Below are positions 1 through 64,000 of a stretch of 64,000 nt of DNA, piece by piece; position 1 is the first letter of the stretch, and each line of letters starts with the position of its first letter. A program made the translations under genes and the position numbers. Where the stretch lies: the NCBI RefSeq assembly GCF_016863555.1, contig NZ_BOPC01000013.1, positions 62,001 to 126,000 of the forward strand, in the 5' to 3' direction. The notes under the pieces were generated by a model. The model searched no databases and was not told the origin of the DNA. It saw only the letters and a program-made list of their open reading frames with translations. Origin of the DNA: Micromonospora qiuiae (GTDB taxonomy: Bacteria > Actinomycetota > Actinomycetes > Mycobacteriales > Micromonosporaceae).

Positions 1-141
1 CATGGTGCCATGCCCTCGCCGGCCCTGACGAGGCCTCATGGAGCCTCATCGGCCGGCACTGAGCGGCACTCAGTTGTTGCCTCTGAACAGCATGTCAGTC
101 CGGATCGGGCGATCTTGCTACCGTCGATAGATGGGTAACCA

Positions 142-189
142 CCTCGTTCGCATCGAGGGGGTCAGGGTTCAAATCCCCTCAGCTCCACC
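142..189 (+). other. Displaced 3' half of a tRNA-Ala (CGC) gene, probable attachment-site remnant
   Basis: A five-pair anticodon stem (CCTCG/CGAGG) closes the loop TTCGCAT, giving anticodon CGC. It is followed by variable loop GGGTC, a T arm and a 3' acceptor strand CAGCTCC plus discriminator A. U at position 70 fits the G3:U70 alanine identity pair. No 5' half (acceptor or D arm) lies upstream, and the T stem has AGGG against CCCCT, so one G is missing. This is the pattern left when an element integrates into a tRNA gene and pushes the original 3' end away. The element would lie to the left, outside the window. Bases 1-141 hold no gene I can support. Confidence 0.7.
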
Positions 190-195
190 CCGCTC

Positions 196-229
196 AAAGG
201 CCGTTTCCCGTGGTGGAGACGGCCTTTTT
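196..229 (+). terminator. Rho-independent terminator behind the tRNA remnant
   Basis: The stem GGCCGTTTCC pairs with GGAGACGGCC (ten pairs, one G-T) around a six-base loop and is followed by five Ts. It is probably the original terminator of the tRNA-Ala gene and may also serve the leftward SDR gene. Confidence 0.8.
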
Positions 230-233
230 CGTC

Positions 234-971
234 TCAGAAGGCGCCGCCGTTGACGAACAGGGTCTGGCCGTTGATCCAGCGGCCGGCACCGGCGAGCAGG
301 GACACCACCTCGGCGATGTCCTCTCCCCGGCCGAGGCGACCCATCGGGTTCTGCCCGGCGATGGTCTTGATCAGCTCGTCGCTCTTGTCCTTTAGGAACA
401 GTTCGGTGGCCGTGGGGCCGGGCGCCACGGTGTTGACGGTGATGTCGCGGCCGCGCAACTCCTTGGCCAGGATCGGACCGAGCGCCTCCACGGCGGCCTT
501 GCTCGCCGCGTAGGCCGCGTAGGTCGGCAGCTTCGCCCGGGTGACCGAGGTGGAGAAGTTGATCAGGGTGCCGCCGGGGCGCAGCCGACCGGCTGCCTCC
601 CGCGCGACCACGAACGTGCCCCGAACGTTGGTGCGGTGCATCCGGTCGAACTCGTCGAGATCGAGATCCACGATCGGCTTGAGGATCATGATCCCGGCGG
701 CATTGACGACGACGTCCACACCGCCGAACCGCTGCTCGGCGGTGTCGAACAGTGCGGTGACCGCAGCCTCGTCGGCCACATCGGCCCGTACGGCGACGCC
801 GTGTCCGCCGGCGTTCTCGATCGCCCCGACCGTGGCCTTGGCCGCGGTCTCGTTACCGGCGTACGCGATCACGACGTGCTGCCCGTCGGCGACGAGCCGT
901 TCGGCGACGGCCCGGCCGATCCCCCGGGAACCGCCGGTGACGATCGCGACACGGTTGTTGTTGCTGGTCAT
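234..971 (-). CDS. SDR family NAD(P)-dependent oxidoreductase
   Basis: Classical short-chain dehydrogenase/reductase of 245 residues, the usual family length. It has the cofactor motif TGGSRGIG at residues 12-19, NAAG at 90-93, the catalytic Ser region near 140 and YAASK with Tyr154 and Lys158. The fold and NAD(P)H-dependent carbonyl/alcohol chemistry are clear; the substrate is not. It is closest in look to FabG-like 3-oxoacyl or glucose-dehydrogenase-like reductases. CAGGAG lies eight bases before the ATG. It follows a broken SDR gene on the same strand, divergent from a TetR gene, so it is probably under that repressor. Confidence 0.9.
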   Translation of the reverse strand: MTSNNNRVAIVTGGSRGIGRAVAERLVADGQHVVIAYAGNETAAKATVGAIENAGGHGVAVRADVADEAAVTALFDTAEQRFGGVDVVVNAAGIMILKPIVDLDLDEFDRMHRTNVRGTFVVAREAAGRLRPGGTLINFSTSVTRAKLPTYAAYAASKAAVEALGPILAKELRGRDITVNTVAPGPTATELFLKDKSDELIKTIAGQNPMGRLGRGEDIAEVVSLLAGAGRWINGQTLFVNGGAF

Positions 972-1008
972 GGTGGCACTCCTGGTTCAGTGGGAGGTGC
1001 TCGGTGGA

Positions 1009-1296
1009 TCAGTGCCGGGCCGGGTTCAGCAGGTCGGCGAAGCCCAGCCGGCCGACCACGCCGGCCGCCATCGGCGGATGCCTCAGCAGCCCGGCGGTGG
1101 CCTCGTGGTTGCGTTCGACGAGCGGGTCCAGGTCCGCGTACGCCGCGGCGACTTCCTGATCGCTGGCCCGGCTGGCATTCGCGAAGTGCTCGGTGCCCTC
1201 GGTGATCGCCCCCGGCATCACGATCACCGTCTCGAGCGGTGACGTCCAGTTCGATGACGTGCAGGTCGCGGCGCCGGTCACGAGGATGACGGCCAT
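1009..1296 (-). pseudogene. SDR pseudogene with internal deletion
   Basis: The reading frame starts behind an excellent site (GGAGGTGG) with the SDR beginning MAVILVTGAA, then jumps after about 10 residues to a segment typical of an SDR C-terminal half (VIVMPGAITEGTEHF and following). The Gly-rich loop completion, NNAG, catalytic Ser and YxxxK are all missing. About 95 codons remain of the roughly 250 expected. The last 25 residues do not resemble the family and may be out of frame. I infer an inactivated gene that was once first in the operon with the intact SDR downstream. Confidence 0.65.
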
Positions 1297-1311
1297 CGAC
1301 TCCACCTCCAT

Positions 1312-1385
1312 GTTAGTGCCGCTAACATGTTCTTGGTAGCCATGTAACCATAGCGATGACTGCGAAAACAAGTTAGCGGCGCTAA
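1312..1385. promoter_or_regulatory. Two TetR-type operators in the divergent promoter region
   Basis: GTTAGTGCCGCTAAC (1312-1326) and TTAGCGGCGCTAA (1373-1385) are perfect inverted repeats sharing the half-site TTAG(C/T)G. They flank the space between the leftward SDR remnant and the rightward TetR gene, where both promoters must lie. A TetR dimer on both sites would repress both directions. The pairing with this TetR is inferred from position. Confidence 0.7.
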
Positions 1386-1443
1386 TGTCGGGGTGATCCA
1401 CCGCTGACCGAGCCGCAGAAAGGGCCGGAGGTACATTTCCGTC

Positions 1444-2130
1444 ATGGCCGCGAAGGTTCCACGGGATCGCATCATCGAGTCAGCAGCGGCCCTGCTCGCC
1501 GAGGGTGGCAGGGACGCGGTGTCCACCCGCGCGGTCTGCGCGGCGGCCGGTGTTCAGACGCCCACGATCTACCGGCTCTTCGGCGACATGCGCGGCCTGC
1601 TCGACGCGGTCGCCAGCCACGGCTTCACCGCCTACCTCGCGCAGAAGTCGGCCATCCAGGACAGCGACGACCCGGTCGCGGACCTGCGAGCCGGATGGGA
1701 TCTGCACGTCGGGTTCGGCCTGGCTCAGCCATCCCTCTACACCCTCATCTTCGGTGACGCGCGTCCCGGTCAGGAGCCCGCGGCGGCCCTCAAGGCCGCC
1801 GAACTCCTCGCCTACCGGGTCAAGCGGATCGCCCAGGCCGGCCGCCTCCGGGTCAGTGAAGAGCGCGCTGCTCAGTTCGTCCACGCCACCGGCAAAGGCG
1901 TGACCCTCACCCTGATCGCGACACCACCAGAACAGCGCGACCTGGGTCTGTCGTCGATGGCCAGGGAATCGGTCCTGGCGGCGGTCACCAGCGAGTCCCC
2001 GCCGGACGCCGCCGGAGGGTTGACGAACGCGGCGGTCTCCCTGCGAGCCTCACTCGACGACGCGGCCGCACTCTCCCTGGCAGAACGGAACCTGCTCGAC
2101 GAATGGCTGCTGCGGATCAGCAAGCAGTGA
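1444..2130 (+). CDS. TetR/AcrR family transcriptional regulator
   Basis: A 228-residue one-component repressor. The N-terminal helix-turn-helix runs over residues 5-50 (RDRIIESAAALLAEGG, then VSTRAVCAAAGVQTPTIYRLF), followed by a helical ligand domain with a TetR C-terminal extension. It is divergent from the SDR remnant and SDR gene, with two matching palindromes between them, so it probably represses that pair and itself. The ligand cannot be read from the sequence; an SDR substrate or toxic aldehyde/ketone would fit. Confidence 0.88.
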   Translation: MAAKVPRDRIIESAAALLAEGGRDAVSTRAVCAAAGVQTPTIYRLFGDMRGLLDAVASHGFTAYLAQKSAIQDSDDPVADLRAGWDLHVGFGLAQPSLYTLIFGDARPGQEPAAALKAAELLAYRVKRIAQAGRLRVSEERAAQFVHATGKGVTLTLIATPPEQRDLGLSSMARESVLAAVTSESPPDAAGGLTNAAVSLRASLDDAAALSLAERNLLDEWLLRISKQ

Positions 2131-2263
2131 CCGGCGCCGGGCGCGGTCGAGGGGCGACACCCCACTCAGCCTTCGGGCGCGGGACCGCTGCCCGTCCCAG
2201 AGCTTGCCCAGCAGCGAGCGACCCCCATGATCCAGGTCCTGGGTCGACTGTCAGGATTGCGAC

Positions 2264-3007
2264 ATGATGGTCCGACGTGCCGGCAGGGTTGCCCTGGTCA
2301 CGGGTGGCAGCCGTGGTATCGGTGCCGCCATCGCGCGACGACTGGCCGAGGACGGCATTCACGTCGCGTTCACCTACCGCGCTGCTGCGGCGAGCGCGAA
2401 GGCCGTGGTGGCCGACATCGAGGCGTACGGGCGCACTGGTCTGGCGATCAGCGCGGACAGCGCCGACCCGGCGGCGGTGGTGGGTGCGGTGGAGCGGACG
2501 GTCGCTGAGTTGGGGCGTCTGGACATCCTGGTCAACAACGCCGGTGTGTTCGCGGGCGGGCCGATCGAATCGGTCAGCTTCGACGACCTTGACCGGGCTG
2601 TCGCGGTGAACGTGCGCGGGGTGTATCTCACCACCCAGGCGGCGGTACGCCACATGGGCGAGGGCGGGCGGATCGTCAACATCGGCAGCAGCTTCGCCAG
2701 CCGCGTCCCGGCCCCCGGGGTGAGCGCGTACGCCATGACCAAGAGCGCCGTCAACGGCCTGACCCGGGCGCTCGCCCGTGAACTCGGGCCGCGCGGGATC
2801 ACCGTCAACCTGATCCTGCCCGGCTCCACCGACACCGACATGAACCCGGCCGACAGCACCGGTGCGGATGCCCAGCGGTCGCACATCGCGCTCGGCCGGT
2901 ACGCGTCACCGGCCGACGTGGCAGCCACGGTCAGTCACCTGGTCGGCGACGGCGGACGGCACATCACCGGCGCGTCGATCGCCGTCGACGGCGGCGCAAC
3001 GGCCTGA
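2264..3007 (+). CDS. SDR family oxidoreductase (FabG-like)
   Basis: 247 residues with TGGSRGIG at 13-20, NNAG at 91-94, catalytic Ser in the IGSS segment near 140, and Tyr156/Lys160 in YAMTK. The ending IAVDGGATA is the typical FabG-like C terminus. It is an NAD(P)H-dependent reductase or dehydrogenase of unknown substrate. Two ATGs stand in tandem at the start and no strong ribosome site is seen. It lies 133 bp after tetR, so it may be read from its own promoter. It is related to but clearly distinct from the SDR at the window start. It converges with the next gene. Confidence 0.88.
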   Translation: MMVRRAGRVALVTGGSRGIGAAIARRLAEDGIHVAFTYRAAAASAKAVVADIEAYGRTGLAISADSADPAAVVGAVERTVAELGRLDILVNNAGVFAGGPIESVSFDDLDRAVAVNVRGVYLTTQAAVRHMGEGGRIVNIGSSFASRVPAPGVSAYAMTKSAVNGLTRALARELGPRGITVNLILPGSTDTDMNPADSTGADAQRSHIALGRYASPADVAATVSHLVGDGGRHITGASIAVDGGATA

Positions 3008-3037
3008 GCCTCCGCCCGGCAGCCCGAACGGAGTCAG

Positions 3038-3850
3038 TCACCCGGACGGTTCCAGGTCGACGACGACCGCGAAGTGGTCGGACGGGTAGCGTCCGTCGAT
3101 GGATCGGTCACCGGCGAGGAAGGCCCGGCGTACGGTGATCGTCCCGCCGGCCCGACCCGGTCGGGCCAGGATGTGGTCGATGCGGCGGTCGAGCTGTTTC
3201 GCCGCGGCCAGCGGGGCCTCGGGCACGGCGGAGCTGAGGGTGACCGCGGCCGGGTCGCCGCCACCCGCCGGCCAGGTGTCGATCATGACGTCGAGCAGCG
3301 GCGCCAGGTCGGGCTGGTCCACCGCCGCGTTCAGGTCACCGATCAGCAGCACCGGCAGTTCGCCGTCGAGGCGGGGCTCGGTGGCGAGCGCCGCGAGCGC
3401 GGTGACCTGCGCCAGGTGATCGGCGGCGAAGACCGGCTCCCACTCCGTGCAGGCGACGATCACCGGCAGCGGTCCGAGCGGGTGGGCAACGGTGGCCAGC
3501 AGCGCCGTCGGTGGCGGGCCGCCGCGTTGTGAGTGCGGCAGTTCGTGCACCTCGGTGGAGGTGATCGGCCATCGGCTGAGCAGGCCGATCCCGACCTCGA
3601 TGCCGGCCTGGGACGGCTCCTCGGGCGGATCGGGCGCCGGGGGCAGTGCGGTCGGTACGAAGGTGGTCGCCAGGTCGCCACCCAGCTCGTCGGCGAGCCG
3701 GGCGACCTGCGTCGTGCCCTCGCCGGCCCAGGTCTCCACGACGCCGAGCAGATCCGGTCGGACCTGGCGGACGGTCTCCACGATCCCGGACTCCCGTTCG
3801 CGCCAGGCACCCCCGAAGCGCCACCAGAGGTTCCAGCTCATCACCCGCAT
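3038..3850 (-). CDS. Endonuclease/exonuclease/phosphatase family protein
   Basis: 270 residues with the EEP metal-dependent phosphoesterase motifs: MSWNLWW at the N terminus (Asn7), VVETWAG (metal Glu near 39), GDLN near 172, RRIDHI and the terminal SDHFAVVVDL. Members cut phosphodiester bonds in DNA, sphingomyelin or inositol phosphates; the substrate here is unknown. No signal peptide is visible, so it is probably cytoplasmic. A TACGCT box five bases before the ATG, with no ribosome site, suggests a leaderless transcript. Confidence 0.85.
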   Translation of the reverse strand: MRVMSWNLWWRFGGAWRERESGIVETVRQVRPDLLGVVETWAGEGTTQVARLADELGGDLATTFVPTALPPAPDPPEEPSQAGIEVGIGLLSRWPITSTEVHELPHSQRGGPPPTALLATVAHPLGPLPVIVACTEWEPVFAADHLAQVTALAALATEPRLDGELPVLLIGDLNAAVDQPDLAPLLDVMIDTWPAGGGDPAAVTLSSAVPEAPLAAAKQLDRRIDHILARPGRAGGTITVRRAFLAGDRSIDGRYPSDHFAVVVDLEPSG

Positions 3851-3892
3851 ACCAGAGCGTAATCAGATGGCGGTCATATGGAAGATGGTCCC

Positions 3893-3922
3893 TTGACCTG
3901 ATTGCTTTGTGAACGCTATCAA
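3893..3922 (+). promoter_or_regulatory. Promoter with overlapping LacI-type operator for the GH43 gene
   Basis: TTGACC (3893-3898) and TATCAA (3917-3922) are 18 bp apart. Overlapping the -10 box is TTGTGAACGCTATCAA (3907-3922), an imperfect palindrome with a central CG, as in LacI-family operators. Sugar-dependent repression of the secreted enzyme is inferred; no cognate regulator lies next to it. Confidence 0.45.
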
Positions 3923-3955
3923 GGCGGGGAGTCGGTGCGGCGGAAGGCGATCACG

Positions 3956-5407
3956 ATGACGCGACAGGGGTTCGGCAGCGGACGTGCGATAGGGGCGGCG
4001 GTCACCGCCCTGGTCGTGGTGGCGACCGCCGCACTGGTGAGACCGGCCGTCCCGGCGCTGGCCGCCGCCGTCACCTTCACCAATCCGCTCGCCGAACGGC
4101 GCGCGGACCCGCACGTCTACCGGCACACCGACGGCTACTACTACTTCACCGCGACGGTGCCCGAGTACGACCGCATCGTGCTCCGCCGCGCCACCACGCT
4201 CCAGGGGCTCGCCACCGCCACCGAGCGGGTGATCTGGCGTAAGCACAGCACCGGCGAGATGGGCGCGCACATCTGGGCACCCGAGATCCACTTCATCGAC
4301 GGCCGGTGGTACGTCTACTTCGCCGCCGGCCGGACCGACGACGTCTGGGCCATCCGGCCGTACGTGCTGGAGAGCAGCGCCGCGAACCCCCTGGACGGGC
4401 CGTGGGTCGAGCGTGGACAGCTCCAGCCGGCCCGCAGCAGCTTCTCGCTCGACGCGACCACCTTCGTGCACAACGGCCAGCGCTACCTGGCCTGGGCGGA
4501 GTACGCCGGCAGCAACTCCAACATCTACCTCGCCCGCGCGGTCAACCCCTGGACGTACGCGGGCACTCCGTCGCTGATCGCCACCCCCACGTACGCCTGG
4601 GAGACCCGGGGTTACCGGGTCAACGAGGGACCGGCGGTGCTGATCCGCAACGGCCGGGTGTTCATGACCTACTCGGCGAGCGCCACCGACGCCAGCTACG
4701 CCGTCGGGCTGCTCACCGCCTCGGCGGGTAGCGACCTGCTCAACCCGGCCTCGTGGTCCAAGCGCGCCACGCCGGTGCTGGCCAGCGACAGTCGGACCGG
4801 CCAGTGGGGTCCCGGGCACAACTCCTTCACCGTCGCCGAGGACGGCAGCGACGTGATCGTCTACCACTCCCGCAACTACGAGCGGTATCTCGGCAACGGC
4901 TACGACCCGCTGAGCGACCCGAACCGGCGGACCCGGATCCAGCGGGTCTACTGGAACGCCGACGGTACGCCGAACTTCGGCGTACCGGTGCCGGACGGCG
5001 TCACCCCGGTCCGGCTGCGCTCGCACGACCTGCCGGACCGCTACCTGCGGCACTGGGAGTTCCGGGTGCGGCTGGAGCCGAACGTCACCAACCTGGCCGA
5101 TTCACAGTTCCGGATCGTCGGCGGTCTGGCGGACGCGGCGGGCGTCTCGCTGGAGTCGACCAACTATCCCGGCTACTACCTGCGGCACCGCAACCATCAG
5201 CTCTGGGTCGAGCGTAACGACGGCTCGAACCTGTTCCGCCAGGATGCCACGTTCCTTCGCCGGGCCGGTCTGGCCGACGCGGCGAAGCTGTCGCTGGAGT
5301 CGGTCAACTTTCCCGGTCAGTACGTCCGGCACCGCGACGGGCTGCTGTACCTGGAGAGCGTCTCGGACGCGGCCGGGCGGGCGTCGGCCACCTTCGCGCT
5401 GGACTGA
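3956..5407 (+). CDS. Secreted GH43 glycoside hydrolase with AbfB domain (arabinofuranosidase-like)
   Basis: 483 residues from ATG 3956, chosen because GGAAGG precedes it and because an in-frame GTG at 3935 would lie almost at the transcription start. An Ala/Val-rich signal peptide runs to about residue 38 (PALAAA). A five-blade beta-propeller GH43 domain follows: ADPHVYRHTDGYYYF carries the catalytic base Asp and VNEGPAVL the acid Glu. From about residue 345 a beta-trefoil AbfB arabinose-binding module follows (SLESTNYPGYYLRHR, SLESVNFPGQYVRHR repeats). It probably releases arabinose from arabinan or arabinoxylan outside the cell. It stands alone behind its own operator. Confidence 0.85.
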   Translation: MTRQGFGSGRAIGAAVTALVVVATAALVRPAVPALAAAVTFTNPLAERRADPHVYRHTDGYYYFTATVPEYDRIVLRRATTLQGLATATERVIWRKHSTGEMGAHIWAPEIHFIDGRWYVYFAAGRTDDVWAIRPYVLESSAANPLDGPWVERGQLQPARSSFSLDATTFVHNGQRYLAWAEYAGSNSNIYLARAVNPWTYAGTPSLIATPTYAWETRGYRVNEGPAVLIRNGRVFMTYSASATDASYAVGLLTASAGSDLLNPASWSKRATPVLASDSRTGQWGPGHNSFTVAEDGSDVIVYHSRNYERYLGNGYDPLSDPNRRTRIQRVYWNADGTPNFGVPVPDGVTPVRLRSHDLPDRYLRHWEFRVRLEPNVTNLADSQFRIVGGLADAAGVSLESTNYPGYYLRHRNHQLWVERNDGSNLFRQDATFLRRAGLADAAKLSLESVNFPGQYVRHRDGLLYLESVSDAAGRASATFALD

Positions 5408-5443
5408 CGTGCGTGTCGGGGGGCGTACCTAAACTCCCTCGGC

Positions 5444-5839
5444 ATGGCGACGGTGACCTTTGTGGACGAGAGCACGGCCGGTGCCCGCACCCCGGCCTGG
5501 GCTTTGCGGATCTTCGAGGAGCGGCTGACGCTGCGCGAGCTGATCCGGCGGCGGATCCACCAGGAGGTGGCCGAGTGCAACGCCGCCGCCTCGGCGCCGC
5601 GCCGGCTGCTGGTGCAGCGCACCCCGACCGAGCGGACGCTCAACGGCGAGCCGGCCGAGAGGTCGCGCCGCCGGATCGACCCGGAGCGGCAGGTCGCACT
5701 CGCCGAGGAGGCGTTCACCCGTAACGGCTTCGTGGTGCTGGTCGGCGACCGCCAGGTGGAGGAGTTGGACGACGAGGTCGACCTGCGCCGCGACACCGAG
5801 GTCACCTTCCTCAAGCTCGTCCCGCTGGTGGGTGGCTGA
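5444..5839 (+). CDS. Conserved hypothetical protein coupled to a DUF4132-type gene
   Basis: 131 residues, charged, no membrane segment or signal peptide. I do not recognise a domain. The N-terminal half is Arg-rich and helical; the C-terminal part (NGFVVLVGDRQVEELDDEVDL, then EVTFLKLVPLVGG) looks like a small beta-rich domain. Its stop overlaps the next start (TGATG), so the two are made together and probably work together, perhaps as subunit and regulator. TAAACT lies eight bases before the ATG with no ribosome site, a leaderless arrangement. Confidence 0.75.
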   Translation: MATVTFVDESTAGARTPAWALRIFEERLTLRELIRRRIHQEVAECNAAASAPRRLLVQRTPTERTLNGEPAERSRRRIDPERQVALAEEAFTRNGFVVLVGDRQVEELDDEVDLRRDTEVTFLKLVPLVGG

Positions 5840-8268
5840 TGACCACCAGCACCGACACCGCCTGGTACGGCATCCGCGCCCGCGAGCTGGTCGCCGCGAA
5901 CGACCTGACCGCGCTGACCGACCACCTCTACACGCACGCCCGGCGCTGTGGGGACGATCCGGAGGTGTCCGCCGCGCTGCGCGCGCTGTCCCGGCCGGAC
6001 GTGTCCCGGCTGGTGCAGGCCATGATCGGTGTGCATCGGCGGGACCAGAAGCGGTTCTGGTCGGTGCTGGATCTGATCGGGCAGCTGGCCCGCCGGCTGC
6101 CCGCCGACCTGACGCCGGAACAGCTTCAGGACCTCGCCGCGTACGCCGTCGAGGAGCCGTACTCGTTGTCGCCGACCACGCTGGAGACCGTGGCCCGGGG
6201 CCTAGTCGCCACCGGTCCGCTCTCCGCCGACCTGGTGGCGGTGCTGGTCGACCGATCCGACGAGAGCCAACGACTGCGGCAACTGGTGGTCGGGCTGACC
6301 GGGCCGCAGCTCGACCCGGACGATCCGTGGGCCGAGCAGATCCGGACCGAGCTGCCCACCCTCGACCCGGCCTGGCAGCGGCTGCTCGGGCACGCCAGCA
6401 CCGCCACCACGGCCCGGCCCACGGCCGGCTGGTCGACCGAGGCGGTCCGGCAGCTGGCGGGGTTCGACCCGGTTGACGTGCGGCAGATGCTCGACCGGTG
6501 GCTGGCCGCCGCTTCCCGTACCCCGCACCGGCCGCCGTCCGCCATCAACGCGGACCTGCTGCGCGGCCTGCTCTGGCTGGTCGAGCGGGCCGACCCGACG
6601 CCCGAGCAGGTACGCCGGATCGGTGGCCTGGTCGAGGCGATGCTGCGTCGGCTGCCCGGGATCGGGCCGGCCTGCCCGAAGGTCGCCAACGCGGGGGTCG
6701 GGGTGCTCGGCCGGCTCGACGGGGAGGCGGCGCTGGCGCAGCTCGCCCGGCTGTCGGCCCGGGTCACCTACAAGGGCACCCGCAAGGAGATCGACAAGGC
6801 GCTGGACGCCCGCGCTACGGCGCTCGGCGTCGGCCGGGACGAGATCGAGGAGCTGGCCGTCCCGGACTACGGCCTGACCGAGGTGGGCCGGCACGAGGTG
6901 AGCCTCGGCGGGTGCCGCGCGGAGCTGCTGATCGGGTCCGCCGGGGCCACCCTGACCTGGCACAACGAGTCCGGGCGGCAGGTGAAGAGCCCACCGGCGG
7001 CGGTCCGCCGAGGCCACGCGGCGGAGCTGGCCGAGCTGAAGGGCCTGACCAAGGAGATCACCGGGATGCTGGCCGCCCAGACGGCCCGGCTGGACGGGCT
7101 CTTCCTGGCCCAGCGCACCTGGGGCCTGGCCACCTGGCGGCAGCGCTACCTCGACCATCCGCTGGTCGGCGCGCTGGCCCGTCGGCTGCTCTGGCTGGTC
7201 GACGGGGTGCCCTGCGGCTGGGCCGACGGCGCGCTGCGTACGGTGGACGACACCCCGGTGACCGCCGAGGACGACGCCGAGGTGCGGATCTGGCACCCGA
7301 TCGGCCGGCCGGTGCCGGAGATCGTCGGCTGGCGGGAGTGGTTGGAGCGGCACCGCATCGTCCAGCCGTTCAAGCAGGCACACCGCGAGGTCTACCTGCT
7401 CACCCCGGCCGAGGAGGCCACCGGCACCTACTCCAACCGGTTCGCCGGGCACATCCTGCGCCAACACCAGTACCATGCGCTGGCCGCGATCAGGGGCTGG
7501 ACCGACCGGCTCCGGCTGATGGTCGACGACTCGTACCCGCCCACCAGCCGGGAGCTGCCCAGGTGGGGTCTGCGCGCCGAGTACTGGGTGGAGGGAATCG
7601 GGGACGAGTACGGTGCCGACACCACCGAGGGCGGGTCGTACCTGCGGCTCGTCACCGATCAGGTGCGCTTCTATCCGATCGACGCCGCGCAGAACTGGTC
7701 GCACGCCTCCGGCGGCGGCTACACAGGTGCCCGGTGGACCGACGCCCGGCCAGCCGACCCGCTGCCGCTGGACCAGGTTCCGCCGCTGGTGTTCAGCGAG
7801 ATCATGCGGGACGTGGACCTGTTCGTCGGGGTGGCCAGCGTCGGCAACGACCCGACCTGGTCGGACGGCGGCCCGCAGGGCCGGTTCCGGGAGTACTGGT
7901 CGTCGTACAGCTTCGGGGAACTGTCGGCGAACGCCGAGACCCGACGGGACCTGCTGGCCCGGCTGCTGCCCCGCCTGGCGGTGGGTCGGCGGGCCCGCGT
8001 CGACGGCCGGTTCCTGGTCGTCGACGGGGACCTGCGCACGTACCGGATCCACCTGGGGTCGGGCAACATCCTGATGAGCCCGAACGACGCGTACCTGTGC
8101 ATCGTGCCGGACCGTGGCGCGGCCCGGCCGGGAGAGCAGCAGTTCCTGCCGTTCGAGGGGGACGCCATGCTCGCCGTCATCCTCAGCAAGGCGATGCTGC
8201 TCGCCAAGGACGCCGAGATCACCGACCCGTCGATCACTCGGCAGATCGCCCCCGTCGGACAGTCGTGA
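5839..8268 (+). CDS. DUF4132-type large protein
   Basis: 809 residues, soluble. The C-terminal third carries the recognisable block of DUF4132 (MolR/YehI-related) proteins: FAGHILRQHQYHALAAIRGW, then SEIMRDVDLFVGVASVGNDP, then YRIHLGSGNILMSPNDAYL. The N-terminal 350 residues are helical and rich in Leu/Arg, like an armadillo/HEAT-type scaffold. The family's biochemical function is not established; a link to molybdate in E. coli MolR is historical. It is translationally coupled to the 131-residue protein upstream. Its end faces a strong bidirectional terminator. Confidence 0.7.
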   Translation: MTTSTDTAWYGIRARELVAANDLTALTDHLYTHARRCGDDPEVSAALRALSRPDVSRLVQAMIGVHRRDQKRFWSVLDLIGQLARRLPADLTPEQLQDLAAYAVEEPYSLSPTTLETVARGLVATGPLSADLVAVLVDRSDESQRLRQLVVGLTGPQLDPDDPWAEQIRTELPTLDPAWQRLLGHASTATTARPTAGWSTEAVRQLAGFDPVDVRQMLDRWLAAASRTPHRPPSAINADLLRGLLWLVERADPTPEQVRRIGGLVEAMLRRLPGIGPACPKVANAGVGVLGRLDGEAALAQLARLSARVTYKGTRKEIDKALDARATALGVGRDEIEELAVPDYGLTEVGRHEVSLGGCRAELLIGSAGATLTWHNESGRQVKSPPAAVRRGHAAELAELKGLTKEITGMLAAQTARLDGLFLAQRTWGLATWRQRYLDHPLVGALARRLLWLVDGVPCGWADGALRTVDDTPVTAEDDAEVRIWHPIGRPVPEIVGWREWLERHRIVQPFKQAHREVYLLTPAEEATGTYSNRFAGHILRQHQYHALAAIRGWTDRLRLMVDDSYPPTSRELPRWGLRAEYWVEGIGDEYGADTTEGGSYLRLVTDQVRFYPIDAAQNWSHASGGGYTGARWTDARPADPLPLDQVPPLVFSEIMRDVDLFVGVASVGNDPTWSDGGPQGRFREYWSSYSFGELSANAETRRDLLARLLPRLAVGRRARVDGRFLVVDGDLRTYRIHLGSGNILMSPNDAYLCIVPDRGAARPGEQQFLPFEGDAMLAVILSKAMLLAKDAEITDPSITRQIAPVGQS

Positions 8269-8348
8269 TCGATGCGCGCGCCGGGCGTCGTGCTGTCGGC
8301 ACGTGCCTGTCGAGCTGAGAGCGCATCCGCATCGGGCCTGATCGCCGG

Positions 8349-8394
8349 CCGCCGGCAGGTCACGCCCGGGCACCTGGGCGCGACCTGCCGGCGG
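8349..8394. terminator. Bidirectional terminator hairpin
   Basis: CCGCCGGCAGGTC pairs perfectly with GACCTGCCGGCGG over 13 bp, with a 20-base loop that can form an inner stem. It lies between convergent genes and has no T-run, as is common in high-GC actinomycetes. Confidence 0.65.
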
Positions 8395-8414
8395 GGTTCA
8401 TCCGGTGGTGCGAG

Positions 8415-9248
8415 TCACCTGGCGACCCGCCGGCCGGGGCGGCGGGTCAGAGCGAAGCCGACCACGCCGGCCACCGCGGCGAGTACGCCACCGGCGGTGG
8501 TCCAGACCCAGCGGGACCCGGCCTCGGGCAACCAGCCGGTCAGGTCGAGGTTCCAGCCGTCGTCGTCGGAGCCCCCCGGGGCGGGCGTCGGCACCGCGTC
8601 CAGCACCGTGCCGGCGTTGGTCGGCGGCACCAGCGGCGCCTCCAGCTTGCCGTCCTCCGGCGAGGTGTCGGCATCACCGGTGGTGGAGATCAGCAGGTCC
8701 ACGTCGATCGGCAGGCCGAGGTCGGGCTCCGGCAGGTCGACCACCGTCAGGCGGACGTAGTACGTGCCGGGCAGCGGGTCGGCCGACCAGGGTTCGGCCC
8801 AGGGCCGGACCCGGCGCAGGGTGCAGCCGATCGCCACGGTGCTCGTCGAGGCGTCGGCGGTCGGTGTCTGCGCGCCGGCCGTGCACGCCTGCCGGCGCCG
8901 CAGCCCGTCGAAGACCTCGACGGCCCAGGTCGACCGGCCGCTGCGGTTCGCGGCGAGGGAGACCGTGGCGTTGATTTCGTGGGTCTCGCCTGCGGCGGCC
9001 GGGAACGACCAGTAGAGGTACTCGCCGGTGGATGCACCGACCCGTACCGGCTGGCCGGCGGCGACCGGGGTGGCGCTCAGGAAGGACGTGCCGGCCTTGG
9101 TCACGGTGGCGGCACCGGGTGAAGGGGTCGGGGTGGGCGCGGCGAGCGCCGGGGCCGGGGTCAGCGCGACGCCGGCCAGCAGTGCGGCCGGGGCCAGCGC
9201 GAGGCCGGCGGCCAGCCGGGCGTGCGGGGTTGCCGAGCGGGTACGCAT
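8415..9248 (-). CDS. Secreted, C-terminally anchored protein of unknown function
   Basis: 277 residues. A signal peptide (RLAAGLALAPAALLAGVALTP, cut near APALAA) is followed by a Pro/Thr linker, a beta-rich extracellular region with YWSFPAAAGETHEINATVSL, and a C-terminal membrane segment (VLAAVAGVVGFAL) ending RRPGRR. The beta region looks like a pre-peptidase-type domain. It begins 3 bp after the VWA gene in the same direction, so the two form an operon and probably a cell-surface pair. ATG was chosen because the signal peptide starts there; longer frame extensions upstream lie inside the VWA gene. Confidence 0.75.
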   Translation of the reverse strand: MRTRSATPHARLAAGLALAPAALLAGVALTPAPALAAPTPTPSPGAATVTKAGTSFLSATPVAAGQPVRVGASTGEYLYWSFPAAAGETHEINATVSLAANRSGRSTWAVEVFDGLRRRQACTAGAQTPTADASTSTVAIGCTLRRVRPWAEPWSADPLPGTYYVRLTVVDLPEPDLGLPIDVDLLISTTGDADTSPEDGKLEAPLVPPTNAGTVLDAVPTPAPGGSDDDGWNLDLTGWLPEAGSRWVWTTAGGVLAAVAGVVGFALTRRPGRRVAR

Positions 9249-9250
9249 CC

Positions 9251-10543
9251 TCAGTTCTCCCTCCAGGTCGCCACCCACCAGCGGGTGAGCCAGCCGGCGA
9301 CGAGCCCGGTGAGCAGGCCGGCCACGGTCAGCAGGAGCAGCAGCACCCAGCCCCGGCCCAGGTCCGGGCCATCCGGGGTGGGCGACGCGGCGACCACGTC
9401 GACGGTGAGTTCGACCGGCATTCCGGGGTTCTTGGCGGTGCCCGGCTGCGGCGCGAACATGTTGCTGACCACCAGGCAGACGGTGGTGACGGCGGGGGTG
9501 GTGGGGGTGGGGGCGTCCGCGTCGCGCTCGTCCGTCTCGTCGTCGGCCCCGGCCGACCAGCGCAGGCCCGCCGAGATCACGTCGGTGCGGCCGCTGCCCG
9601 CGTCCACGCCGCGCACCAGTTCCCGGCCGTCGGCGGCGGTGGCCCGCAGCAGTACGCCGTAGTCCAGGTTGACCGGACGGTCGAGCGCCACACTGACCGA
9701 GGCGCGAAGTTCCTGTCCCGGCTGGACCGGCACCCGGTACCAGCGGTGCTCGGAGAAGGTCTCCCGATCGGTGTAGATACCGGGCGCGAGCAGCGGCGCG
9801 TCCGGGCACGCCTCGGTGCCGTCGACCTTAGCGGGCGTCGTGGCGTACGTGTCGCGGGCGCGGTCCACCAACTGCTTGAGCCGATCCGTCAGGTCGCTGG
9901 CACTGTTCGCCGCCGTGTACGTGCCGCCCGTGGCGGCGGCGATGCAGAGCAGTTGCTTGCGTACCTTCTCGTCCGGGGCCAGGCCAAGGGTGTCCACCAC
10001 CAGCGTGGTGCCCTGCGCCGCCAGTTCCCGCGCCACCTGGCACGGGTCCGGCGGGGCGCAGGTGTCCTCGCCGTCGGTGATCAGCACGATCCGCCGGGCG
10101 GTGCTGCCGGTGCCCAGGTCCTTGGCGGCCTCACGCAGGGCGAGACCGACCGGCGTGAATCCGGTCGGGCGCAGCGTGGCCACCGCCGCCTTGGCCGCCT
10201 CGCGGTCCACCGGGCCGACCGGCACGATCTGCTGCGTGTCCAGGCAGCCCTGCTGCTTGTCCTTGCCCCGGTAGGTGGCGCCGAGCACCCGGATGCCCAG
10301 CTGGGTCTCGTCGGGCAGGGCGTCGACCACCTCGCCGAACGCCTGCTGCGCCACCGATATCCGGCTGCGTCCGTCGATGTCGGTGGCCCGCATCGAGCCG
10401 CTCACGTCCAGTACCAGCTGGACGCGAGGCGGCTCGGCGATTGGTTCCGCCCTGTCGTCGGCGGATGCCGGCACCGGGCCGGCCAGCGTGGTCGCCGCCA
10501 GCAGCCCGAGCAGGACGGCTGACGACCATCTCTTGTTGATCAC
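9251..10543 (-). CDS. Surface VWA-domain protein
   Basis: 430 residues from GTG 10543. A signal peptide (SAVLLGLLAATTLAGP, cut near PASA) precedes a von Willebrand factor A domain with an intact metal site: DVSGS at 46-50, the Thr in TGFTPVG and Asp in ITDGEDT. A beta-rich middle region and a C-terminal membrane helix (WVLLLLLTVAGLLTGLVAGWL) follow. Such proteins bind partners through Mg2+ outside the cell. TACACT ends seven bases before the GTG with no ribosome site, which favours a leaderless start there over a TTG at 10567. It is first in the operon with the anchored protein downstream. Confidence 0.85.
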   Translation of the reverse strand: MINKRWSSAVLLGLLAATTLAGPVPASADDRAEPIAEPPRVQLVLDVSGSMRATDIDGRSRISVAQQAFGEVVDALPDETQLGIRVLGATYRGKDKQQGCLDTQQIVPVGPVDREAAKAAVATLRPTGFTPVGLALREAAKDLGTGSTARRIVLITDGEDTCAPPDPCQVARELAAQGTTLVVDTLGLAPDEKVRKQLLCIAAATGGTYTAANSASDLTDRLKQLVDRARDTYATTPAKVDGTEACPDAPLLAPGIYTDRETFSEHRWYRVPVQPGQELRASVSVALDRPVNLDYGVLLRATAADGRELVRGVDAGSGRTDVISAGLRWSAGADDETDERDADAPTPTTPAVTTVCLVVSNMFAPQPGTAKNPGMPVELTVDVVAASPTPDGPDLGRGWVLLLLLTVAGLLTGLVAGWLTRWWVATWREN

Positions 10544-10614
10544 CGGGCGGAGTGTAGCGATGTCCAATCAGGACAAACGCGCCGGTCCGCCCCCGGCGTC
10601 CGGTGCTGTGCCGG

Positions 10615-11466
10615 CTACGGCTTCCAGGAGCCGGCCGTCTCGAAGAGGTGCCGGTACTCCAGGGTGCCCTTGGCGTCGGCGACATCGAAGACCACGGTGC
10701 CGGAACGCTTGCTGCCGGTCCGCAGGTCGTTGCCCGAGCCGAGCGGGTCCCCGCAGCCGGAAAGCGCCCCGACCAGCCCGTTGACCGTGGTGCCGTCGTC
10801 GGCCACCCACTCGAAGTAGAACGGGTTGATCGAACCGGTGCCCTTGGTCACCTTGGCCGTCACCTCGGCGATCAGGTAGCGGCCCTTCTCGGGCTTCGGT
10901 GCGAACGATCGGCAGGCCTCGGTGACCGTACGGAACTTCGTCACGGTGACCTCGATGGTGCCGTCGTCGTCGGTGATGACCAGGGTGTCACCGGGCTTCA
11001 TGTCGAACGTCTCGCCGCGGTTGCCCGGCGTGGTCGGTGCGGCCGGGGAGGGTGGCGTGCCCGGTGCAGGCGCGCTGGTCGCCGGTGCCGGCGGTTCGTA
11101 GCTGACCGTCGGCATGGGCAGCGCCTCGGACACCTGGTCGGCGGCCTGCTTCGTTGCGGCGACGAGCGCGACGATGCCGCCGACGCAGCAGAGCAGCGCC
11201 ACGACCGCCACCACGATCACCACGATCAGGACCTTCCGGCCGCCACCGCCACCGACCGGCTGCGGTGGGCCGAGTGGGGCACCGGGGCCGCCGGGTGGGT
11301 ACGGACCGCTCGGCGGGTAGCCGCCGCCCGGCGAATATGGGTCGCCGGGCGGATAGGGACCGCTCGCCTGGTAGGGAGCGCCCTGGGGGTACGGCGTACC
11401 CGAGACGGGTGGTTGATTCGGCTGGTAGGGATCGTGCGGCCCGTGTGGGGGCTGGGGGTGGCTCAC
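10615..11466 (-). CDS. Membrane-anchored DUF4352-type protein with Pro-rich tail
   Basis: 283 residues from GTG 11466, which has AGGAG four bases upstream. The cytoplasmic N terminus is a Pro/Gly/Tyr repeat region (PYPPGDPYSPGGGYPPSG). One membrane segment follows (VLIVVIVVAVVALLCCVGGIVALV), then a Thr/Pro/Ala linker and an extracellular immunoglobulin-like DUF4352 domain (GRYLIAEVTAKVTKGTGSIN, then FYFEWVADDGT). The role is unknown. The architecture is common in actinomycetes, and the Pro-rich tail may bind envelope or division proteins. Confidence 0.78.
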   Translation of the reverse strand: MSHPQPPHGPHDPYQPNQPPVSGTPYPQGAPYQASGPYPPGDPYSPGGGYPPSGPYPPGGPGAPLGPPQPVGGGGGRKVLIVVIVVAVVALLCCVGGIVALVAATKQAADQVSEALPMPTVSYEPPAPATSAPAPGTPPSPAAPTTPGNRGETFDMKPGDTLVITDDDGTIEVTVTKFRTVTEACRSFAPKPEKGRYLIAEVTAKVTKGTGSINPFYFEWVADDGTTVNGLVGALSGCGDPLGSGNDLRTGSKRSGTVVFDVADAKGTLEYRHLFETAGSWKP

Positions 11467-11696
11467 CGTACTCCTCGGGCACCTGGTGGTGGACGCGAAC
11501 CGCCTGACGCTACCGCGTACCGGCAACACCGACCGGTCAGGTCCGCCGGGCCGACCGGCCACGTAGAGTTTGTCGGCGGTGACGAATGCCGCTCGGTGGC
11601 TGGAGCGCGCTGACCGTGGTGACCGGCTGCCGCGGGAAAGTAACGCCGCGGGGTCTCCGGACGCTGCTGGGTTTGGTGTGGGGGTGATGTGTGACC

Positions 11697-11720
11697 GACG
11701 GCGGGTGCTCGCCCGCCGTC
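11697..11720 (+). other. Leader hairpin before the small Cys-rich gene
   Basis: GACGGCGGG pairs perfectly with CCCGCCGTC around a six-base loop, 22 bp before the next start codon. It has no T-run. It may stabilise the 5' end or control translation; function is inference. Confidence 0.4.
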
Positions 11721-11742
11721 CAGGGTGGAGGCGGAGGAAGCG

Positions 11743-12042
11743 ATGACGAGTGCGGATCGCCCGGGTGTGACGGCGTCACAGGCGGGCAGGAGCGCCGCAG
11801 CGGCACCGGGCGAACACGCCCCGGTGTCGCCCGACTGGACGTGCGGATCCTGTGGCGCGGACTGGCCCTGCGAGGTCAAACGTGACCGGCTTCTGAGCGA
11901 GTACGGGACCGACCGGGCGATGCTCAGCGTCTACCTCGGCTCCTGTCTGGCCGCCGCGGCCGAGGATCTGGGAGCTCGCGGGTCGACCACGCTGCAGGAA
12001 CGGTTCTTCGGTTGGTTGCCTCCTCGACCGAAGAAGGAGTGA
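11743..12042 (+). CDS. Small Cys-rich actinobacterial protein
   Basis: 99 residues from ATG 11743, which follows GGAGGAAGCG. After a low-complexity Ala-rich start comes PDWTCGSCGADWPC, three Cys in a zinc-ribbon-like spacing, then a helical segment (RDRLLSEYGTDRAMLSVYLGSCLAAAAEDL). I recognise this as a common actinobacterial hypothetical family with the motif W-C-x2-C-x3-WPC, function unknown. Metal binding is possible but the ribbon is short of a clear fourth ligand. Confidence 0.7.
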   Translation: MTSADRPGVTASQAGRSAAAAPGEHAPVSPDWTCGSCGADWPCEVKRDRLLSEYGTDRAMLSVYLGSCLAAAAEDLGARGSTTLQERFFGWLPPRPKKE

Positions 12043-12091
12043 GCGCAGCGTCCCGGGCCGGTCACGCAGTGGTGGTCGTCGGTGGCAATTT

Positions 12092-12120
12092 TTGCCTTGA
12101 TCGATGCTGGTCGGAAATCT
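12092..12120 (+). promoter_or_regulatory. Candidate promoter of the small RNA
   Basis: TTGCCT (12092-12097) and AAATCT (12115-12120) are spaced by 17 bp, so transcription would start near 12126, just ahead of the first stem-loop. The -10 box is a weak match. Confidence 0.35.
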
Positions 12121-12124
12121 GACC

Positions 12125-12224
12125 CACGCCGACCGTTGTGCCGCTGGTCATGGGTGGTTAAGCTTCTGATGCGCGCCCCAATCGCCCGCTTCCCCCGTGG
12201 CAGGCGATCGGGGCGCGCCCTTTT
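12125..12224 (+). ncRNA. Candidate small RNA, 6C-like, with terminator
   Basis: Two consecutive stem-loops and no reading frame. The first is formed by ACCCA/TGGGT and GACC/GGTC arms at 12122-12155. It is followed by single-stranded GGTTAAGCTTCTGATG. The second is a 16-bp stem (GCGCGCCCCAATCGCC with its complement at 12203-12218, one mismatch) with a C-rich loop CTTCCCCCG, ending in TTTT. Size near 100 nt, two hairpins with C-runs and a terminator-like second stem match the actinobacterial 6C RNA family. That name is from memory of the family, not from a search. Confidence 0.5.
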
Positions 12225-12252
12225 GTGCTTCAGAAGGCCCACGTGTGCTTTT

Positions 12253-12285
12253 GAAGGGCCCATGCGCTCGGCGCGTGGGCCCTTC
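12253..12285. terminator. Strong hairpin, second of three in series
   Basis: GAAGGGCCCATGCGC pairs with GCGCGTGGGCCCTTC over 15 positions (one G-T) around a three-base loop. The stem begins GAAGGGCCC, like the AAGGGCCCCTT repeat seen elsewhere in the window. It may be a backup terminator. Confidence 0.6.
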
Positions 12286-12301
12286 ATCGTGTGGTTGCGC
12301 G

Positions 12302-12331
12302 GACGGCCCCGGGCGTCAGCCCGGGGCCGTC
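12302..12331. terminator. Terminator at the end of the pmt gene
   Basis: GACGGCCCCGGGC pairs perfectly with GCCCGGGGCCGTC (13 bp) around loop GTCA, immediately after the stop codon of the leftward mannosyltransferase gene. Confidence 0.7.
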
Positions 12332-12338
12332 GCCGTGG

Positions 12339-14033
12339 TCAGATCCAGCGGCCGTCCAACCACATCCGTGTCGACCACTCGTCGTACGGTATGACCTGGC
12401 CGACGAAGATCGGATAGAAGTAGGCGAAACAGAACACGACGAGCACCAGGTACGCCCCGACGATCACCCCGCCGACCAGCCGGCGGTCCCGGCTGGCCTC
12501 GTCGTCGGCGCCTCCCACGGGTTGAGCACCGCTCAGGCCGTCCGGTGCGGCGATCGCGCCGAGCACGTAGGCCACCGCCAACACGAGGAACGGCAGCGCG
12601 GGAGCGGCGTAGAAGGAGAACATCGTCCGGCCGTCGAGGGCGAACCAGAACCAGGGCAGCAACCCCGCGCCGACGAACAGCAGGATCGTGCCGGCCCGCC
12701 AGTCCCGCCGGGCGAGGCCGAGCCAGACCAGCGCGACCAGCGCGGGCAGGAACGACCACCACAGCAGCGGTGTGCCGAGCAGCAGCACCTCCGAGGTCGG
12801 CGTCGTTCCGCTGCAGACGCCGCCGTCACAGTGCCAGTGGAAGGCCACCGGACGGCCCAGCAGCAGCCACTGCCACGGCCAGGACTGGTACTTGTGCGGA
12901 TCGTCGAGCTGACTGTGGAAGCCCAGCGCGGCCTGGTGGTACTGCACCAGGTTCCACAGCGCCCCGATCACCGGCCGGTCGCTGAGACCCGCCCCGGGGT
13001 ACCGCTCGGCGAGCCGGTAGTAGCCCTCCTGGCTGAACAGCCAGCCCGACCAGGTGGCCACGTACGTGACCAGCATCAGCACGCCGGCGAGCACCATCTG
13101 CGGGAACCCGTCGAGCAGGGTCGCCCGCCATGGCCTCGGCACCCCGGCCGAGCGGCGGGCGCCGACGTCCCAGAGCAGCATCAGCAGCGCGAAGGCCGGG
13201 GCGAAGAAGAGCGCACTCCACTTCACCGCGAAGGCGCAACCGAGCAGCACCCCGGTCGCCAACCGCCACCAGGGCCAGTTCCGCCACCCGCCCGGCGGGC
13301 GACCGGCGCGCCCCGGCGCGGTGGGATCCAAGCCGGCCTCCAGGGCGCGGGCCCAGCGTCGGCGGGTCGCGTCCCGGTCGAGCACCAGCGCGCCGAACGC
13401 GGCCAGCACGAAGAAGAGCAGGAAGATGTCGAGCAGCGCGGTGCGGGACAGCACCAGATGGAAGCCGTCGAGGGCGAGCAGCAGACCGGCGGCGCAGCCG
13501 AGCAACGCCGAGCCGAACATCCGGCGGCCGATCCGGACCAGCAACAGCACCGACAGGGTGCCGATGAACGCCGCCGAGAAGCGCCAGCCGAACTCCGGCG
13601 AGGTGGTCCAGAGGTGCCCGGGCACCGAGATGCCGTATTCGGCGTCGAAGTAGCCGAAGGCCCACTCGCCGAGGCCGATCAACCACTTGCCCAGTGGCGG
13701 GTGGACCACGTACGACGGGCCGCCGTCCTTGTAGTTCCACTCCACGCCCTTGTCGATCAGCGCCCAGGCGTCGCGGGCGTAGTAGATCTCGTCAAAAATC
13801 TTGCCGGACGGATGGCTGAGGTTGGCGAAGCGGACAATCGCCGCGATCGCCACCACCACCAGGGTGGCATGCCACGAGTGTCCGTCCAGCCGATCCTCGA
13901 CGGTGGCCAGCCGGCGCCGGATTATCTCCGGTACGCCACGCGGCGTCGGGTCGGTGGAGCCGGCAATGGCGGCCTCGACCGTCGGATCCGGCCGGTCCGC
14001 GCTGGCGCTCTGTGCTGTCGACGCGCTCGTCAC
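12339..14033 (-). CDS. pmt: Dolichyl-phosphate-mannose-protein O-mannosyltransferase (PMT family)
   Basis: 564 residues, GT39 membrane enzyme that moves mannose from polyprenyl-phosphate-mannose to secreted proteins. The first outer loop carries GKIFDEIYYARDAW with the catalytic Asp-Glu pair and HPPLGKWLIGLG. Roughly ten or more hydrophobic segments follow (LLVRIGRRMFGSALLGC, VLMLVTYVATWSGW, FLVLAVAYVLGAIAA). The C-terminal MWLDGRWI is typical of actinobacterial PMT. GTG 14033 is favoured: TACGAT lies six bases upstream and no ribosome site is present, so it is probably leaderless. It is divergent from rsmI, as is usual in actinomycetes. Confidence 0.9.
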   Translation of the reverse strand: MTSASTAQSASADRPDPTVEAAIAGSTDPTPRGVPEIIRRRLATVEDRLDGHSWHATLVVVAIAAIVRFANLSHPSGKIFDEIYYARDAWALIDKGVEWNYKDGGPSYVVHPPLGKWLIGLGEWAFGYFDAEYGISVPGHLWTTSPEFGWRFSAAFIGTLSVLLLVRIGRRMFGSALLGCAAGLLLALDGFHLVLSRTALLDIFLLFFVLAAFGALVLDRDATRRRWARALEAGLDPTAPGRAGRPPGGWRNWPWWRLATGVLLGCAFAVKWSALFFAPAFALLMLLWDVGARRSAGVPRPWRATLLDGFPQMVLAGVLMLVTYVATWSGWLFSQEGYYRLAERYPGAGLSDRPVIGALWNLVQYHQAALGFHSQLDDPHKYQSWPWQWLLLGRPVAFHWHCDGGVCSGTTPTSEVLLLGTPLLWWSFLPALVALVWLGLARRDWRAGTILLFVGAGLLPWFWFALDGRTMFSFYAAPALPFLVLAVAYVLGAIAAPDGLSGAQPVGGADDEASRDRRLVGGVIVGAYLVLVVFCFAYFYPIFVGQVIPYDEWSTRMWLDGRWI

Positions 14034-14118
14034 TCGGCGATCGTAGGCTGGAAAAGGGGCCGATGGCGTACGTCGTCCTTGAATCCGGTACGGATGTCGA
14101 TGAAGGAGTGGCGGACCT

Positions 14119-14970
14119 GTGGGTGAAATGGTCGGTTTGGGTCGCCTGGTGCTACTCGGCGCGCCGCTCGGCAATCCTGCTGACGCCTCCGCCCGGCTGC
14201 GCGACGTCCTCGGCACCGCCGACGTGGTCGCCGCCGAGGACACCCGGCGGCTGAGCCGGCTCGCCCGCGATCTCGACGTGATGATCCCCGGGCGGATCGT
14301 CTCCTACTTCGAGGGCAACGAGGAGCGGCGTACACCGGAACTGGTCGAGATGCTCGCCGCCGGACAGCTCGTCGCCCTGGTCACCGACGGCGGCATGCCG
14401 AGCGTCTCCGACCCCGGCTACCGGCTGGTCCGGGCCGCCCTGGACGCCGGTGTGCCGGTCACCGCCGCCCCCGGGCCGAGCGCCGTCACGACCGCCCTGG
14501 CCCTGTCCGGGCTGCCCTGCGACAGGTTCTGCTTCGAGGGCTTCCTGCCACGTGCGTCGAGCGCACGGCGTTCCCGGCTGCGGACGCTGGCCACCGAGGA
14601 ACGGACCCTGGTCCTCTTCGAGGCGCCGCACCGGGTCGCCGCCGCCCTGGCCGACCTGGCCGACGCGTTCGGCGCCGACCGGCCCGCCGCGCTGTGCCGG
14701 GAGCTGACCAAGACGTACGAGGAGGTGCTGCGTCGGCCCCTCGGCGAGCTGGCCCGCTGGGCCACCGAGGGCGACCCGCGCGGCGAGATCACCCTCGTGG
14801 TGGCCGGTGCCCCGGCCGCGCCCGCGACCCGCCCCGACGACGACGCGCTGCGCGCCGCGGTGGCCGAACACGAGGCCGCGGGCCTCAGCCGACGCGACGC
14901 GATCACCGCCGTCGCGAGCGCCCTCAACCTGCGCCGACGCGACGTGTACGCCGTCGTGCACCAGGTGTAA
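14119..14970 (+). CDS. rsmI: 16S rRNA (cytidine(1402)-2'-O)-methyltransferase
   Basis: 283 residues of the tetrapyrrole-methylase fold. Family blocks are LGAPLGNPADAS, AAEDTRR, VALVTDGGMPSVSDPGYRL and AAPGPSAVTTALALSGLP. It methylates the ribose of C1402 in 16S rRNA using SAM and tunes decoding at the P site. The start is GTG with GAAGGAG 10 bases upstream; an ATG three codons later is possible. It is divergent from pmt and followed by a dimeric palindromic repeat that may end transcription. Confidence 0.93.
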   Translation: MGEMVGLGRLVLLGAPLGNPADASARLRDVLGTADVVAAEDTRRLSRLARDLDVMIPGRIVSYFEGNEERRTPELVEMLAAGQLVALVTDGGMPSVSDPGYRLVRAALDAGVPVTAAPGPSAVTTALALSGLPCDRFCFEGFLPRASSARRSRLRTLATEERTLVLFEAPHRVAAALADLADAFGADRPAALCRELTKTYEEVLRRPLGELARWATEGDPRGEITLVVAGAPAAPATRPDDDALRAAVAEHEAAGLSRRDAITAVASALNLRRRDVYAVVHQV

Positions 14971-15023
14971 GGAAGGGCACCTTCTTAACGCCTCCGGTAG
15001 TAGAAGGGCCCCTTCTTAACGCC
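14971..15023. repeat. Composite palindromic repeat, copy 1
   Basis: Two units of the form AAGGGCCCCTTCTTAACG (the first reads AAGGGCACCTT) are separated by an eight-base spacer ending AGTA. Each unit contains a hairpin followed by TTCTTAAC. The same two-unit arrangement recurs 6.2 kb away. Here it lies between convergent genes and may act as a terminator. Confidence 0.85.
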
Positions 15024-15032
15024 GGTGCCCGG

Positions 15033-15926
15033 CTACCAGGCGGCGGCCAGAAAACCGATCGTGATCATGAGTGGGCCGGCGAGCGAGGCGATGACCGCCC
15101 AGCGCCGGGCGCGTGGCTCGGGCAGCCGCGTCGCGCCGGTCCACCGCGCGATGCCCGCGCCGCAACCGAGCACGGCCAGCAGGCCGAGCAGCCAACGCAG
15201 GTGGACGCCGAACCCGCGATCGACGTACGCGATGCCGCCGTCCGGGCCGGTCACCCGGGCCGGCAGACTCCCCCCGGCCGCTGTCCGGTGGGCCGGCACC
15301 CCACTGATCCGTACCCCGTGACTGCGGAAGGTGCCGTCCGCCGCAGTGAAGATGCCCCGGCATTGCTGGGTCAGGCCGCCGCCGGAGCATTCCGTCACCA
15401 CGACCGTGCCCGGGGTGGCATGGTCGACCGCGATCCAGAACGGACCGGCGCTGACCCAGGCGAAGAAGGCCGCCACCAGGCTCAGCCCGACCAGCGAGGC
15501 GAGCCCCGGCAGCGGATCCGGGGGATGGTTGCTCCTCGCCCGGCGCCGGCGCCACACACGGCGCCACCGCAGGCCGCCGTCGCCGGTCGCCTCCGGCCGC
15601 ACCGGCGTACCGTCCCAGTGCACCTCCTCGATGGGCGCCCAGAAAACGTCGTCGTCCGGCGTACCGGCGTCCTGGGTGTGCCGGCCGCCGGCCGGCCGGA
15701 GCGGAACCCGGCGGGGCAGGGCGTCCGCCGGTGCGCCGGTGGTCGGTTCCAGCTCGACCGCGGCGGGTTCCGGCCCGGCCGGCACCTCGCCGCCCTCAGG
15801 CACGGCCCGGGGGTGGGGAGGCGTCACCGACTGGGTACGCGCGGGCGCGGCCGAATCCGGCTGCTGCTCGGTGGGGTGGCCGTCCTCGGGGCCGTGGGTG
15901 GCTCTGCTGCCAGTCACGCGGTTCAT
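15033..15926 (-). CDS. Hypothetical membrane protein
   Basis: 297 residues from ATG 15926; no clear ribosome site, so the start is uncertain and could be up to 41 codons earlier. The first 130 residues are charged and Pro-rich with no predicted membrane segment. Then come one hydrophobic helix ([20 protein letters not shown]), an extracellular loop of about 80 residues with two Cys ([15 protein letters not shown]), and two further helices ([36 protein letters not shown]). No family is recognised. It sits between rsmI and metG. Confidence 0.65.
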
Positions 15927-16063
15927 TGGACACCGACGGGCAGGGGTCATCAGGCAGCTCAGGCAGCGTGTCGGCGACAAATCGGACCAGCCGCGGTCCC
16001 GGCTCGACCGTGCACCCGTATTGGTTCGCAGCCACCCCGGGCGGGTCACTAGGCTTGCTGGTC

Positions 16064-17884
16064 ATGAGTCACGTTCTCGCGGCGGTCGCCTGGCCGTACG
16101 CCAACGGCCCGCGCCACATCGGCCACGTCTCCGGTTTCGGCGTTCCCTCCGACGTCTTCGTCCGGTACATGCGGATGGCCGGCCACGACGTGCTCATGGT
16201 CTCCGGCACCGACGAGCACGGCACACCGATCCAGGTGCAGGCCGACGCCGAGGGGCTGACCCCGCGTGAGCTGGCCGACCGGTACAACCGGGTGATCGTG
16301 GAGGATCTGCACGGCCTCGGCCTCTCCTACGACCTGTTCACCCGCACCACCACGCACAACCACTACGCGGTGGTGCAGGAGCTGTTCGAGGGGCTGCACC
16401 GCAACGGTTACATCGTGCCGAAGACCACCATGGGCGCCATCTCGCCGTCCACCGGCCGGACCCTGCCCGACCGGTACATCGAGGGCACCTGTCCGATCTG
16501 CGGCTACGACGGCGCCCGCGGCGACCAGTGCGACAACTGCGGCAACCAGCTCGACCCGATCGACCTGATCAACCCCCGGTCGAAGATCAACGGAGAGACA
16601 CCGAAGTTCGTCGAGACCGAGCACTTCTTCCTCGACCTGCCCGCCCTGGCCGACGTCCTGCGGCAGTGGCTGGACACCCGCGAGGGCTGGCGCCCCAACG
16701 TGCTGCGCTTCTCCAGGAACCTGCTGGACGACCTGCACCCCCGGGCCATCACCCGGGACCTGGAGTGGGGGGTCCCGATCCCGCTCGACGGCTGGCGCGA
16801 GCGCACCGACAAGCGGATCTACGTCTGGTTCGACGCGGTGATCGGCTACCTTTCCGCGTCCATCGAGTGGGCCCGCCGCACCGGCGATCCGGAGGCGTGG
16901 CGCCGGTACTGGCACCCGAAGGACGGCGCGGACGCTGACACCTCCGGCGGCGATGCCCGGTCCTACTACTTCATGGGCAAGGACAACATCGTCTTCCACT
17001 CGGTGATCTGGCCCGCGCTGCTCGCCGGCTACTCCGGCGAAGGCAGCCGGGACGGCAAGCCGGGTGACCTCGGGCGGCTCAACCTGCCCACCGAGGTGGT
17101 TTCCAGCGAGTTCCTGACCATGGAGGGGCGTAAATTCTCCTCCTCCCGCCGGGTGGTCATCTACGTCCGGGACTTCCTCGAGCGGTACGACGCCGACGCG
17201 CTGCGCTACTTCATCGCGGTGGCCGGCCCGGAGAGCAACGACACCGACTTCACCTGGGCGGAGTTCCTGCGGCGCAACAACGACGAGCTGGTCGCCGGCT
17301 GGGGCAACCTGGTCAACCGGTCCATCTCGATGGCGGCGAAGAACTTCGGCACGATCCCGCCGATCGGCCCCGACGGGCTCACCGAGGCCGACGAGGCGCT
17401 GCTGGCCGTGGCCCGCGCCGGCTTCGCCACGGTCGGCGACCTGATCGCCCACCACCGGCAGAAGCAGGCCATCGGCGAGGCGATGAAGGTGGTCGCCGAG
17501 GCCAACAGGTACCTCTCCGAGCAGGCGCCGTGGAAGCTCAAGGCCGAGGCGGACAAGCCCCGGATGGGCACCGTCCTGCACGTCGCCCTCCAGGTGGTCA
17601 GCGACGCCAACACCCTGCTCACCCCGTTCCTGCCGCACTCCGCGCAGAAAGTGCACGAGCTGCTCGGCGGCACCGGGGTGCACGCCCCGATGCCGGTGAT
17701 CGAGGAGGTCACCGACCTCGACGGAGGGCCGGGCTATCCGGTGCTGACCGGGGACTACACCCAGGGCGCGCGGTGGGAGTCCGTACCGATCGAGGTGGGC
17801 CGGCCGCTCGCGGCGCCCAAGCCGGTGTTCCGCAAGCTCGACCCCTCGATCGTGGACGAGGAACTGGCCCGGCTCGGCGGCTGA
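16064..17884 (+). CDS. metG: Methionyl-tRNA synthetase
   Basis: 606 residues. Class I synthetase: HIGH at 18-21, zinc-knuckle [18 protein letters not shown], and the KMSKS equivalent written GRKFSSSRR. The C-terminal helical anticodon-binding domain is present. There is no EMAP-like dimerisation domain, as in other actinobacteria. It charges tRNA-Met. The ATG start matches the family's [14 protein letters not shown] beginning; TAGGCT lies eight bases upstream with no ribosome site, so the mRNA is probably leaderless. Confidence 0.96.
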
Positions 17885-17897
17885 CCCGCACCCGCGC

Positions 17898-17931
17898 GAC
17901 GGGCGTGACCTCGACGGAGGCCGCGCCCGTC
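17898..17931. terminator. Terminator hairpin between metG and hydrolase
   Basis: GACGGGCGTG pairs with CGCGCCCGTC (one wobble) with a 14-base loop, centred between two convergent stop codons. No T-run. Confidence 0.55.
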
Positions 17932-17947
17932 GTCCGGCCCTGCCCGA

Positions 17948-18799
17948 TCAGGCCCGCGCCATGGCCGGCGATCCGATGAACTCCATGATCGCCTGATTCA
18001 CCTCGTCGGCGTTGGTCCACGGGGTGCCGTGCGGGGCACCCTTGAGGGTGACCAACCGGCTGTCGGAGAGCATCGGCTGCAACCGTTGCCCGGTCTTCGG
18101 GTACGGCAGCACCCTGTCCTTGTCGCCCTGGACGATCAGCACCGGCACATCGATGCGCGACACGTCGCCCCGGAAATCGGTGCCCCAGGCGTCCACGCTG
18201 TCGTGGGTGCCCTTCGCCGAGGCGCGCGCCCCGATGTCCCAGTGCGCCCGGTACGCCTCCTCGCTGAACAACTTGCCCTTGTTCTCGTCGTAGTTGAAGA
18301 AGTTGTTGCAGAACTGAGTCAGGTAGGCGAACCGATCCTTGATGATCGCCTGCTTGAACCCCTCGAAAAGGCTCGGGTCGACACCCTCCGGGTTGTCCGG
18401 CGCCTGCTTCAGGTACGGCGCCAACGGTGCCAGCAGCACCGCCCGGTCCACCCGGTCCGAGCCGTACGCGCCCAGGTAGCGGGTCACCTCGCCGGTGCCC
18501 ATCGAGTGGCCGACCAGGATCGCGTTACGCAGGTCCAGCTCCGTCATCAGCACGTCGAAATCGGCGGTGAAGGTGTCGTAGTCGTACCCGACAGTTGGCT
18601 GCGCCGAATTGCCGAAACCCCGCCGGTCGTACGTGATCACCCGGTATCCGGCGGCGAGCAGCGGCCCGGAGACCTTCTCCCACGTCGCCCCGTTGAACGG
18701 GAACCCGTGGATCAATACGATCGGCTGGCCGGAGCCGTGGTCCTCGTAATACAGGTCGATGGGCGCGGAGTTCTCCGTGCCGACGGTGATGAAGGGCAT
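17948..18799 (-). CDS. Alpha/beta hydrolase (non-haem chloroperoxidase/esterase type)
   Basis: 283 residues with the oxyanion motif LIHGFPFNG, nucleophile elbow GHSMG, acid Asp in VQGDKDRVLP and His in KGAPHGTPWTN. This is the pattern of cofactor-free haloperoxidase-like esterases. GGAGGAGACT precedes the ATG 18799 directly, so the longer upstream frame is not used. Substrate unknown; cytoplasmic. It stands between metG (convergent) and an unknown gene on the same strand. Confidence 0.9.
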   Translation of the reverse strand: MPFITVGTENSAPIDLYYEDHGSGQPIVLIHGFPFNGATWEKVSGPLLAAGYRVITYDRRGFGNSAQPTVGYDYDTFTADFDVLMTELDLRNAILVGHSMGTGEVTRYLGAYGSDRVDRAVLLAPLAPYLKQAPDNPEGVDPSLFEGFKQAIIKDRFAYLTQFCNNFFNYDENKGKLFSEEAYRAHWDIGARASAKGTHDSVDAWGTDFRGDVSRIDVPVLIVQGDKDRVLPYPKTGQRLQPMLSDSRLVTLKGAPHGTPWTNADEVNQAIMEFIGSPAMARA

Positions 18800-18882
18800 A
18801 GTCTCCTCCTGTCCAAGGCGGGAGACCGAGCCTTCCCCAGCGGACGACCGATATTCCTGCGCCGCACCACCCGTTGACAGCC

Positions 18883-20124
18883 TCAGAGGAGATACGGGTG
18901 GTCCACGATCTGGTCGTCGGTGACCTCGGCACCCGGTGCCCACGTCTCGTAGACACCCCGCTCGCAGCACTGTGCCCCGAGGGCGGCCACCGCGTCCGGA
19001 TCCGGGCGTCGCAGACGCAGCCGTAGCCAACCCGCCTCCTCGCGAAGCACCAGGCACGGCACCCCGCGCCAAGTGGCCAGGCGCAGCCGCCGGCTCGCCG
19101 ATTCGACCGGATACCGGGCGGCCCGGGTCAACGCCAGCACGCGGAAGCCGCCGGGCGGGTCGGCCACCGCATCGTACTCCCCGCCCGCGTACGTGCCGAC
19201 CAGCCGCGTCGACAGCGGCGCATTCCCGATCGGCACGTACTCCTGCTCCGGCGACAAGCCGGGCACCGCCGCCAGCAGGTGCCGCCACTGCGGCCCGACC
19301 ATACGCAGCCAGCCGTGCTGCTCCGCCTGATAGGCGTAGAGGATCACCTCAACACCCTCGGCCGGGTACGCGAGCAGGGTGGCGTTGGCCGGCATCGGCA
19401 GTTCGGCGAAATCGCGGGTGACGAACTCGGGGAGCAGGTGATGACTGCTCGGCGTGAAACCCGTGCCCAGCACCGCCGGTCCCAACCGGTCCCGGGCGTT
19501 CATCGCGGTCAGTCCCCGGTACGCGGCGCCCGCCGGCACGTCGTAGTCGCCCGGGTCGGCAGCGCGCCACCGCAGCGCGTACGTCACGTCCCCGCTGTCC
19601 CGGCCGTCGCCGCCATCGGTACGCAGCACGCTCGTGGTCCCCGGGGTACGCAGGTGCGCCACGTCGTACTCGCGATAGCAGAACCCGTGCGGTAGCCAAC
19701 CCCGCACGTATCCGGCCAGTTGTCGAGCGGAGAGGATCTTCATCATCCGCGTACCCCGCCGCAGGCTCGCCGATGCCCGTACCGCGGCGACCAGCGGGTC
19801 ATCCGCAGCGGCCGGCTGCTGGGCGAGGCGGTGCACCTCCGACCAGCCCCGTTCGCGATGCAGGGGCACCAGCAACGGTGCCTCCGGAGCTTCGGCCTGC
19901 TCGGCCGCCCCGTGCACGGCGGTGATCTCGGTGACGTGGACGAACCGTCGCCACGGCAGCGTCGAGCTCGGCCGGGGCATCCACTCGAATCCGGCCACCT
20001 CGTCGGCGCTGAACAGCTCGTACGCCGCGCCGCGGGCGATCTCCTCGGCCGGGTACATCGTCCCGCCGTACGCCACCCGTAGGCCCGTCCGCTCCGGTGC
20101 CGCGCCGTCCGCGCGGGACGTCAC
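18883..20124 (-). CDS. Hypothetical protein, no recognised family
   Basis: 413 residues from GTG 20124, which has GAGG five bases upstream. Soluble, without signal peptide or membrane helices. The middle contains a hydrophilic beta-rich region (PEFVTRDFAELPMPANATLL) and the C-terminal 100 residues include EYDAVADPPGGFRVLALTRA, then ALGAQCCERGVYETWAPGAEV with a vicinal Cys pair. The N terminus (MYPAEEIARGAAYELFS) resembles no enzyme I know. The gene is divergent from tatD. Codon use is normal for the window. Confidence 0.65.
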   Translation of the reverse strand: MTSRADGAAPERTGLRVAYGGTMYPAEEIARGAAYELFSADEVAGFEWMPRPSSTLPWRRFVHVTEITAVHGAAEQAEAPEAPLLVPLHRERGWSEVHRLAQQPAAADDPLVAAVRASASLRRGTRMMKILSARQLAGYVRGWLPHGFCYREYDVAHLRTPGTTSVLRTDGGDGRDSGDVTYALRWRAADPGDYDVPAGAAYRGLTAMNARDRLGPAVLGTGFTPSSHHLLPEFVTRDFAELPMPANATLLAYPAEGVEVILYAYQAEQHGWLRMVGPQWRHLLAAVPGLSPEQEYVPIGNAPLSTRLVGTYAGGEYDAVADPPGGFRVLALTRAARYPVESASRRLRLATWRGVPCLVLREEAGWLRLRLRRPDPDAVAALGAQCCERGVYETWAPGAEVTDDQIVDHPYLL

Positions 20125-20305
20125 ATTCACCTCAGCCCACTTCCCTGGTCGTGAGCGCGAGGCGCCGGTCGCTGTGCCGTCCCCACGTCGTCACCTCGCT
20201 TCGCGCACCGCACCTTTCGGTGACCGTAAGGGGGCTGGGCGTAGTCGAGGTGAACCCCGGGTGGCGACCGGGTGGATTCAGCCGGTGTGTGATGCTGTCG
20301 AGGAG

Positions 20306-21193
20306 ATGAGCGAGCCGACCGAGTCCCGCAGCCAGCGCGCGGCCCGCCGCGCCGGCGAGTTCCCGTCCGCACCCGAGCCGCTGCCGCAGCCGGTGCTGGA
20401 CAGCCACACCCACCTGGACATCACCGTGAGCGAGGTCGGCGTGCCCGCCGGGAGCGCCGCCACCGACCCGATCGCCGCGGCCATCGACGTCGCCGCCATG
20501 GTGGGCGTCGACCGGCTGGTGCAGGTCGGCGTCGACGTCGAATCCTCCCGATGGGGCGCCGAGGTGGCCGACGAGCACTCCGCGGTGCTGGCCACCGTGG
20601 CGTTGCACCCCAACGAGGCGCCCCGGCTGCCCGACCTCGACGCCGCCCTGCGCGAGATCGAGGCGCTGGCCGCCCGGGACCGGGTACGCGGCATCGGTGA
20701 GACCGGGATGGACTTCTACCGCACCCGCGACGACGGCCGCGCCGCGCAGGAGGAGAGCTTCCGGGCCCACATCGCCATCGCCAAGCGGTACGGCAAGACG
20801 CTGGTCGTCCACGACCGGGACGCGCACGCCGACGTCCTGCGCATCCTGGACTCCGAGGGCGCGCCGGACACGGTGGTGCTGCACTGCTTCTCCGGCGACG
20901 CCGAGTTCGCCGCCGAGTGCGTCCGCCGGGGATACCTGCTCAGTTTCGCCGGCACCGTCACCTTCGCCAGCGCCGGGGCGCTGCGTGAGGCCGCCGCGCT
21001 GACCCCGCTCGACCAGCTCCTGGTGGAGACCGACGCGCCGTACCTCACGCCGGTGCCGCACCGGGGACGGCCGAACGCGTCGTACCTCATCCCGCTGACC
21101 GTCCGGGCGCTGGCCGCCACCATCGGTGCCGACCTGGACGAGCTGTGCGCCAACATCTCCGCCACCGGCGAGCGAGCCTTCGGCCCCTGGTGA
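20306..21193 (+). CDS. tatD: TatD family metal-dependent hydrolase (DNase)
   Basis: 295 residues of the amidohydrolase TIM-barrel. Metal ligands are visible in LDSHTHLD, GIGETGMDFYR, LVVHDRDAHAD, VLHCFSGD and ETDAPYLTP. Family members are 3'-5' exonucleases on DNA or RNA with two divalent metals. The start at ATG 20306 sits behind GAGG; the first 30 residues are an Arg/Ser-rich actinobacterial extension. It precedes rsmA, the usual order in actinomycetes. Confidence 0.92.
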   Translation: MSEPTESRSQRAARRAGEFPSAPEPLPQPVLDSHTHLDITVSEVGVPAGSAATDPIAAAIDVAAMVGVDRLVQVGVDVESSRWGAEVADEHSAVLATVALHPNEAPRLPDLDAALREIEALAARDRVRGIGETGMDFYRTRDDGRAAQEESFRAHIAIAKRYGKTLVVHDRDAHADVLRILDSEGAPDTVVLHCFSGDAEFAAECVRRGYLLSFAGTVTFASAGALREAAALTPLDQLLVETDAPYLTPVPHRGRPNASYLIPLTVRALAATIGADLDELCANISATGERAFGPW

Positions 21194-21195
21194 AA

Positions 21196-21248
21196 GGAAG
21201 GGCCCCTTCTTAACGCCTCGTGCAGTAAAAGGGCCCCTTCTTAACACC
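21196..21248. repeat. Composite palindromic repeat, copy 2
   Basis: Two AAGGGCCCCTTCTTAAC units separated by an eight-base spacer (also ending AGTA), matching copy 1 in order, spacing and orientation. Here it lies between two genes read in the same direction (tatD and rsmA), directly upstream of the rsmA promoter. Confidence 0.85.
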
Positions 21249-21274
21249 GCAGGCCGGCCGCATACGCTACCGAG

Positions 21275-22144
21275 GTGACCGGTCTCCTCGGCCCGGCGGA
21301 GATCCGGGACCTCGCCGCCCGGCTCGGTGTCGCCCCCACCAAGAAGCTCGGCCAGAACTTCGTGCACGACCCGAACACCGTGCGACGGATCGTCACCACC
21401 GCCGGGCTCACCGGCGACGACGTGGCGCTGGAGGTCGGCCCCGGTCTCGGCTCGCTCACCCTCGCCCTGCTCCCGGCCGTCGCCCACGTGCACGCCGTGG
21501 AGATCGACGCGGCGCTGGCCGGCGCGCTGCCCGACACCGCCGCCCGGCACGCCGGCCCGGCCGCCGACCGGCTCACCGTGCACCACGCCGACGCGCTGCG
21601 GATCACCGCCGCCGACCTGGCCGCCCCGCCGCCCACCGCGCTGGTCGCGAACCTGCCCTACAACGTCGCCGTGCCGGTGGTGCTGCACCTGCTCGCCGAA
21701 CTACCCACCCTCCGGCACGGGCTGGTGATGGTGCAGAAGGAGGTCGCCGACCGGCTGGTCGCCGGCCCCGGCTCGAAGGTGTACGGCGTGCCGTCGGTCA
21801 AGCTCGCCTGGTACGCCCGCGCCCGCGCCGCCGGGAAGGTGCCACCGAACGTGTTCTGGCCGGTGCCCAACGTGGACTCCGGTCTGGTCGCCTTCACCCG
21901 CCACGACCCGCCCCGCGCGGACGTGTCCCGGGAACAGGTCTTCGCCGTGGTGGACGCGGCCTTCGCGCAGCGCCGCAAGACACTGCGCGCTGCCCTGGCC
22001 GGCTGGGCCGGCGGCGCCGACCGGGCCGCCACGGCGCTCACCGCCGCCGGGATCGACCCCGGCGCGCGCGGCGAGTCACTCACCGTCGAGCAGTTCGCCG
22101 CCGTGGCCGCGTCGGCCCCGAGCGCCACCAGCGGCGCGCAGTAG
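21275..22144 (+). CDS. rsmA: 16S rRNA (adenine(1518)-N6/adenine(1519)-N6)-dimethyltransferase
   Basis: 289 residues, KsgA family. [11 protein letters not shown] opens the domain, [10 protein letters not shown] is the SAM loop and NLPYN the catalytic motif; the C-terminal helical domain includes [12 protein letters not shown]. It dimethylates two adenines in the 3' hairpin of 16S rRNA. The GTG start has TACGCT six bases upstream and no ribosome site, a leaderless pattern. Its stop codon overlaps the -10 box of the following transcription unit. Confidence 0.95.
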
Positions 22145-22153
22145 GCTGAGGCC

Positions 22154-22180
22154 GTGCCCGCCGAGGAGGTGTACGAGTGA
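22154..22180 (+). CDS. Possible eight-codon leader peptide before the Uma2 gene
   Basis: TAGGCT (22142-22147) followed by six bases and GTG sets up a leaderless start. The frame reads VPAEEVYE and stops at TGA, overlapping the GTG of the next gene (GTGA). The internal GAGGAG doubles as that gene's ribosome site. Translation of the leader and re-initiation downstream is inferred. Confidence 0.35.
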   Translation: MPAEEVYE

Positions 22181-22761
22181 CCGCCCAGCCGATCGAGCCC
22201 GACGCGTCCGGCATGTGGAGCCCGGACCCGGTCCGGCAGCGCCTGGCCAGCTACACCATCGAGGACGTGCTGGCCCTTCCCGACGACGCCCCCCGCGTCG
22301 AGCTGCGTGACGGAGTCCTGGTCGTGGTCCCTTCCCCCACCTACGCTCACCAGACCATCAGCAACCTGCTGTGGACGTGGTTCCGGCAAAATGTGCCGTT
22401 CGATGTCTCCCCGGCCACTGCGGTCGGGGTGGCGATCAGTCATCGCAACACCTTCGAGCCGGACGTGGTGCTGCTCAAGCGTCCGGTTGTCGCCGAGAGC
22501 CACTATTTCGACGCCGAGCAGGTGGTGCTCGCCGTCGAGGTCGTCTCGCCGGGCACCCGGCGGCGGGACCGGTTGGAGAAGCCCGCCGACTACGCCGACG
22601 CCGGCATCCCACACTACTGGCGGATCGAGCAGAATCCGGTGCACGTGTACGCGTACGACCTCGTCGACGGCCGGTACGAGCTGGTCGCCGACTCCGCCGA
22701 GGAGCTGATCGTGACCAAGCCGTTCGACCTGCGGTTGCCCGTCCGGGACATCACCCCGTGA
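22177..22761 (+). CDS. Uma2 family (DUF820) restriction-endonuclease-fold protein
   Basis: 194 residues. The PD-(D/E)xK core reads FEPDVVLLKR and LAVEVVSPGTRRRDRLEK, with active Asp, Glu and Lys in place; PHYWRIE follows. Members are predicted nucleases of unknown role, multiplied in cyanobacteria and actinomycetes. GAGGAG precedes the GTG. Its stop overlaps the ispE start (GTGA), an unusual placement of an Uma2 gene inside an rsmA-ispE housekeeping pair. Confidence 0.85.
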   Translation: MTAQPIEPDASGMWSPDPVRQRLASYTIEDVLALPDDAPRVELRDGVLVVVPSPTYAHQTISNLLWTWFRQNVPFDVSPATAVGVAISHRNTFEPDVVLLKRPVVAESHYFDAEQVVLAVEVVSPGTRRRDRLEKPADYADAGIPHYWRIEQNPVHVYAYDLVDGRYELVADSAEELIVTKPFDLRLPVRDITP

Positions 22762-23705
22762 CCGAAGCCTGGCATCCGGAGGACGACGAGCCGCGCGGGG
22801 CCAGCGGCCCGGTCCGGGTACGGGTGCCCGCCAAGGTCAACCTGCACCTGGGAGTCGGCCCGTTGCGCCGGGACGGCTACCACGAGCTGAACACCGTCTA
22901 CCACGCGATCTCGATCTACGACGAGCTGACCGCCCGACGGGGTGACACGCTCACCCTCACCATGGAGGGCGAAGGCACCGGGGAACTCGCCCTGGACGAC
23001 TCCAACCTGGTCCTCCGGGCCGCCCACGCCCTCGCCGGGTACGCCGGCGTCATGCCGCACGCCCGGCTGCACCTGCGCAAGCAGATCCCGCTCGCCGGTG
23101 GGCTCGCCGGCGGCAGCGCCGACGCCGCCGCCGCCCTGGTTGCCTGCGACGCTCTCTGGGGCACCGGACTGTCCCGCGACGAACTGGCCGGCATCGCCGC
23201 CGACCTCGGCTCGGACGTGCCCTTCCTGATCCACGGCGGCACCGCCCTGGGCACCGGTCGAGGTGAGGCGGTCAGCCCCGTCCTGGCCCGCCCCACCTCC
23301 TGGCACTGGGTGGTCGCCATCGCCGACGGTGGGCTGTCCACCCCGCAGGCGTACCGCGAACTCGATCGGCTCCGCGAGACCGGCGCCGCCGGGCCGCCGC
23401 TCGGCAGCACCGACGCGCTGCTCGCCGCCCTGCGGCAACGTGACCCCCGGGTGCTCGCCACCACCCTCGGCAACGACCTGCAGGACGCCGCCCTGGCCAT
23501 GCGTCCCGCGCTGGCGGCCACCCTCAAGGCCGGCGAGGCGGCCGGGGCACTGGCCGGCATCGTCTCCGGCTCCGGCCCCACCTGCGTCTTCCTCACCGCC
23601 GACGCCGCCGACGCCGAACGCGTCGCCGCCGAACTGGAAGCCGCCGAGGTGTGCCGGCAGGCCCGCACCGCCCACGGCCCGGTTCCCGGGGCCCGGATCA
23701 CCTGA
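22758..23705 (+). CDS. ispE: 4-diphosphocytidyl-2-C-methyl-D-erythritol kinase
   Basis: 315 residues, GHMP kinase. VPAKVNLHLGVGPLRRDGYHEL holds the substrate Lys and aromatic segment, PLAGGLAGGSADAAAAL the ATP loop and VSGSGPTCVFL motif 3. It phosphorylates CDP-ME in the non-mevalonate isoprenoid pathway, supplying polyprenyl phosphates and quinones. It overlaps the Uma2 gene by four bases, so expression depends on that upstream unit. Confidence 0.94.
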   Translation: MTEAWHPEDDEPRGASGPVRVRVPAKVNLHLGVGPLRRDGYHELNTVYHAISIYDELTARRGDTLTLTMEGEGTGELALDDSNLVLRAAHALAGYAGVMPHARLHLRKQIPLAGGLAGGSADAAAALVACDALWGTGLSRDELAGIAADLGSDVPFLIHGGTALGTGRGEAVSPVLARPTSWHWVVAIADGGLSTPQAYRELDRLRETGAAGPPLGSTDALLAALRQRDPRVLATTLGNDLQDAALAMRPALAATLKAGEAAGALAGIVSGSGPTCVFLTADAADAERVAAELEAAEVCRQARTAHGPVPGARIT

Positions 23706-23799
23706 CCCGATCACGCGGGCGGCGCTCCGCGTACGCTGGTTCCAGGCGTCCCCAGGTGCCCTCACGGCACCGGGACGCCTTGATCATGGGAGGTGGGGC

Positions 23800-25605
23800 G
23801 TGGCCAACATCGTCAACCTGGACCGGGTGTCCAAGGGCTATGGCGCCGCCGGGCCACTGCTCACCGACGTCTCGCTCGGCCTCGACGACGCCGACCGGAT
23901 CGGCGTGGTCGGGCTCAACGGTGCCGGCAAGTCGACGCTGCTGCGGTTGCTCACCCGCACCGAGGAACCCGACGACGGGCGCGTCACGCACCGCCGCGAC
24001 CTGCGGGTCGCCTGGCTGCCGCAGAACCTCACCCTGAGCCCGCAGGCGACCGTCCGCGACGTGGTCCTCGGCACCGCCTGGCTCGCCGAGGACATGGGCG
24101 CCGAGCACGAGTGGGCCGGCGACGCCGGTGTCCGGGCCATCCTCGACGGGCTCGGCATGCCGCACCTCGGCCTCGACGCGCCGGTCGGGCCGATGTCCGG
24201 CGGCGAGCGCCGTCGGGTGGCCCTCGCGGCCCTGCTGGTCCGCACCGCCGACCTGCTCATCCTCGACGAGCCCACCAACCACCTGGACGTCGGCGGCGTC
24301 GACTGGCTGGCCCGGCACCTGCTCGGCCGCAAGGGCGCCCTGGTGGTGGTCACCCACGACCGGTGGTTCCTCGACGCCGTCTGCACCACCACCTGGGAGG
24401 TCGCCGATCAAACCGTGCGGGCCTACGAGGGCGGCTACGCCGCCTGGATCCTCGCCCGCGCCGAACGCGAACGGATCGCCGCAGCCACCGAGGCCCGCCG
24501 CCAGAACCTGCTCCGCAAGGAGATCGCCTGGCTGCGCCGGGGCCCGCCGGCCCGTACGTCGAAGCCGAAGTTCCGCATCGACGCGGCCAACGCGCTCATC
24601 GCCGACGTGCCGCCGCCGCGCGACACCATGTCGCTGCAACGGCTGGCCACCGCCCGGCTCGGCAAACAGGTGTACGACCTCCAGCAGGTCCGCCTGCACG
24701 CCGGTCCCAAGACCATCCTCGACGACGTCACCTGGCAGGTCGGTCCCGGCGACCGGGTGGCCATCCTCGGCGCCAACGGTGCCGGCAAGACCACCCTGTT
24801 GCGGATGCTCGCCGGCGTCACCCGTCCCGACGGTGGACGGCTGATCACCGGCGCCACCGTGCGGCCCGCCTTCCTCTCCCAGGAACTCGCCGAACTGCCC
24901 GGCGAACTGCGTGTCCTGGAGGCCGTCGAGGAGGTGGCCCGGCGGGTGCGCCTCGGTGACCGGGAGATCTCCGCTGCTCAACTCGCCGAGGTGTTCGGCT
25001 TCGACGACCGGCGGCTCTGGACCCCCGTCGGTGACCTGTCCGGCGGTGAGCGCCGCCGGCTGCAGATGCTGCGGCTGCTCGCTGGCGAGCCGAATGTGCT
25101 ACTGCTCGACGAGCCCACCAACGACCTCGACACCGACACCCTCGCCGCCCTGGAGGACCTGCTCGACTCCTGGCCCGGCACCATCGTGGTGGCCAGCCAC
25201 GACCGCTACCTCATCGAGCGGGTGACCGACTCGACGTACGGGATGTTCGGCGACGGTCGGCTGGTGCACCTGCCCGGTGGGGTCGAGGAGTACCTGGCGC
25301 GGAGCGCCGGCCAGCCGGGGCCCGCCCGCAGCGCCGCACCGGCCGGCACCGCACCCGGCACCGCGACAGGCGGCACCGGGATGAGCGCCGCCGAGGCCCG
25401 ACAGGCCCGCAAGGAACTGGCCCGGCTGGAGCGGCAGGTCGGCAAGCTGGAGCAGAAGGAAGCGGCACTGCTCGACCAGCTCGCCGCATGCGCCACCGAC
25501 TACACCCGGGTCGCGGAGTTGGACGCCCAGCTCAGTCAGGTACGCGCCGAGCGGGAACAGGTCGAACAGGCATGGCTGGAGCTGGCCGAGGAGATTCCGG
25601 CCTAG
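23800..25605 (+). CDS. ABC-F family ATPase
   Basis: 601 residues with two nucleotide-binding domains and no membrane part. Walker A GLNGAGKST and GANGAGKTT, signatures MSGGERRR and LSGGERRR, Walker [13 protein letters not shown] and VLLLDEPTNDLD. An inter-domain linker lies at about residues 220-285 and a C-terminal coiled coil (ARQARKELARLERQVGKLEQKE) follows an Ala/Pro/Thr linker. ABC-F proteins act on the ribosome, as translation factors or antibiotic protectors; the class here cannot be settled. The GTG follows GGGAGGTGGGGC. It stands just after ispE, as in many actinomycetes. Confidence 0.92.
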   Translation: MANIVNLDRVSKGYGAAGPLLTDVSLGLDDADRIGVVGLNGAGKSTLLRLLTRTEEPDDGRVTHRRDLRVAWLPQNLTLSPQATVRDVVLGTAWLAEDMGAEHEWAGDAGVRAILDGLGMPHLGLDAPVGPMSGGERRRVALAALLVRTADLLILDEPTNHLDVGGVDWLARHLLGRKGALVVVTHDRWFLDAVCTTTWEVADQTVRAYEGGYAAWILARAERERIAAATEARRQNLLRKEIAWLRRGPPARTSKPKFRIDAANALIADVPPPRDTMSLQRLATARLGKQVYDLQQVRLHAGPKTILDDVTWQVGPGDRVAILGANGAGKTTLLRMLAGVTRPDGGRLITGATVRPAFLSQELAELPGELRVLEAVEEVARRVRLGDREISAAQLAEVFGFDDRRLWTPVGDLSGGERRRLQMLRLLAGEPNVLLLDEPTNDLDTDTLAALEDLLDSWPGTIVVASHDRYLIERVTDSTYGMFGDGRLVHLPGGVEEYLARSAGQPGPARSAAPAGTAPGTATGGTGMSAAEARQARKELARLERQVGKLEQKEAALLDQLAACATDYTRVAELDAQLSQVRAEREQVEQAWLELAEEIPA

Positions 25606-25720
25606 GACCGGGCGCGACGCCGCGACCTGCGGCCATTCCGGGGACCCGTGTGCGGCGTCATATCGCGGGGTGCGGGAGAATCGGCGACGACCCTCACCCA
25701 ACGGCGTTGGAGACACAGAC

Positions 25721-26173
25721 ATGCATACCCCCGTCAACCACCCCGCGCAGCCGATCTACCGGGCGATCGGCGGGCTGGCCGGTCTGTACCTGGTGGTCTT
25801 CGGTGTGCTCGGTTTCTTCACCGGCAGCGGCGAACCCTTCCTCGGCCGAGGCGACGCCCAGGTCCTGGGGCAGGGCACGAACCTCGGCTTCGCGGTGTTC
25901 AGCGTTCTCGTCGGCGGCCTCGTGCTGGTCGGCACGGCGATCGGCCGCAACCTCGACGTGCTGATCAACCAGTGGACGGCGTACCTGATCATGGTGGTCA
26001 GCCTGGCCGGGCTCAGCTTCATCCGGACCGAGGCCAACTTCTTCAACATGAGCGTCACCACGGTCATCGTGCTCATGATGGTCAGCCTGGTGCTGCTGAT
26101 GGCCGGCATGTACGGCAAGGTCGGCAGCGACGAGGAGCACGAGGCGTGGCAGAAGGCTCGGCTCGTCCTCTGA
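25721..26173 (+). CDS. DUF4383 membrane protein, copy 1
   Basis: 150 residues, four membrane helices (GLAGLYLVVFGVLGFF; NLGFAVFSVLVGGLVLVGTA; WTAYLIMVVSLAGLSFI; TTVIVLMMVSLVLLMAGMY). The N-terminal NHPAQPIYRAIGGL and TEANFFNMSVTTVIV are the DUF4383 signature. GGAGA stands eight bases before the ATG. Function unknown. A paralogue follows 204 bp downstream. Confidence 0.85.
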   Translation: MHTPVNHPAQPIYRAIGGLAGLYLVVFGVLGFFTGSGEPFLGRGDAQVLGQGTNLGFAVFSVLVGGLVLVGTAIGRNLDVLINQWTAYLIMVVSLAGLSFIRTEANFFNMSVTTVIVLMMVSLVLLMAGMYGKVGSDEEHEAWQKARLVL

Positions 26174-26239
26174 GGGCTTGTCGGGGCTTCTGCTGGGACA
26201 CGGTGCCCGTGCCTGGGCTGGCCATGCTCGACGAGCTGG

Positions 26240-26313
26240 GGTTTTCGCCGGAGCCCGACCCGCTCCGGGCGGTCAGGCTTGATCCCTGCGCGGATCGGTC
26301 TCCGGCGAAAACC
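26240..26313. repeat. 14-bp perfect inverted repeat between the DUF4383 genes
   Basis: GGTTTTCGCCGGAG (26240-26253) is exactly complementary to CTCCGGCGAAAACC (26300-26313), leaving a 46-base loop with its own G/C-rich segments. It could form an mRNA stem between the two genes or be a binding-site pair. No T-run follows. Confidence 0.6.
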
Positions 26314-26376
26314 GGTCGTGGTGACTCCGGATGGGGGACAATTGTGGTGATTGTTCCCATTGGCCTGGAGAAAGTC

Positions 26377-26856
26377 ATGGCGAAGCTTCCGGTGAACCAC
26401 CCCGCGCGGCCCATCTACCGGGCGCTTGCCGGCCTGATCGGCCTCTACATCCTCGTCTTCGGGGTCTGGGGCACCGTCCTGACCTGGAATGAGCCGCTGT
26501 TCGCCCGGGACGGCGCCTGGGCCCTCGGGCTCCGCACCAACCTGGCCTTCTCGCTGGTCTCCGTGGTCTTCGGGCTCGTGCTCGTCATCGGCGCGTCCCG
26601 GCGCGGCAATCTCGGCCACTACATGAACCTGACCGCCGGCGTCATCTTCCTGGTCACCAGCATCCTGATGATGTCGGTGCTACAGACCAGCGCCAACTTC
26701 CTGAACTTCTCCATGTCGACCGTGATCGTCTCGATGGTCTTCGGGCTGATCCTGATCGGCACCGGGGCGTACGACAAGGTCGGCCCGGAGGAGCACGAAG
26801 AGGCGGCACGCGACCACCGCCACCACCCGGTCGCCGAAATCCACCGCCGCCGCTGA
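26377..26856 (+). CDS. DUF4383 membrane protein, copy 2
   Basis: 159 residues from ATG 26377 with TGGAGAA upstream. Four helices in the same order as copy 1, with matching landmarks NHPARPIYRALAGLIGLYILVFGVWG and TSANFLNFSMSTVIV. The C terminus has a His/Arg-rich tail (RDHRHHPVAEIHRRR) missing in copy 1. A tandem duplication followed by divergence is the simplest reading. Confidence 0.85.
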   Translation: MAKLPVNHPARPIYRALAGLIGLYILVFGVWGTVLTWNEPLFARDGAWALGLRTNLAFSLVSVVFGLVLVIGASRRGNLGHYMNLTAGVIFLVTSILMMSVLQTSANFLNFSMSTVIVSMVFGLILIGTGAYDKVGPEEHEEAARDHRHHPVAEIHRRR

Positions 26857-26891
26857 CCGCCTCGGCGGCCCACGACGACGTGCCCGACCGG

Positions 26892-27581
26892 TCAACGTCC
26901 GACGGTGATCAGCCCCGGCTTCGCCTCCAGGTGCGACAGCCCGTTCCAGGAGATGTTCACCAGATGCGCCGCCACCGTCTCCTTGCGTGGCTTGCGGACC
27001 TCCAGCCACCAGCGGCCGGTCAGCGCGACCATGCCCACCAGCGCCTGCGCGTACAGTTCGGCCAGCTTCGGGTCGTACCCCCGGCTGGAGAACTCCGCGC
27101 CCAGGATGTGCTCCACCTGGTGGGCGACGTCGTTCATGACACTGCTGAAGTTGCCGGTGGCGGAGAGCACCGGTGACTCCCGCACCAGCACCCGGAAGCC
27201 GCTCGTCTCCTCCTCGATGTACCCGAGCAGGGCCAACGCCGCCTGCTCCAACAGCTCACGCGGATGGCCCGCGGTCAGCGCCGTGGTGATCCGATCCAGC
27301 AGGGATCGGACCTCCCGGTCCACCACCACCGCGTAGAGCCCCTCCTTGCCGCCGAAGTGCTCGTAGACCACCGGCTTGGACACCTTGGCCCGGGACGCCA
27401 CCTCCTCTATCGAGGTGGCGTCGAAGCCCCGCTCGGCGAAGATCTGCCGACCGATGGAGATCAGTTGCTCGCGGCGCTGGGCCGCCGACATGCGTATCCG
27501 AGAGGTCGGCTTGGCCGATGCGGATGCGGCGGCCGTGCGTCGTCGGCGCTTGCCGCCGTCCTCGCTGGGATTCTCGGCCAA
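26892..27581 (-). CDS. TetR family regulator adjacent to desaturase
   Basis: 229 residues from TTG 27581, which has GAGGTG five bases upstream; a GTG at 27650 is in frame but lies inside the operator. A basic N-terminal tail (KRRRRTAAASASAKP) precedes the HTH (REQLISIGRQIFAERG, then TSIEEVASRAKVSKPVVYEHFGG). The C-terminal helical domain ends with WNGLSHLEAKPG. It lies downstream of, and in the same direction as, the fatty-acid desaturase, so control of membrane lipid desaturation in response to an acyl-CoA is a reasonable inference. Confidence 0.87.
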   Translation of the reverse strand: MAENPSEDGGKRRRRTAAASASAKPTSRIRMSAAQRREQLISIGRQIFAERGFDATSIEEVASRAKVSKPVVYEHFGGKEGLYAVVVDREVRSLLDRITTALTAGHPRELLEQAALALLGYIEEETSGFRVLVRESPVLSATGNFSSVMNDVAHQVEHILGAEFSSRGYDPKLAELYAQALVGMVALTGRWWLEVRKPRKETVAAHLVNISWNGLSHLEAKPGLITVGR

Positions 27582-27645
27582 CTCGTCACCTCGACGGCGC
27601 TCGGTGAGGCCCTGCTGTGGGATCCTGCCTGCTGCCTTCTGCCCG

Positions 27646-27671
27646 GTCACCTGAACATACTGCCAGGTAAC
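27646..27671. promoter_or_regulatory. TetR-type operator
   Basis: GTCACCTG and CAGGTAAC form an inverted repeat (7 of 8 pairs) with a 10-base spacer, just upstream of the TetR coding start. Position suggests autoregulation. Confidence 0.5.
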
Positions 27672-27696
27672 TTGCCGGCAGGGGGCCGGTCGCCGG

Positions 27697-28650
27697 TCAC
27701 GTTGCCGGCTTCGCCAGCTTTGCCGCGATTCGTTCCGGCTTCGGCCAGCGGACGTCCCAGGCCGCGCCGACCTTCTCGAACAGCCAGATCACCCGGGCCG
27801 AGATGTCGATCTGACCGCGCAGCACACCGTGCCGGGCGCTGGTCGGGTCGGCGTGGTGCAGGTTGTGCCAGCTCTCCCCGAACGACACCAGCGCGAGCGG
27901 CCAGAAGTTGGCGGCCCGGTCACCGTGACGCATCATGAACGGCCGCTCCCCGTAGACGTGGCAGACCGAGTTGATCGACCAGGTCACGTGATGCAGCAGC
28001 GAGATGCGGACCAGACCGGCCCAGAACAGCGCGGTCAGCGCACCCTGCCAGGACCAGGTCAGCAGCCCACCCATCAGCGCCGGGCCGAGCACCGAGGTGG
28101 CCGCCAGCAGGGGAAAGAGCTTGTCCATCCGCCGGATGTCCGGGTCGGCCAGCAGGTCCGGGGCGAAGCGTTCCCGGTTGGACAACTCGCGGCCGAAAAG
28201 CCAGCCGACGTGCGCGTGGAAGAGCCCCTTGGTCAGACCGCCGAGGCTGGCGCCGAAACGCCACGGCGAATGCGGGTCGCCCTCCAGATCCGAGAAGGCG
28301 TGGTGGCGGCGGTGGTCGGCGACCCACTGGATGATGTCGCCCTGCACGGCGAGCGAGCCGGAGACGGCCAGGGCGACGCGCAGCCACCGCTTCGCCTTGA
28401 ACGAGCCGTGGGTGAAGTAGCGGTGGTAGCCGACGGTGATGCCGAGGCCCGCCAGCACGTACCAGAAGGCGGCGATGCCCACATCGATCCAGCTCAACCA
28501 GCCACCCCAGGCAACTGGCACGGCGGCGATCAGCGCGGCGAACGGGATCGCCACGAAGGCCCACAACGCGATCAGGATGCCGCGGGACTGGGTGCCCTGG
28601 GTGAGGGGTTTCGGGCCGGTTGGATGTGCATCGATGAGAGCGGTGGACAT
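27697..28650 (-). CDS. Acyl-CoA/fatty-acid delta-9 desaturase
   Basis: 317 residues, integral membrane di-iron desaturase. The three His boxes are present: HRYFTH at 76-81, HRRHH at 113-117 and HNLHH near 260. Hydrophobic pairs lie at 26-70 and 185-220. It inserts a cis double bond in saturated acyl chains using O2 and reduced ferredoxin or flavoprotein partners, adjusting membrane fluidity. GAGGTGAC precedes the ATG. It is followed on the same strand by a TetR gene. Confidence 0.92.
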   Translation of the reverse strand: MSTALIDAHPTGPKPLTQGTQSRGILIALWAFVAIPFAALIAAVPVAWGGWLSWIDVGIAAFWYVLAGLGITVGYHRYFTHGSFKAKRWLRVALAVSGSLAVQGDIIQWVADHRRHHAFSDLEGDPHSPWRFGASLGGLTKGLFHAHVGWLFGRELSNRERFAPDLLADPDIRRMDKLFPLLAATSVLGPALMGGLLTWSWQGALTALFWAGLVRISLLHHVTWSINSVCHVYGERPFMMRHGDRAANFWPLALVSFGESWHNLHHADPTSARHGVLRGQIDISARVIWLFEKVGAAWDVRWPKPERIAAKLAKPAT

Positions 28651-28695
28651 GTCACCTCGCAGGGGACGGTGGAACGTGAATCTACGGCTACGTCA

Positions 28696-28708
28696 CCGTA
28701 ACTTACGG
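28696..28708. promoter_or_regulatory. Palindrome in the desaturase promoter region
   Basis: CCGTAACTTACGG is a perfect 13-bp palindrome 46 bp before the desaturase start, in the divergent space with the HTH gene. It is a good operator candidate; the protein that binds it is not known. Confidence 0.4.
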
Positions 28709-28781
28709 ACCTGTAGATCACATCAGACAGCGACTCAGAGCGATGCCAACACCGTCGTACGCTCGTCCTAAGCTGCGCCGC

Positions 28782-29633
28782 ATGACCGATTTCGACGCCG
28801 CCGAGGTGCGCCGGCTGCGCACCGAGGAACAGCTTTCGGTGCGCGAGATCCGAGCCCGCACCGGTCTCGGCCGCAACCGGGTGTACGAGTTGCTGCGCGG
28901 GGTGCCGGCGCCGGAGTGGACCCGGCGGCCCAACGCCAAGGACGACCTGCGCGCCGAGGCGGAGCGGCTCCGCGCGACAGGGCTCTCCGTGCCGGAGATC
29001 GCCCGCCGGCTGGCGGTGAGCCGGTCGACCGCCTACCTGTGGGTACGGCACATGCCGCTGCACCGGGACGAGGAAGAGGAACGGCAGCGCCGCCGCGCCC
29101 ACTCGAAGGTCATGACCGACGCGCAATGGGAGCAGCATCGGCGGGCGCGCGACGCCGCTCGGGCGACGACGGTCGAGGCCACGGCGGCCTGGGTGAAAGA
29201 TCTGCGGTACCGCGAACTGGTGCTGGTCGGGGCAGCTCTCTACTGGGCGGAGGGTGCCAAGGCCAAGCCCTGGCGACCGCATGACTGCCGGGTCCGCTTC
29301 GTCAACAGTGACCCGGCGTTGATCGGACTCTTCGTGCGATTCGTGGAAGCGTTGGGCGAGCGCCGGGAGGGGTTGCGCTATCGCGTCGCGATTCACGAGA
29401 GCGCGGATGTCGAGGAGGCAGTCAACTGGTGGGCGGAGCAGATCGGGGTGTCCGCCGAGACCTTCCAGCCCGCCACGTTGAAGCGGCACCCCCCCACCAC
29501 CGTCTGGCACAACACTGGAGAGGCGTACCGAGGGTGCCTCAGCGTCGAGGTTCCACGGTCGCGGCGGTTGTATTGGAAGATCGAGGGGATCATGAAGGGT
29601 ATGAGTGATGGTGTCGCGGACGCGGGACGCTAA
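28782..29633 (+). CDS. Helix-turn-helix protein with LAGLIDADG-like C-terminal domain
   Basis: 283 residues from ATG 28782, which has TAAGCT seven bases upstream (leaderless). Two HTH segments are visible: VREIRARTGLGRNRVYELL near 20-40 and SVPEIARRLAVSRSTAYLWV near 75-95, both resembling resolvase-type HTH. The C-terminal half (LVGAALYWAEGAKAK, FVNSDPALIGLFVRFVEAL, RLYWKIEGIMKGM) resembles single-chain homing-endonuclease-fold proteins found in bacteria as regulators. DNA binding is likely, nuclease activity uncertain. It lies just before tRNA-Gln. Confidence 0.6.
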   Translation: MTDFDAAEVRRLRTEEQLSVREIRARTGLGRNRVYELLRGVPAPEWTRRPNAKDDLRAEAERLRATGLSVPEIARRLAVSRSTAYLWVRHMPLHRDEEEERQRRRAHSKVMTDAQWEQHRRARDAARATTVEATAAWVKDLRYRELVLVGAALYWAEGAKAKPWRPHDCRVRFVNSDPALIGLFVRFVEALGERREGLRYRVAIHESADVEEAVNWWAEQIGVSAETFQPATLKRHPPTTVWHNTGEAYRGCLSVEVPRSRRLYWKIEGIMKGMSDGVADAGR

Positions 29634-29678
29634 GCTGTAGGAGCTGGCTAGCGTTAGCGTTTTGCCCGTTTTAGTCCA

Positions 29679-29749
29679 TCCCGGGTCGTCTAATGGCAGG
29701 ACGTCAGGTTTTGGTCCTGATTGTAGGGGTTCGAGTCCTCTCCCGGGAG
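29679..29749 (+). tRNA. tRNA-Gln (anticodon TTG)
   Basis: Acceptor TCCCGGG pairs with CCCGGGA, anticodon stem TCAGG/CCTGA closes loop TTTTGGT (anticodon TTG), and T arm AGGGG/CCTCT closes TTCGAGT. The discriminator is G and no CCA is encoded. It sits directly before glmU, a conserved actinobacterial order. Confidence 0.96.
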
Positions 29750-29824
29750 CTTCCGCTTATCGGCGGCTGATGTCTGGTTAGCATGGCCGCGAGAGAGTGT
29801 CCGTGTTCCGACGGGAGCCACGTC

Positions 29825-31351
29825 GTGTCCGAGCCCCACCCCCGCACCGTCGTCGTGCTTGCCGCCGGTGAGGGCAAGCGGATGAAGTCCTCGTTGCCCA
29901 AGGTGTTGCATCCACTGCTCGGCCGGACGCTGCTCGGTCACGCGCTCGGTGCGGCAGAGCCGCTGGCGGCGCAGCGCACGATGGTGGTGGTCGGGCACGG
30001 CGCGGACCAGGTCCGGGCGCATCTGGCCGAGGTTGCGCCGGAGGCCACCGCGGTGTTCCAGGCCGAGCAGCTCGGCACCGGGCACGCGGTGCGGATCGCG
30101 CTGGAGGCGGCACCGGAGGCGACCGGCACCGTGGTGGTGCTCAATGGCGACGTGCCGCTGCTGCGGCCGGAGACGGTCACCGCGTTGGTCGCGGCGCACG
30201 AGGGCGAGGGCGCGGCGGCGACCGTGCTGGCCGCGCAGGTGCCGGATCCGACCGGGCTCGGCCGCATCGTGCGGGACGCCGCGGGCCGACTGCGACAGAT
30301 CGTCGAGCAGCGCGACGCCAGCCCGGAGCAGTTGGCGATCCGTGAGATCAACGCGGGCATCTACGCGTTCGACGCGGCGCGGTTGCGCGACGTGCTGGGC
30401 AAGCTCTCCACGGACAACGACCAAGGCGAGGAGTACCTGACCGACGTGTTCGGTCTGCTGGTCTCGGTTGGCGAGCCGGTGGCGGTGCACCTGGCGGACG
30501 ACCACACCGAGACCCTCGGCTGCAACGACCGGGTGGAGCTGGCGGCGCTGCGCCGGCTGCTGCGGGACCGGGTCAACGAGCGCTGGATGCGTGCCGGGGT
30601 GAGCCTGCTCGACCCGGACACGACGTGGATCGACGTGACGGTGGCCCTGGACCGGGACGCGGTGGTGGACCAGAACACCCAGCTGCGCGGCGGCTCGGTG
30701 GTCGGCAGCGGCGCGGTGGTGGGGCCCGACGTGACGCTGATCGACACGGTGGTGCATGCCGGCGCCACGGTGCTGCGCAGTCACGCGGTGGGCGCCGAGA
30801 TCGGTCCGGGCGCCAGCGTCGGACCGTACGCGTACCTGCGGCCGGACGCACGGCTGGCGGAGAAGTCGAAGGTCGGCACGTTCGTCGAGGTGAAGAACTC
30901 CGAGCTGGGTGCGGGTGCCAAGGTGCCGCACCTGTCGTATGTCGGTGACGCGACGATCGGGGCGCGGGCGAACATCGGCGCGGCGACGATCTTCGTGAAC
31001 TACGACGGGGTGAACAAGCACCGCACGGTGGTCGGCGAGGCCGCGTTCGTGGGCTGTGACACGAGCTTGATCGCGCCGGTCGAGGTGGGCGCCGGGGCGT
31101 ACGTGGCGGCGGGCAGTGCGATCAGCAAGGACGTTCCGCCTGGTGCGCTCGGGGTGACTCGGGCCCCGCAGCGCAACATCGACGGCTGGGTGGCGCAGAA
31201 GCGACCGGGCACGCGCTCGGCGGAGGCGGCCGAGCGGGCGTCGCAGAGTGCGTCGTCCCAGGGGTCGGCCGCAAGTGAAGGTGAGGCAATCCACGGCGCC
31301 GCCGAGCCGATGGGAGCGGCAGCCGAGGCGGGAGATACTGCAACCGAATAG
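29825..31351 (+). CDS. glmU: Bifunctional UDP-GlcNAc pyrophosphorylase / GlcN-1-P N-acetyltransferase
   Basis: 508 residues. The N-terminal uridylyltransferase has VLAAGEGKRMKSSLPKVLH, LNGDVPLL and the EINAGIYAF segment; the C-terminal left-handed beta-helix acetyltransferase has repeated hexapeptides (GSVVGSGAVVGPDVTLID) and KVPHLSYVGDATIGARANIGA with NYDG. It makes UDP-GlcNAc for peptidoglycan and mycothiol. GTG 29825 follows GGGAG. The last 50 residues are a Ser/Ala/Glu-rich tail beyond the usual end, probably disordered. Confidence 0.95.
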   Translation: MSEPHPRTVVVLAAGEGKRMKSSLPKVLHPLLGRTLLGHALGAAEPLAAQRTMVVVGHGADQVRAHLAEVAPEATAVFQAEQLGTGHAVRIALEAAPEATGTVVVLNGDVPLLRPETVTALVAAHEGEGAAATVLAAQVPDPTGLGRIVRDAAGRLRQIVEQRDASPEQLAIREINAGIYAFDAARLRDVLGKLSTDNDQGEEYLTDVFGLLVSVGEPVAVHLADDHTETLGCNDRVELAALRRLLRDRVNERWMRAGVSLLDPDTTWIDVTVALDRDAVVDQNTQLRGGSVVGSGAVVGPDVTLIDTVVHAGATVLRSHAVGAEIGPGASVGPYAYLRPDARLAEKSKVGTFVEVKNSELGAGAKVPHLSYVGDATIGARANIGAATIFVNYDGVNKHRTVVGEAAFVGCDTSLIAPVEVGAGAYVAAGSAISKDVPPGALGVTRAPQRNIDGWVAQKRPGTRSAEAAERASQSASSQGSAASEGEAIHGAAEPMGAAAEAGDTATE

Positions 31352-31411
31352 TCCCCGGGCACCACTACCAGGCACCGGGTACCACCGACCAAAACGGGAG
31401 CAGACGGGCCC

Positions 31412-32392
31412 ATGGGCAGCATCGTCGCCGAAAACCGCAAGAGCCTGATGCTCTTCTCCGGACGTGGGTTTCCGGAGCTGGCCAGGGAGATCGGCGAGGT
31501 GCTCGGCGTTGCGCCGACGCCGGCCGACGCGTACGACTTCGCCAACGGCGAGATCTTCGTCCGGTTCAAGGAATCGGTACGTGGTTCGGACGCCTTCGTG
31601 GTGCAGTCGGTCACGCACGGGGTGAACACCTGGATCATGGAGACCTTGATCATGGTCGACGCGCTGAAGCGCGGTTCGGCCAAGCGGATCACGGTCGTCC
31701 TGCCGTTCTATCCGTACTCCCGACAGGACAAGAAGCACCGCGGCCGGGAGCCGATCTCGGCCCGGTTGATCGCGGACCTGTTGAAGACCGCGGGGGCGAA
31801 CCGGATCCTCACCGTGGACCTGCACACCGCGCAGATCCAGGGCTTCTTCGACGGCCCGGTGGACCACCTTTTCGCGATGGACATCCTGGCCGAGTACGTG
31901 CAACGCAAGTACGCGGGCCGGCCGATGACCGTGGTTGCCCCGGACTCGGGTCGGGTGCGGGTGGCCGAGCGGTGGACCGACCGGCTGGGCGGCTGTCCGC
32001 TGGCGTTCATTCACAAGACGCGGGATCCGTTGAAGCCGAACCAGGTGGTGGCGAACCGGGTGGTAGGCGAGGTGGAGGGTCGGGTCTGCCTGATCGTCGA
32101 CGACATGATCGACACGGGTGGCACGATCTGTCGGGCGGCGGACATCCTGCGGGAGTCCGGTGCGGCGGACGTGATCGTGGCGTCCACCCACGCACTGCTC
32201 TCCGACCCGGCGACCGAGCGGTTGAAGAACAGCCCGGTCAGCGAGGTGGTGGTGACCAACACGCTGCCGCTGCCGCCGGAGAAGCAGCTCGACAAGCTCA
32301 CCGTGCTGTCCATCGCGCCGTTGCTGGCCAGGGCCATCCGAGAGGTGTTCGACGACGGTTCGGTGACCACCCTCTTCGGTGGGCTGAGCTGA
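31412..32392 (+). CDS. prs: Ribose-phosphate pyrophosphokinase
   Basis: 326 residues, class I PRPP synthase. ATP-binding FYPYSRQDKKHRGREPISARL, VDLHTAQIQGFF and the PRPP loop CLIVDDMIDTGGTI are present. It makes PRPP for nucleotides, His and Trp. The ATG has GGGAGCAGACGGG upstream. It stands 60 bp after glmU and is probably read with it. Confidence 0.96.
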   Translation: MGSIVAENRKSLMLFSGRGFPELAREIGEVLGVAPTPADAYDFANGEIFVRFKESVRGSDAFVVQSVTHGVNTWIMETLIMVDALKRGSAKRITVVLPFYPYSRQDKKHRGREPISARLIADLLKTAGANRILTVDLHTAQIQGFFDGPVDHLFAMDILAEYVQRKYAGRPMTVVAPDSGRVRVAERWTDRLGGCPLAFIHKTRDPLKPNQVVANRVVGEVEGRVCLIVDDMIDTGGTICRAADILRESGAADVIVASTHALLSDPATERLKNSPVSEVVVTNTLPLPPEKQLDKLTVLSIAPLLARAIREVFDDGSVTTLFGGLS

Positions 32393-32416
32393 GCTGAGCG
32401 CAGCGCTGCCGTAGCC

Positions 32417-32445
32417 GGCGGGCCGGCCGGCGTGGCCGGTCCGCC
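32417..32445 (+). terminator. Terminator hairpin after prs
   Basis: GGCGGGCCGGCC pairs with GGCCGGTCCGCC (12 positions, one wobble) around a five-base loop, 25 bp after the prs stop; no T-run. Confidence 0.5.
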
Positions 32446-32511
32446 GCGCAGTCTGGGCGGGCGGGTGCGGGGACTGCCGCAGACCCAGGAATCCGCTCGG
32501 CTAGACTGGTG

Positions 32512-32677
32512 CGGTTGCCACGGCGAGGGTGCCCTGCGGGCCGCTGAGAAGCGCCGCACGGAGCACCGTGATCGACGCGGTGCTCCGGGCAGTCTGCTGA
32601 CGCATGAGCCCCTGCGAGCCCCCCGCCCAGCACCGCCAGACGACAAGCTGCCGCAGCGAAGCATCAGGAGTTTCCCC
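32512..32677 (+). promoter_or_regulatory. rplY promoter and structured leader
   Basis: TAGACT (32512-32517) is a good -10 box, giving a leader of about 155 nt. In it CGGAGCACCG and CGGTGCTCCG (32559-32568 and 32578-32587) form a perfect 10-bp stem with a nine-base loop. The length and stem suggest ribosomal-protein style autogenous control; this is inference. Confidence 0.45.
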
Positions 32678-33385
32678 GTGTCCGAGGTAAAGATCAGCGC
32701 CGAGCCCCGCACCGAGTTCGGCAAGGGTGGTGCCCGTCGTACCCGCCGGGCCGGCAAGGTGCCCGCCGTGCTGTACGGCCATGGCGAGAAGCCCAAGCAC
32801 ATCGCGCTGCCGGCCCTCGAGTTCGCGGCGGCCATCCGCAAGGGCGGCGCGAACCAGCTCTTCGCGATCGAGGTCAGCGACGGCACCCAGGTGCTGGCCC
32901 TGCCGAAGGCGATCCAGCGCGACCCGATCCGGGACACCTTCGAGCACGTCGACCTGCTGCTGGTGCGCCGGGGCGAGAAGGTCACCGTCGATGTGCCGGT
33001 GCAGCTGACCGGTGAGGCGGCGAGGGACACCCTGATCGTGCACGACCACGACACTCTTTCGGTGACCGCCGACGCGACCAAGGTGCCGGATCGCTTGGAG
33101 GCGTCGATCGAGGGCGCCGAGGCGGGCGTCCAGGTGACTGCCGCCGACGTCGAGCTGCCCGCCGGCGTCGAGCTGGCCGCCGACCCGGAGCTGCCGGTCG
33201 CGACGGTCACCGCCGCGCCGACCGCCGAGCAGCTCGAGGCGACGCTCCCCGAGGTCGAGACGGCCGACGAGGAGGTCGAGGCCGGGGTCGGCGAGGGGAC
33301 CGCCGAGTCCTCCGAGGGCGCCGACGCCGGCGAGCCGGCCGCCGCGGGTGGCGAGGAGACTGCGGAAACGCGGAGCGAGGCCTGA
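32678..33385 (+). CDS. rplY: 50S ribosomal protein L25/general stress protein Ctc
   Basis: 235 residues of the long Ctc/TL5 type. The N-terminal 5S-rRNA-binding domain (AEPRTEFGKGGARRTRRAGKVPAVLYGHG) is followed by the beta-rich C-terminal domain (VDVPVQLTGEAARDTLIV) and an acidic Glu/Ala tail of about 50 residues. It binds 5S rRNA in the large subunit. GTG 32678 follows CAGGAG. Confidence 0.95.
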   Translation: MSEVKISAEPRTEFGKGGARRTRRAGKVPAVLYGHGEKPKHIALPALEFAAAIRKGGANQLFAIEVSDGTQVLALPKAIQRDPIRDTFEHVDLLLVRRGEKVTVDVPVQLTGEAARDTLIVHDHDTLSVTADATKVPDRLEASIEGAEAGVQVTAADVELPAGVELAADPELPVATVTAAPTAEQLEATLPEVETADEEVEAGVGEGTAESSEGADAGEPAAAGGEETAETRSEA

Positions 33386-33407
33386 GCGGTCCGCAGGCTG
33401 TGCGACA

Positions 33408-33437
33408 GGCGTCCCCGGTTGCCGGGGGCGCCTGTTT
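33408..33437 (+). terminator. Terminator between rplY and pth
   Basis: GGCGTCCCCGG pairs with CCGGGGGCGCC (one G-T wobble) around TTG, followed by TGTTTG. Confidence 0.65.
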
Positions 33438-33470
33438 GCGTATCGGAACAGGTAGCAGAGGGGACGGACG

Positions 33471-34061
33471 GTGACGGACGAGACCGGGCCGTGGCTGGTG
33501 GTCGGCCTGGGCAATCCGGGTCGGGAGTACGCGGGCAACCGGCACAACGTCGGGTTCATGGTGGCGGACCTGTTGGCGGGTCGGCTGGGAGGGAAGTTCG
33601 GCCGGCACAGGCGGGCGGTGGCGGAGGTCGCCGAGGTGCGCCTCGGCTTCGGCGGTCCGAAGCTGGTGTTGGTCAAGCCGTTGACCTACATGAACCTCTC
33701 CGGCGGCCCGGTGGTCGGCTTGGCGCAGTTCTACAAAGTGCCGCCGGCTCGGGTGGTCGCGGTGCACGACGAGCTGGACATCGGTTACGGTCAGTTGCGG
33801 GTCAAGTGCGGCGGGGGCGAGGGCGGGCACAACGGCCTGCGGTCGATGTCGAAGTCGCTGGGCACGAAGGATTATGTACGGGTGCGGTTCGGGATCGGTC
33901 GACCGCCAGGCCGGCAGGATCCTGCGGACTACGTCCTGTCAAACTTCGGCGCAGTGGAGCGCAAGGAGTTGGATTTCCTGGTGGACCGGGCCGCTGATGT
34001 GGTGGAGTCCGTGGTCATCCGGGGTGTGGAGCCGACACAGAACCTCTATCACGGCGGGTGA
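33471..34061 (+). CDS. pth: Peptidyl-tRNA hydrolase
   Basis: 196 residues. [20 protein letters not shown] carries the catalytic His25; [23 protein letters not shown] and [12 protein letters not shown] complete the family signature. It frees tRNA from peptidyl-tRNA dropped by ribosomes. The GTG has GAGGGG nine bases upstream. It follows rplY as in most actinomycetes. Confidence 0.96.
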
Positions 34062-34075
34062 CGGGAGCGCGGAGC

Positions 34076-34909
34076 ATGAGCAGTCCACCGATGATCGACG
34101 GTGCGTTCGCCCGGTGGCTGGCCGACCGTGCTGGTCAGGCGTTGTTGAACCTGCGGGCGGAGATGGGATTCGCCGATGCGGGTGCGTTGAGGTCGGCGGG
34201 GGACAAGGTCTCGCACGACCTGATCCGGACCGAGCTGGCGAGGTGGCGCCCGGGGGACGCGGTGCTCTCCGAAGAGGACGAGGATTCTCGGCTGGCGCGG
34301 TCGGCGGAGGTGGGCAGCGGTGCGCTTTCCCGATTGACCGCCGACCGAGTGTGGATCATCGATCCGTTGGACGGCACGCGGGAGTTCAGTGAGGAAGGGC
34401 GCGCGGACTGGGCGGTGCACGTCGCGCTCTGGGCGCGTAACGCGCCGATGTCGCACGGTCTGGTCGCGGGCGCGGTCGCGTTGCCGGTGCGGCACCGGGT
34501 GCTGGGTACGGACGTGCCGCCGGCGTACCCTCCGATGCCCGAGGAGACGGCGACCGCCGGGGGTGCCGGGCAGCTCCGCTTGGCGGCCAGCCGGAGCCGC
34601 CCGCCGGCGTTCCTGACCGACTTCGCCGAGGAGGTCGGGGCGCGGTTGGTGCCGATGGGTTCGGCCGGGGCGAAGATCGCCGCGGTGGTCACCGGCGAGG
34701 TGGACGCGTACGTGCATGCCGGCGGACAGTACGAGTGGGATTCGGCCGCGCCGGTGGCTGTGGCGACGGCCACCGGACTGCATGCTTCCCGTATCGACGG
34801 TTCTGCGCTGAAATACAACCAGGCGGATCCACGTCTGCCGGACCTGCTGGTGTGCCGCAAGGATCTCGCCAGCCGGTTACTTGCAGCGCTGCATCGGCAT
34901 TGCGGGTAG
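34076..34909 (+). CDS. cysQ: 3'(2'),5'-bisphosphate nucleotidase
   Basis: 277 residues, inositol-monophosphatase fold. Metal ligands lie in AGDKVSHDLI (Asp), SEEDED and IIDPLDGTREF, with WDSAAPVAVATA at the end. It hydrolyses 3'-phosphoadenosine 5'-phosphate (PAP) from sulfate assimilation. ATG 34076 has GGGAG eight bases upstream; a GTG at 34058 overlapping the pth stop is the alternative. Its place before cysDN supports the sulfate role. Confidence 0.92.
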   Translation: MSSPPMIDGAFARWLADRAGQALLNLRAEMGFADAGALRSAGDKVSHDLIRTELARWRPGDAVLSEEDEDSRLARSAEVGSGALSRLTADRVWIIDPLDGTREFSEEGRADWAVHVALWARNAPMSHGLVAGAVALPVRHRVLGTDVPPAYPPMPEETATAGGAGQLRLAASRSRPPAFLTDFAEEVGARLVPMGSAGAKIAAVVTGEVDAYVHAGGQYEWDSAAPVAVATATGLHASRIDGSALKYNQADPRLPDLLVCRKDLASRLLAALHRHCG

Positions 34910-34957
34910 CCTGACGCTAGTTCCTGGCATGTCCGACCGGAAAGGTCTGGAAATCGG

Positions 34958-34987
34958 ATGAGCGAGCGAATCGAGTCATCGTCATGA
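34958..34987 (+). CDS. Possible nine-codon leader peptide before cysD
   Basis: ATG 34958 opens MSERIESSS and stops at TGA, which overlaps the cysD ATG (ATGA). GGAAATCGG could serve as its ribosome site, while cysD itself has none of good quality, which favours coupling. No Cys codons are present. Confidence 0.35.
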   Translation: MSERIESSS

Positions 34988-35895
34988 CCGTCACCCCGGC
35001 CTACCAGGTCACGCACCTCGACGCGCTCGAGGCAGAGAGCATTTTCGTGATGCGCGAGGTCGTCGCCGAGATGGAGCGGCCGGTCCTGCTCTTCTCCGGC
35101 GGCAAGGATTCGATCGTCATGCTCCGGCTGGCGCAGAAGGCGTTCGCGCCGGCTCAGATTCCCTTTCCGGTGATGCACGTCGACACTGGCCACAACTTTC
35201 CCGAGGTGCTGGACTACCGCGACCGGCGGGTGGCTGAGCTGGGCCTGCAACTGGTGGTGGCCAGTGTGCCGGAGGCGCTGGCCAGCGGGCTGGTCCGGGA
35301 GTCGGCCGACGGGATGCGTAACCGGATCCAGACGCCGGTGCTGCTGGAGGCGGTGGAGAAGCGCCGGTTCGATGCGCTCTTCGGTGGTGCCCGCCGGGAC
35401 GAGGAGAAGGCCCGCGCCAAGGAGCGGGTGTTCAGTTTCCGCGACGAGTTCGGCCAGTGGGATCCGAAGAACCAACGGCCTGAGCTGTGGTCGCTCTACA
35501 ACGGTCGGCACCACCCGGGCGAGTCGATCCGGGTCTTCCCGCTGTCCAACTGGACGGAGCTGGACGTCTGGCACTACATCGCCCGGGAACGGATCGAGAT
35601 CCCGTCGATCTACTACGCGCACGAGCGCGAGGTGGTGGAGCGGGACGGGATGCTCTACGCGGTCAACGAGTTCCTGCCGGCCCGCGCCGGTGAGGAGCGG
35701 TTCAAGGCCCGGGTGCGGTACCGCACGGTGGGAGACGCTTCCTGCACAGCGGCGGTCCGCTCGGACGCCGACACGGTCGAGAAGGTCATCGAGGAGGTCG
35801 CCGCGACCCGGATCACCGAGCGCGGGGCGACGCGGGGTGACGACCGGGTCAGTGAGGCCGCGATGGAGGACCGCAAACGGGAGGGCTACTTCTGA
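34984..35895 (+). CDS. cysD: Sulfate adenylyltransferase subunit 2
   Basis: 303 residues, PP-loop ATP pyrophosphatase with FSGGKDSIVML, MHVDTGHNFPEVL, RRDEEKARAKERVFSFRD and the conserved C terminus RKREGYF. With CysN it makes adenosine 5'-phosphosulfate from ATP and sulfate. The stop overlaps the cysN start by one base (TGATG). The ribosome site is weak, and a short upstream frame may couple its translation. Confidence 0.96.
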   Translation: MTVTPAYQVTHLDALEAESIFVMREVVAEMERPVLLFSGGKDSIVMLRLAQKAFAPAQIPFPVMHVDTGHNFPEVLDYRDRRVAELGLQLVVASVPEALASGLVRESADGMRNRIQTPVLLEAVEKRRFDALFGGARRDEEKARAKERVFSFRDEFGQWDPKNQRPELWSLYNGRHHPGESIRVFPLSNWTELDVWHYIARERIEIPSIYYAHEREVVERDGMLYAVNEFLPARAGEERFKARVRYRTVGDASCTAAVRSDADTVEKVIEEVAATRITERGATRGDDRVSEAAMEDRKREGYF

Positions 35896-37226
35896 TGACC
35901 ACCGAGACGTTCGCGCCGGGAGACGCTTCGGACGCGCGACCGGGTGACCAGGCCGGGCCGGAGGCCCGCCCGATGGACCTGCTGCGCTTCGCGACCGCCG
36001 GCAGTGTGGATGACGGCAAGTCGACCCTGATCGGCCGGCTGCTGTACGACACGAAGTCGCTCTTCACCGACCAGTTGGCCGCCGTGGAGGCGGTCAGCGC
36101 GGCCCGCGGCGACGAGTACACCAACCTGGCGCTGCTCACCGACGGCCTGCGGGCCGAGCGGGAGCAGGGCATCACCATCGACGTGGCGTACCGCTACTTC
36201 GCCACGCCCCGGCGCAAGTTCATCATCGCCGACACGCCCGGGCACATTCAGTACACCCGGAACATGGTCACCGGTGCCTCCACCGCGGACCTGGCGATGA
36301 TCCTTGTGGACGCGCGCAAGGGCCTGGTCGAGCAGTCCCGGCGGCACGCCTTCCTCTGCTCGCTGCTGCGGGTGCCGCACCTGGTGCTCTGCGTCAACAA
36401 GATGGATCTCGTCGACTTCTCGCAGGAGGTCTTCGAGCGGATCGCCGACGAGTTCACCGCGTTCGCCGCGAAGCTCGACGTGCCGGATCTGACCGTGGTG
36501 CCGATCTCCGCGCTGCGGGGCGACAACATCGTCACCCGTTCACCGAACATGCCCTGGTACGAGGGCCCGGCGTTGCTGCACCACCTGGAGCGGGTGCACA
36601 TCGCCAGCGACCGTAACCTGGTCGACGTCCGCTTCCCGGTGCAGTACGTGATCCGTCCGCAGTCGACCGTGGTCACGGACTACCGGGGCTATGCCGGTCA
36701 GGTGGCCTCCGGCGTGCTCAAGCCGGGCGACGAGGTGATGGTGCTGCCGTCGGGCTTCACCAGCCGGATCAAGGCGGTGGAGACCGCTGACGGGCCGGTG
36801 GCGGAGGCGTTCCCGCCGATGTCGGTGACGGTACGCCTGGAAGACGAGATCGACATCTCCCGGGGCGACATGATCTGCCGGCCGAACAACGCGCCGACGG
36901 TGGCGCAGGACATCGAGGCGATGGTCTGCTGGATGGACGAGACCCGCCCGTTGCAGATCGGCGGCAAGTACGCGATCAAGCACACCACCCGGGCGGCGCG
37001 GGCGATCGTCCGCGGCCTGCACTACCGCCTCGACATCAACTCGCTGCACCGGGACGAGTCCGCGACCGAGCTGCGTCTCAACGAGATCGGCCGGGTCCGG
37101 CTCCGCACCACCGTTCCGCTGCTCGCCGACGAGTACCGCCGCAATCGCACCACCGGCGGCTTCGTCATCATCGATGAGACCACCAACCGCACCGTCGGCG
37201 CCGGCATGATCGTCGAAGCCGCCTGA
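35895..37226 (+). CDS. cysN: Sulfate adenylyltransferase subunit 1 (GTPase)
   Basis: 443 residues, EF-Tu-like GTPase. G1 GSVDDGKST, G3 DTPGH and G4 NKMD are intact, followed by two beta-barrel domains. GTP hydrolysis drives APS synthesis. There is no fused CysC kinase domain at the C terminus, unlike mycobacterial CysNC, and no separate cysC lies in the window. Confidence 0.95.
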   Translation: MTTETFAPGDASDARPGDQAGPEARPMDLLRFATAGSVDDGKSTLIGRLLYDTKSLFTDQLAAVEAVSAARGDEYTNLALLTDGLRAEREQGITIDVAYRYFATPRRKFIIADTPGHIQYTRNMVTGASTADLAMILVDARKGLVEQSRRHAFLCSLLRVPHLVLCVNKMDLVDFSQEVFERIADEFTAFAAKLDVPDLTVVPISALRGDNIVTRSPNMPWYEGPALLHHLERVHIASDRNLVDVRFPVQYVIRPQSTVVTDYRGYAGQVASGVLKPGDEVMVLPSGFTSRIKAVETADGPVAEAFPPMSVTVRLEDEIDISRGDMICRPNNAPTVAQDIEAMVCWMDETRPLQIGGKYAIKHTTRAARAIVRGLHYRLDINSLHRDESATELRLNEIGRVRLRTTVPLLADEYRRNRTTGGFVIIDETTNRTVGAGMIVEAA

Positions 37227-37247
37227 CCCCTCTTCTCCTCCTCTCCG

Positions 37248-37317
37248 CGATCTTGCACTTCCGGTCGCCTTTTTGCCGCCTCCGTGGGCATTTGTCCCGA
37301 CAGAAACTGCAAGATCG
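37248..37317. repeat. Inverted repeat between cysN and galK
   Basis: CGATCTTGCA (37248-37257) and TGCAAGATCG (37308-37317) are perfectly complementary, and two more pairs form past a C-C mismatch. The loop is 50 bases and contains TTTTT. It lies between convergent stop codons and could act as a terminator or be one copy of a dispersed palindromic element. Confidence 0.65.
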
Positions 37318-37339
37318 TGGGGGTGGGGGTGGGGGTGGC

Positions 37340-38506
37340 TCAGTCGAGGCGGGTGGCGCCGGGGGCGGGGGTGACGGTGCTGTGGGTGGGTGGGGTGAAG
37401 GAGCGGTCGGCGTAGGCGGCGGTGACGGCGGCAGCCACCTGGTCGGCCTGAGCCGCCTCGACCAGGGCGAGCACGCAGCCGCCGAAGCCGCCGCCGGTCA
37501 TCCGGGCGCCGAGCGCCCCGGCGGCGAGCGCGGCCTCGACGGCGGTGTCCACCTGGGGCACGGTGATGGCGAAATCGTCCCGCATGGAGGCGTGTGAAGC
37601 GGTGAGCAGCCCTCCGATCTGGCGGGGCCGTCCGGCGCGGAGCAGAGCGACGGTGTCCAGCACCCGCTGGTTCTCGGTGACCACGTGCCGGACCCGGCGG
37701 CGGGTCTCCTCGTCGGCCAGTCGGGCGAGCGCGTCGTCGAGCTTCTCCGCCGGCACGTCCCGCAGGGCGGTCACGCCGAGCAGCGCCGCCGCCTGCTCGC
37801 ACGAGGCGCGGCGGGCCGCGTACTCGCCGTCGGCGTGCCGGTGCGGGGCACGGCTGTCGACCACCAGTACGGCCAGCCCGTCGGCGTCCAGCGCGAACGG
37901 AATGTGCGTCACCTGTTCGGTGCGGCAGTCGAGGAAGAGGGCGTGTCCGGCCCGGCAGCGGATCGCCGCCGACTGATCCATGATCCCGGTGGGCGCGCCG
38001 ACGTAGCGGTTCTCGGCCCGCTGGGCCAGCCGGGGCCGGTGCTCGGCGGGCAGGTCGAGGCCGCCGAGGTCGACCAGCGCGGCGAGCACGGCCGCCTCCA
38101 GCGCGGCCGAGGAGGACAGCCCGGCACCCAGCGGCACGTCGGAGGCGACGGCCAGGCGGGCACCCGGCACCGGGTGGCCGGCCTCGCGCAACGCCCACAC
38201 CACCCCGGCCACGTACGCGGCCCAGCCGGTGACCCGGCCGGGGGCGGCCACCTCGTCGGGACCGAAGTCGACCGTCTCGCCGGTCAGCTCGGACCAGACG
38301 GCCCAGCGGTCGGCCGGGTGCGGCGCGGCGGCGACGACGGTGCGCAGCGGCAGCGCGAACGGCAGCACGAACCCGTCGTTGTAGTCGGTGTGCTCACCGA
38401 TCAGGTTGACCCGACCGGGAGCCGCCCAGCGGCCGGCGGGCCGGGTCGCGTACACCGTCTGGAAGCCGGCGGCGGCGCGGGCGGCGACGTCGCGACGGCC
38501 GGTCAC
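37340..38506 (-). CDS. galK: Galactokinase
   Basis: 388 residues, GHMP kinase. GRVNLIGEHTDYNDGFVLP is the galactokinase signature, PLGAGLSSSAALE the ATP loop and MTGGGFGGCVLAL motif 3. It phosphorylates galactose in the Leloir pathway. The start GTG overlaps the galE stop (GTGA). No galT is seen in the window. Confidence 0.95.
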   Translation of the reverse strand: MTGRRDVAARAAAGFQTVYATRPAGRWAAPGRVNLIGEHTDYNDGFVLPFALPLRTVVAAAPHPADRWAVWSELTGETVDFGPDEVAAPGRVTGWAAYVAGVVWALREAGHPVPGARLAVASDVPLGAGLSSSAALEAAVLAALVDLGGLDLPAEHRPRLAQRAENRYVGAPTGIMDQSAAIRCRAGHALFLDCRTEQVTHIPFALDADGLAVLVVDSRAPHRHADGEYAARRASCEQAAALLGVTALRDVPAEKLDDALARLADEETRRRVRHVVTENQRVLDTVALLRAGRPRQIGGLLTASHASMRDDFAITVPQVDTAVEAALAAGALGARMTGGGFGGCVLALVEAAQADQVAAAVTAAYADRSFTPPTHSTVTPAPGATRLD

Positions 38507-39486
38507 GGCCGGTCCAGCAGGTGGGTGCGGTAGAAAGCCCAGGCGTCGGCGACCATGTCGTGCAGGGTGGGTTTGTCCGGTGTCCAGCCCAGCTCGGCGC
38601 GGGCCAGCGCGGCGGAGGCGACCAGTTCGGCGGGGTCGCCCTCGCGGCGGGGTGCCGTCTCGACCGGCACCGGGTGGCCGGTGACCTCGCGGACCACCTC
38701 GACCACCTGGCGGTTGGTGAAGCCGTTGCCGTTGCCGAGGTTGTAGACGCGGTGCTGGCCGGCGGTGGCCACGCCGAGGGCGAGCAGGTGGGCGCGGGCC
38801 AGGTCGGCGACGTGGATGTAGTCGCGGACGCAGGTGCCGTCGACGGTCGGGTAGTCATCGCCGAAGAGTTGCAGCTTCTCCCGCCGTCCGGCGGCAACCT
38901 CCAACGCGATCGGAATGAGGTGGGTCTCCGGGTCGTGCCGCTCGCCGAGGGCGGTGTCGCCGTCGAGGTACGCCCCGGCGACGTTGAAGTAGCGCAGCGA
39001 GACGGCGGCCAGGCCGTGGCCGATCGCCTCGGAGGTGAGCGCCATGTCGACGGCGAGTTTGGTCGCCCCGTAGGTGTTGGTCGGGGCCCTGTGGGCGGTC
39101 TCCGGGATGGGCAGTTCGGTCGGGTCGCCGTAGACGGCGGCGGTGGAGGAGAAGACCAGCCGGGGTACGCCGGCGGCGCGGACCGCGTCGATCAGCGCCA
39201 GCGAGCCGACGGTGTTGTTGTGCCAGTACCGCTCGGGGGCGACCATCGACTCACCGGCGGCGATCAGCGCGGCGAAGTGCAGCACGCCGTCGAAGCCGGC
39301 CTGCGGGGTGAGCACCCGGGCCGCGTCGTGGAGGCCGACCTCGACGTGGATCGCGTCGGGGGCGAGGGCTTCCCGGTGGCCGGTCCGCAGATCGTCCAGG
39401 ACGACCACCTCGTGACCGGCGTCGAGCAGCATCCGGGTCACCACGCTGCCGATGAAGCCGGCGCCACCGGTGACGAGCAGTTTCAC
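38503..39486 (-). CDS. galE: UDP-glucose 4-epimerase
   Basis: 327 residues, extended SDR. GGAGFIGS binds NAD, and SSTAAVYG plus YGATK supply the catalytic Ser, Tyr and Lys; RYFNVAGA and RDYIHVADLA are family motifs. It interconverts UDP-glucose and UDP-galactose. It is first in the galEK operon and divergent from a CBS-domain gene. Confidence 0.94.
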   Translation of the reverse strand: MKLLVTGGAGFIGSVVTRMLLDAGHEVVVLDDLRTGHREALAPDAIHVEVGLHDAARVLTPQAGFDGVLHFAALIAAGESMVAPERYWHNNTVGSLALIDAVRAAGVPRLVFSSTAAVYGDPTELPIPETAHRAPTNTYGATKLAVDMALTSEAIGHGLAAVSLRYFNVAGAYLDGDTALGERHDPETHLIPIALEVAAGRREKLQLFGDDYPTVDGTCVRDYIHVADLARAHLLALGVATAGQHRVYNLGNGNGFTNRQVVEVVREVTGHPVPVETAPRREGDPAELVASAALARAELGWTPDKPTLHDMVADAWAFYRTHLLDRP

Positions 39487-39569
39487 GTCGCTCTCCTCCC
39501 GCCGGACCCGTCGGGTCGGCCTCGTGGTGCTACCACCCTACGGCGGGGCCGCTGGCTACCATCACTGTC

Positions 39570-40565
39570 ATGCGGGCAGCGCGTCGGCGCGGATCCCGGC
39601 GGCGGGAGCCGGATCGGCCCCGCCGCGAGCCAGGGCCGCTGGCCCGAGCCGTGGCCCGGGTGGTGGTCCGGGCGGCCGACGGCGCGCTGCGGCTCGTCAC
39701 CGACCTGCTCGGTGCGGGAACGGCGACCGGCCGTGAGCGGATCAGCGCGGCGGAACTGCGGGATCTGGTGGCCGCGAACACGGTGCTCGACCCGGTGGGG
39801 CGTCGCATCATCGACGAGGTGCTGGTGGCCGGGGCGAGCCTGGTCCGCGAGGTGATGATGCCCCGCACCGAGGTGGTGTTCCTCTCCGCGACGCTGACCC
39901 TCGCCGAGGCCGAGCCGCTGGTCCGGGCGGACACGCACAGCCGATATCCGGTGATCGACGGCACCCACGACGACGTGGTCGGCGTCGTGCACCTGCGTGA
40001 CGTACTGCTGCGTCCGGACCACGATCCGGGGATCCGGGTCGGCCAGTTGATCCGCGACGTGAAACGGCTGCCGGCCAGCAAGCGGGTGCTCGCTGCGCTG
40101 ACCGAGATGCGGCGGGAGGGACACCACCTGGCCGTCGTGGTCGACGAGTACGGCGGCACCGCCGGCATCGTGACCTGCGAGGACCTGATCGAGGAGCTGG
40201 TCGGGGAGATCTACGACGAGTACGCCGACCCGCCCGAGCCCCCGCTCACCGGACTCCCGGCGGTGGTGGACGGCCGGCTCAACCTCGCCGACTTCGCCGA
40301 GCGCACCGGCGTGCCGCTGCCCAGCGGGCCGTACGAGACGGTGGGCGGGTTCGTGATGGCCCGGCTGGGGCGGCTGCCCGCGCCGGGCGACGAGGTTGCG
40401 GTGCCCGCCGAGCCCGCCGGGCGTTCGGGCGACGCACTGCTGCGGGTGCTGACCCTGGAGGGGCGGCGGGTGGCCCGGCTCGCGGTGACCGCCGCCCGCC
40501 TGCCGGAGCAGCGGCGGGAGACCGCCGACGGCACCGATCGGGCCCGACCCACCAGCCCGTCATGA
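39570..40565 (+). CDS. CBS-domain/CorC_HlyC protein (hemolysin family, no DUF21)
   Basis: 331 residues. After a basic N terminus come the linker ELRDLVAANTVLDPVGRRIIDEVL, two CBS repeats (VMMPRTEVVFLSATLTLAEA; RVLAALTEMRREGHHLAVVVDEYGGTAGIVTCEDLIEELVGEI) and the C-terminal CorC_HlyC domain (YETVGGFVMARLGRLPAPGD). The membrane DUF21 domain is absent, so this is the soluble CorC-like form linked to Mg2+/Co2+ homeostasis. TACCAT ends seven bases before the ATG, a leaderless start. Confidence 0.88.
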   Translation: MRAARRRGSRRREPDRPRREPGPLARAVARVVVRAADGALRLVTDLLGAGTATGRERISAAELRDLVAANTVLDPVGRRIIDEVLVAGASLVREVMMPRTEVVFLSATLTLAEAEPLVRADTHSRYPVIDGTHDDVVGVVHLRDVLLRPDHDPGIRVGQLIRDVKRLPASKRVLAALTEMRREGHHLAVVVDEYGGTAGIVTCEDLIEELVGEIYDEYADPPEPPLTGLPAVVDGRLNLADFAERTGVPLPSGPYETVGGFVMARLGRLPAPGDEVAVPAEPAGRSGDALLRVLTLEGRRVARLAVTAARLPEQRRETADGTDRARPTSPS

Positions 40566-41624
<1,059 letters not shown>

Positions 41625-41683
41625 CCGTCCGTACCAGTGCGGGCGGTGGGGACGAGTCGGCGGCCGAAGGGGTGGCGCGAGGC

Positions 41684-42232
41684 GTGGATCAGGGGAACGG
41701 GGCACCGGCAGAGGCCGGCGACACCGTCCAGATCGGCATCGCGGTCGACATTCCCGAACCGTGGGGCAGCCTGCTGACCCGGCGTCGGCTGGAGGCCGGC
41801 GACCCCAACACGGTGCCGGCCCACGTCACCCTGCTCGGGCCGACCGAGATCCCGGTGGCCGTGTTGCCCGCTGTGGAGCGGCACCTCGCCCGGGTCGCCG
41901 CCGCTCACCTGCCGTTCACCCTGCATCTGCGAGGCACCGGCACCTTCCGGCCGGTGACCCAGGTGGTCTTCGTCGCGGTGGCCGCCGGGATCAGCGAGTG
42001 CGAGCTGCTGGCCGCCGCGATCAACGCCGCGCCGCAGCTCCGCCGGGAGCTGCGCTTCCCCTACCATCCGCACGTGACGGTGGCCCAGGACGTGGCGCCG
42101 GAGGCGCTGGACCGGGTGTACGAGGACCTGGCCGGCTTCTCCGCGATGTTCGAGGTGGAGTGCTTCACCCTCTTCTCGCACAGCGGGCAGGCCCGGTGGC
42201 AGCCGCGCCGGCATTTCCGGCTGGGCGGTTGA
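41684..42232 (+). CDS. 2'-5' RNA ligase family protein
   Basis: 182 residues from GTG 41684; a GTG four codons earlier (41672) is equally possible. The two-His phosphoesterase motifs are HVTLLG and HPHVTVAQ, both intact. Members (ThpR/LigT) act on 2'-5' or cyclic phosphodiesters in RNA ends; the physiological substrate in actinomycetes is unknown. It follows trpS, a common neighbour. Confidence 0.85.
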   Translation: MDQGNGAPAEAGDTVQIGIAVDIPEPWGSLLTRRRLEAGDPNTVPAHVTLLGPTEIPVAVLPAVERHLARVAAAHLPFTLHLRGTGTFRPVTQVVFVAVAAGISECELLAAAINAAPQLRRELRFPYHPHVTVAQDVAPEALDRVYEDLAGFSAMFEVECFTLFSHSGQARWQPRRHFRLGG

Positions 42233-42293
42233 CCGGCCGACCGGCCCGCGTCAGGTACGGGCGAGCCGAGGAGGCATCGGTAAGGATGACGAT

Positions 42294-43214
42294 GTGAACC
42301 TTCTGGGCCGGGCCGAGGCCGCCATCGACCGTCGACTGAGCGCTGCCCGCCGCCGGTTTCCGGCCTTCAGCCACCTGTGGCGGGCCGGGGTGCTCTACAC
42401 CGATCTGCAGGGCGGTCGGCTGGCCGCCGCGATCGCCTACTACGGGTTCTTCGCCGTCTTCGCGCTGGCCCTGGTCGGCTACGCGGTCTTCGGCGCGATC
42501 CTTGAGGAGAACGACGAGGTCCGGGCGGCGGCGGAGGATTTCCTCCGGGAGAACCTGCCCTTCCTCGATCCGGCGCACGTCGCCGAGAGCAGCGGCACCG
42601 TTGGTGTGGTCGGTCTGCTCATCCTGGTGCTGACCGGGATCGGTTGGGTGGAGGCCATCCGGTCCTCGCAGCGGCTGATCCACGGTCTCGATCAGCATCC
42701 CGGCAACCTGGTCGTCCGCCGGTTGGTCGACCTCGGCGTGCTGCTCATGGTCTTCATGCTGCTCGGCGCCTCGGTGGCGGCGGTGGACGCGTTGGAGTCG
42801 CTGCTGCGCTTCCTGCTGGGCAGCACCGGCTCGATCGCGCTGACCACGATCAGCGCCGTGCTCAGTGTCCTGGTCAACGCGGTGCTGGCCACCCTGTTGC
42901 TGGTGGCGGTGCCGCGGTTGCGGATGAGCCGGGTCCGGCTGCGGCCGGTGGTGCTGCTCGTCGCGGTCGGCATCACCCTGCTCAACACGGTCGGCCGGTT
43001 CTGGGTGGGACGGGTCGAGCACAACCCGGCGTACACGGTGGTGGCGACCGCTGTGGGTCTGCTGGTCTACCTGTATCTGCTCAACCAGTTGGTGCTCTTC
43101 GGCGCGGCGCTGACGGCGACCAGCCGGCGCGGGCAGGTGGTGGATCTGGCGGCGCGCCGGCCGGCCGACCCCGACGTGGAAACCGGTCCGGGCACCCCGG
43201 GCGGAGCCGGCTGA
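42294..43214 (+). CDS. YihY/BrkB family inner-membrane protein
   Basis: 306 residues with six membrane helices (AIAYYGFFAVFALALVGYAV; VGVVGLLILVLTGIGWV; LVDLGVLLMVFMLLGASVAA; ISAVLSVLVNAVLATLLLV; VVLLVAVGITLLNTVG; VVATAVGLLVYLYLLNQLVLFG). GGRLAAAIAYYGFFAVFAL is the family entry motif. Once named ribonuclease BN, the family is now seen as a membrane protein of unknown transport role. AAGGA lies eight bases before the GTG. An insertion element follows. Confidence 0.88.
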   Translation: MNLLGRAEAAIDRRLSAARRRFPAFSHLWRAGVLYTDLQGGRLAAAIAYYGFFAVFALALVGYAVFGAILEENDEVRAAAEDFLRENLPFLDPAHVAESSGTVGVVGLLILVLTGIGWVEAIRSSQRLIHGLDQHPGNLVVRRLVDLGVLLMVFMLLGASVAAVDALESLLRFLLGSTGSIALTTISAVLSVLVNAVLATLLLVAVPRLRMSRVRLRPVVLLVAVGITLLNTVGRFWVGRVEHNPAYTVVATAVGLLVYLYLLNQLVLFGAALTATSRRGQVVDLAARRPADPDVETGPGTPGGAG

Positions 43215-43285
43215 ACCGGCGGAAGGGGTGTCTGCTGCTGGCGTGTCAGCGTTGTTTAGCGCTCTATGGGGTGCAGAGTGGTCGG

Positions 43286-43730
43286 GTGAATTTGAAGGAG
43301 TGGGCGGCATCCCAGGGCGTCGCGTATGTGACTGCGCGGCGGCAGTACGCGGCTGGGAAGCTTCCCGTTCCCACGTACCGTCTCGGGCGGCTGATTATGG
43401 TCGGAGAGCCATTAGCCGGTTCGGCCCCGACTGTGGGGCAGACGGTGGTGTACGCCTGTGTGTCGTCGGCTGACCAGAGGGCGGAGCTTGACCGGCAGGT
43501 GGCGCGTGTCGCTGTGCGGGCGACGGGGCAGGGTATTGCGGTGGATCGGGTGGTGACCGAGGTTAGATCCGCGTTCACCGGTCACCGTGAGAAGTTCCTC
43601 GCCCTGTTACGGGATCCTGGGCACGATCGTGGTTGAGCAGTCGTTGTGTGTCCGTCTGTACGGCCGGCGTGCCGCTGCGGACCGCGTCCGCCGGGCGGTC
43701 GAGGTTGTCACCGGGGACAGCTCCGCGTGA
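43286..43730 (+). pseudogene. tnpA: IS607 TnpA serine recombinase, broken
   Basis: The MerR-like DNA-binding domain (VNLKEWAASQGVAYVTARRQY) and the first part of the serine-recombinase domain (VSSADQRAELDRQVARV) are readable. The invariant Arg before VSS is Cys (YACVSS). After LLRDPG the frame shifts; the continuing frame reads GTIVVEQ and then joins SLCVRLYGRRAAADRV, so about 50 codons including EHRDR are deleted. The protein cannot be an active recombinase, so the element cannot move on its own. Confidence 0.85.
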
Positions 43731-45100
43731 AGACGATCCAGGCGTATCGCTACGCGTTGGACCTCACACCGGCGCAGGAGCGCGCGGCGTTGGCCCATGC
43801 CGGGGCGGCTCGGGTTGCCCATAACTGGGCGCTGGCCCGGGTGGTGGCGGTGATGAACCAGCGGGCGGCCGAACGCACCTACGGGGTCGCCGAGGTCGAT
43901 CTGACGCCCGCGATCGGTTGGTCGCTGCCGGCGCTGCGTAAGGCGTGGAACGCCGCGAAGGACGAGGTCGCGCCGTGGTGGCGGGAGTGCTCGAAGGAGG
44001 CGTTCAACACCGGTCTGGATGCTCTCGCCCGAGGGTTGAGGAACTGGTCCGATTCCCGCACCGGCAAGCGGGCTGGCCGGCTGGTCGGGTTTCCTCGGTT
44101 CAAGTCGCGTCGCCGACCGAGCGTACGGTTCACCACTGGACCGATCCGGGTGGAGCCGGACCGTAAGCATGTGGTGTTGCCCCGGCTGGGGCGGTTGAAG
44201 CTCCACGAGTCGGCGCGGAAGCTGGCTCGACGCCTTGACAACGGCACTGCCCGGATCATGTCGGCCACGGTGCGTCGTGAAGGCGGCCGGTGGCATGTGG
44301 CGTTCTGCGTCGAGGTGGACCGGGCCGACCGGGTACCAGCGTGCCCTGGCTCGGTGGTGGGTGTGGATGTCGGCATCACGCACTTGGCGGTGTTGTCCAC
44401 CGGTGAGCTGGTCGACAACCCGCGTCACCTGGCCGCCGCGCAGGCCCGGTTGCGGCGTCTGGGCCGGGCCCTGTCCCGCAAGACCGGCCCTGACCGGCGT
44501 ACCGGGCAGCGCCCGTCGAACCGCTGGCACCGCGCGTGCGCCCGGTTGGGCCGCGCGCATGCCCGGGTGAGCAATCTGCGTCGTGACGGCCTGCACAAGC
44601 TCACCACCCGCCTCGCCCGCACCCACGCCACGATCGTGGTCGAAGACTTGAATGTGGCCGGGATGCTGCGCCACCGCAGGCTGGCCCGGCACATCGCCGA
44701 CGCCGGCTTCGGCGAACTTCGCCGCCAATTGGCGTACAAACCGCAATGGAACGGCGGCCGGCTGATCGTGGCCGACCGCTGGTACCCGTCATCGAAAACC
44801 TGCTCAGGCTGCGGCGCGGTGAAAACCAAACTCGCCCTGTCCGAACGCACCTACACCTGCACCACCTGCGGCATGAACCTCGACCGCGACCTTAACGCCG
44901 CACGCAACCTCGCCGCTCTCGCGGCTGAGGTGGAGCCCGCCGGGAGTGGCCCGGTGGCCGGACGTGGAGCCGACCGTAAGACCCGCCCCGGCAGGCTGGT
45001 GGCTGTGAAGCGTCAACCCGGCACGGCGAACGCCGATCAGACCGGGACCGTCCCACCGCAAGGTAGGACTACCGATCACACGCTCACTAGAGCGCACTGA
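43727..45100 (+). CDS. tnpB: TnpB, RNA-guided nuclease of IS607 type
   Basis: 457 residues, Cas12f/TnpB fold and apparently complete. RuvC residues are all in place: Asp214 in GVDVGITHLAV, Glu306 in VVEDLNVAGM and Asp388 in NLDRDLNAARN. The zinc ribbon has CSGCG at 359-363 and CTTCG at 378-382. GTG 43727 overlaps the tnpA end. TnpB proteins cut DNA using a right-end RNA whose guide comes from the flanking sequence. The C-terminal 60 codons overlap that RNA. A live tnpB beside a dead tnpA is notable. Confidence 0.92.
   Translation: MKTIQAYRYALDLTPAQERAALAHAGAARVAHNWALARVVAVMNQRAAERTYGVAEVDLTPAIGWSLPALRKAWNAAKDEVAPWWRECSKEAFNTGLDALARGLRNWSDSRTGKRAGRLVGFPRFKSRRRPSVRFTTGPIRVEPDRKHVVLPRLGRLKLHESARKLARRLDNGTARIMSATVRREGGRWHVAFCVEVDRADRVPACPGSVVGVDVGITHLAVLSTGELVDNPRHLAAAQARLRRLGRALSRKTGPDRRTGQRPSNRWHRACARLGRAHARVSNLRRDGLHKLTTRLARTHATIVVEDLNVAGMLRHRRLARHIADAGFGELRRQLAYKPQWNGGRLIVADRWYPSSKTCSGCGAVKTKLALSERTYTCTTCGMNLDRDLNAARNLAALAAEVEPAGSGPVAGRGADRKTRPGRLVAVKRQPGTANADQTGTVPPQGRTTDHTLTRAH
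45000..45100 (+). ncRNA. Probable TnpB guide-RNA scaffold (reRNA), right end
   Basis: In IS607/IS605 elements the guide RNA overlaps the tnpB 3' end and runs into flanking DNA. Here GTCCCACC and GGTAGGAC (45050-45069) form a stem with a GCAA tetraloop and one mismatch, close to the element end. The guide would start just after 45100. The 5' boundary is not visible and is set arbitrarily. Confidence 0.4.
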
Positions 45101-45116
45101 AAGGTAACGGAGAGGC

Positions 45117-45485
45117 GTGGAGATCTCGATCGAGCCGGGTTCGCCGGTGCCGCCGTACGAGCAGGTGCGCGGGCAGCTCGCGGAGATGGTGGGGGACGGA
45201 CGGCTGCCGGTCGGCGCGAAGCTGCCGACGGTACGGCGGCTCGCGGCCGAGCTGGGGCTGGCGGTGAACACGGTGGCTCGGGCGTACCGCGAGCTGGAGT
45301 CGGCGGGGCTGCTGGAGACCCGTGGCCGGCACGGCACCTTCGTAGCTCCCGGACGCGACGACGCGGTGGACCGGTTGCAGCGGCTCGCCGCCGGGTACGC
45401 GGCCGAGGCAGCCCGGCTGCAGGTGGCACCGGAGATGGCGGTGTCCCTGGTCCGGGCCGCCCTCGACGCTGCCCGGCCCGGCTGA
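45117..45485 (+). CDS. GntR family regulator (YtrA-like, short)
   Basis: 122 residues: winged HTH (PPYEQVRGQLAEMVGDGRLPVGAKLPTVRRLAAELGLAVNTVARAYRELE) and only a 45-residue helical tail, as in the YtrA subfamily, which often controls ABC transporter or envelope genes. GGAG sits four bases before the GTG. The insertion element ends 16 bp before the start, so the native promoter has probably been displaced. Confidence 0.87.
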   Translation: MEISIEPGSPVPPYEQVRGQLAEMVGDGRLPVGAKLPTVRRLAAELGLAVNTVARAYRELESAGLLETRGRHGTFVAPGRDDAVDRLQRLAAGYAAEAARLQVAPEMAVSLVRAALDAARPG

Positions 45486-45684
45486 GTCCGCAGGTTCCGC
45501 CGGCCCTGGCTGGCCCGGGTCCCGCCGTAGCGGCCTTCTCCGTCGCGGCGATGATGGCCGTTTGCGCTGCCCCGCGCCGGGTCATCGGCCCCTCGAACGG
45601 GGGTGGTGGCCGGCGGAGCACCTCGATCGGTGGGATGCGGCGAACCCGCGCCCGGGCCGGGTGGGCGGCCACGATGATGAGCGC

Positions 45685-46128
45685 GTGGGGGCACTCGTGA
45701 CGTTGGACCTGCCGGACGACTCGCCGATGCTGGACCTGCCGTGGATCATCACGTTCGGGCCGCTCGGCGACGCCGACGAGTGGGAGCCGGTGGTCTGCGG
45801 CCCGTACGAGCGACCGCACGCGCTGGCGCTGGCCGAGGCGGTGGTGGCCGAGGAACAGCTGATGGCGGTGGTGGAGCCGCTGGTGCCGGCGGTCTCGGTG
45901 GAGCAGATCCGCGGTGAGATAGCCGCTGCGCAGCTCGCCGCCGAGGACGAGGCGGTCCAGGTGGACCAGGCCGACCTGTACGGCGACTTCGAGGACGTCA
46001 TCGACGAGGAGCTGACCGCGGCAGCCGATCGTGACCAGCCGGCGGGGCCGCTGCCCGCGCCGAGCGAGGCCGAGCTGCGCGCCGGCTTCCGCCGCCTAGC
46101 CGCTCGCCTGCCTGGCGCAACCGACTGA
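45685..46128 (+). CDS. Conserved actinobacterial hypothetical protein
   Basis: 147 residues from GTG 45685; GTG 45697 is also possible and no strong ribosome site is seen. VTLDLPDDSPMLDLPWIITFG and VCGPYERPHALALAEAVVA are conserved-looking blocks, followed by an acidic middle (VQVDQADLYGDFEDVIDEEL) and a helical end. No enzyme motif. Between gntR and this gene are 199 bp without features. Confidence 0.6.
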   Translation: MGALVTLDLPDDSPMLDLPWIITFGPLGDADEWEPVVCGPYERPHALALAEAVVAEEQLMAVVEPLVPAVSVEQIRGEIAAAQLAAEDEAVQVDQADLYGDFEDVIDEELTAAADRDQPAGPLPAPSEAELRAGFRRLAARLPGATD

Positions 46129-46262
46129 GCCGACCAGCTCGGCGGCGAGGCCGATCGACAGGTGGTCGACCGGTGAGATTTGCGACCAGCGCTGGCATCC
46201 GTCGCCCAGGAAACCCCGACGTCCACTGGGCACGCGGCCGCAGACTGGCGGGCCTGCGCAAA

Positions 46263-46462
46263 ATGCCGCAACTCGCGTGCCTGCGCCCAATGCCTCGAAC
46301 ACCGGGGTGAGTTCGCCGCGAGATGCCGCAACTAGCGGCTTCAACCGGCCCGGATGGGCCGACATGCCGCAACTCGCCTCGCCCATCGGCCCGGATACGC
46401 CGACATGCCGCAATCCGCGTCCGCGCTGGGCAGCCGGACAGCCCGACATACCGCAATCCGCG
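46263..46462. repeat. Degenerate ~41-bp tandem repeat array
   Basis: The core ATGCCGCAA(C/T)(T/C)CGC starts at 46263, 46323, 46364, 46405 and (as ATACCGCAA) 46448, giving steps of 60, 41, 41 and 43 bp. Units 3 and 4 also share CCGGAT(G/A)(G/C)GCCGACATGCCGC. The whole gap 46129-46580 has no credible gene on either strand; frames there only translate the repeats. Confidence 0.75.
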
Positions 46463-46580
46463 CCGCCCACCGCCTCAGGGGTAGCGCTGTCGCTTCAGGC
46501 CGCAGGGCCGCCGCTTCAGGGTGCAGCGCCACCGTCGTCTGGCGGCGCAGGACACTGCCGGATGGCCGATCGGTGACGCG

Positions 46581-48218
46581 CTAACCGGTGTGGCGGGTGA
46601 ACCAGGCGGCGGCGTCGACTGGGAGCAGGTGAGCGCCGTCCTGCTCGGTCAGCGCCGCGCTGGCCACGACGGGCTCGCCGTACCCGGCGACCATGACCGG
46701 GGTCTCGCCGATGTTGACCACGCAGGTCAGCGCGGCGTCGCGGGCGGCGCGGCGGAAGGCGAGCACCCCCGGGTCGGACTCCAGCCAGGTGATGCCGCCG
46801 AGGACGGCAAGCGCCGGGTGGGTGCGACGGATCCGCAGCGCCGCACGGTACAGCTCCAGGGTCGAGCCGGGCTCGTCGGTCTGGGCGGCCACCGACAGGG
46901 CACGCCAGGTGGCGGGGGCCGGCAGCCAGCTCAGCTCACTGCCGGCCGGCCCGAAGCCGTACGGGGCCAGTTCGCCGCTCCACGGGATGGGCACCCGGCA
47001 GCCGTCGCGGCTCTCGCCGGTACGCAGGAAGGCTGGATCCTGCCGCAGCTCGTCGGGGAGGTCGAGCACCTCGGGCAGCCCCAGTTCCTCACCCTGGTAG
47101 AGGTAGGCGCAGCCGGGCAGGGCGAGCATCAGCAGCGCGGCGGCGCGGGCTCGGCGCAGCCCGACCTCCCCGTCGCCGTAGCGGGTGACGTGCCGTTGCC
47201 GGTCGTGGTTGGAGAGCACCCAGGTGGTCGGTGCGCCGACGATGGTCGCCTCGGCGAGCGCGGTGTCGATCACCTTGCGGAAGGAGTCGGTCGACCAGGT
47301 GGCGTCGAGGAAGTCGAAGCTGAACGCCTGGTGCAGTTCGTCCGGGCCGATGTAGCGGGCCAGCCGCTGCGGGGTCTCGGCCCACGCCTCGGCCACCGCC
47401 ATCCGGCCACCCGGGTAGCTGTCCAGGATGGGCCGCCAACTGCGGTAGATGTCGTGCACCTCGTCCTGGTCGAAGTACGGCAGCCGGCCCTTGCCGAGCA
47501 GTTCCGACTGGCGTCGTCCGGTGGTCATCGAGTTGAAGCCGACGTCCGGCAACCCCTCGGCCTTGATCATGCCGTGGGCAACGTCGATGCGGAACCCGTC
47601 GACGCCGCGGTCGAGCCAGAACCGGAGGATGTCCTCGAACTCGGCCCGCACCTCCGGATGACGCCAGTTCAGGTCGGGCTGGGCCGGGTCGAACAGGTGC
47701 AGGTACCACTGGCCGTCGGGTAGCCGGGTCCAGGCCGGGCCGCCGAAGATGCTCTCCCAGTCGTTGGGCGGCTGCTCACCGTTCTCGCCCTTGCCGTCGG
47801 CGAAGAGGTAACGGGCCCGCTCGGCCGAACCGGGGCCGGCGGCCAGCGCCGCAGTGAACCAGGGGTGCCGGTCGGAGGTGTGGTTGGGCACGATGTCGAC
47901 GATGATCCGCAGGCCGAGCGCGTGGGCCTCGGTCACCATCGCCTCGAAGTCGCCGAGGGTGCCGAACATCGGGTCGACGTCGCGGTAGTCGGCGACGTCG
48001 TAGCCGCCGTCCACCATCGGCGAGGTGTAGAAGGGGGTCAGCCAGAGCGCGTCCACCCCCAGGTCGCGTAGGTAGGGCAGGCGCTCGCGGATGCCGTTCA
48101 GGTCACCGATGCCGTCGCCGTTGGAGTCGGCGAAGCTGCGGACGTAGACCTGGTAGACGACGGCGGACCGCCACCAGTCGGCGTCGGAGGTCAGCGGCGA
48201 GGGGGTGCTGACGGTCAT
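46581..48218 (-). CDS. Alpha-glucosidase (GH13)
   Basis: 545 residues, oligo-1,6/alpha-glucosidase type. Family regions: DIVPNHTSDRH at 108-118, nucleophile Asp212 in DGFRIDVAHG, acid Glu277 in VAEAW and Asp339 in SNHD. QPDLNW is the 'fifth region' seen in alpha-glucosidases. No signal peptide, so it acts inside on imported malto-oligosaccharides or trehalose/sucrose-like sugars. GAGGT precedes ATG 48218. It follows lacI on the same strand and faces malEFG, forming a sugar-use unit like aglA/malR of streptomycetes. Confidence 0.92.
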   Translation of the reverse strand: MTVSTPSPLTSDADWWRSAVVYQVYVRSFADSNGDGIGDLNGIRERLPYLRDLGVDALWLTPFYTSPMVDGGYDVADYRDVDPMFGTLGDFEAMVTEAHALGLRIIVDIVPNHTSDRHPWFTAALAAGPGSAERARYLFADGKGENGEQPPNDWESIFGGPAWTRLPDGQWYLHLFDPAQPDLNWRHPEVRAEFEDILRFWLDRGVDGFRIDVAHGMIKAEGLPDVGFNSMTTGRRQSELLGKGRLPYFDQDEVHDIYRSWRPILDSYPGGRMAVAEAWAETPQRLARYIGPDELHQAFSFDFLDATWSTDSFRKVIDTALAEATIVGAPTTWVLSNHDRQRHVTRYGDGEVGLRRARAAALLMLALPGCAYLYQGEELGLPEVLDLPDELRQDPAFLRTGESRDGCRVPIPWSGELAPYGFGPAGSELSWLPAPATWRALSVAAQTDEPGSTLELYRAALRIRRTHPALAVLGGITWLESDPGVLAFRRAARDAALTCVVNIGETPVMVAGYGEPVVASAALTEQDGAHLLPVDAAAWFTRHTG

Positions 48219-48308
48219 CGGTGAACCTCGTTCTGTGGCGCGGGACAGCGGCACCCGGCGTGGCAACGGTGGGACGCGCGGGCGTCTGAGAAGGATGCCG
48301 GGCCGATG

Positions 48309-48339
48309 CTGCAAGAGTCAAGCAATCCTTGCGCAAGGA
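48309..48339. promoter_or_regulatory. LacI/MalR-type operator for the alpha-glucosidase gene
   Basis: TCCTTGCGCAAGGA (48326-48339) is a perfect 14-bp palindrome. A further CTTGCAG half-site (minus strand) lies at 48309-48315. Between them is TTGACT, a -35 box for the leftward gene. Confidence 0.65.
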
Positions 48340-48368
48340 GGGCGGTGGAGGCTCCGGTGCGTCCGGCG

Positions 48369-49445
48369 TCAGGCCGGTACCGCGAGCGCGGGCGGGGTGG
48401 GGCGCTGCCGCCCGGGGCGCTCCGCGCCGTCCTGCCGCACCACCGCGGTCGAGCCCCGGACCACCAGCTCCGGCCGGAACAGGTACTCCGAGTGCGGGGC
48501 GCCGTGGCCGTTGATCTCGTCGACCAGGGCTCGGACGGCGGCCACGGCCATGGCGGCCACCGGCTGACGCATGGTGGTCAGCGGCGGGTCGGTGAAGGCC
48601 ATCAGCGGGGAGTCGTCGTAGCCGACCACCGACAGGTCCTCCGGAACGGAAAGGCCGCGCTGCCGGGCGGCCCGGATCGCGCCGAGTGCCATCAGGTCGG
48701 AGCCGCAGACGATGCCGGTCGCGCCGCGTTCGATGAGCCGGCCGGCCGCCGCTTCGCCGCCCTCCACGCCGAACAGTGAGAGCTCGGTCAGCTCGGTCAA
48801 CTCCTCGTCGCTCACCCCGGCGAGGCGTTGCATCGCCGTCTTGTAGCCGTTGACCTTGCGCTGCACCGGCACGAACCGGTCCGGGCCGGTGATCAGGCCG
48901 ATCCGCCGGTGCCCCAGCGCCGCCAGGTGGGCCACCGCCAGCTCCGCCGCCTCCCGGTCGTCGCAGGAGACGAAAGGTGCCGGAAGACCGGGTGCGTACC
49001 CGTTGATCATGACGATGGGCAGCGGCCGGGCGATCAGTGCCCGGTACCGGTCGTGGTCGGCGGCGGTGTCGGCGTGCAGGCCGGAGACGAAGACGATGCC
49101 GGAGACCTGGCGGTCGAGCAGCATCTCGACGTACTCGTCCTCGCGTACCCCGCCGGGGGTCTGGGTGCACAGCACCGGGGTGTAGCCGGTCGGTGCCAGG
49201 GCCGACTCGATGATCTGCGCGAAGGCGGGAAAGATCGGGTTGTCCAGTTCCGGCACCACCAGACCCACCAACCCGGCGCTGCGCTTGCGCAGCCGGGCGG
49301 GGCGCTCGTAACCGAGCACGTCCAGGGCGGTCAGCACGGCCTGCCGGGTCTCGGGTGCCACGCCGGGACGATCGTTGAGCACCCGGGAGACGGTGGCTTC
49401 GCTGACGTCGGCCTGCTGGGCGATGTCGGACAGGCGAGCGCGCAT
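48369..49445 (-). CDS. LacI family transcriptional regulator (MalR/AglR-like)
   Basis: 358 residues. HTH ARLSDIAQQADVSEATVSRVLNDRPGV with hinge helix ETRQAVLTALDVLGY, then a periplasmic-binding-protein-like ligand domain (LVVPELDNPIFPAFAQIIE; GLITGPDRFVPVQRKVNGY; GYDDSPLM). It probably represses the alpha-glucosidase and malEFG until a malto-oligosaccharide binds. TACAGT ends six bases before the ATG (leaderless). CTTGC-type sites lie upstream of it, in its targets and in itself. Confidence 0.92.
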   Translation of the reverse strand: MRARLSDIAQQADVSEATVSRVLNDRPGVAPETRQAVLTALDVLGYERPARLRKRSAGLVGLVVPELDNPIFPAFAQIIESALAPTGYTPVLCTQTPGGVREDEYVEMLLDRQVSGIVFVSGLHADTAADHDRYRALIARPLPIVMINGYAPGLPAPFVSCDDREAAELAVAHLAALGHRRIGLITGPDRFVPVQRKVNGYKTAMQRLAGVSDEELTELTELSLFGVEGGEAAAGRLIERGATGIVCGSDLMALGAIRAARQRGLSVPEDLSVVGYDDSPLMAFTDPPLTTMRQPVAAMAVAAVRALVDEINGHGAPHSEYLFRPELVVRGSTAVVRQDGAERPGRQRPTPPALAVPA

Positions 49446-49451
49446 GGCGGC

Positions 49452-49501
49452 ACTGTAGCTCACTGACAACTTCTTGCGCAGTGGCTGGAAAGAACTTGCA
49501 G
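49452..49501. promoter_or_regulatory. lacI promoter with operator half-sites
   Basis: On the minus strand TACAGT (49457-49452) is the -10 box. ACTTCTTGCGCAGT (49469-49482) covers the -35 position and CTTGCAG (49495-49501) follows. These resemble the sites at the alpha-glucosidase promoter, implying autoregulation. Confidence 0.5.
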
Positions 49502-49678
49502 GATCGAGCAGCGGGCCGTGGAGACGTCCCTCGACATCCGCCCCGGCCGGTGCCGTGAGCAGGCCGGTAGGGGGTCGGTGAGTGGCCCATGGTGCGGCGT
49601 GGAATGCCCAGGAGGCCGCAGTTGTCCGTTGCCGGTGTTGCGGATGGGCCACGGTTACGGCAAGGGGTTCGCAAAGGG

Positions 49679-49707
49679 TTTCTAGTTTCGAAACTTCTTG
49701 CTACTGT
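49679..49707 (+). promoter_or_regulatory. malE promoter with central palindrome
   Basis: TACTGT (49702-49707) is the -10 box. The spacer holds AGTTTCGAAACT (49684-49695), a perfect 12-bp palindrome with central CG, running straight into ACTTCTTGC (49692-49700), which is shared with the lacI promoter. Confidence 0.55.
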
Positions 49708-49742
49708 CCCGCCGTTACCCGGCAGGCAACTTAGGAGCGAAC

Positions 49743-51044
49743 ATGCGCCGCACAGCCAGGGGGATCGCCGTACTCGCCGCTGCCACCCTCGCCCTCTCCG
49801 TCGCCGCCTGTGGCGGCGAGGACAAGGCGTCCGAGGAGCAGCCCAAGGCGGATCCCGCCGCCCTCACCGCAGAACTGACCTGGTGGGACACCTCCGATCC
49901 GCAGAACGAGGGCCCGGCGTTCAAGGAACTGATCGCCAAGTTCAACCAGACCTATCCGAACGTGAAGATCAACTACCAGTCGGTCCCGTTCGGTGAGGCC
50001 CAGAACAAGTTCAAGACCGCCGCGCAGGCCAAGACCGGCGCCCCGGACATCCTGCGGGCCGAGGTGGCCTGGGTCCCCGAGTTCGCCTCGCTGGGCTACC
50101 TGTACGCGCTGGATGGCTCCGAACTCCTCGCCGACGAGTCCGACTTCCTGGCGACTCCGCTCGCCTCCAACCGGTACGACGGCAAGACCTACGGCGTTCC
50201 GCAGGTCACCGACAGCCTCGCGCTGATGTACAACAAGGAACTGTTGGGCAAGGCCGGCGTCGGCGAGCCGCCGAAGACCTGGGCCGAGCTGAAGACCGCA
50301 TCGCAGACCATCAAGGAGAAGACCGGCGCCGAGGGTGTCTACCTCAACCCGGCCGGCTACTTCCTGCTGCCCTTCATGTACGGCGAGGGCGGCGACCTGG
50401 TCGACACCGAGGGTAAGAAGATCGTCGTCAACTCGGAGCAGAACGCGGCCGGGCTGAAGATCGCCAAGGATCTGGTCGACAGCGGCGCCGCTGCCAAGCC
50501 CTCCGCCAACGACGCCTACGGCACCATGATGACCCTGTTCAAGGAGCAGAAGGTCGCCATGATCATCAACGGCCCGTGGGAGGTCAACAACGTCAAGTCC
50601 GCGCCGGACTTCGGTGGCGTGGAGAACCTGGGCGTCGCCCCGGTGCCGGCCGGCTCGGCCCGCGCCGGTGGCCCGGTCGGCGGCCACAACTACGTGATCT
50701 GGTCCGGCATGCCGCAGGAGAAGGTCGACGCGGCCGTCGCGTTCGTCAAGTTCATGAGCTCCGCCGAGTCGCAGGCGTTCCTGTCGGAGAAGCTCGGCCT
50801 GCTGCCCACCCGCAGCTCCGCCTACCAGGTCGACGCGGTCAAGAACAACGCCGTGGTCGCCGCGTTCCAGGCGGTCAACGAGGCCGCCGTGGGTCGGCCG
50901 TGGATCCCCGAGGCCGGGCAGTTCTTCGGCCCGCTCGACCAGTTGGCCACCGAGGTCCTGATCCAGAACAAGGACCCGAAGGCCGCGCTGGACGCCGTGG
51001 CCAAGAAGTACAAGGCAGAGGTCGTGCCCGGTTACGGGCTCTGA
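49743..51044 (+). CDS. malE: Sugar ABC transporter substrate-binding lipoprotein (maltose type)
   Basis: 433 residues. Lipoprotein signal with lipobox LSVAAC (Cys23). Family-1 binding protein: LTWWDTSDPQNEGPAFKELI, GAPDILRAEVAWVPEFA, VPQVTDSLALMYNKELL and INGPWEV. It captures malto-oligosaccharides or a similar alpha-glucoside outside the membrane. GGAG precedes the ATG by five bases. Its promoter carries sites like those at lacI. First gene of malEFG. Confidence 0.9.
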   Translation: MRRTARGIAVLAAATLALSVAACGGEDKASEEQPKADPAALTAELTWWDTSDPQNEGPAFKELIAKFNQTYPNVKINYQSVPFGEAQNKFKTAAQAKTGAPDILRAEVAWVPEFASLGYLYALDGSELLADESDFLATPLASNRYDGKTYGVPQVTDSLALMYNKELLGKAGVGEPPKTWAELKTASQTIKEKTGAEGVYLNPAGYFLLPFMYGEGGDLVDTEGKKIVVNSEQNAAGLKIAKDLVDSGAAAKPSANDAYGTMMTLFKEQKVAMIINGPWEVNNVKSAPDFGGVENLGVAPVPAGSARAGGPVGGHNYVIWSGMPQEKVDAAVAFVKFMSSAESQAFLSEKLGLLPTRSSAYQVDAVKNNAVVAAFQAVNEAAVGRPWIPEAGQFFGPLDQLATEVLIQNKDPKAALDAVAKKYKAEVVPGYGL

Positions 51045-51152
51045 CCGGATCGTCGACGCCGGCGTCGGCCGGTGACCTTTCGGCATCCCGGTGGGGTCGC
51101 GTGACCGCGACGGCCGCGCGATCCCACCGGCCCTTGAGCAGTGGAGCTGCTG

Positions 51153-52169
51153 ATGACCACCGTCACAGCCGATCCGGCGCCGTCGTCGACGCCGCCAGGT
51201 CGGTCCGCTCGTCCGTCCCGGCTGCGCCACAGCTGGGACAGGCACTGGTACGCCTGGGCGATGGTGCTGCCCGTCGTCATCGTCCTGGCGGTACTTATCT
51301 TCTACCCGCTGTTCCGCGGGATCTGGCTCTCCTTCACCAACCTGACCGAGGCCAACCAGGTCGCCGAGATCTGCACCAGGTCGATCACCGGCGGCGAGGT
51401 CTGCACCGAGAACCCCAACAAGTGGGAGTTCGTCGGGCTCGACAACTACGTCCGGGTGCTCACCGGCGAGGTCGGTGAGTTCTGGCAGTGGACCGGGGTA
51501 ACGCTGATCTGGACGTTCGCCTGCGTGGCCTGTCACTTCGGTCTGGGTCTCGGCCTGGCCAGCATGCTCAACCGTCCGATGCGGGCCCGTGGGCTGTACC
51601 GGGTGCTGCTGGTGCTGCCCTGGGCGGTGCCGGCCTTCGTCAGCGCGTTCGCCTGGAAGTTCATCTTCAACGAGCGCTTCGGTTTGGCCAACGCGCTGCT
51701 CTCCGCCATCGGCATCGACCCGGTCTCCTGGTTCGCCGACCGCTGGACCGCACTGTTCACCGCCATCGTCACCAACGTCTGGCTGGGCGTGCCGTTCATG
51801 ATGGTGGCGCTGCTCGGTGGCATGCAGACCATCCCCGGCGAGCTCTACGAGGCGGCCGAGATCGACGGCGCCTCGGCGTGGCAGCGGTTCCGCAACATCA
51901 CTCTGCCCGGCCTGCGTCCGGTCAGCATGACCGTGATCCTGCTCGGCACCATCTGGACGTTCAACATGTTCCCGATCATCTTCCTGGTGACCGAGGGGCA
52001 GCCGGCCGGGCAGAGCGAGATCCTGGTGACCGGTGCCTACCGGGCCGCCTTCGAGGGCATCCGCAACTACTCGTTGGCCTCGACGTACGGCGTACTGATC
52101 CTGTCGATCCTGCTGGTGTTCTCGGTGTTCTACCGGCGGGCGCTGCGCAAGCAAGGCGAGGTGTGGTGA
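51153..52169 (+). CDS. malF: Sugar ABC transporter permease, MalF type
   Basis: 338 residues, six to seven membrane helices. LPVVIVLAVLIFYPLFRGIWLS opens the family and the EAA loop reads YEAAEIDGASAWQRFRNITLP. A loop with two Cys (AEICTRSITGGEVCTENP) follows the first helix, on the outer side. GGAG lies before ATG 51153. Its stop overlaps malG by one base. Confidence 0.92.
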   Translation: MTTVTADPAPSSTPPGRSARPSRLRHSWDRHWYAWAMVLPVVIVLAVLIFYPLFRGIWLSFTNLTEANQVAEICTRSITGGEVCTENPNKWEFVGLDNYVRVLTGEVGEFWQWTGVTLIWTFACVACHFGLGLGLASMLNRPMRARGLYRVLLVLPWAVPAFVSAFAWKFIFNERFGLANALLSAIGIDPVSWFADRWTALFTAIVTNVWLGVPFMMVALLGGMQTIPGELYEAAEIDGASAWQRFRNITLPGLRPVSMTVILLGTIWTFNMFPIIFLVTEGQPAGQSEILVTGAYRAAFEGIRNYSLASTYGVLILSILLVFSVFYRRALRKQGEVW

Positions 52170-53023
52170 TGGGAAAGGCCAACCACTCGACGCGCAGCCG
52201 GCGCAGCCCGGCGAAGTCGGTGCTGTTGCACGGCACGCTGATCCTGGCCTCGCTGATCGCGATCGGGCCGATCGCCTGGGTGCTGCTCTCGTCGTTGAAG
52301 CCCGGGTACGCGATCCAGAGCAGCCAGTTGACCCTGTTCCGGGATACCACCCTGGCCAACTACAGCTATGTGCTGACCGAGACGAACTTTCCGCGCTGGT
52401 TCCTCAACTCCGTGATCGTCGCGGCCTTCACCATGATCATCGGCATCTTCCTGTCGGCCACCACCGGCTACGCGGTGTCCCGGTTCAACTTCCCGGGCCG
52501 CCGGCCGCTGATGATGGTCTTCCTGGTCACCCAGATGTTCCCGGTGGCGATCCTGATCGTGCCGATCTACACGATCATGGCCCGGCTCGGGCTGATCAAC
52601 ACCATGCCGGCGCTGATCATCTCGTACCTGACCATCGCGGTGCCGTTCTGTGCCTGGATGTTGAAGGGTTACTTTGACTCCATCCCGACCTCGCTGGACG
52701 AGGCGGCGGCGCTGGACGGGTGTGGGCCGTTCGCCATCTTCTGGCGGGTGGTGCTGCCGCTGGCCCGGCCGGCCGTGGCGGTCACCGCCTTCTACACCTT
52801 CCTCACCGCGTGGGGTGAGGTGGCGTACGCGTCGGCGTTCATCCAGACCGACAACCGGTTCACTCTGGCGTACGGGCTCCAGCAGTTCGTGCCGCAGTTC
52901 AACCCGCAGTGGGAGTACCTGACCGCCGCGGCCGTGCTGGTCACCGTCCCGGCCGGGCTGGTCTTCTTCTTCGCCCAGAAGCACCTGGTGTCCGGCCTGA
53001 CCGCGGGCGGCACCAAGGGCTGA
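52169..53023 (+). CDS. malG: Sugar ABC transporter permease, MalG type
   Basis: 284 residues, six helices, with EAA loop LDEAAALDGCGPFAIFWRVVLPLARP. NSVIVAAFTMIIGIFLSATTGYA and MFPVAILIVPIYTIM are typical. No ATPase gene accompanies the operon; in streptomycetes a distant MsiK energises such importers, and the same is likely here. Confidence 0.93.
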   Translation: MGKANHSTRSRRSPAKSVLLHGTLILASLIAIGPIAWVLLSSLKPGYAIQSSQLTLFRDTTLANYSYVLTETNFPRWFLNSVIVAAFTMIIGIFLSATTGYAVSRFNFPGRRPLMMVFLVTQMFPVAILIVPIYTIMARLGLINTMPALIISYLTIAVPFCAWMLKGYFDSIPTSLDEAAALDGCGPFAIFWRVVLPLARPAVAVTAFYTFLTAWGEVAYASAFIQTDNRFTLAYGLQQFVPQFNPQWEYLTAAAVLVTVPAGLVFFFAQKHLVSGLTAGGTKG

Positions 53024-53070
53024 GCGAACGCGACTACTACAAACCGTCGTTGGTAGGGCAGGATGGTCGG

Positions 53071-53412
53071 GTGGAAACGCTTCGACTCATCCTCCTCTAT
53101 GTCCATCTGATCGGGTTCGCGCTGCTGCTCGGCGGCACGATCGCCCAATACCTCACCGGAAAGCTCCGGATCAACGCCGCGATGCTCTGGGGTGCGGTGA
53201 TCCAGGTGCTGTCCGGCATCGGGCTGTCCGCGCCGCTGCGCGACGGCGACGAGCCGGCACCGGCCAAACTTGTGACGAAGCTGGTGCTCGCCCTGCTTAT
53301 CTTCGTTATGGTCTTCTTCTCCCGGAAGCGGGCCGAGGTCAACCGGGGGCACTTCCTCGCGATCGCGGGGTTGACCCTGCTCAACGCAGCCGTGGCGGTC
53401 TTCTGGCGATGA
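53071..53412 (+). CDS. Small hydrophobic membrane protein
   Basis: 113 residues from GTG 53071, four membrane helices (LRLILLYVHLIGFALLLGGTIAQYL; LWGAVIQVLSGIGLS; LVTKLVLALLIFVMVFF; HFLAIAGLTLLNAAVAVFW). An actinobacterial family without known function. It lies 47 bp after malG but is not an obvious transport part. The following 260 bp to the next gene contain only a TACGCT promoter box at 53572. Confidence 0.75.
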   Translation: METLRLILLYVHLIGFALLLGGTIAQYLTGKLRINAAMLWGAVIQVLSGIGLSAPLRDGDEPAPAKLVTKLVLALLIFVMVFFSRKRAEVNRGHFLAIAGLTLLNAAVAVFWR

Positions 53413-53672
53413 TCGCCGGGCCGCCTGCCCACGCCTGGAAAACAGACTTTCCCGGCACTCGTCCGCCCGCCTGCCGGCACGGTGCGTGATCTGCCACACC
53501 CCAGCATTACGTACGGGTAACAGGCCTCCAACAGTCGTGCACGATTGTCGGCCGGCAGGTGGGTGCGGGCGTACGCTCTGCGTCCGTAACGTGGGACGCC
53601 GGCGGCAACAGCGCAGGCCGGTTCAATGGCTGCCATCGCGCACGACGCGGTGAGCAATGGAAGGGAGTCGTC

Positions 53673-54755
53673 TTGCGCTCGGTGCGTGGGATGCGGATCG
53701 CCTCGATCATCGCGGCGGGTGGGCTCGTGCTGAGCGCCGCCGCCTGTGGCGAGGCCCCGGATGAGGACAACAACGCCGGCTCCGGCGGCGAGAAGTACAC
53801 CGCCTGCATGGTCACCGACGTCGGCGGCATCGACGACAAGTCGTTCAACGCCTCGGCCTGGAAGGGCCTCCAGGACGCCGAGGCGGAGAACAGCAACATC
53901 GAGATCAAGCACACCGCGTCCCGGGCCGAGGCGGACTACGAGCCGAACCTCACCCAGTACGTCAACCAGAAGTGCGACTTCATCCTGGCCGTCGGCGGCC
54001 TGATGCTCGAGTCGACCAAGAAGATCGCCGAGGCGAACCCGGACCAGCAGTTCGGCATCGTCGACGCCAACCCCGGGGTGGCCAACGTCTACCCGATGGA
54101 GTTCGACACCGCCCAGGCCGGCTTCCTCGCCGGCTACGTCGCCGCCGGCATGAGCCAGAGCGGCAAGGTGGGCACCTACGGCGGCATGAAGATCCCGCCG
54201 GTGACCATCTTCATGGACGGCTTCGTCGACGGCGTCGCGCACTACAACCAGGCCAAGAGCGCCAAGGTGCAGGCCCTCGGCTGGAACAAGGACACCCAGA
54301 ACGGCTCCTTCACCAACTCGTTCGAGAAGCAGGACGAGGGCAAGAAGGTCAGCGACGCGCTGGTCGCCCAGGGCGCGGACATCATCATGCCGGTCGCTGG
54401 CGGCGCCGGCCTCGGCACCACCGGTGCGGCCCAGGCCTCCGGCGGCAAGTACCACACCATCTGGGTGGACGTCGACGGCTGCGAGAGCACCCCGAACTGC
54501 CCGGCCATCCTCACCACCGTGGTCAAGAACATCCCGGGCGCGGTCAAGGAGGCCGTGCTCAAGGCCGCCGGTGACGAGAAGCTCAACGCCGAGCAGGGCT
54601 TCGTCGGAACGCTGGCCAACGACGGCGTCTCGCTCGCCCCGTTCCACGAGTACGACAGCAAGGTCCCGGCCGAGCTGAAGGCCGAGCTCGACAAGCTGAA
54701 GGCGGACATCGCCGCCGGCACCGTCAAGGTCGAGTCGCCCGCTCAGCCGAAGTGA
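53673..54755 (+). CDS. BMP family ABC transporter substrate-binding lipoprotein
   Basis: 360 residues from TTG 53673, which has GGAAGGGAG five bases upstream. Lipobox LSAAAC (Cys25). BMP/Med family: CMVTDVGGIDDKSFNASAWKGL, CDFILAVGGLMLESTKKIA, GIVDANPGVANVYPMEFDTAQAGFLAGYVA and GTYGGMKIPPVTIFMDGFVDG. These proteins bind purine or pyrimidine nucleosides. It heads a complete nucleoside importer and salvage cluster. Confidence 0.92.
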   Translation: MRSVRGMRIASIIAAGGLVLSAAACGEAPDEDNNAGSGGEKYTACMVTDVGGIDDKSFNASAWKGLQDAEAENSNIEIKHTASRAEADYEPNLTQYVNQKCDFILAVGGLMLESTKKIAEANPDQQFGIVDANPGVANVYPMEFDTAQAGFLAGYVAAGMSQSGKVGTYGGMKIPPVTIFMDGFVDGVAHYNQAKSAKVQALGWNKDTQNGSFTNSFEKQDEGKKVSDALVAQGADIIMPVAGGAGLGTTGAAQASGGKYHTIWVDVDGCESTPNCPAILTTVVKNIPGAVKEAVLKAAGDEKLNAEQGFVGTLANDGVSLAPFHEYDSKVPAELKAELDKLKADIAAGTVKVESPAQPK

Positions 54756-54906
54756 TCATCGCCGGCCACCCGCGGTGAACCGGGGGTGGCCGGCAGAGCA
54801 CGCCACAGATTGATCCGGCCGTTCCGGCGCGGGGGACACCCACGTGCCGGAGCGGCCGGTCCGCGCCACCGGTCGCCGGCCCCGCCGCGACCAGCTCTCC
54901 AGCGGC

Positions 54907-54943
54907 TACGCTGCACCATCGCTTCGCACCCCGGGAGGTTGCG
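54907..54943 (+). promoter_or_regulatory. Promoter and ribosome site for the nucleoside ABC ATPase
   Basis: TACGCT (54907-54912) is a -10 box. GGGAGG (54933-54938) is a strong ribosome site with a five-base spacer to CTG at 54944. No ATG, GTG or TTG is available at that distance in frame. Confidence 0.6.
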
Positions 54944-56520
54944 CTGAGACTCGAACTGCGCGGCATCACCAAGCGGTTCGGTGATCTGGTCGCCAACGAC
55001 CACATCGACCTGACGGTGGAGCCTGGAGAGATTCATGCCCTGCTCGGCGAGAACGGCGCCGGCAAGTCGACCCTGATGAACGTGCTCTACGGGCTCTACC
55101 AGCCCGACGAGGGCGAGATCCTGGTCGACGGGAAGCCGTTGAAGCTGCGCGGTCCCTCCGACGCGATCGCGGCCGGCATCGGCATGGTGCACCAGCACTT
55201 CATGCTCGTACCGGTTTTCACCGTCACCGAGAACGTCATGCTCGGCGCCGAGCAGGTGCGCGGCGGCATCGCCGGCTTCCTGGACCGTCGCCGCGCCCGG
55301 CGCGAGGTCGCCGAGGTCTCGCAGCGGTACAACCTGCGGGTCGACCCGGACGCGGTGATCGAGGACCTGCCGGTCGGCGTCCAGCAGCGGGTGGAGATCG
55401 TCAAGGCGCTCACCCGCGACGTCGACCTGCTCATCCTGGACGAGCCCACGGCGGTGCTCACCCCGCAGGAGACCGAGGAACTGCTGACCGTGATGCGGTC
55501 GCTCAAGGCCGCCGGCAAGTCGATCGTCTTCATCACCCACAAGCTCGGCGAGGTCAAGGCGATCGCCGACCGGATCACGGTGATCCGGCGCGGCAAAACC
55601 GTGGGTACGGCGTCGCCGGAGGCCAGCCGCGACGAGTTGGCCGCGCTGATGGTCGGCCGTACCGTCCGGCTCACCGTGGACAAGGCCCCCGCCACCCCGG
55701 GCGAGCCGGTCCTGGAAGTCTCCGGCCTGGTCGTCGACGACGAACGGCAGTGCCGCGCGGTGGACGGCGTCGACCTGACCGTACGCGCGGGCGAGGTGCT
55801 CGGCATCGCGGGCGTGCAGGGCAACGGCCAGACCGAGCTGATCGAGGCGATCATGGGGCTGCGCCCGGTGCTCGCCGGCACGATCACCCTCGAAGGCCGG
55901 TCGATCGACGGCTGGTCGACCAAGAAGGTGCTCCGGGCGGGCGTCGGCTACGTGCCGGAGGACCGCAGCGTGGACGGCCTGGTCAAGGAGTTCTCCGTCG
56001 CGGAGAACCTGGTGCTCGACATCTACGACCGGCCGCCGTTCGGTCGAGGGCTGTCGCTGCGGCCGGACGCCATCACGAAGTCGGCGGCGGAGCGGATCGA
56101 GCAGTTCGACGTACGCACCTCGTCGGCACAGGCGCCGGTCGGCACCCTCTCCGGCGGCAACCAGCAGAAAGTGATCGTGGCGCGGGAACTGTCCCGGCCG
56201 CTGAAGCTCTTCATCGCCGCCCAGCCCACCCGAGGGGTGGACGTCGGCTCGATCGAGTTCATCCACAGCCAGGTCGTCCACGAGCGCGACATCGGCACCG
56301 CCGTGCTGGTGGTCTCCAGCGAACTCGACGAGGTGATCGGGCTGGCCGACCGGATCGCGGTGATGTACCGCGGGCGGATCATCGGCATCGTCGGCCCGGA
56401 CACCCCGCGCGAGGAGATCGGCCTGCTGATGGCGGGCATCACCCCCGACCGCGACGCGCCGGCCACCAGCGACGGCGAGGCACCGGCCCCCGAGGGTCCA
56501 GGTAGCGAGGACGAGAAGGC

Positions 56521-56524
<4 letters not shown>
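54944..56524 (+). CDS. Nucleoside ABC transporter ATP-binding protein
   Basis: 526 residues if started at CTG 54944. Two ATPase domains: Walker [10 protein letters not shown], Walker [12 protein letters not shown]; the second domain has the degenerate GVQGNGQTE loop, the signature LSGGNQQK and [11 protein letters not shown], typical of the sugar/nucleoside (RbsA/YufO) class. Conventional starts in frame begin only at GTG 55016 and would remove [21 protein letters not shown], the first strands of the fold that all family members have. It powers the two permeases downstream. Confidence 0.85.
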
Positions 56525-57846
<1,322 letters not shown>

Positions 57847-57849
57847 GGC

Positions 57850-59130
57850 ATGTCCACCACGGCTGTTCCCGACGTCGCGGTCGCACCCGTCGACGAGGGC
57901 TTCTGGACCCGGACCCGCAAGGTCGGTCTGGTGCTGGTGGCGCTCGGCCTGCTCGCCACGGTGCTGTTCGGCGCGCTCGCCACCGACGCGACCGCCCGCT
58001 TCACGCTCAGCGAGGACGCCGCCGGGGCGGCGCTGGAGATCCACGGCACCTTCGGCGCGGTCCTCTTCGGCCTGATCACCCTCGCCGCCGGTGGCGCGAT
58101 GCTGGCCGGGCCGCCGAAGCGCTGGTTCATCCCGCTGCTCGCCATGGGCCTGGTCGGCTTCGTGCTGTCGTTCCTGTGCTGGCAGGTCTCCGACGCCCCG
58201 GCCGGGCAGAACTTCATGCCGCTGGTCAACATCGTGCGGGGCACCTTCCTGCTCGCCCTGCCGCTGATCTTCGGTGCGCTGGCCGGAGTGCTCTGTGAGC
58301 GCTCCGGCGTGGTGAACGTGGCCATCGAGGGGCAGTTGCTGATGGGCGCGTTCAGCGGCGCGCTCTTCGGCAGCATCTCCGGCAACGTCTGGGTGGGCCT
58401 GGTCGCCGCCGCGATCGGCGGGTCGTTCATCTCGCTGCTGCTGGCCGTCTTCTCCATCCGCTACCTGGTCGACCAGGTGGTCATGGGCATCGTGCTGAAC
58501 CTGCTGGCGCTCGGCATCACCGGCTTCCTCTACGAGCGGCTGATGCAGACCGACGCCGCGCGCTACAACAGCGCCCCCCGCTTCAGCAACTGGGAGATCC
58601 CGCTGCTGTCGGACATCCCGGTGCTCGGACCGGCGCTGTTCCGGGGCAACATCTTCCTCTACCTCGCCCTGCTGCTGGTCCTCGTGATCCACATCGGGCT
58701 GTTCCGGACCCGGTGGGGGCTGCGGACCCGCTCGGTCGGCGAGCACCCCACGGCGGCGGACACCCTCGGCGTGAAGGTGCTCGGGCTGCGCTACCGCAAC
58801 GTGATCATGGCCGGCGCGGTCGCCGGCATCGGCGGTGCGTCGTACACGCTGGCGCTCTTCTCGTTCACCAAGAACATGATCGGTGGTAAGGGCTTCATCG
58901 CCCTGGCCGCGCTGATCTTCGGCCGGTGGAGCCCGACCGGGGCACTGCTCGCCGCGCTCTTCTTCGGCTTCGCCGACCAGTTGGCCACCTACCTGGGCGC
59001 GATCAACAGCATCATCCCCGGCCAGTTCCTGGCCATGCTGCCCTACCTTGCGACGATCCTGGCAGTGGCCGGGCTGGTCGGACGGGTCCGGGCGCCGGCC
59101 GCCGACGGCAAGCCGTACATCAAGGGCTGA
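57850..59130 (+). CDS. Nucleoside ABC transporter permease 2
   Basis: 426 residues, same superfamily (YufQ-like). CERSGVVNVAIEGQLLMGAF and LVDQVVMGIVLNLLALGITGFLYERL are typical. An N-terminal extension of about 120 residues with three hydrophobic segments is longer than in Bacillus homologues. It starts 3 bp after permease 1. Confidence 0.93.
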   Translation: MSTTAVPDVAVAPVDEGFWTRTRKVGLVLVALGLLATVLFGALATDATARFTLSEDAAGAALEIHGTFGAVLFGLITLAAGGAMLAGPPKRWFIPLLAMGLVGFVLSFLCWQVSDAPAGQNFMPLVNIVRGTFLLALPLIFGALAGVLCERSGVVNVAIEGQLLMGAFSGALFGSISGNVWVGLVAAAIGGSFISLLLAVFSIRYLVDQVVMGIVLNLLALGITGFLYERLMQTDAARYNSAPRFSNWEIPLLSDIPVLGPALFRGNIFLYLALLLVLVIHIGLFRTRWGLRTRSVGEHPTAADTLGVKVLGLRYRNVIMAGAVAGIGGASYTLALFSFTKNMIGGKGFIALAALIFGRWSPTGALLAALFFGFADQLATYLGAINSIIPGQFLAMLPYLATILAVAGLVGRVRAPAADGKPYIKG

Positions 59131-59145
59131 TCCAGGGAGCGAACC

Positions 59146-59847
59146 ATGGAAATCGACTGGGAACGGTTGCGGGCCGCCGCCATCGAGGTGATGCGGCACG
59201 CGTACGTGCCGTATTCGAAGTTCCCAGTGGGGGCGGCGGCGCTGGTCGACGACGGCCGCATCGTGGTCGGCTGCAACGTGGAGAACGCCGCGTACGGCGT
59301 GGTGCTCTGCGCCGAGTGCGGCGTGGTTTCCTCGCTGCACGCCACCGGCGGTGGCCGGATCGTCGCGCTCTCCTGCGTGGACGCCACCGGCGAGCCGCTG
59401 ATGCCGTGCGGGCGCTGCCGGCAACTGCTCTGGGAACAGGGCGGGCCGGAGTGCCTCGTCGAGGCCAGGGGCGGCCCGCTGCGGATGGCCGAGCTGCTGC
59501 CGCACGCCTTCGACGTGGCCGACCTCGAGGCGGTCACCGGCGAGCAACCGGTGCCGGTGGTGCCCGACCGGCTGGCCGCCTGGCGCGGACGCGGCACCGT
59601 CTTCGTGCACCCCGACCTGTCGGCGGGGCAGCAGGTCTGGACGGCCTACTGGGAACGCTCGGCCGGCAACGACGCGGGCGCCGAGACCGGGGTGCTGGAG
59701 GAGGGGCCCAGCTGGCACGATCCGGCCGAGGCGATCGCCTGGGGGCTGGCGCGTACGCCCCGGGTCGTGGTGGTGGACGCGTCCGGCACGATCTTCTGGG
59801 CCGGAGAGGGCGAGCCGCCTGCGGAGATACCGGTTCGCTGGGGTTGA
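59146..59847 (+). CDS. cdd: Cytidine deaminase with extra C-terminal domain
   Basis: 233 residues, about 100 more than the usual 130. The catalytic domain has CAEC with zinc Cys55 and Glu57, and PCGRC with Cys88 and Cys91; YSKFPVGAAAL binds the nucleoside. It deaminates cytidine/deoxycytidine. From about residue 135 an additional domain begins (TVFVHPDLSAGQQVWTAYW, WHDPAEAIAWGLARTPRVVV, ending FWAGEGEPPAE) that I do not recognise. It lies 15 bp after the permease, so imported cytidine is processed at once. Confidence 0.9.
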   Translation: MEIDWERLRAAAIEVMRHAYVPYSKFPVGAAALVDDGRIVVGCNVENAAYGVVLCAECGVVSSLHATGGGRIVALSCVDATGEPLMPCGRCRQLLWEQGGPECLVEARGGPLRMAELLPHAFDVADLEAVTGEQPVPVVPDRLAAWRGRGTVFVHPDLSAGQQVWTAYWERSAGNDAGAETGVLEEGPSWHDPAEAIAWGLARTPRVVVVDASGTIFWAGEGEPPAEIPVRWG

Positions 59848-59970
59848 GCTGGGGTTGCGGTCGGCCCCGGCCCGTCGCGGGCGCGGTCCGTGCGTTGGTC
59901 CCGGGACATGACGTCGTGCCTGCGGCGGGGTGGGACGACGGTCGACTCGAATACTGATTGGGCTTCAAGG

Positions 59971-61251
59971 GTGAGTGCTTTTACTGCTGTTGATGTCATT
60001 CGGGTGAAGCGGGACGGGGGGGTGCTGTCGGACGCGCAGATCGACTGGGTGGTGGACGCGTACACCCGGGGGGTGGTGGCCGACGAGCAGATGTCGGCGC
60101 TGGCCATGGCGATCCTGCTGAACGGGATGACCGCGCCGGAGATCGCCCGGTGGACGGCGGCGATGATCGCCAGCGGCGAGCGGCTCGACCTCTCCGCCGT
60201 GCCTCGGCCGACTGTGGACAAGCACTCGACCGGCGGAGTCGGTGACAAGATCACCCTGCCGCTCACCCCGCTGGTGGCCGCCTGCGGCGCGGCGGTGCCG
60301 CAGTTGTCCGGTCGCGGGCTCGGGCACACCGGCGGCACGCTGGACAAGCTGGAGTCGATTCCGGGCTGGCGCGCTGCGCTGAGCAATGAGGAGTTCGCCT
60401 CCCAGCTGCGCGAGATCGGCGCGGTGATCTGCGCCGCCGGGTCCGGGCTCGCCCCGGCCGACCGCAAGCTGTACGCGCTGCGCGACGTCACCGGCACCGT
60501 CGAGGCGATCCCGCTGATCGCCAGTTCGATCATGAGCAAGAAGATCGCCGAGGGCACCGGCGCGCTGGTGCTGGACGTGAAGGTCGGCTCCGGCGCGTTC
60601 ATGAAGTCGGTCGACGACGCCCGCGAGCTGGCCCGGACCATGGTGGAGCTGGGTGGCGCGCACGGCGTGCGGACTGTCGCCCTGCTCACCGACATGTCGA
60701 CCCCGCTCGGCCGCGCCATCGGCAACGGGGTGGAGGTCACCGAGTCCGTGGAGGTGCTGGCCGGCGGAGGTCCCGCCGACGTGGTGGAGCTGACCCTGGC
60801 GCTGGCCCGGGAGATGCTCGACGTGGCCGGGTTGCCCGACGCCGACCCCGCCGCCGCGCTGCGCGACGGCCGGGCCATGGACGTCTGGCGGTCGATGATC
60901 CGGGCGCAGGGCGGTGACCCGGACGCGCCGATGCCCGAGGCGAACGAGGTCGAGGTGGTGCGCGCCGACCGGGACGGATACGTCGCGGCGGTCGACGCGT
61001 ACGCCATGGGGGTGGCCGCGTGGCGGCTCGGCGCGGGCCGGGCGCGCAAGGAGGATCCGGTCAGTGTTTCCGCCGGCGTGGTGCTGCACAAACGCCCCGG
61101 TGACCCGGTCAGGGCCGGGGAGCCGCTCTACGAGTTGCGCGCCGAGCAGCCGGAGAAGTTCCCGCCGGCCCTGGCGGAGGCAGCTCGGGCGGTCACCGTC
61201 GCGGAGCGTCCCCCGGCTCCGTTGCCGTTGGTGATCGATCGCGTCGAGTAA
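59971..61251 (+). CDS. deoA: Thymidine (pyrimidine-nucleoside) phosphorylase
   Basis: 426 residues. VDKHSTGGVGDKITLPL binds phosphate and LSGRGLGHTGGTLDKLESI is the family signature; SSIMSKKIAEGTGALVLDVKVGSGAFM follows. It splits pyrimidine nucleosides to base and (deoxy)ribose-1-phosphate. GTG 59971 matches the usual SAFTAVDVIR beginning. The first ten codons are unusually rich in T-ending codons (AGT GCT TTT ACT GCT GTT GAT) for this genome, which should keep the start unstructured. Confidence 0.94.
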   Translation: MSAFTAVDVIRVKRDGGVLSDAQIDWVVDAYTRGVVADEQMSALAMAILLNGMTAPEIARWTAAMIASGERLDLSAVPRPTVDKHSTGGVGDKITLPLTPLVAACGAAVPQLSGRGLGHTGGTLDKLESIPGWRAALSNEEFASQLREIGAVICAAGSGLAPADRKLYALRDVTGTVEAIPLIASSIMSKKIAEGTGALVLDVKVGSGAFMKSVDDARELARTMVELGGAHGVRTVALLTDMSTPLGRAIGNGVEVTESVEVLAGGGPADVVELTLALAREMLDVAGLPDADPAAALRDGRAMDVWRSMIRAQGGDPDAPMPEANEVEVVRADRDGYVAAVDAYAMGVAAWRLGAGRARKEDPVSVSAGVVLHKRPGDPVRAGEPLYELRAEQPEKFPPALAEAARAVTVAERPPAPLPLVIDRVE

Positions 61252-61360
61252 CGCGACCCTGGTCGGGCACCCATGGTGCCGAGCCGACGAGACGACTACC
61301 CTCGCAGGCCAAGGGGGGACAGGCGGCGTCGCGCCGTCGTGAGCAGACAGGGATGTTGCC

Positions 61361-62041
61361 GTGATCGTTCCCGCCCCCGATCCTCGGGAAGTGCGTGAGG
61401 CGAGCCTGGAGGAACTGTCCCGGCTGCGTCTGCCGTTGCCGCCGCCGCAGTTCCCGCTGGTCTGGGAGCCCGGCGACCGGATCGAGCTGCGACCCACCGC
61501 GGAGATCGAGGCCCGGATAGCGGTGCTGCACCTCATCCTGGCCCGGTGTTTCGGCATGCCGCCCCAGGCGGCGATGAGTTGGCTGCTCGCCTCGCATCTG
61601 GTGGAGATGGTCACCCCGCCGGAGTTCCAGTTCGTCACCGGCGCCAAGGGCGACCACCGTTCCTTCGTCCTGCACCATGACGCGCTGTTCTCGCTGGCCT
61701 GGGTGCTCGGCCTGGCCAAGCAACTGGACCCCACCATGCCGGTGGACGAGCGGCTGGTCGAGCGCCTGCCCAACATCGCCGAGGGGGAGACCTTCCGGCA
61801 GTGGCGCTCGCGGATCCTGGCCGCGCCGCAGCACCCGGCGGATGCCGCCGCTCTGCTCGACCTGCATTACTGCCTGGACTGGGCGTACCTGGAGGTGGAC
61901 CGGTCGGGCCGGACGCTGCCCGGTCTGGTGGACGCGAACGCGATCGGTCAGCGCCGGTGGGCGCTGGAGTGGGCGGTGATCCTGCGCGGGCCGTACCACG
62001 ACGAGCCGCCCGGCTGGGAAGAGGTGGATCTCTCCACCTGA
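61361..62041 (+). CDS. DUF4272 domain protein
   Basis: 226 residues, soluble. EARIAVLHLILARCFGMPPQAA and HHDALFSLAWVLGLAKQLDPTM, then RQWRSRILAAPQHPADAAALLDLHYCLDWAYLE are the DUF4272 blocks. Function unknown. AGGGA lies seven bases before the GTG and TACCCT at 61297 is a possible -10 box. It sits inside the nucleoside salvage cluster without an evident link. Confidence 0.8.
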   Translation: MIVPAPDPREVREASLEELSRLRLPLPPPQFPLVWEPGDRIELRPTAEIEARIAVLHLILARCFGMPPQAAMSWLLASHLVEMVTPPEFQFVTGAKGDHRSFVLHHDALFSLAWVLGLAKQLDPTMPVDERLVERLPNIAEGETFRQWRSRILAAPQHPADAAALLDLHYCLDWAYLEVDRSGRTLPGLVDANAIGQRRWALEWAVILRGPYHDEPPGWEEVDLST

Positions 62042-62078
62042 CGGCGGCCTGCCTGGTGGCGGTGGTCGTGGCGGCGGG

Positions 62079-63110
62079 TCAGTGGTTTGGGCGATGCACG
62101 CCGAGGCGTACCGCCATGGTCACCCGCACCGGCTCGCCCAGCGCGGCGATCCGGGCGGCCAGTCCCGCCGGGTCGGCGTGCCATGCGCTCGGGCCCATGC
62201 CGACCAGCGTGGCGACCTCCGCTCCGGAGAGGATCAGCTCCTGCCGGTGCACGGCGGCCGATTCCTCGGTGAAGTGCCCGCCGAGGCTGATCGCGACCCG
62301 GTCCGCCTTGGCCGGGTCGACCCGGAGCAGGCCGAGGGCGTCGACGAGTTCGGTGAGGTGGTCGGCGGCCGGGGTCACCACCAGCAGCCGGCCGGCCGGG
62401 TCGAGGACCCGGTGGAACTCGGCGCCGTTGCGGGGCGCGAAGACGTTGAGCAGCAGCGCCGTGGAGGCGTCCGCCAGCGGCAACCGCTGCCAGGTGTCGG
62501 CCAGCGCCGCGGTGACGCGCGGGTGGATCCGCGCGGCTCGGCGCAACGCCGGCTTGGAGACGTCCAGGGCGAGACCGACCGCGCCCGGCAGCGCCGCCAG
62601 CACCGCCGCGAGGTGCCGACCGGTCCCCGCGCCGGTCTCCACCACCAGGGGGTACGACCCAGCGGGGCCGCCGTGTTCTCGGGTGTCGCCGTGTCTCCGG
62701 CCGCCGGTCACTCCGTCTCGCGTGCCCTTTGCTCTGCTTACCTCAGCGCAACGGTCTCGCCCGGTTTCCGTTGCGTGGGCTGAAGCAGAGCAAAGGCCGC
62801 GTGGGAGGGACTGGTGGGGTGCGTCCGCCGCCCCGGCGGGCAGGGCGCTGCGGGCGGCGGTGGCGAGCGCGGCGGAAATGATGTCGTAGTGGCCGGCGGC
62901 CAGGAAGTCCGCTCGGGCGGCGACCATCTCGGCGGTGTCTCCGCCGTGCGGGGCACGGCCGGCGAGCAGATTGACGTAGCCCTGACGGGCGATGTCGAAG
63001 CTGTGCCGGCGCGGGCACCGCAGCGCGCGGGCCGCACCGGCGGCGACCTCGGCCAGGGGCTCGGCGCAGACCGGGCAGCGCAGCCGGTCGACGACTCGAC
63101 GCTCCATCAC
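62079..63110 (-). CDS. RlmA/TlrB-type 23S rRNA (guanine-N1)-methyltransferase with in-frame insertion
   Basis: 343 residues. N-terminal zinc finger LRCPVCAEPL...RCPRRHSFD, then ARQGYVNLLAGR, the SAM loop VVETGAGTGRHL and NVFAPRNGAEFHRVL are family features. The usual length is 270-290. The excess is a segment at about residues 97-152 of low-complexity, Arg/Gly/His-rich character, encoded by DNA holding a 71-bp palindrome. It methylates G745/G748-type sites of 23S rRNA, which can affect macrolide or tylosin sensitivity. Start is GTG 63110 or ATG 63107. Confidence 0.83.
   Translation of the reverse strand: MMERRVVDRLRCPVCAEPLAEVAAGAARALRCPRRHSFDIARQGYVNLLAGRAPHGGDTAEMVAARADFLAAGHYDIISAALATAARSALPAGAADAPHQSLPRGLCSASAHATETGRDRCAEVSRAKGTRDGVTGGRRHGDTREHGGPAGSYPLVVETGAGTGRHLAAVLAALPGAVGLALDVSKPALRRAARIHPRVTAALADTWQRLPLADASTALLLNVFAPRNGAEFHRVLDPAGRLLVVTPAADHLTELVDALGLLRVDPAKADRVAISLGGHFTEESAAVHRQELILSGAEVATLVGMGPSAWHADPAGLAARIAALGEPVRVTMAVRLGVHRPNH
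62726..62796. repeat. 71-bp palindromic element inside the methyltransferase gene
   Basis: CCTTTGCTCTGCTT (62726-62739) is the exact complement of AAGCAGAGCAAAGG (62783-62796), and CGCAACGG (62747-62754) of CCGTTGCG (62768-62775). Arms 14 and 8 bp, separated by unpaired seven-base segments, enclose a 13-base loop. Its place in a non-conserved protein segment suggests insertion. Confidence 0.85.
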
Positions 63111-63181
63111 CGCAGCAGGTCGCAGGCCGGTTCCACGTGCCCGAGCGTACCGAGTGCATCGCCGCGGACTAGGGTCTGGTC

Positions 63182-64000
63182 ATGGTCGCGAGGATCCGCT
63201 ACGAGGACATCGTCAAGGCGCCCAAGGCGCTGCTGCACGACCACCTGGACGGCGGCCTGCGGCCCGCGACCATCGTCGACCTGGCCGCCGAGGTCGGTCA
63301 CGAACTGCCCACCACCGACCCGGTGGCGCTGGGCGGGTGGTTCGTGGCGGCGGCCGACTCCGGGTCGCTGGAGCGCTACCTGGAGACGTTCGCCCACACC
63401 GTGGCCGTGATGCAGACCGCCTCCGCGTTGCGCCGGGTGGCCCGCGAGTGCGCCCTGGACCTCGCCGCCGACGGGGTGGTCTACGCCGAAGTGCGGTTCG
63501 CCCCGGAGCAGCACCTGGAGCGGGACCTGACCCTGGACGAGGTGGTCGAGGCGGTGCTGGCCGGCTTCGTGGAGGGCAGCGCGCTCGCCGCCGAGGCTGG
63601 TACCCCGATCCGGGTCGGCACGCTGCTCACCGCGATGCGGCACGCGGCCCGGTCGCAGGAGATCGCCGAGTTGGCCGTACGGCACCGCGACCACGGCGTG
63701 GTGGGCTTCGACATCGCGGGCGCGGAGGCAGGTTTTCCGCCCACCCGGCACCTGGATGCCTTCGAGTACCTCCAGCGGGAGAACTTCCACTTCACCATCC
63801 ACGCCGGCGAGGCGTTCGGGCTGCCCTCCATCTGGCAGGCGATCCAGTGGTGCGGGGCAGACCGCCTCGGCCACGGCGTACGCATCGTCGACGACATCAC
63901 TGGCGGTCCCGAGCCGGTGCTCGGCCGGCTGGCCGCGTACGTGCGGGACAAGCGGATCCCGCTGGAACTCTGCCCGTCGTCCAACGTGCAGACCGGCGCC
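63182..64000 (+). CDS. add: Adenosine deaminase (3' end cut by window)
   Basis: 273 codons are present, open to the last base. Metal site [12 protein letters not shown] (His19, His21), [13 protein letters not shown], catalytic [19 protein letters not shown] and [10 protein letters not shown] identify the enzyme, which converts adenosine to inosine. About 75-90 residues are missing. TAGGGT ends six bases before the ATG, with no ribosome site: a leaderless start. It completes the purine arm of the nucleoside uptake and salvage cluster. Confidence 0.95.

What the first reader, a model, noticed from the sequence alone, without database searches (positions are those of the whole stretch)
43286..45100. 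IS607 element with a dead recombinase but an intact RNA-guided TnpB
tnpA has lost about 50 codons, is frameshifted and lacks the conserved Arg next to the active Ser, yet tnpB keeps its RuvC triad (Asp214, Glu306, Asp388) and all four zinc Cys over 457 codons without a stop. Neutral decay should have hit both. Either tnpA broke very recently, tnpB is mobilised in trans, or tnpB is kept for its own activity, as in domesticated TnpB regulators.
Basis: partly seen in the sequence, partly recalled or inferred. Interest (0 to 1): 0.65.

Follow-up and report, generated by a model that had tools for sequence, protein, structure and literature searches.

The report
Dead transposase, living RNA-guided nuclease
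A small jumping element in a soil bacterium has a broken transposase but an intact RNA-guided DNA-cutting enzyme, and related copies suggest that natural selection keeps the cutter working after the transposase has died.

Summary
Window 43225-45110 is an IS607-family element of a Micromonospora genome. Its tnpA is frameshifted, has lost 137 bp and has Cys for the active-site Arg; its tnpB is intact.

No copy was found at this site in other species, but the proposed test works elsewhere. In one same-site pair whose tnpA died before the species split, tnpA evolves neutrally (omega 0.81) and tnpB does not (0.19). A second pair gives tnpB 0.36. Three broken sisters of the window copy agree (tnpA 1.03, tnpB 0.36). 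In the census 45 of 90 copies have intact tnpB without intact tnpA; 5 of 90 the reverse. So tnpB is probably kept for its own activity, most simply RNA-guided retention at the insertion site. Host domestication is not supported.

Pseudogene TnpAs beside intact TnpB are already published for IS607. Unexpected: loss of the active-site Arg (mostly to Cys) recurs, also in full-length TnpAs, one of them under purifying selection, so it alone does not show a decaying gene.

The parts
43225..45110 (+). whole IS607-family element, with GG at both ends (left G-run 43225-43228, right GG 45109-45110)
   Evidence: left and right ends aligned across copies; brkB-gntR junction without the element in L117
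43286..43729 (+). tnpA pseudogene (serine recombinase): 5-bp and 132-bp deletions, frameshift, Cys for the active-site Arg; first open frame ends near 43636
43727..45100 (+). tnpB, intact 457 codons, IS607-type RNA-guided nuclease
   Evidence: Pfam, NCBIfam NF038280 572 bits, RuvC and zinc residues
45007..45073 (+). RF03015 Transposase-2 RNA; by its position the scaffold of the omegaRNA (inference)
   Evidence: cmscan 66.4 bits, gathering 42.7
44960..44968 (+). GGACGTGGA box upstream of the scaffold, kept at a fixed distance in most relatives; two RNA-only remnants in this genome begin exactly here
45103..45110 (+). right end GGTAACGG
   Evidence: exact in 55 of 119 unique copies searched
45111..45130 (+). 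presumed guide of the omegaRNA: host DNA next to the right end (inferred)
   Evidence: different in copies at different sites; only its own place in the genome at up to 3 mismatches over 22 bases
45117..45485 (+). gntR-type regulator gene whose start lies in the presumed guide
   Evidence: Pfam GntR, sequence
42294..43214 (+). brkB/yihY-type membrane protein gene, left neighbour
   Evidence: Pfam PF03631

Best explanation
This is a non-autonomous copy of an actinobacterial IS607-family element that inserted at a GG between brkB and gntR and whose transposase gene broke later. The TnpB-omegaRNA pair remains intact and is most likely still a working RNA-guided nuclease whose guide is the flank at the insertion site. 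It would cut alleles of the site that lack the element, and repair from a copy that has it restores it: a homing or drive-like retention that needs no transposase. Shown: the anatomy, the intact coding and RNA parts, the selection pattern in relatives and in the window's clade. Inferred: expression, cleavage, TAM, and repair from an element-bearing copy.
For: Same-site pair L176/L186, tnpA dead before the split (shared +1 frameshift and 3-bp deletion; shared right junction): tnpB omega 0.186 (67S:37N, p=1.5e-16), tnpA 0.81 (18.5S:41.5N, p=0.54), difference p=2.4e-5. Same-site pair L184/L190, most of tnpA deleted in both: tnpB omega 0.363, p=1.8e-3. Three broken sisters of the window copy: tnpA 10S:27N (omega 1.03), tnpB 35S:34N (omega 0.36, p=2.7e-5), difference p=0.024. 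Window-private tnpB changes 12S:11N, omega 0.34, p=0.009. Census: tnpB intact without intact tnpA 45 of 90, the reverse 5 of 90, p=4e-9. RF03015 over threshold in the window and in 18 further loci of a 20-locus search. Published: TnpB acts as a drive of insertion sequences on plasmids (PMC11870625, passages read).
Against: No same-site copy exists for the window element itself, so its own tnpB was not tested in place. The window's tnpA remnant was still constrained until recently (omega 0.15), so passive lag is not excluded for this copy. L186 tnpB has since been frameshifted. Private tnpB changes of L150 are 6S:11N, no clear constraint. Pair L030/L052 shows no constraint, with few changes (tnpB 3.3S:18.7N, p=0.23). 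The copies are not independent and were gathered mostly with tnpB-rich queries. The energy fold of the RNA is no better than shuffles. No expression or cleavage data.
Confidence: 0.65

Rival explanations
1. Passive lag: tnpA broke very recently in this copy and tnpB has simply not had time to break; nothing selects for it here.
For: tnpA up to the lesion shows omega 0.15 against L150; only 3S:2N private tnpA changes.
Against: Census asymmetry 45 to 5 of 90, although tnpB is the longer target; neutral tnpA beside constrained tnpB in L176/L186 and in the broken sisters; window-private tnpB changes are themselves constrained (p=0.009).
Confidence: 0.17
2. Trans-mobilised passenger: tnpB is kept because elements with dead tnpA are still moved by TnpA from other copies, and selection acts on elements that spread.
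For: tnpA-less copies form a clade in several species without shared flanks; the own genome has a full-length tnpA in the C32 copy, though with Trp for the Arg; the ends of the window copy are intact.
Against: Selection on tnpB continues at unmoved sites (L176/L186, L184/L190); IS607 tnpA is reported to be needed close to the ends (PMC6188088, passage read).
Confidence: 0.13
3. Host-domesticated regulator: TnpB with its RNA regulates the gntR gene or another host gene.
For: The presumed guide covers the gntR ribosome-binding site and start codon.
Against: RuvC residues are intact; no other match of the guide in the genome at up to 3 mismatches; guides differ between copies at different sites; no listed match in 151 genus genomes spans brkB and the element.
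Confidence: 0.05

Closest known systems
IS607 TnpB loci with pseudogene TnpA (PMC11061315; passages read)
   Same: IS607 element with an RNA-guided TnpB; that paper reports that 30% of the TnpAs in its two-ORF loci are pseudo proteins by frameshift or stop
   Different: Actinobacterial subfamily with an RF03015-type RNA at the tnpB 3' end; here selection on tnpB after tnpA death was measured at fixed sites
TnpB drive of insertion sequences on plasmids (PMC11870625; passages read)
   Same: TnpB cutting of element-free copies as a reason for keeping it
   Different: Shown there on plasmids in the laboratory; here inferred on a chromosome from sequence
TldR, nuclease-dead TnpB-derived regulators (abstract start seen in listing; details recalled)
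   Same: TnpB-like protein apart from a working transposase, with a guide next to a gene start
   Different: The RuvC residues are intact here and the guide matches only its own flank
IS1341-type tnpB-only elements (named in passages of PMC9956272; details recalled)
   Same: tnpB persists without tnpA
   Different: Here a tnpA remnant is present and the family is IS607 by tnpB model and relatives

Membership tests
IS607 family element | serine-recombinase TnpA of IS607 type | tested here: met
   full-length TnpA of sister copy L150 matches NF033518 (162.8 bits, cut-off 110); the window remnant is 94% identical to it over 111 residues but matches no Pfam model itself
IS607 family element | IS607-type TnpB | tested here: met
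   NF038280 572 bits, cut-off 350
IS607 family element | GG at the ends, insertion at GG | tested here: met
   right end ...GGTAACGG and left G-run; the empty-site comparison is with another species only
IS607 family element | able to transpose on its own | tested here: not met
   tnpA is a pseudogene; it is a defective member
TnpB-omegaRNA (OMEGA) system | intact RuvC triad and zinc motif | tested here: met
TnpB-omegaRNA (OMEGA) system | structured RNA at the tnpB 3' end reaching the right end | tested here: met
   RF03015 over threshold; energy fold alone z -0.66
TnpB-omegaRNA (OMEGA) system | RNA-guided DNA cleavage | not testable with these tools
   needs an assay
TldR-like domesticated regulator | inactivated RuvC | tested here: not met
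   Asp214, Glu306 and Asp388 present
TldR-like domesticated regulator | guide matching a host target elsewhere | tested here: not met
   only its own flank at up to 3 mismatches over 22 bases

The most novel reading that the evidence does not exclude
In these elements the TnpA recombinase is repeatedly altered at one active-site residue (Arg, mostly to Cys) while the protein stays under selection. Either it works without an Arg that serine recombinases were thought to need, or it is kept in a disarmed form for a non-catalytic role, while TnpB carries the element as an RNA-guided homing drive.
Probability: 0.2. Interest if true: 0.65.

Novelty: new member of a known kind. Interest (0 to 1): 0.42.

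Why it matters
Why TnpB is so common although its carriers seem to move little is an open question. Same-site pairs in which tnpA is neutral and tnpB is not separate the fates of two genes at one locus and one age, and point to a benefit of TnpB that needs no transposase. The recurrent loss of one active-site Arg in TnpA allows a direct biochemical test of whether that Arg is essential in IS607 transposases.

Tried and rejected
Assembly error in tnpA: not supported, since sister copies carry different lesions and share the Cys. Shared insertion site for the window copy: no listed match in 151 genus genomes spans brkB and the element (list cut), and (160 genomes, best two candidates scored in each, E up to 1e-100) gave none. 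Of seven pairs first taken as same-site by flank similarity, L118/L156 have different guides and the two L051 pairs had no junction verified; these three were not counted. L102/L197 share only one flank and were not tested. Two-step codon argument for Cys (from CGG): weakened, because the outgroup L156 has CGT, one step away. L097/L102, both Cys with tnpA omega 0.096, is not used as proof, because an Arg-type copy (L096) nests among them. The Val at residue 58 of L144 comes from aligning across a deletion and is no real substitution. Energy fold of the RNA: no better than shuffles. The third protein was in the wrong frame for tnpA and says nothing. Searches counted out-of-frame codons of L153; from then on its positions 30-57 were left out. 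Rows dropped before the census count: L221 and L219 (duplicates), L036 and L217 (contig ends), and 15 rows with tnpB under 68% identity (L224 among them); L153 was set to tnpA broken by hand. Class-wide motif count: Cys form in 2 of 394 genomes (4 matches), Arg form in 11 of 394 (20 matches). Literature searches; no listing showed a report of the Arg-to-Cys variant, but only listings and passages of some papers were seen.

Full report
What is there. The window lies in a Micromonospora-genus genome (G000:C13; the genus name rests on relatives such as those). Between brkB (42294-43214) and gntR (45117-45485) sits an IS607-family element with its left-end G-run at 43225-43228 and its right end GGTAACGG at 45103-45110. 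tnpA is a pseudogene: 5-bp and 132-bp deletions and Cys for the Arg of the YARVSS motif. tnpB is intact, 457 codons, with RuvC Asp214, Glu306 and Asp388 and a CxxC...CxxC zinc motif, and scores 572 bits against the IS607_TnpB model. An RF03015 RNA overlaps the tnpB 3' end (66.4 bits); by position it is the omegaRNA scaffold (inference). The presumed guide starts right after the right end, runs over the gntR ribosome-binding site and start codon, and matches nothing else in the genome at up to 3 mismatches over 22 bases.

Relatives. The window, L150, L153 and L155 have Cys at the Arg site (L154 has lost that stretch); the outgroup L156 has CGT, Arg. The window, L153, L154 and L155 each have further private tnpA lesions, while L150 is full length. 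The five have intact tnpB. The simplest reading is that the Cys came first, copies then came to lie at five sites, and later lesions are private.

Selection in this clade. Window against the four sisters: tnpB omega 0.20-0.24; tnpA up to the lesion against L150, 0.15, so the window's final tnpA break is recent. Changes private to one copy (a strict count that misses repeated hits): window tnpB 12S:11N (omega 0.34, p=0.009), window tnpA 3S:2N (too few). The three broken sisters together: tnpA 10S:27N (omega 1.03), tnpB 35S:34N (omega 0.36, p=2.7e-5), tnpA against tnpB p=0.024. L150, full length but Cys-type: tnpA 16S:4N (omega 0.095, p=1.6e-6), tnpB 6S:11N (no clear constraint).

Flanks of the 119 unique copies were compared where more than 200 bp were held. 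Four pairs share the site with matching right junctions. L176/L186: tnpA dead before the split; tnpB omega 0.186 (67S:37N), tnpA 0.81 (18.5S:41.5N), difference p=2.4e-5; in L186 the left end is lost and tnpB has since been frameshifted. L184/L190: most of tnpA deleted in both, tnpB omega 0.363, p=1.8e-3. L013/L120: both genes constrained (0.217 and 0.149), tnpA broken later in both. L030/L052: few changes, tnpB 3.3S:18.7N, not significant, and tnpB broken in L052. Thus two of four pairs bear on the question and both show tnpB under selection after tnpA death at an unmoved site; one pair is silent on it and one is uninformative.

Census. Of 109 rows, 90 subfamily copies were kept. tnpB is intact in 71 of 90; among these tnpA is intact in 26, broken in 30 and absent in 15. 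tnpA is intact with tnpB broken in 5; in 14 neither is intact. The set was gathered mainly with tnpB-rich queries and two candidates per genome, with 20 loci added from a tnpA search, and copies are not independent, so the proportions are indicative. In the own genome, C28 has intact tnpB with tnpA lacking its middle, and C32 has full-length tnpA (Trp at the Arg site) with broken tnpB.

The Arg site. Among 85 TnpA copies covering residue 58 (some of them duplicates or distant families) there are 63 Arg, 15 Cys, 4 Gly, 2 Trp and 1 Val (the Val is an alignment effect); parsimony needs 16 changes there, against 3 at Y56, 1 at V59, 5 at S60 and 2 at R123. Among 42 TnpAs called intact, 9 lack Arg (6 Cys, 2 Gly, 1 Trp). 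Three copies in a distant member of the class, G300, carry the Cys motif, one of them with a long uninterrupted TnpA. Most of these keep the other residues that I took, by recalled homology, as active-site, but not all: L150 has Gly at D122 and Cys at R126, L153 likewise, L145 and L155 Gly at 122, and L102 Gly at V59. So the change recurs and is compatible with retention of the protein; whether it abolishes, lowers or leaves activity is unknown. L150 may well be inactive and yet selected, which would suit a non-catalytic role. Part of the pattern may be ordinary C-to-T change or exchange between copies.

Mechanism. TnpB would guide itself to the joined, element-free site and cut it, and repair from a chromosome with the element would restore it. 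With a dead TnpA this no longer serves excision but could still convert element-free alleles that arrive by recombination, as in the published plasmid drive (PMC11870625, passages read). Shown: anatomy and selection. Inferred: cutting, TAM and conversion. The base before the left G-run is A in 16 of 32 scored copies, a weak hint of a G-rich TAM like the published AGGAG or GAGGG (PMC11061315, passages read).

Known or new. Broken TnpA beside intact TnpB in IS607 is in print (30% in PMC11061315, passage read). The element is a new member of a known kind. The same-site selection contrast and the recurrent loss of the Arg are the parts that I did not see reported in the listings and passages seen.

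Noticed in passing
L148 (G000:C25:11270-11420, - strand) and L146:6142-6294 (G000:C125): Two omegaRNA-only remnants of about 150 bp, from two different subfamilies, both begin exactly at the internal GGACGTGG box (window 44960) and end at the right end. At C25 relatives show that about 310 bp of host DNA were replaced, with GG at both junctions.
   Followed up: partly
L249, L271/L288, L275: RF03015 RNAs of another subfamily that share about 240-340 bp with each other, have no window-type TnpB in the 3 kb held and lie in unrelated flanks.
   Followed up: partly
own genome G000: Six RF03015 RNAs against two intact window-type TnpBs found (C13, C28); the RNAs at C25, C41 and C125 have no intact TnpB beside them.
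   Followed up: partly
L093 (G148:C1:3525336-3527195): Another species has a related element about 1.6 kb downstream of brkB, in the same neighbourhood but at a different place.
   Followed up: no
L111, left end: This copy's left end follows directly on a GGTAACGG right-end sequence, as if inserted next to another element.
   Followed up: no
L144/L160: Own copy C28 and an M. sonchi copy are 98% identical in tnpB but have different tnpA lesions and different flanks.
   Followed up: partly
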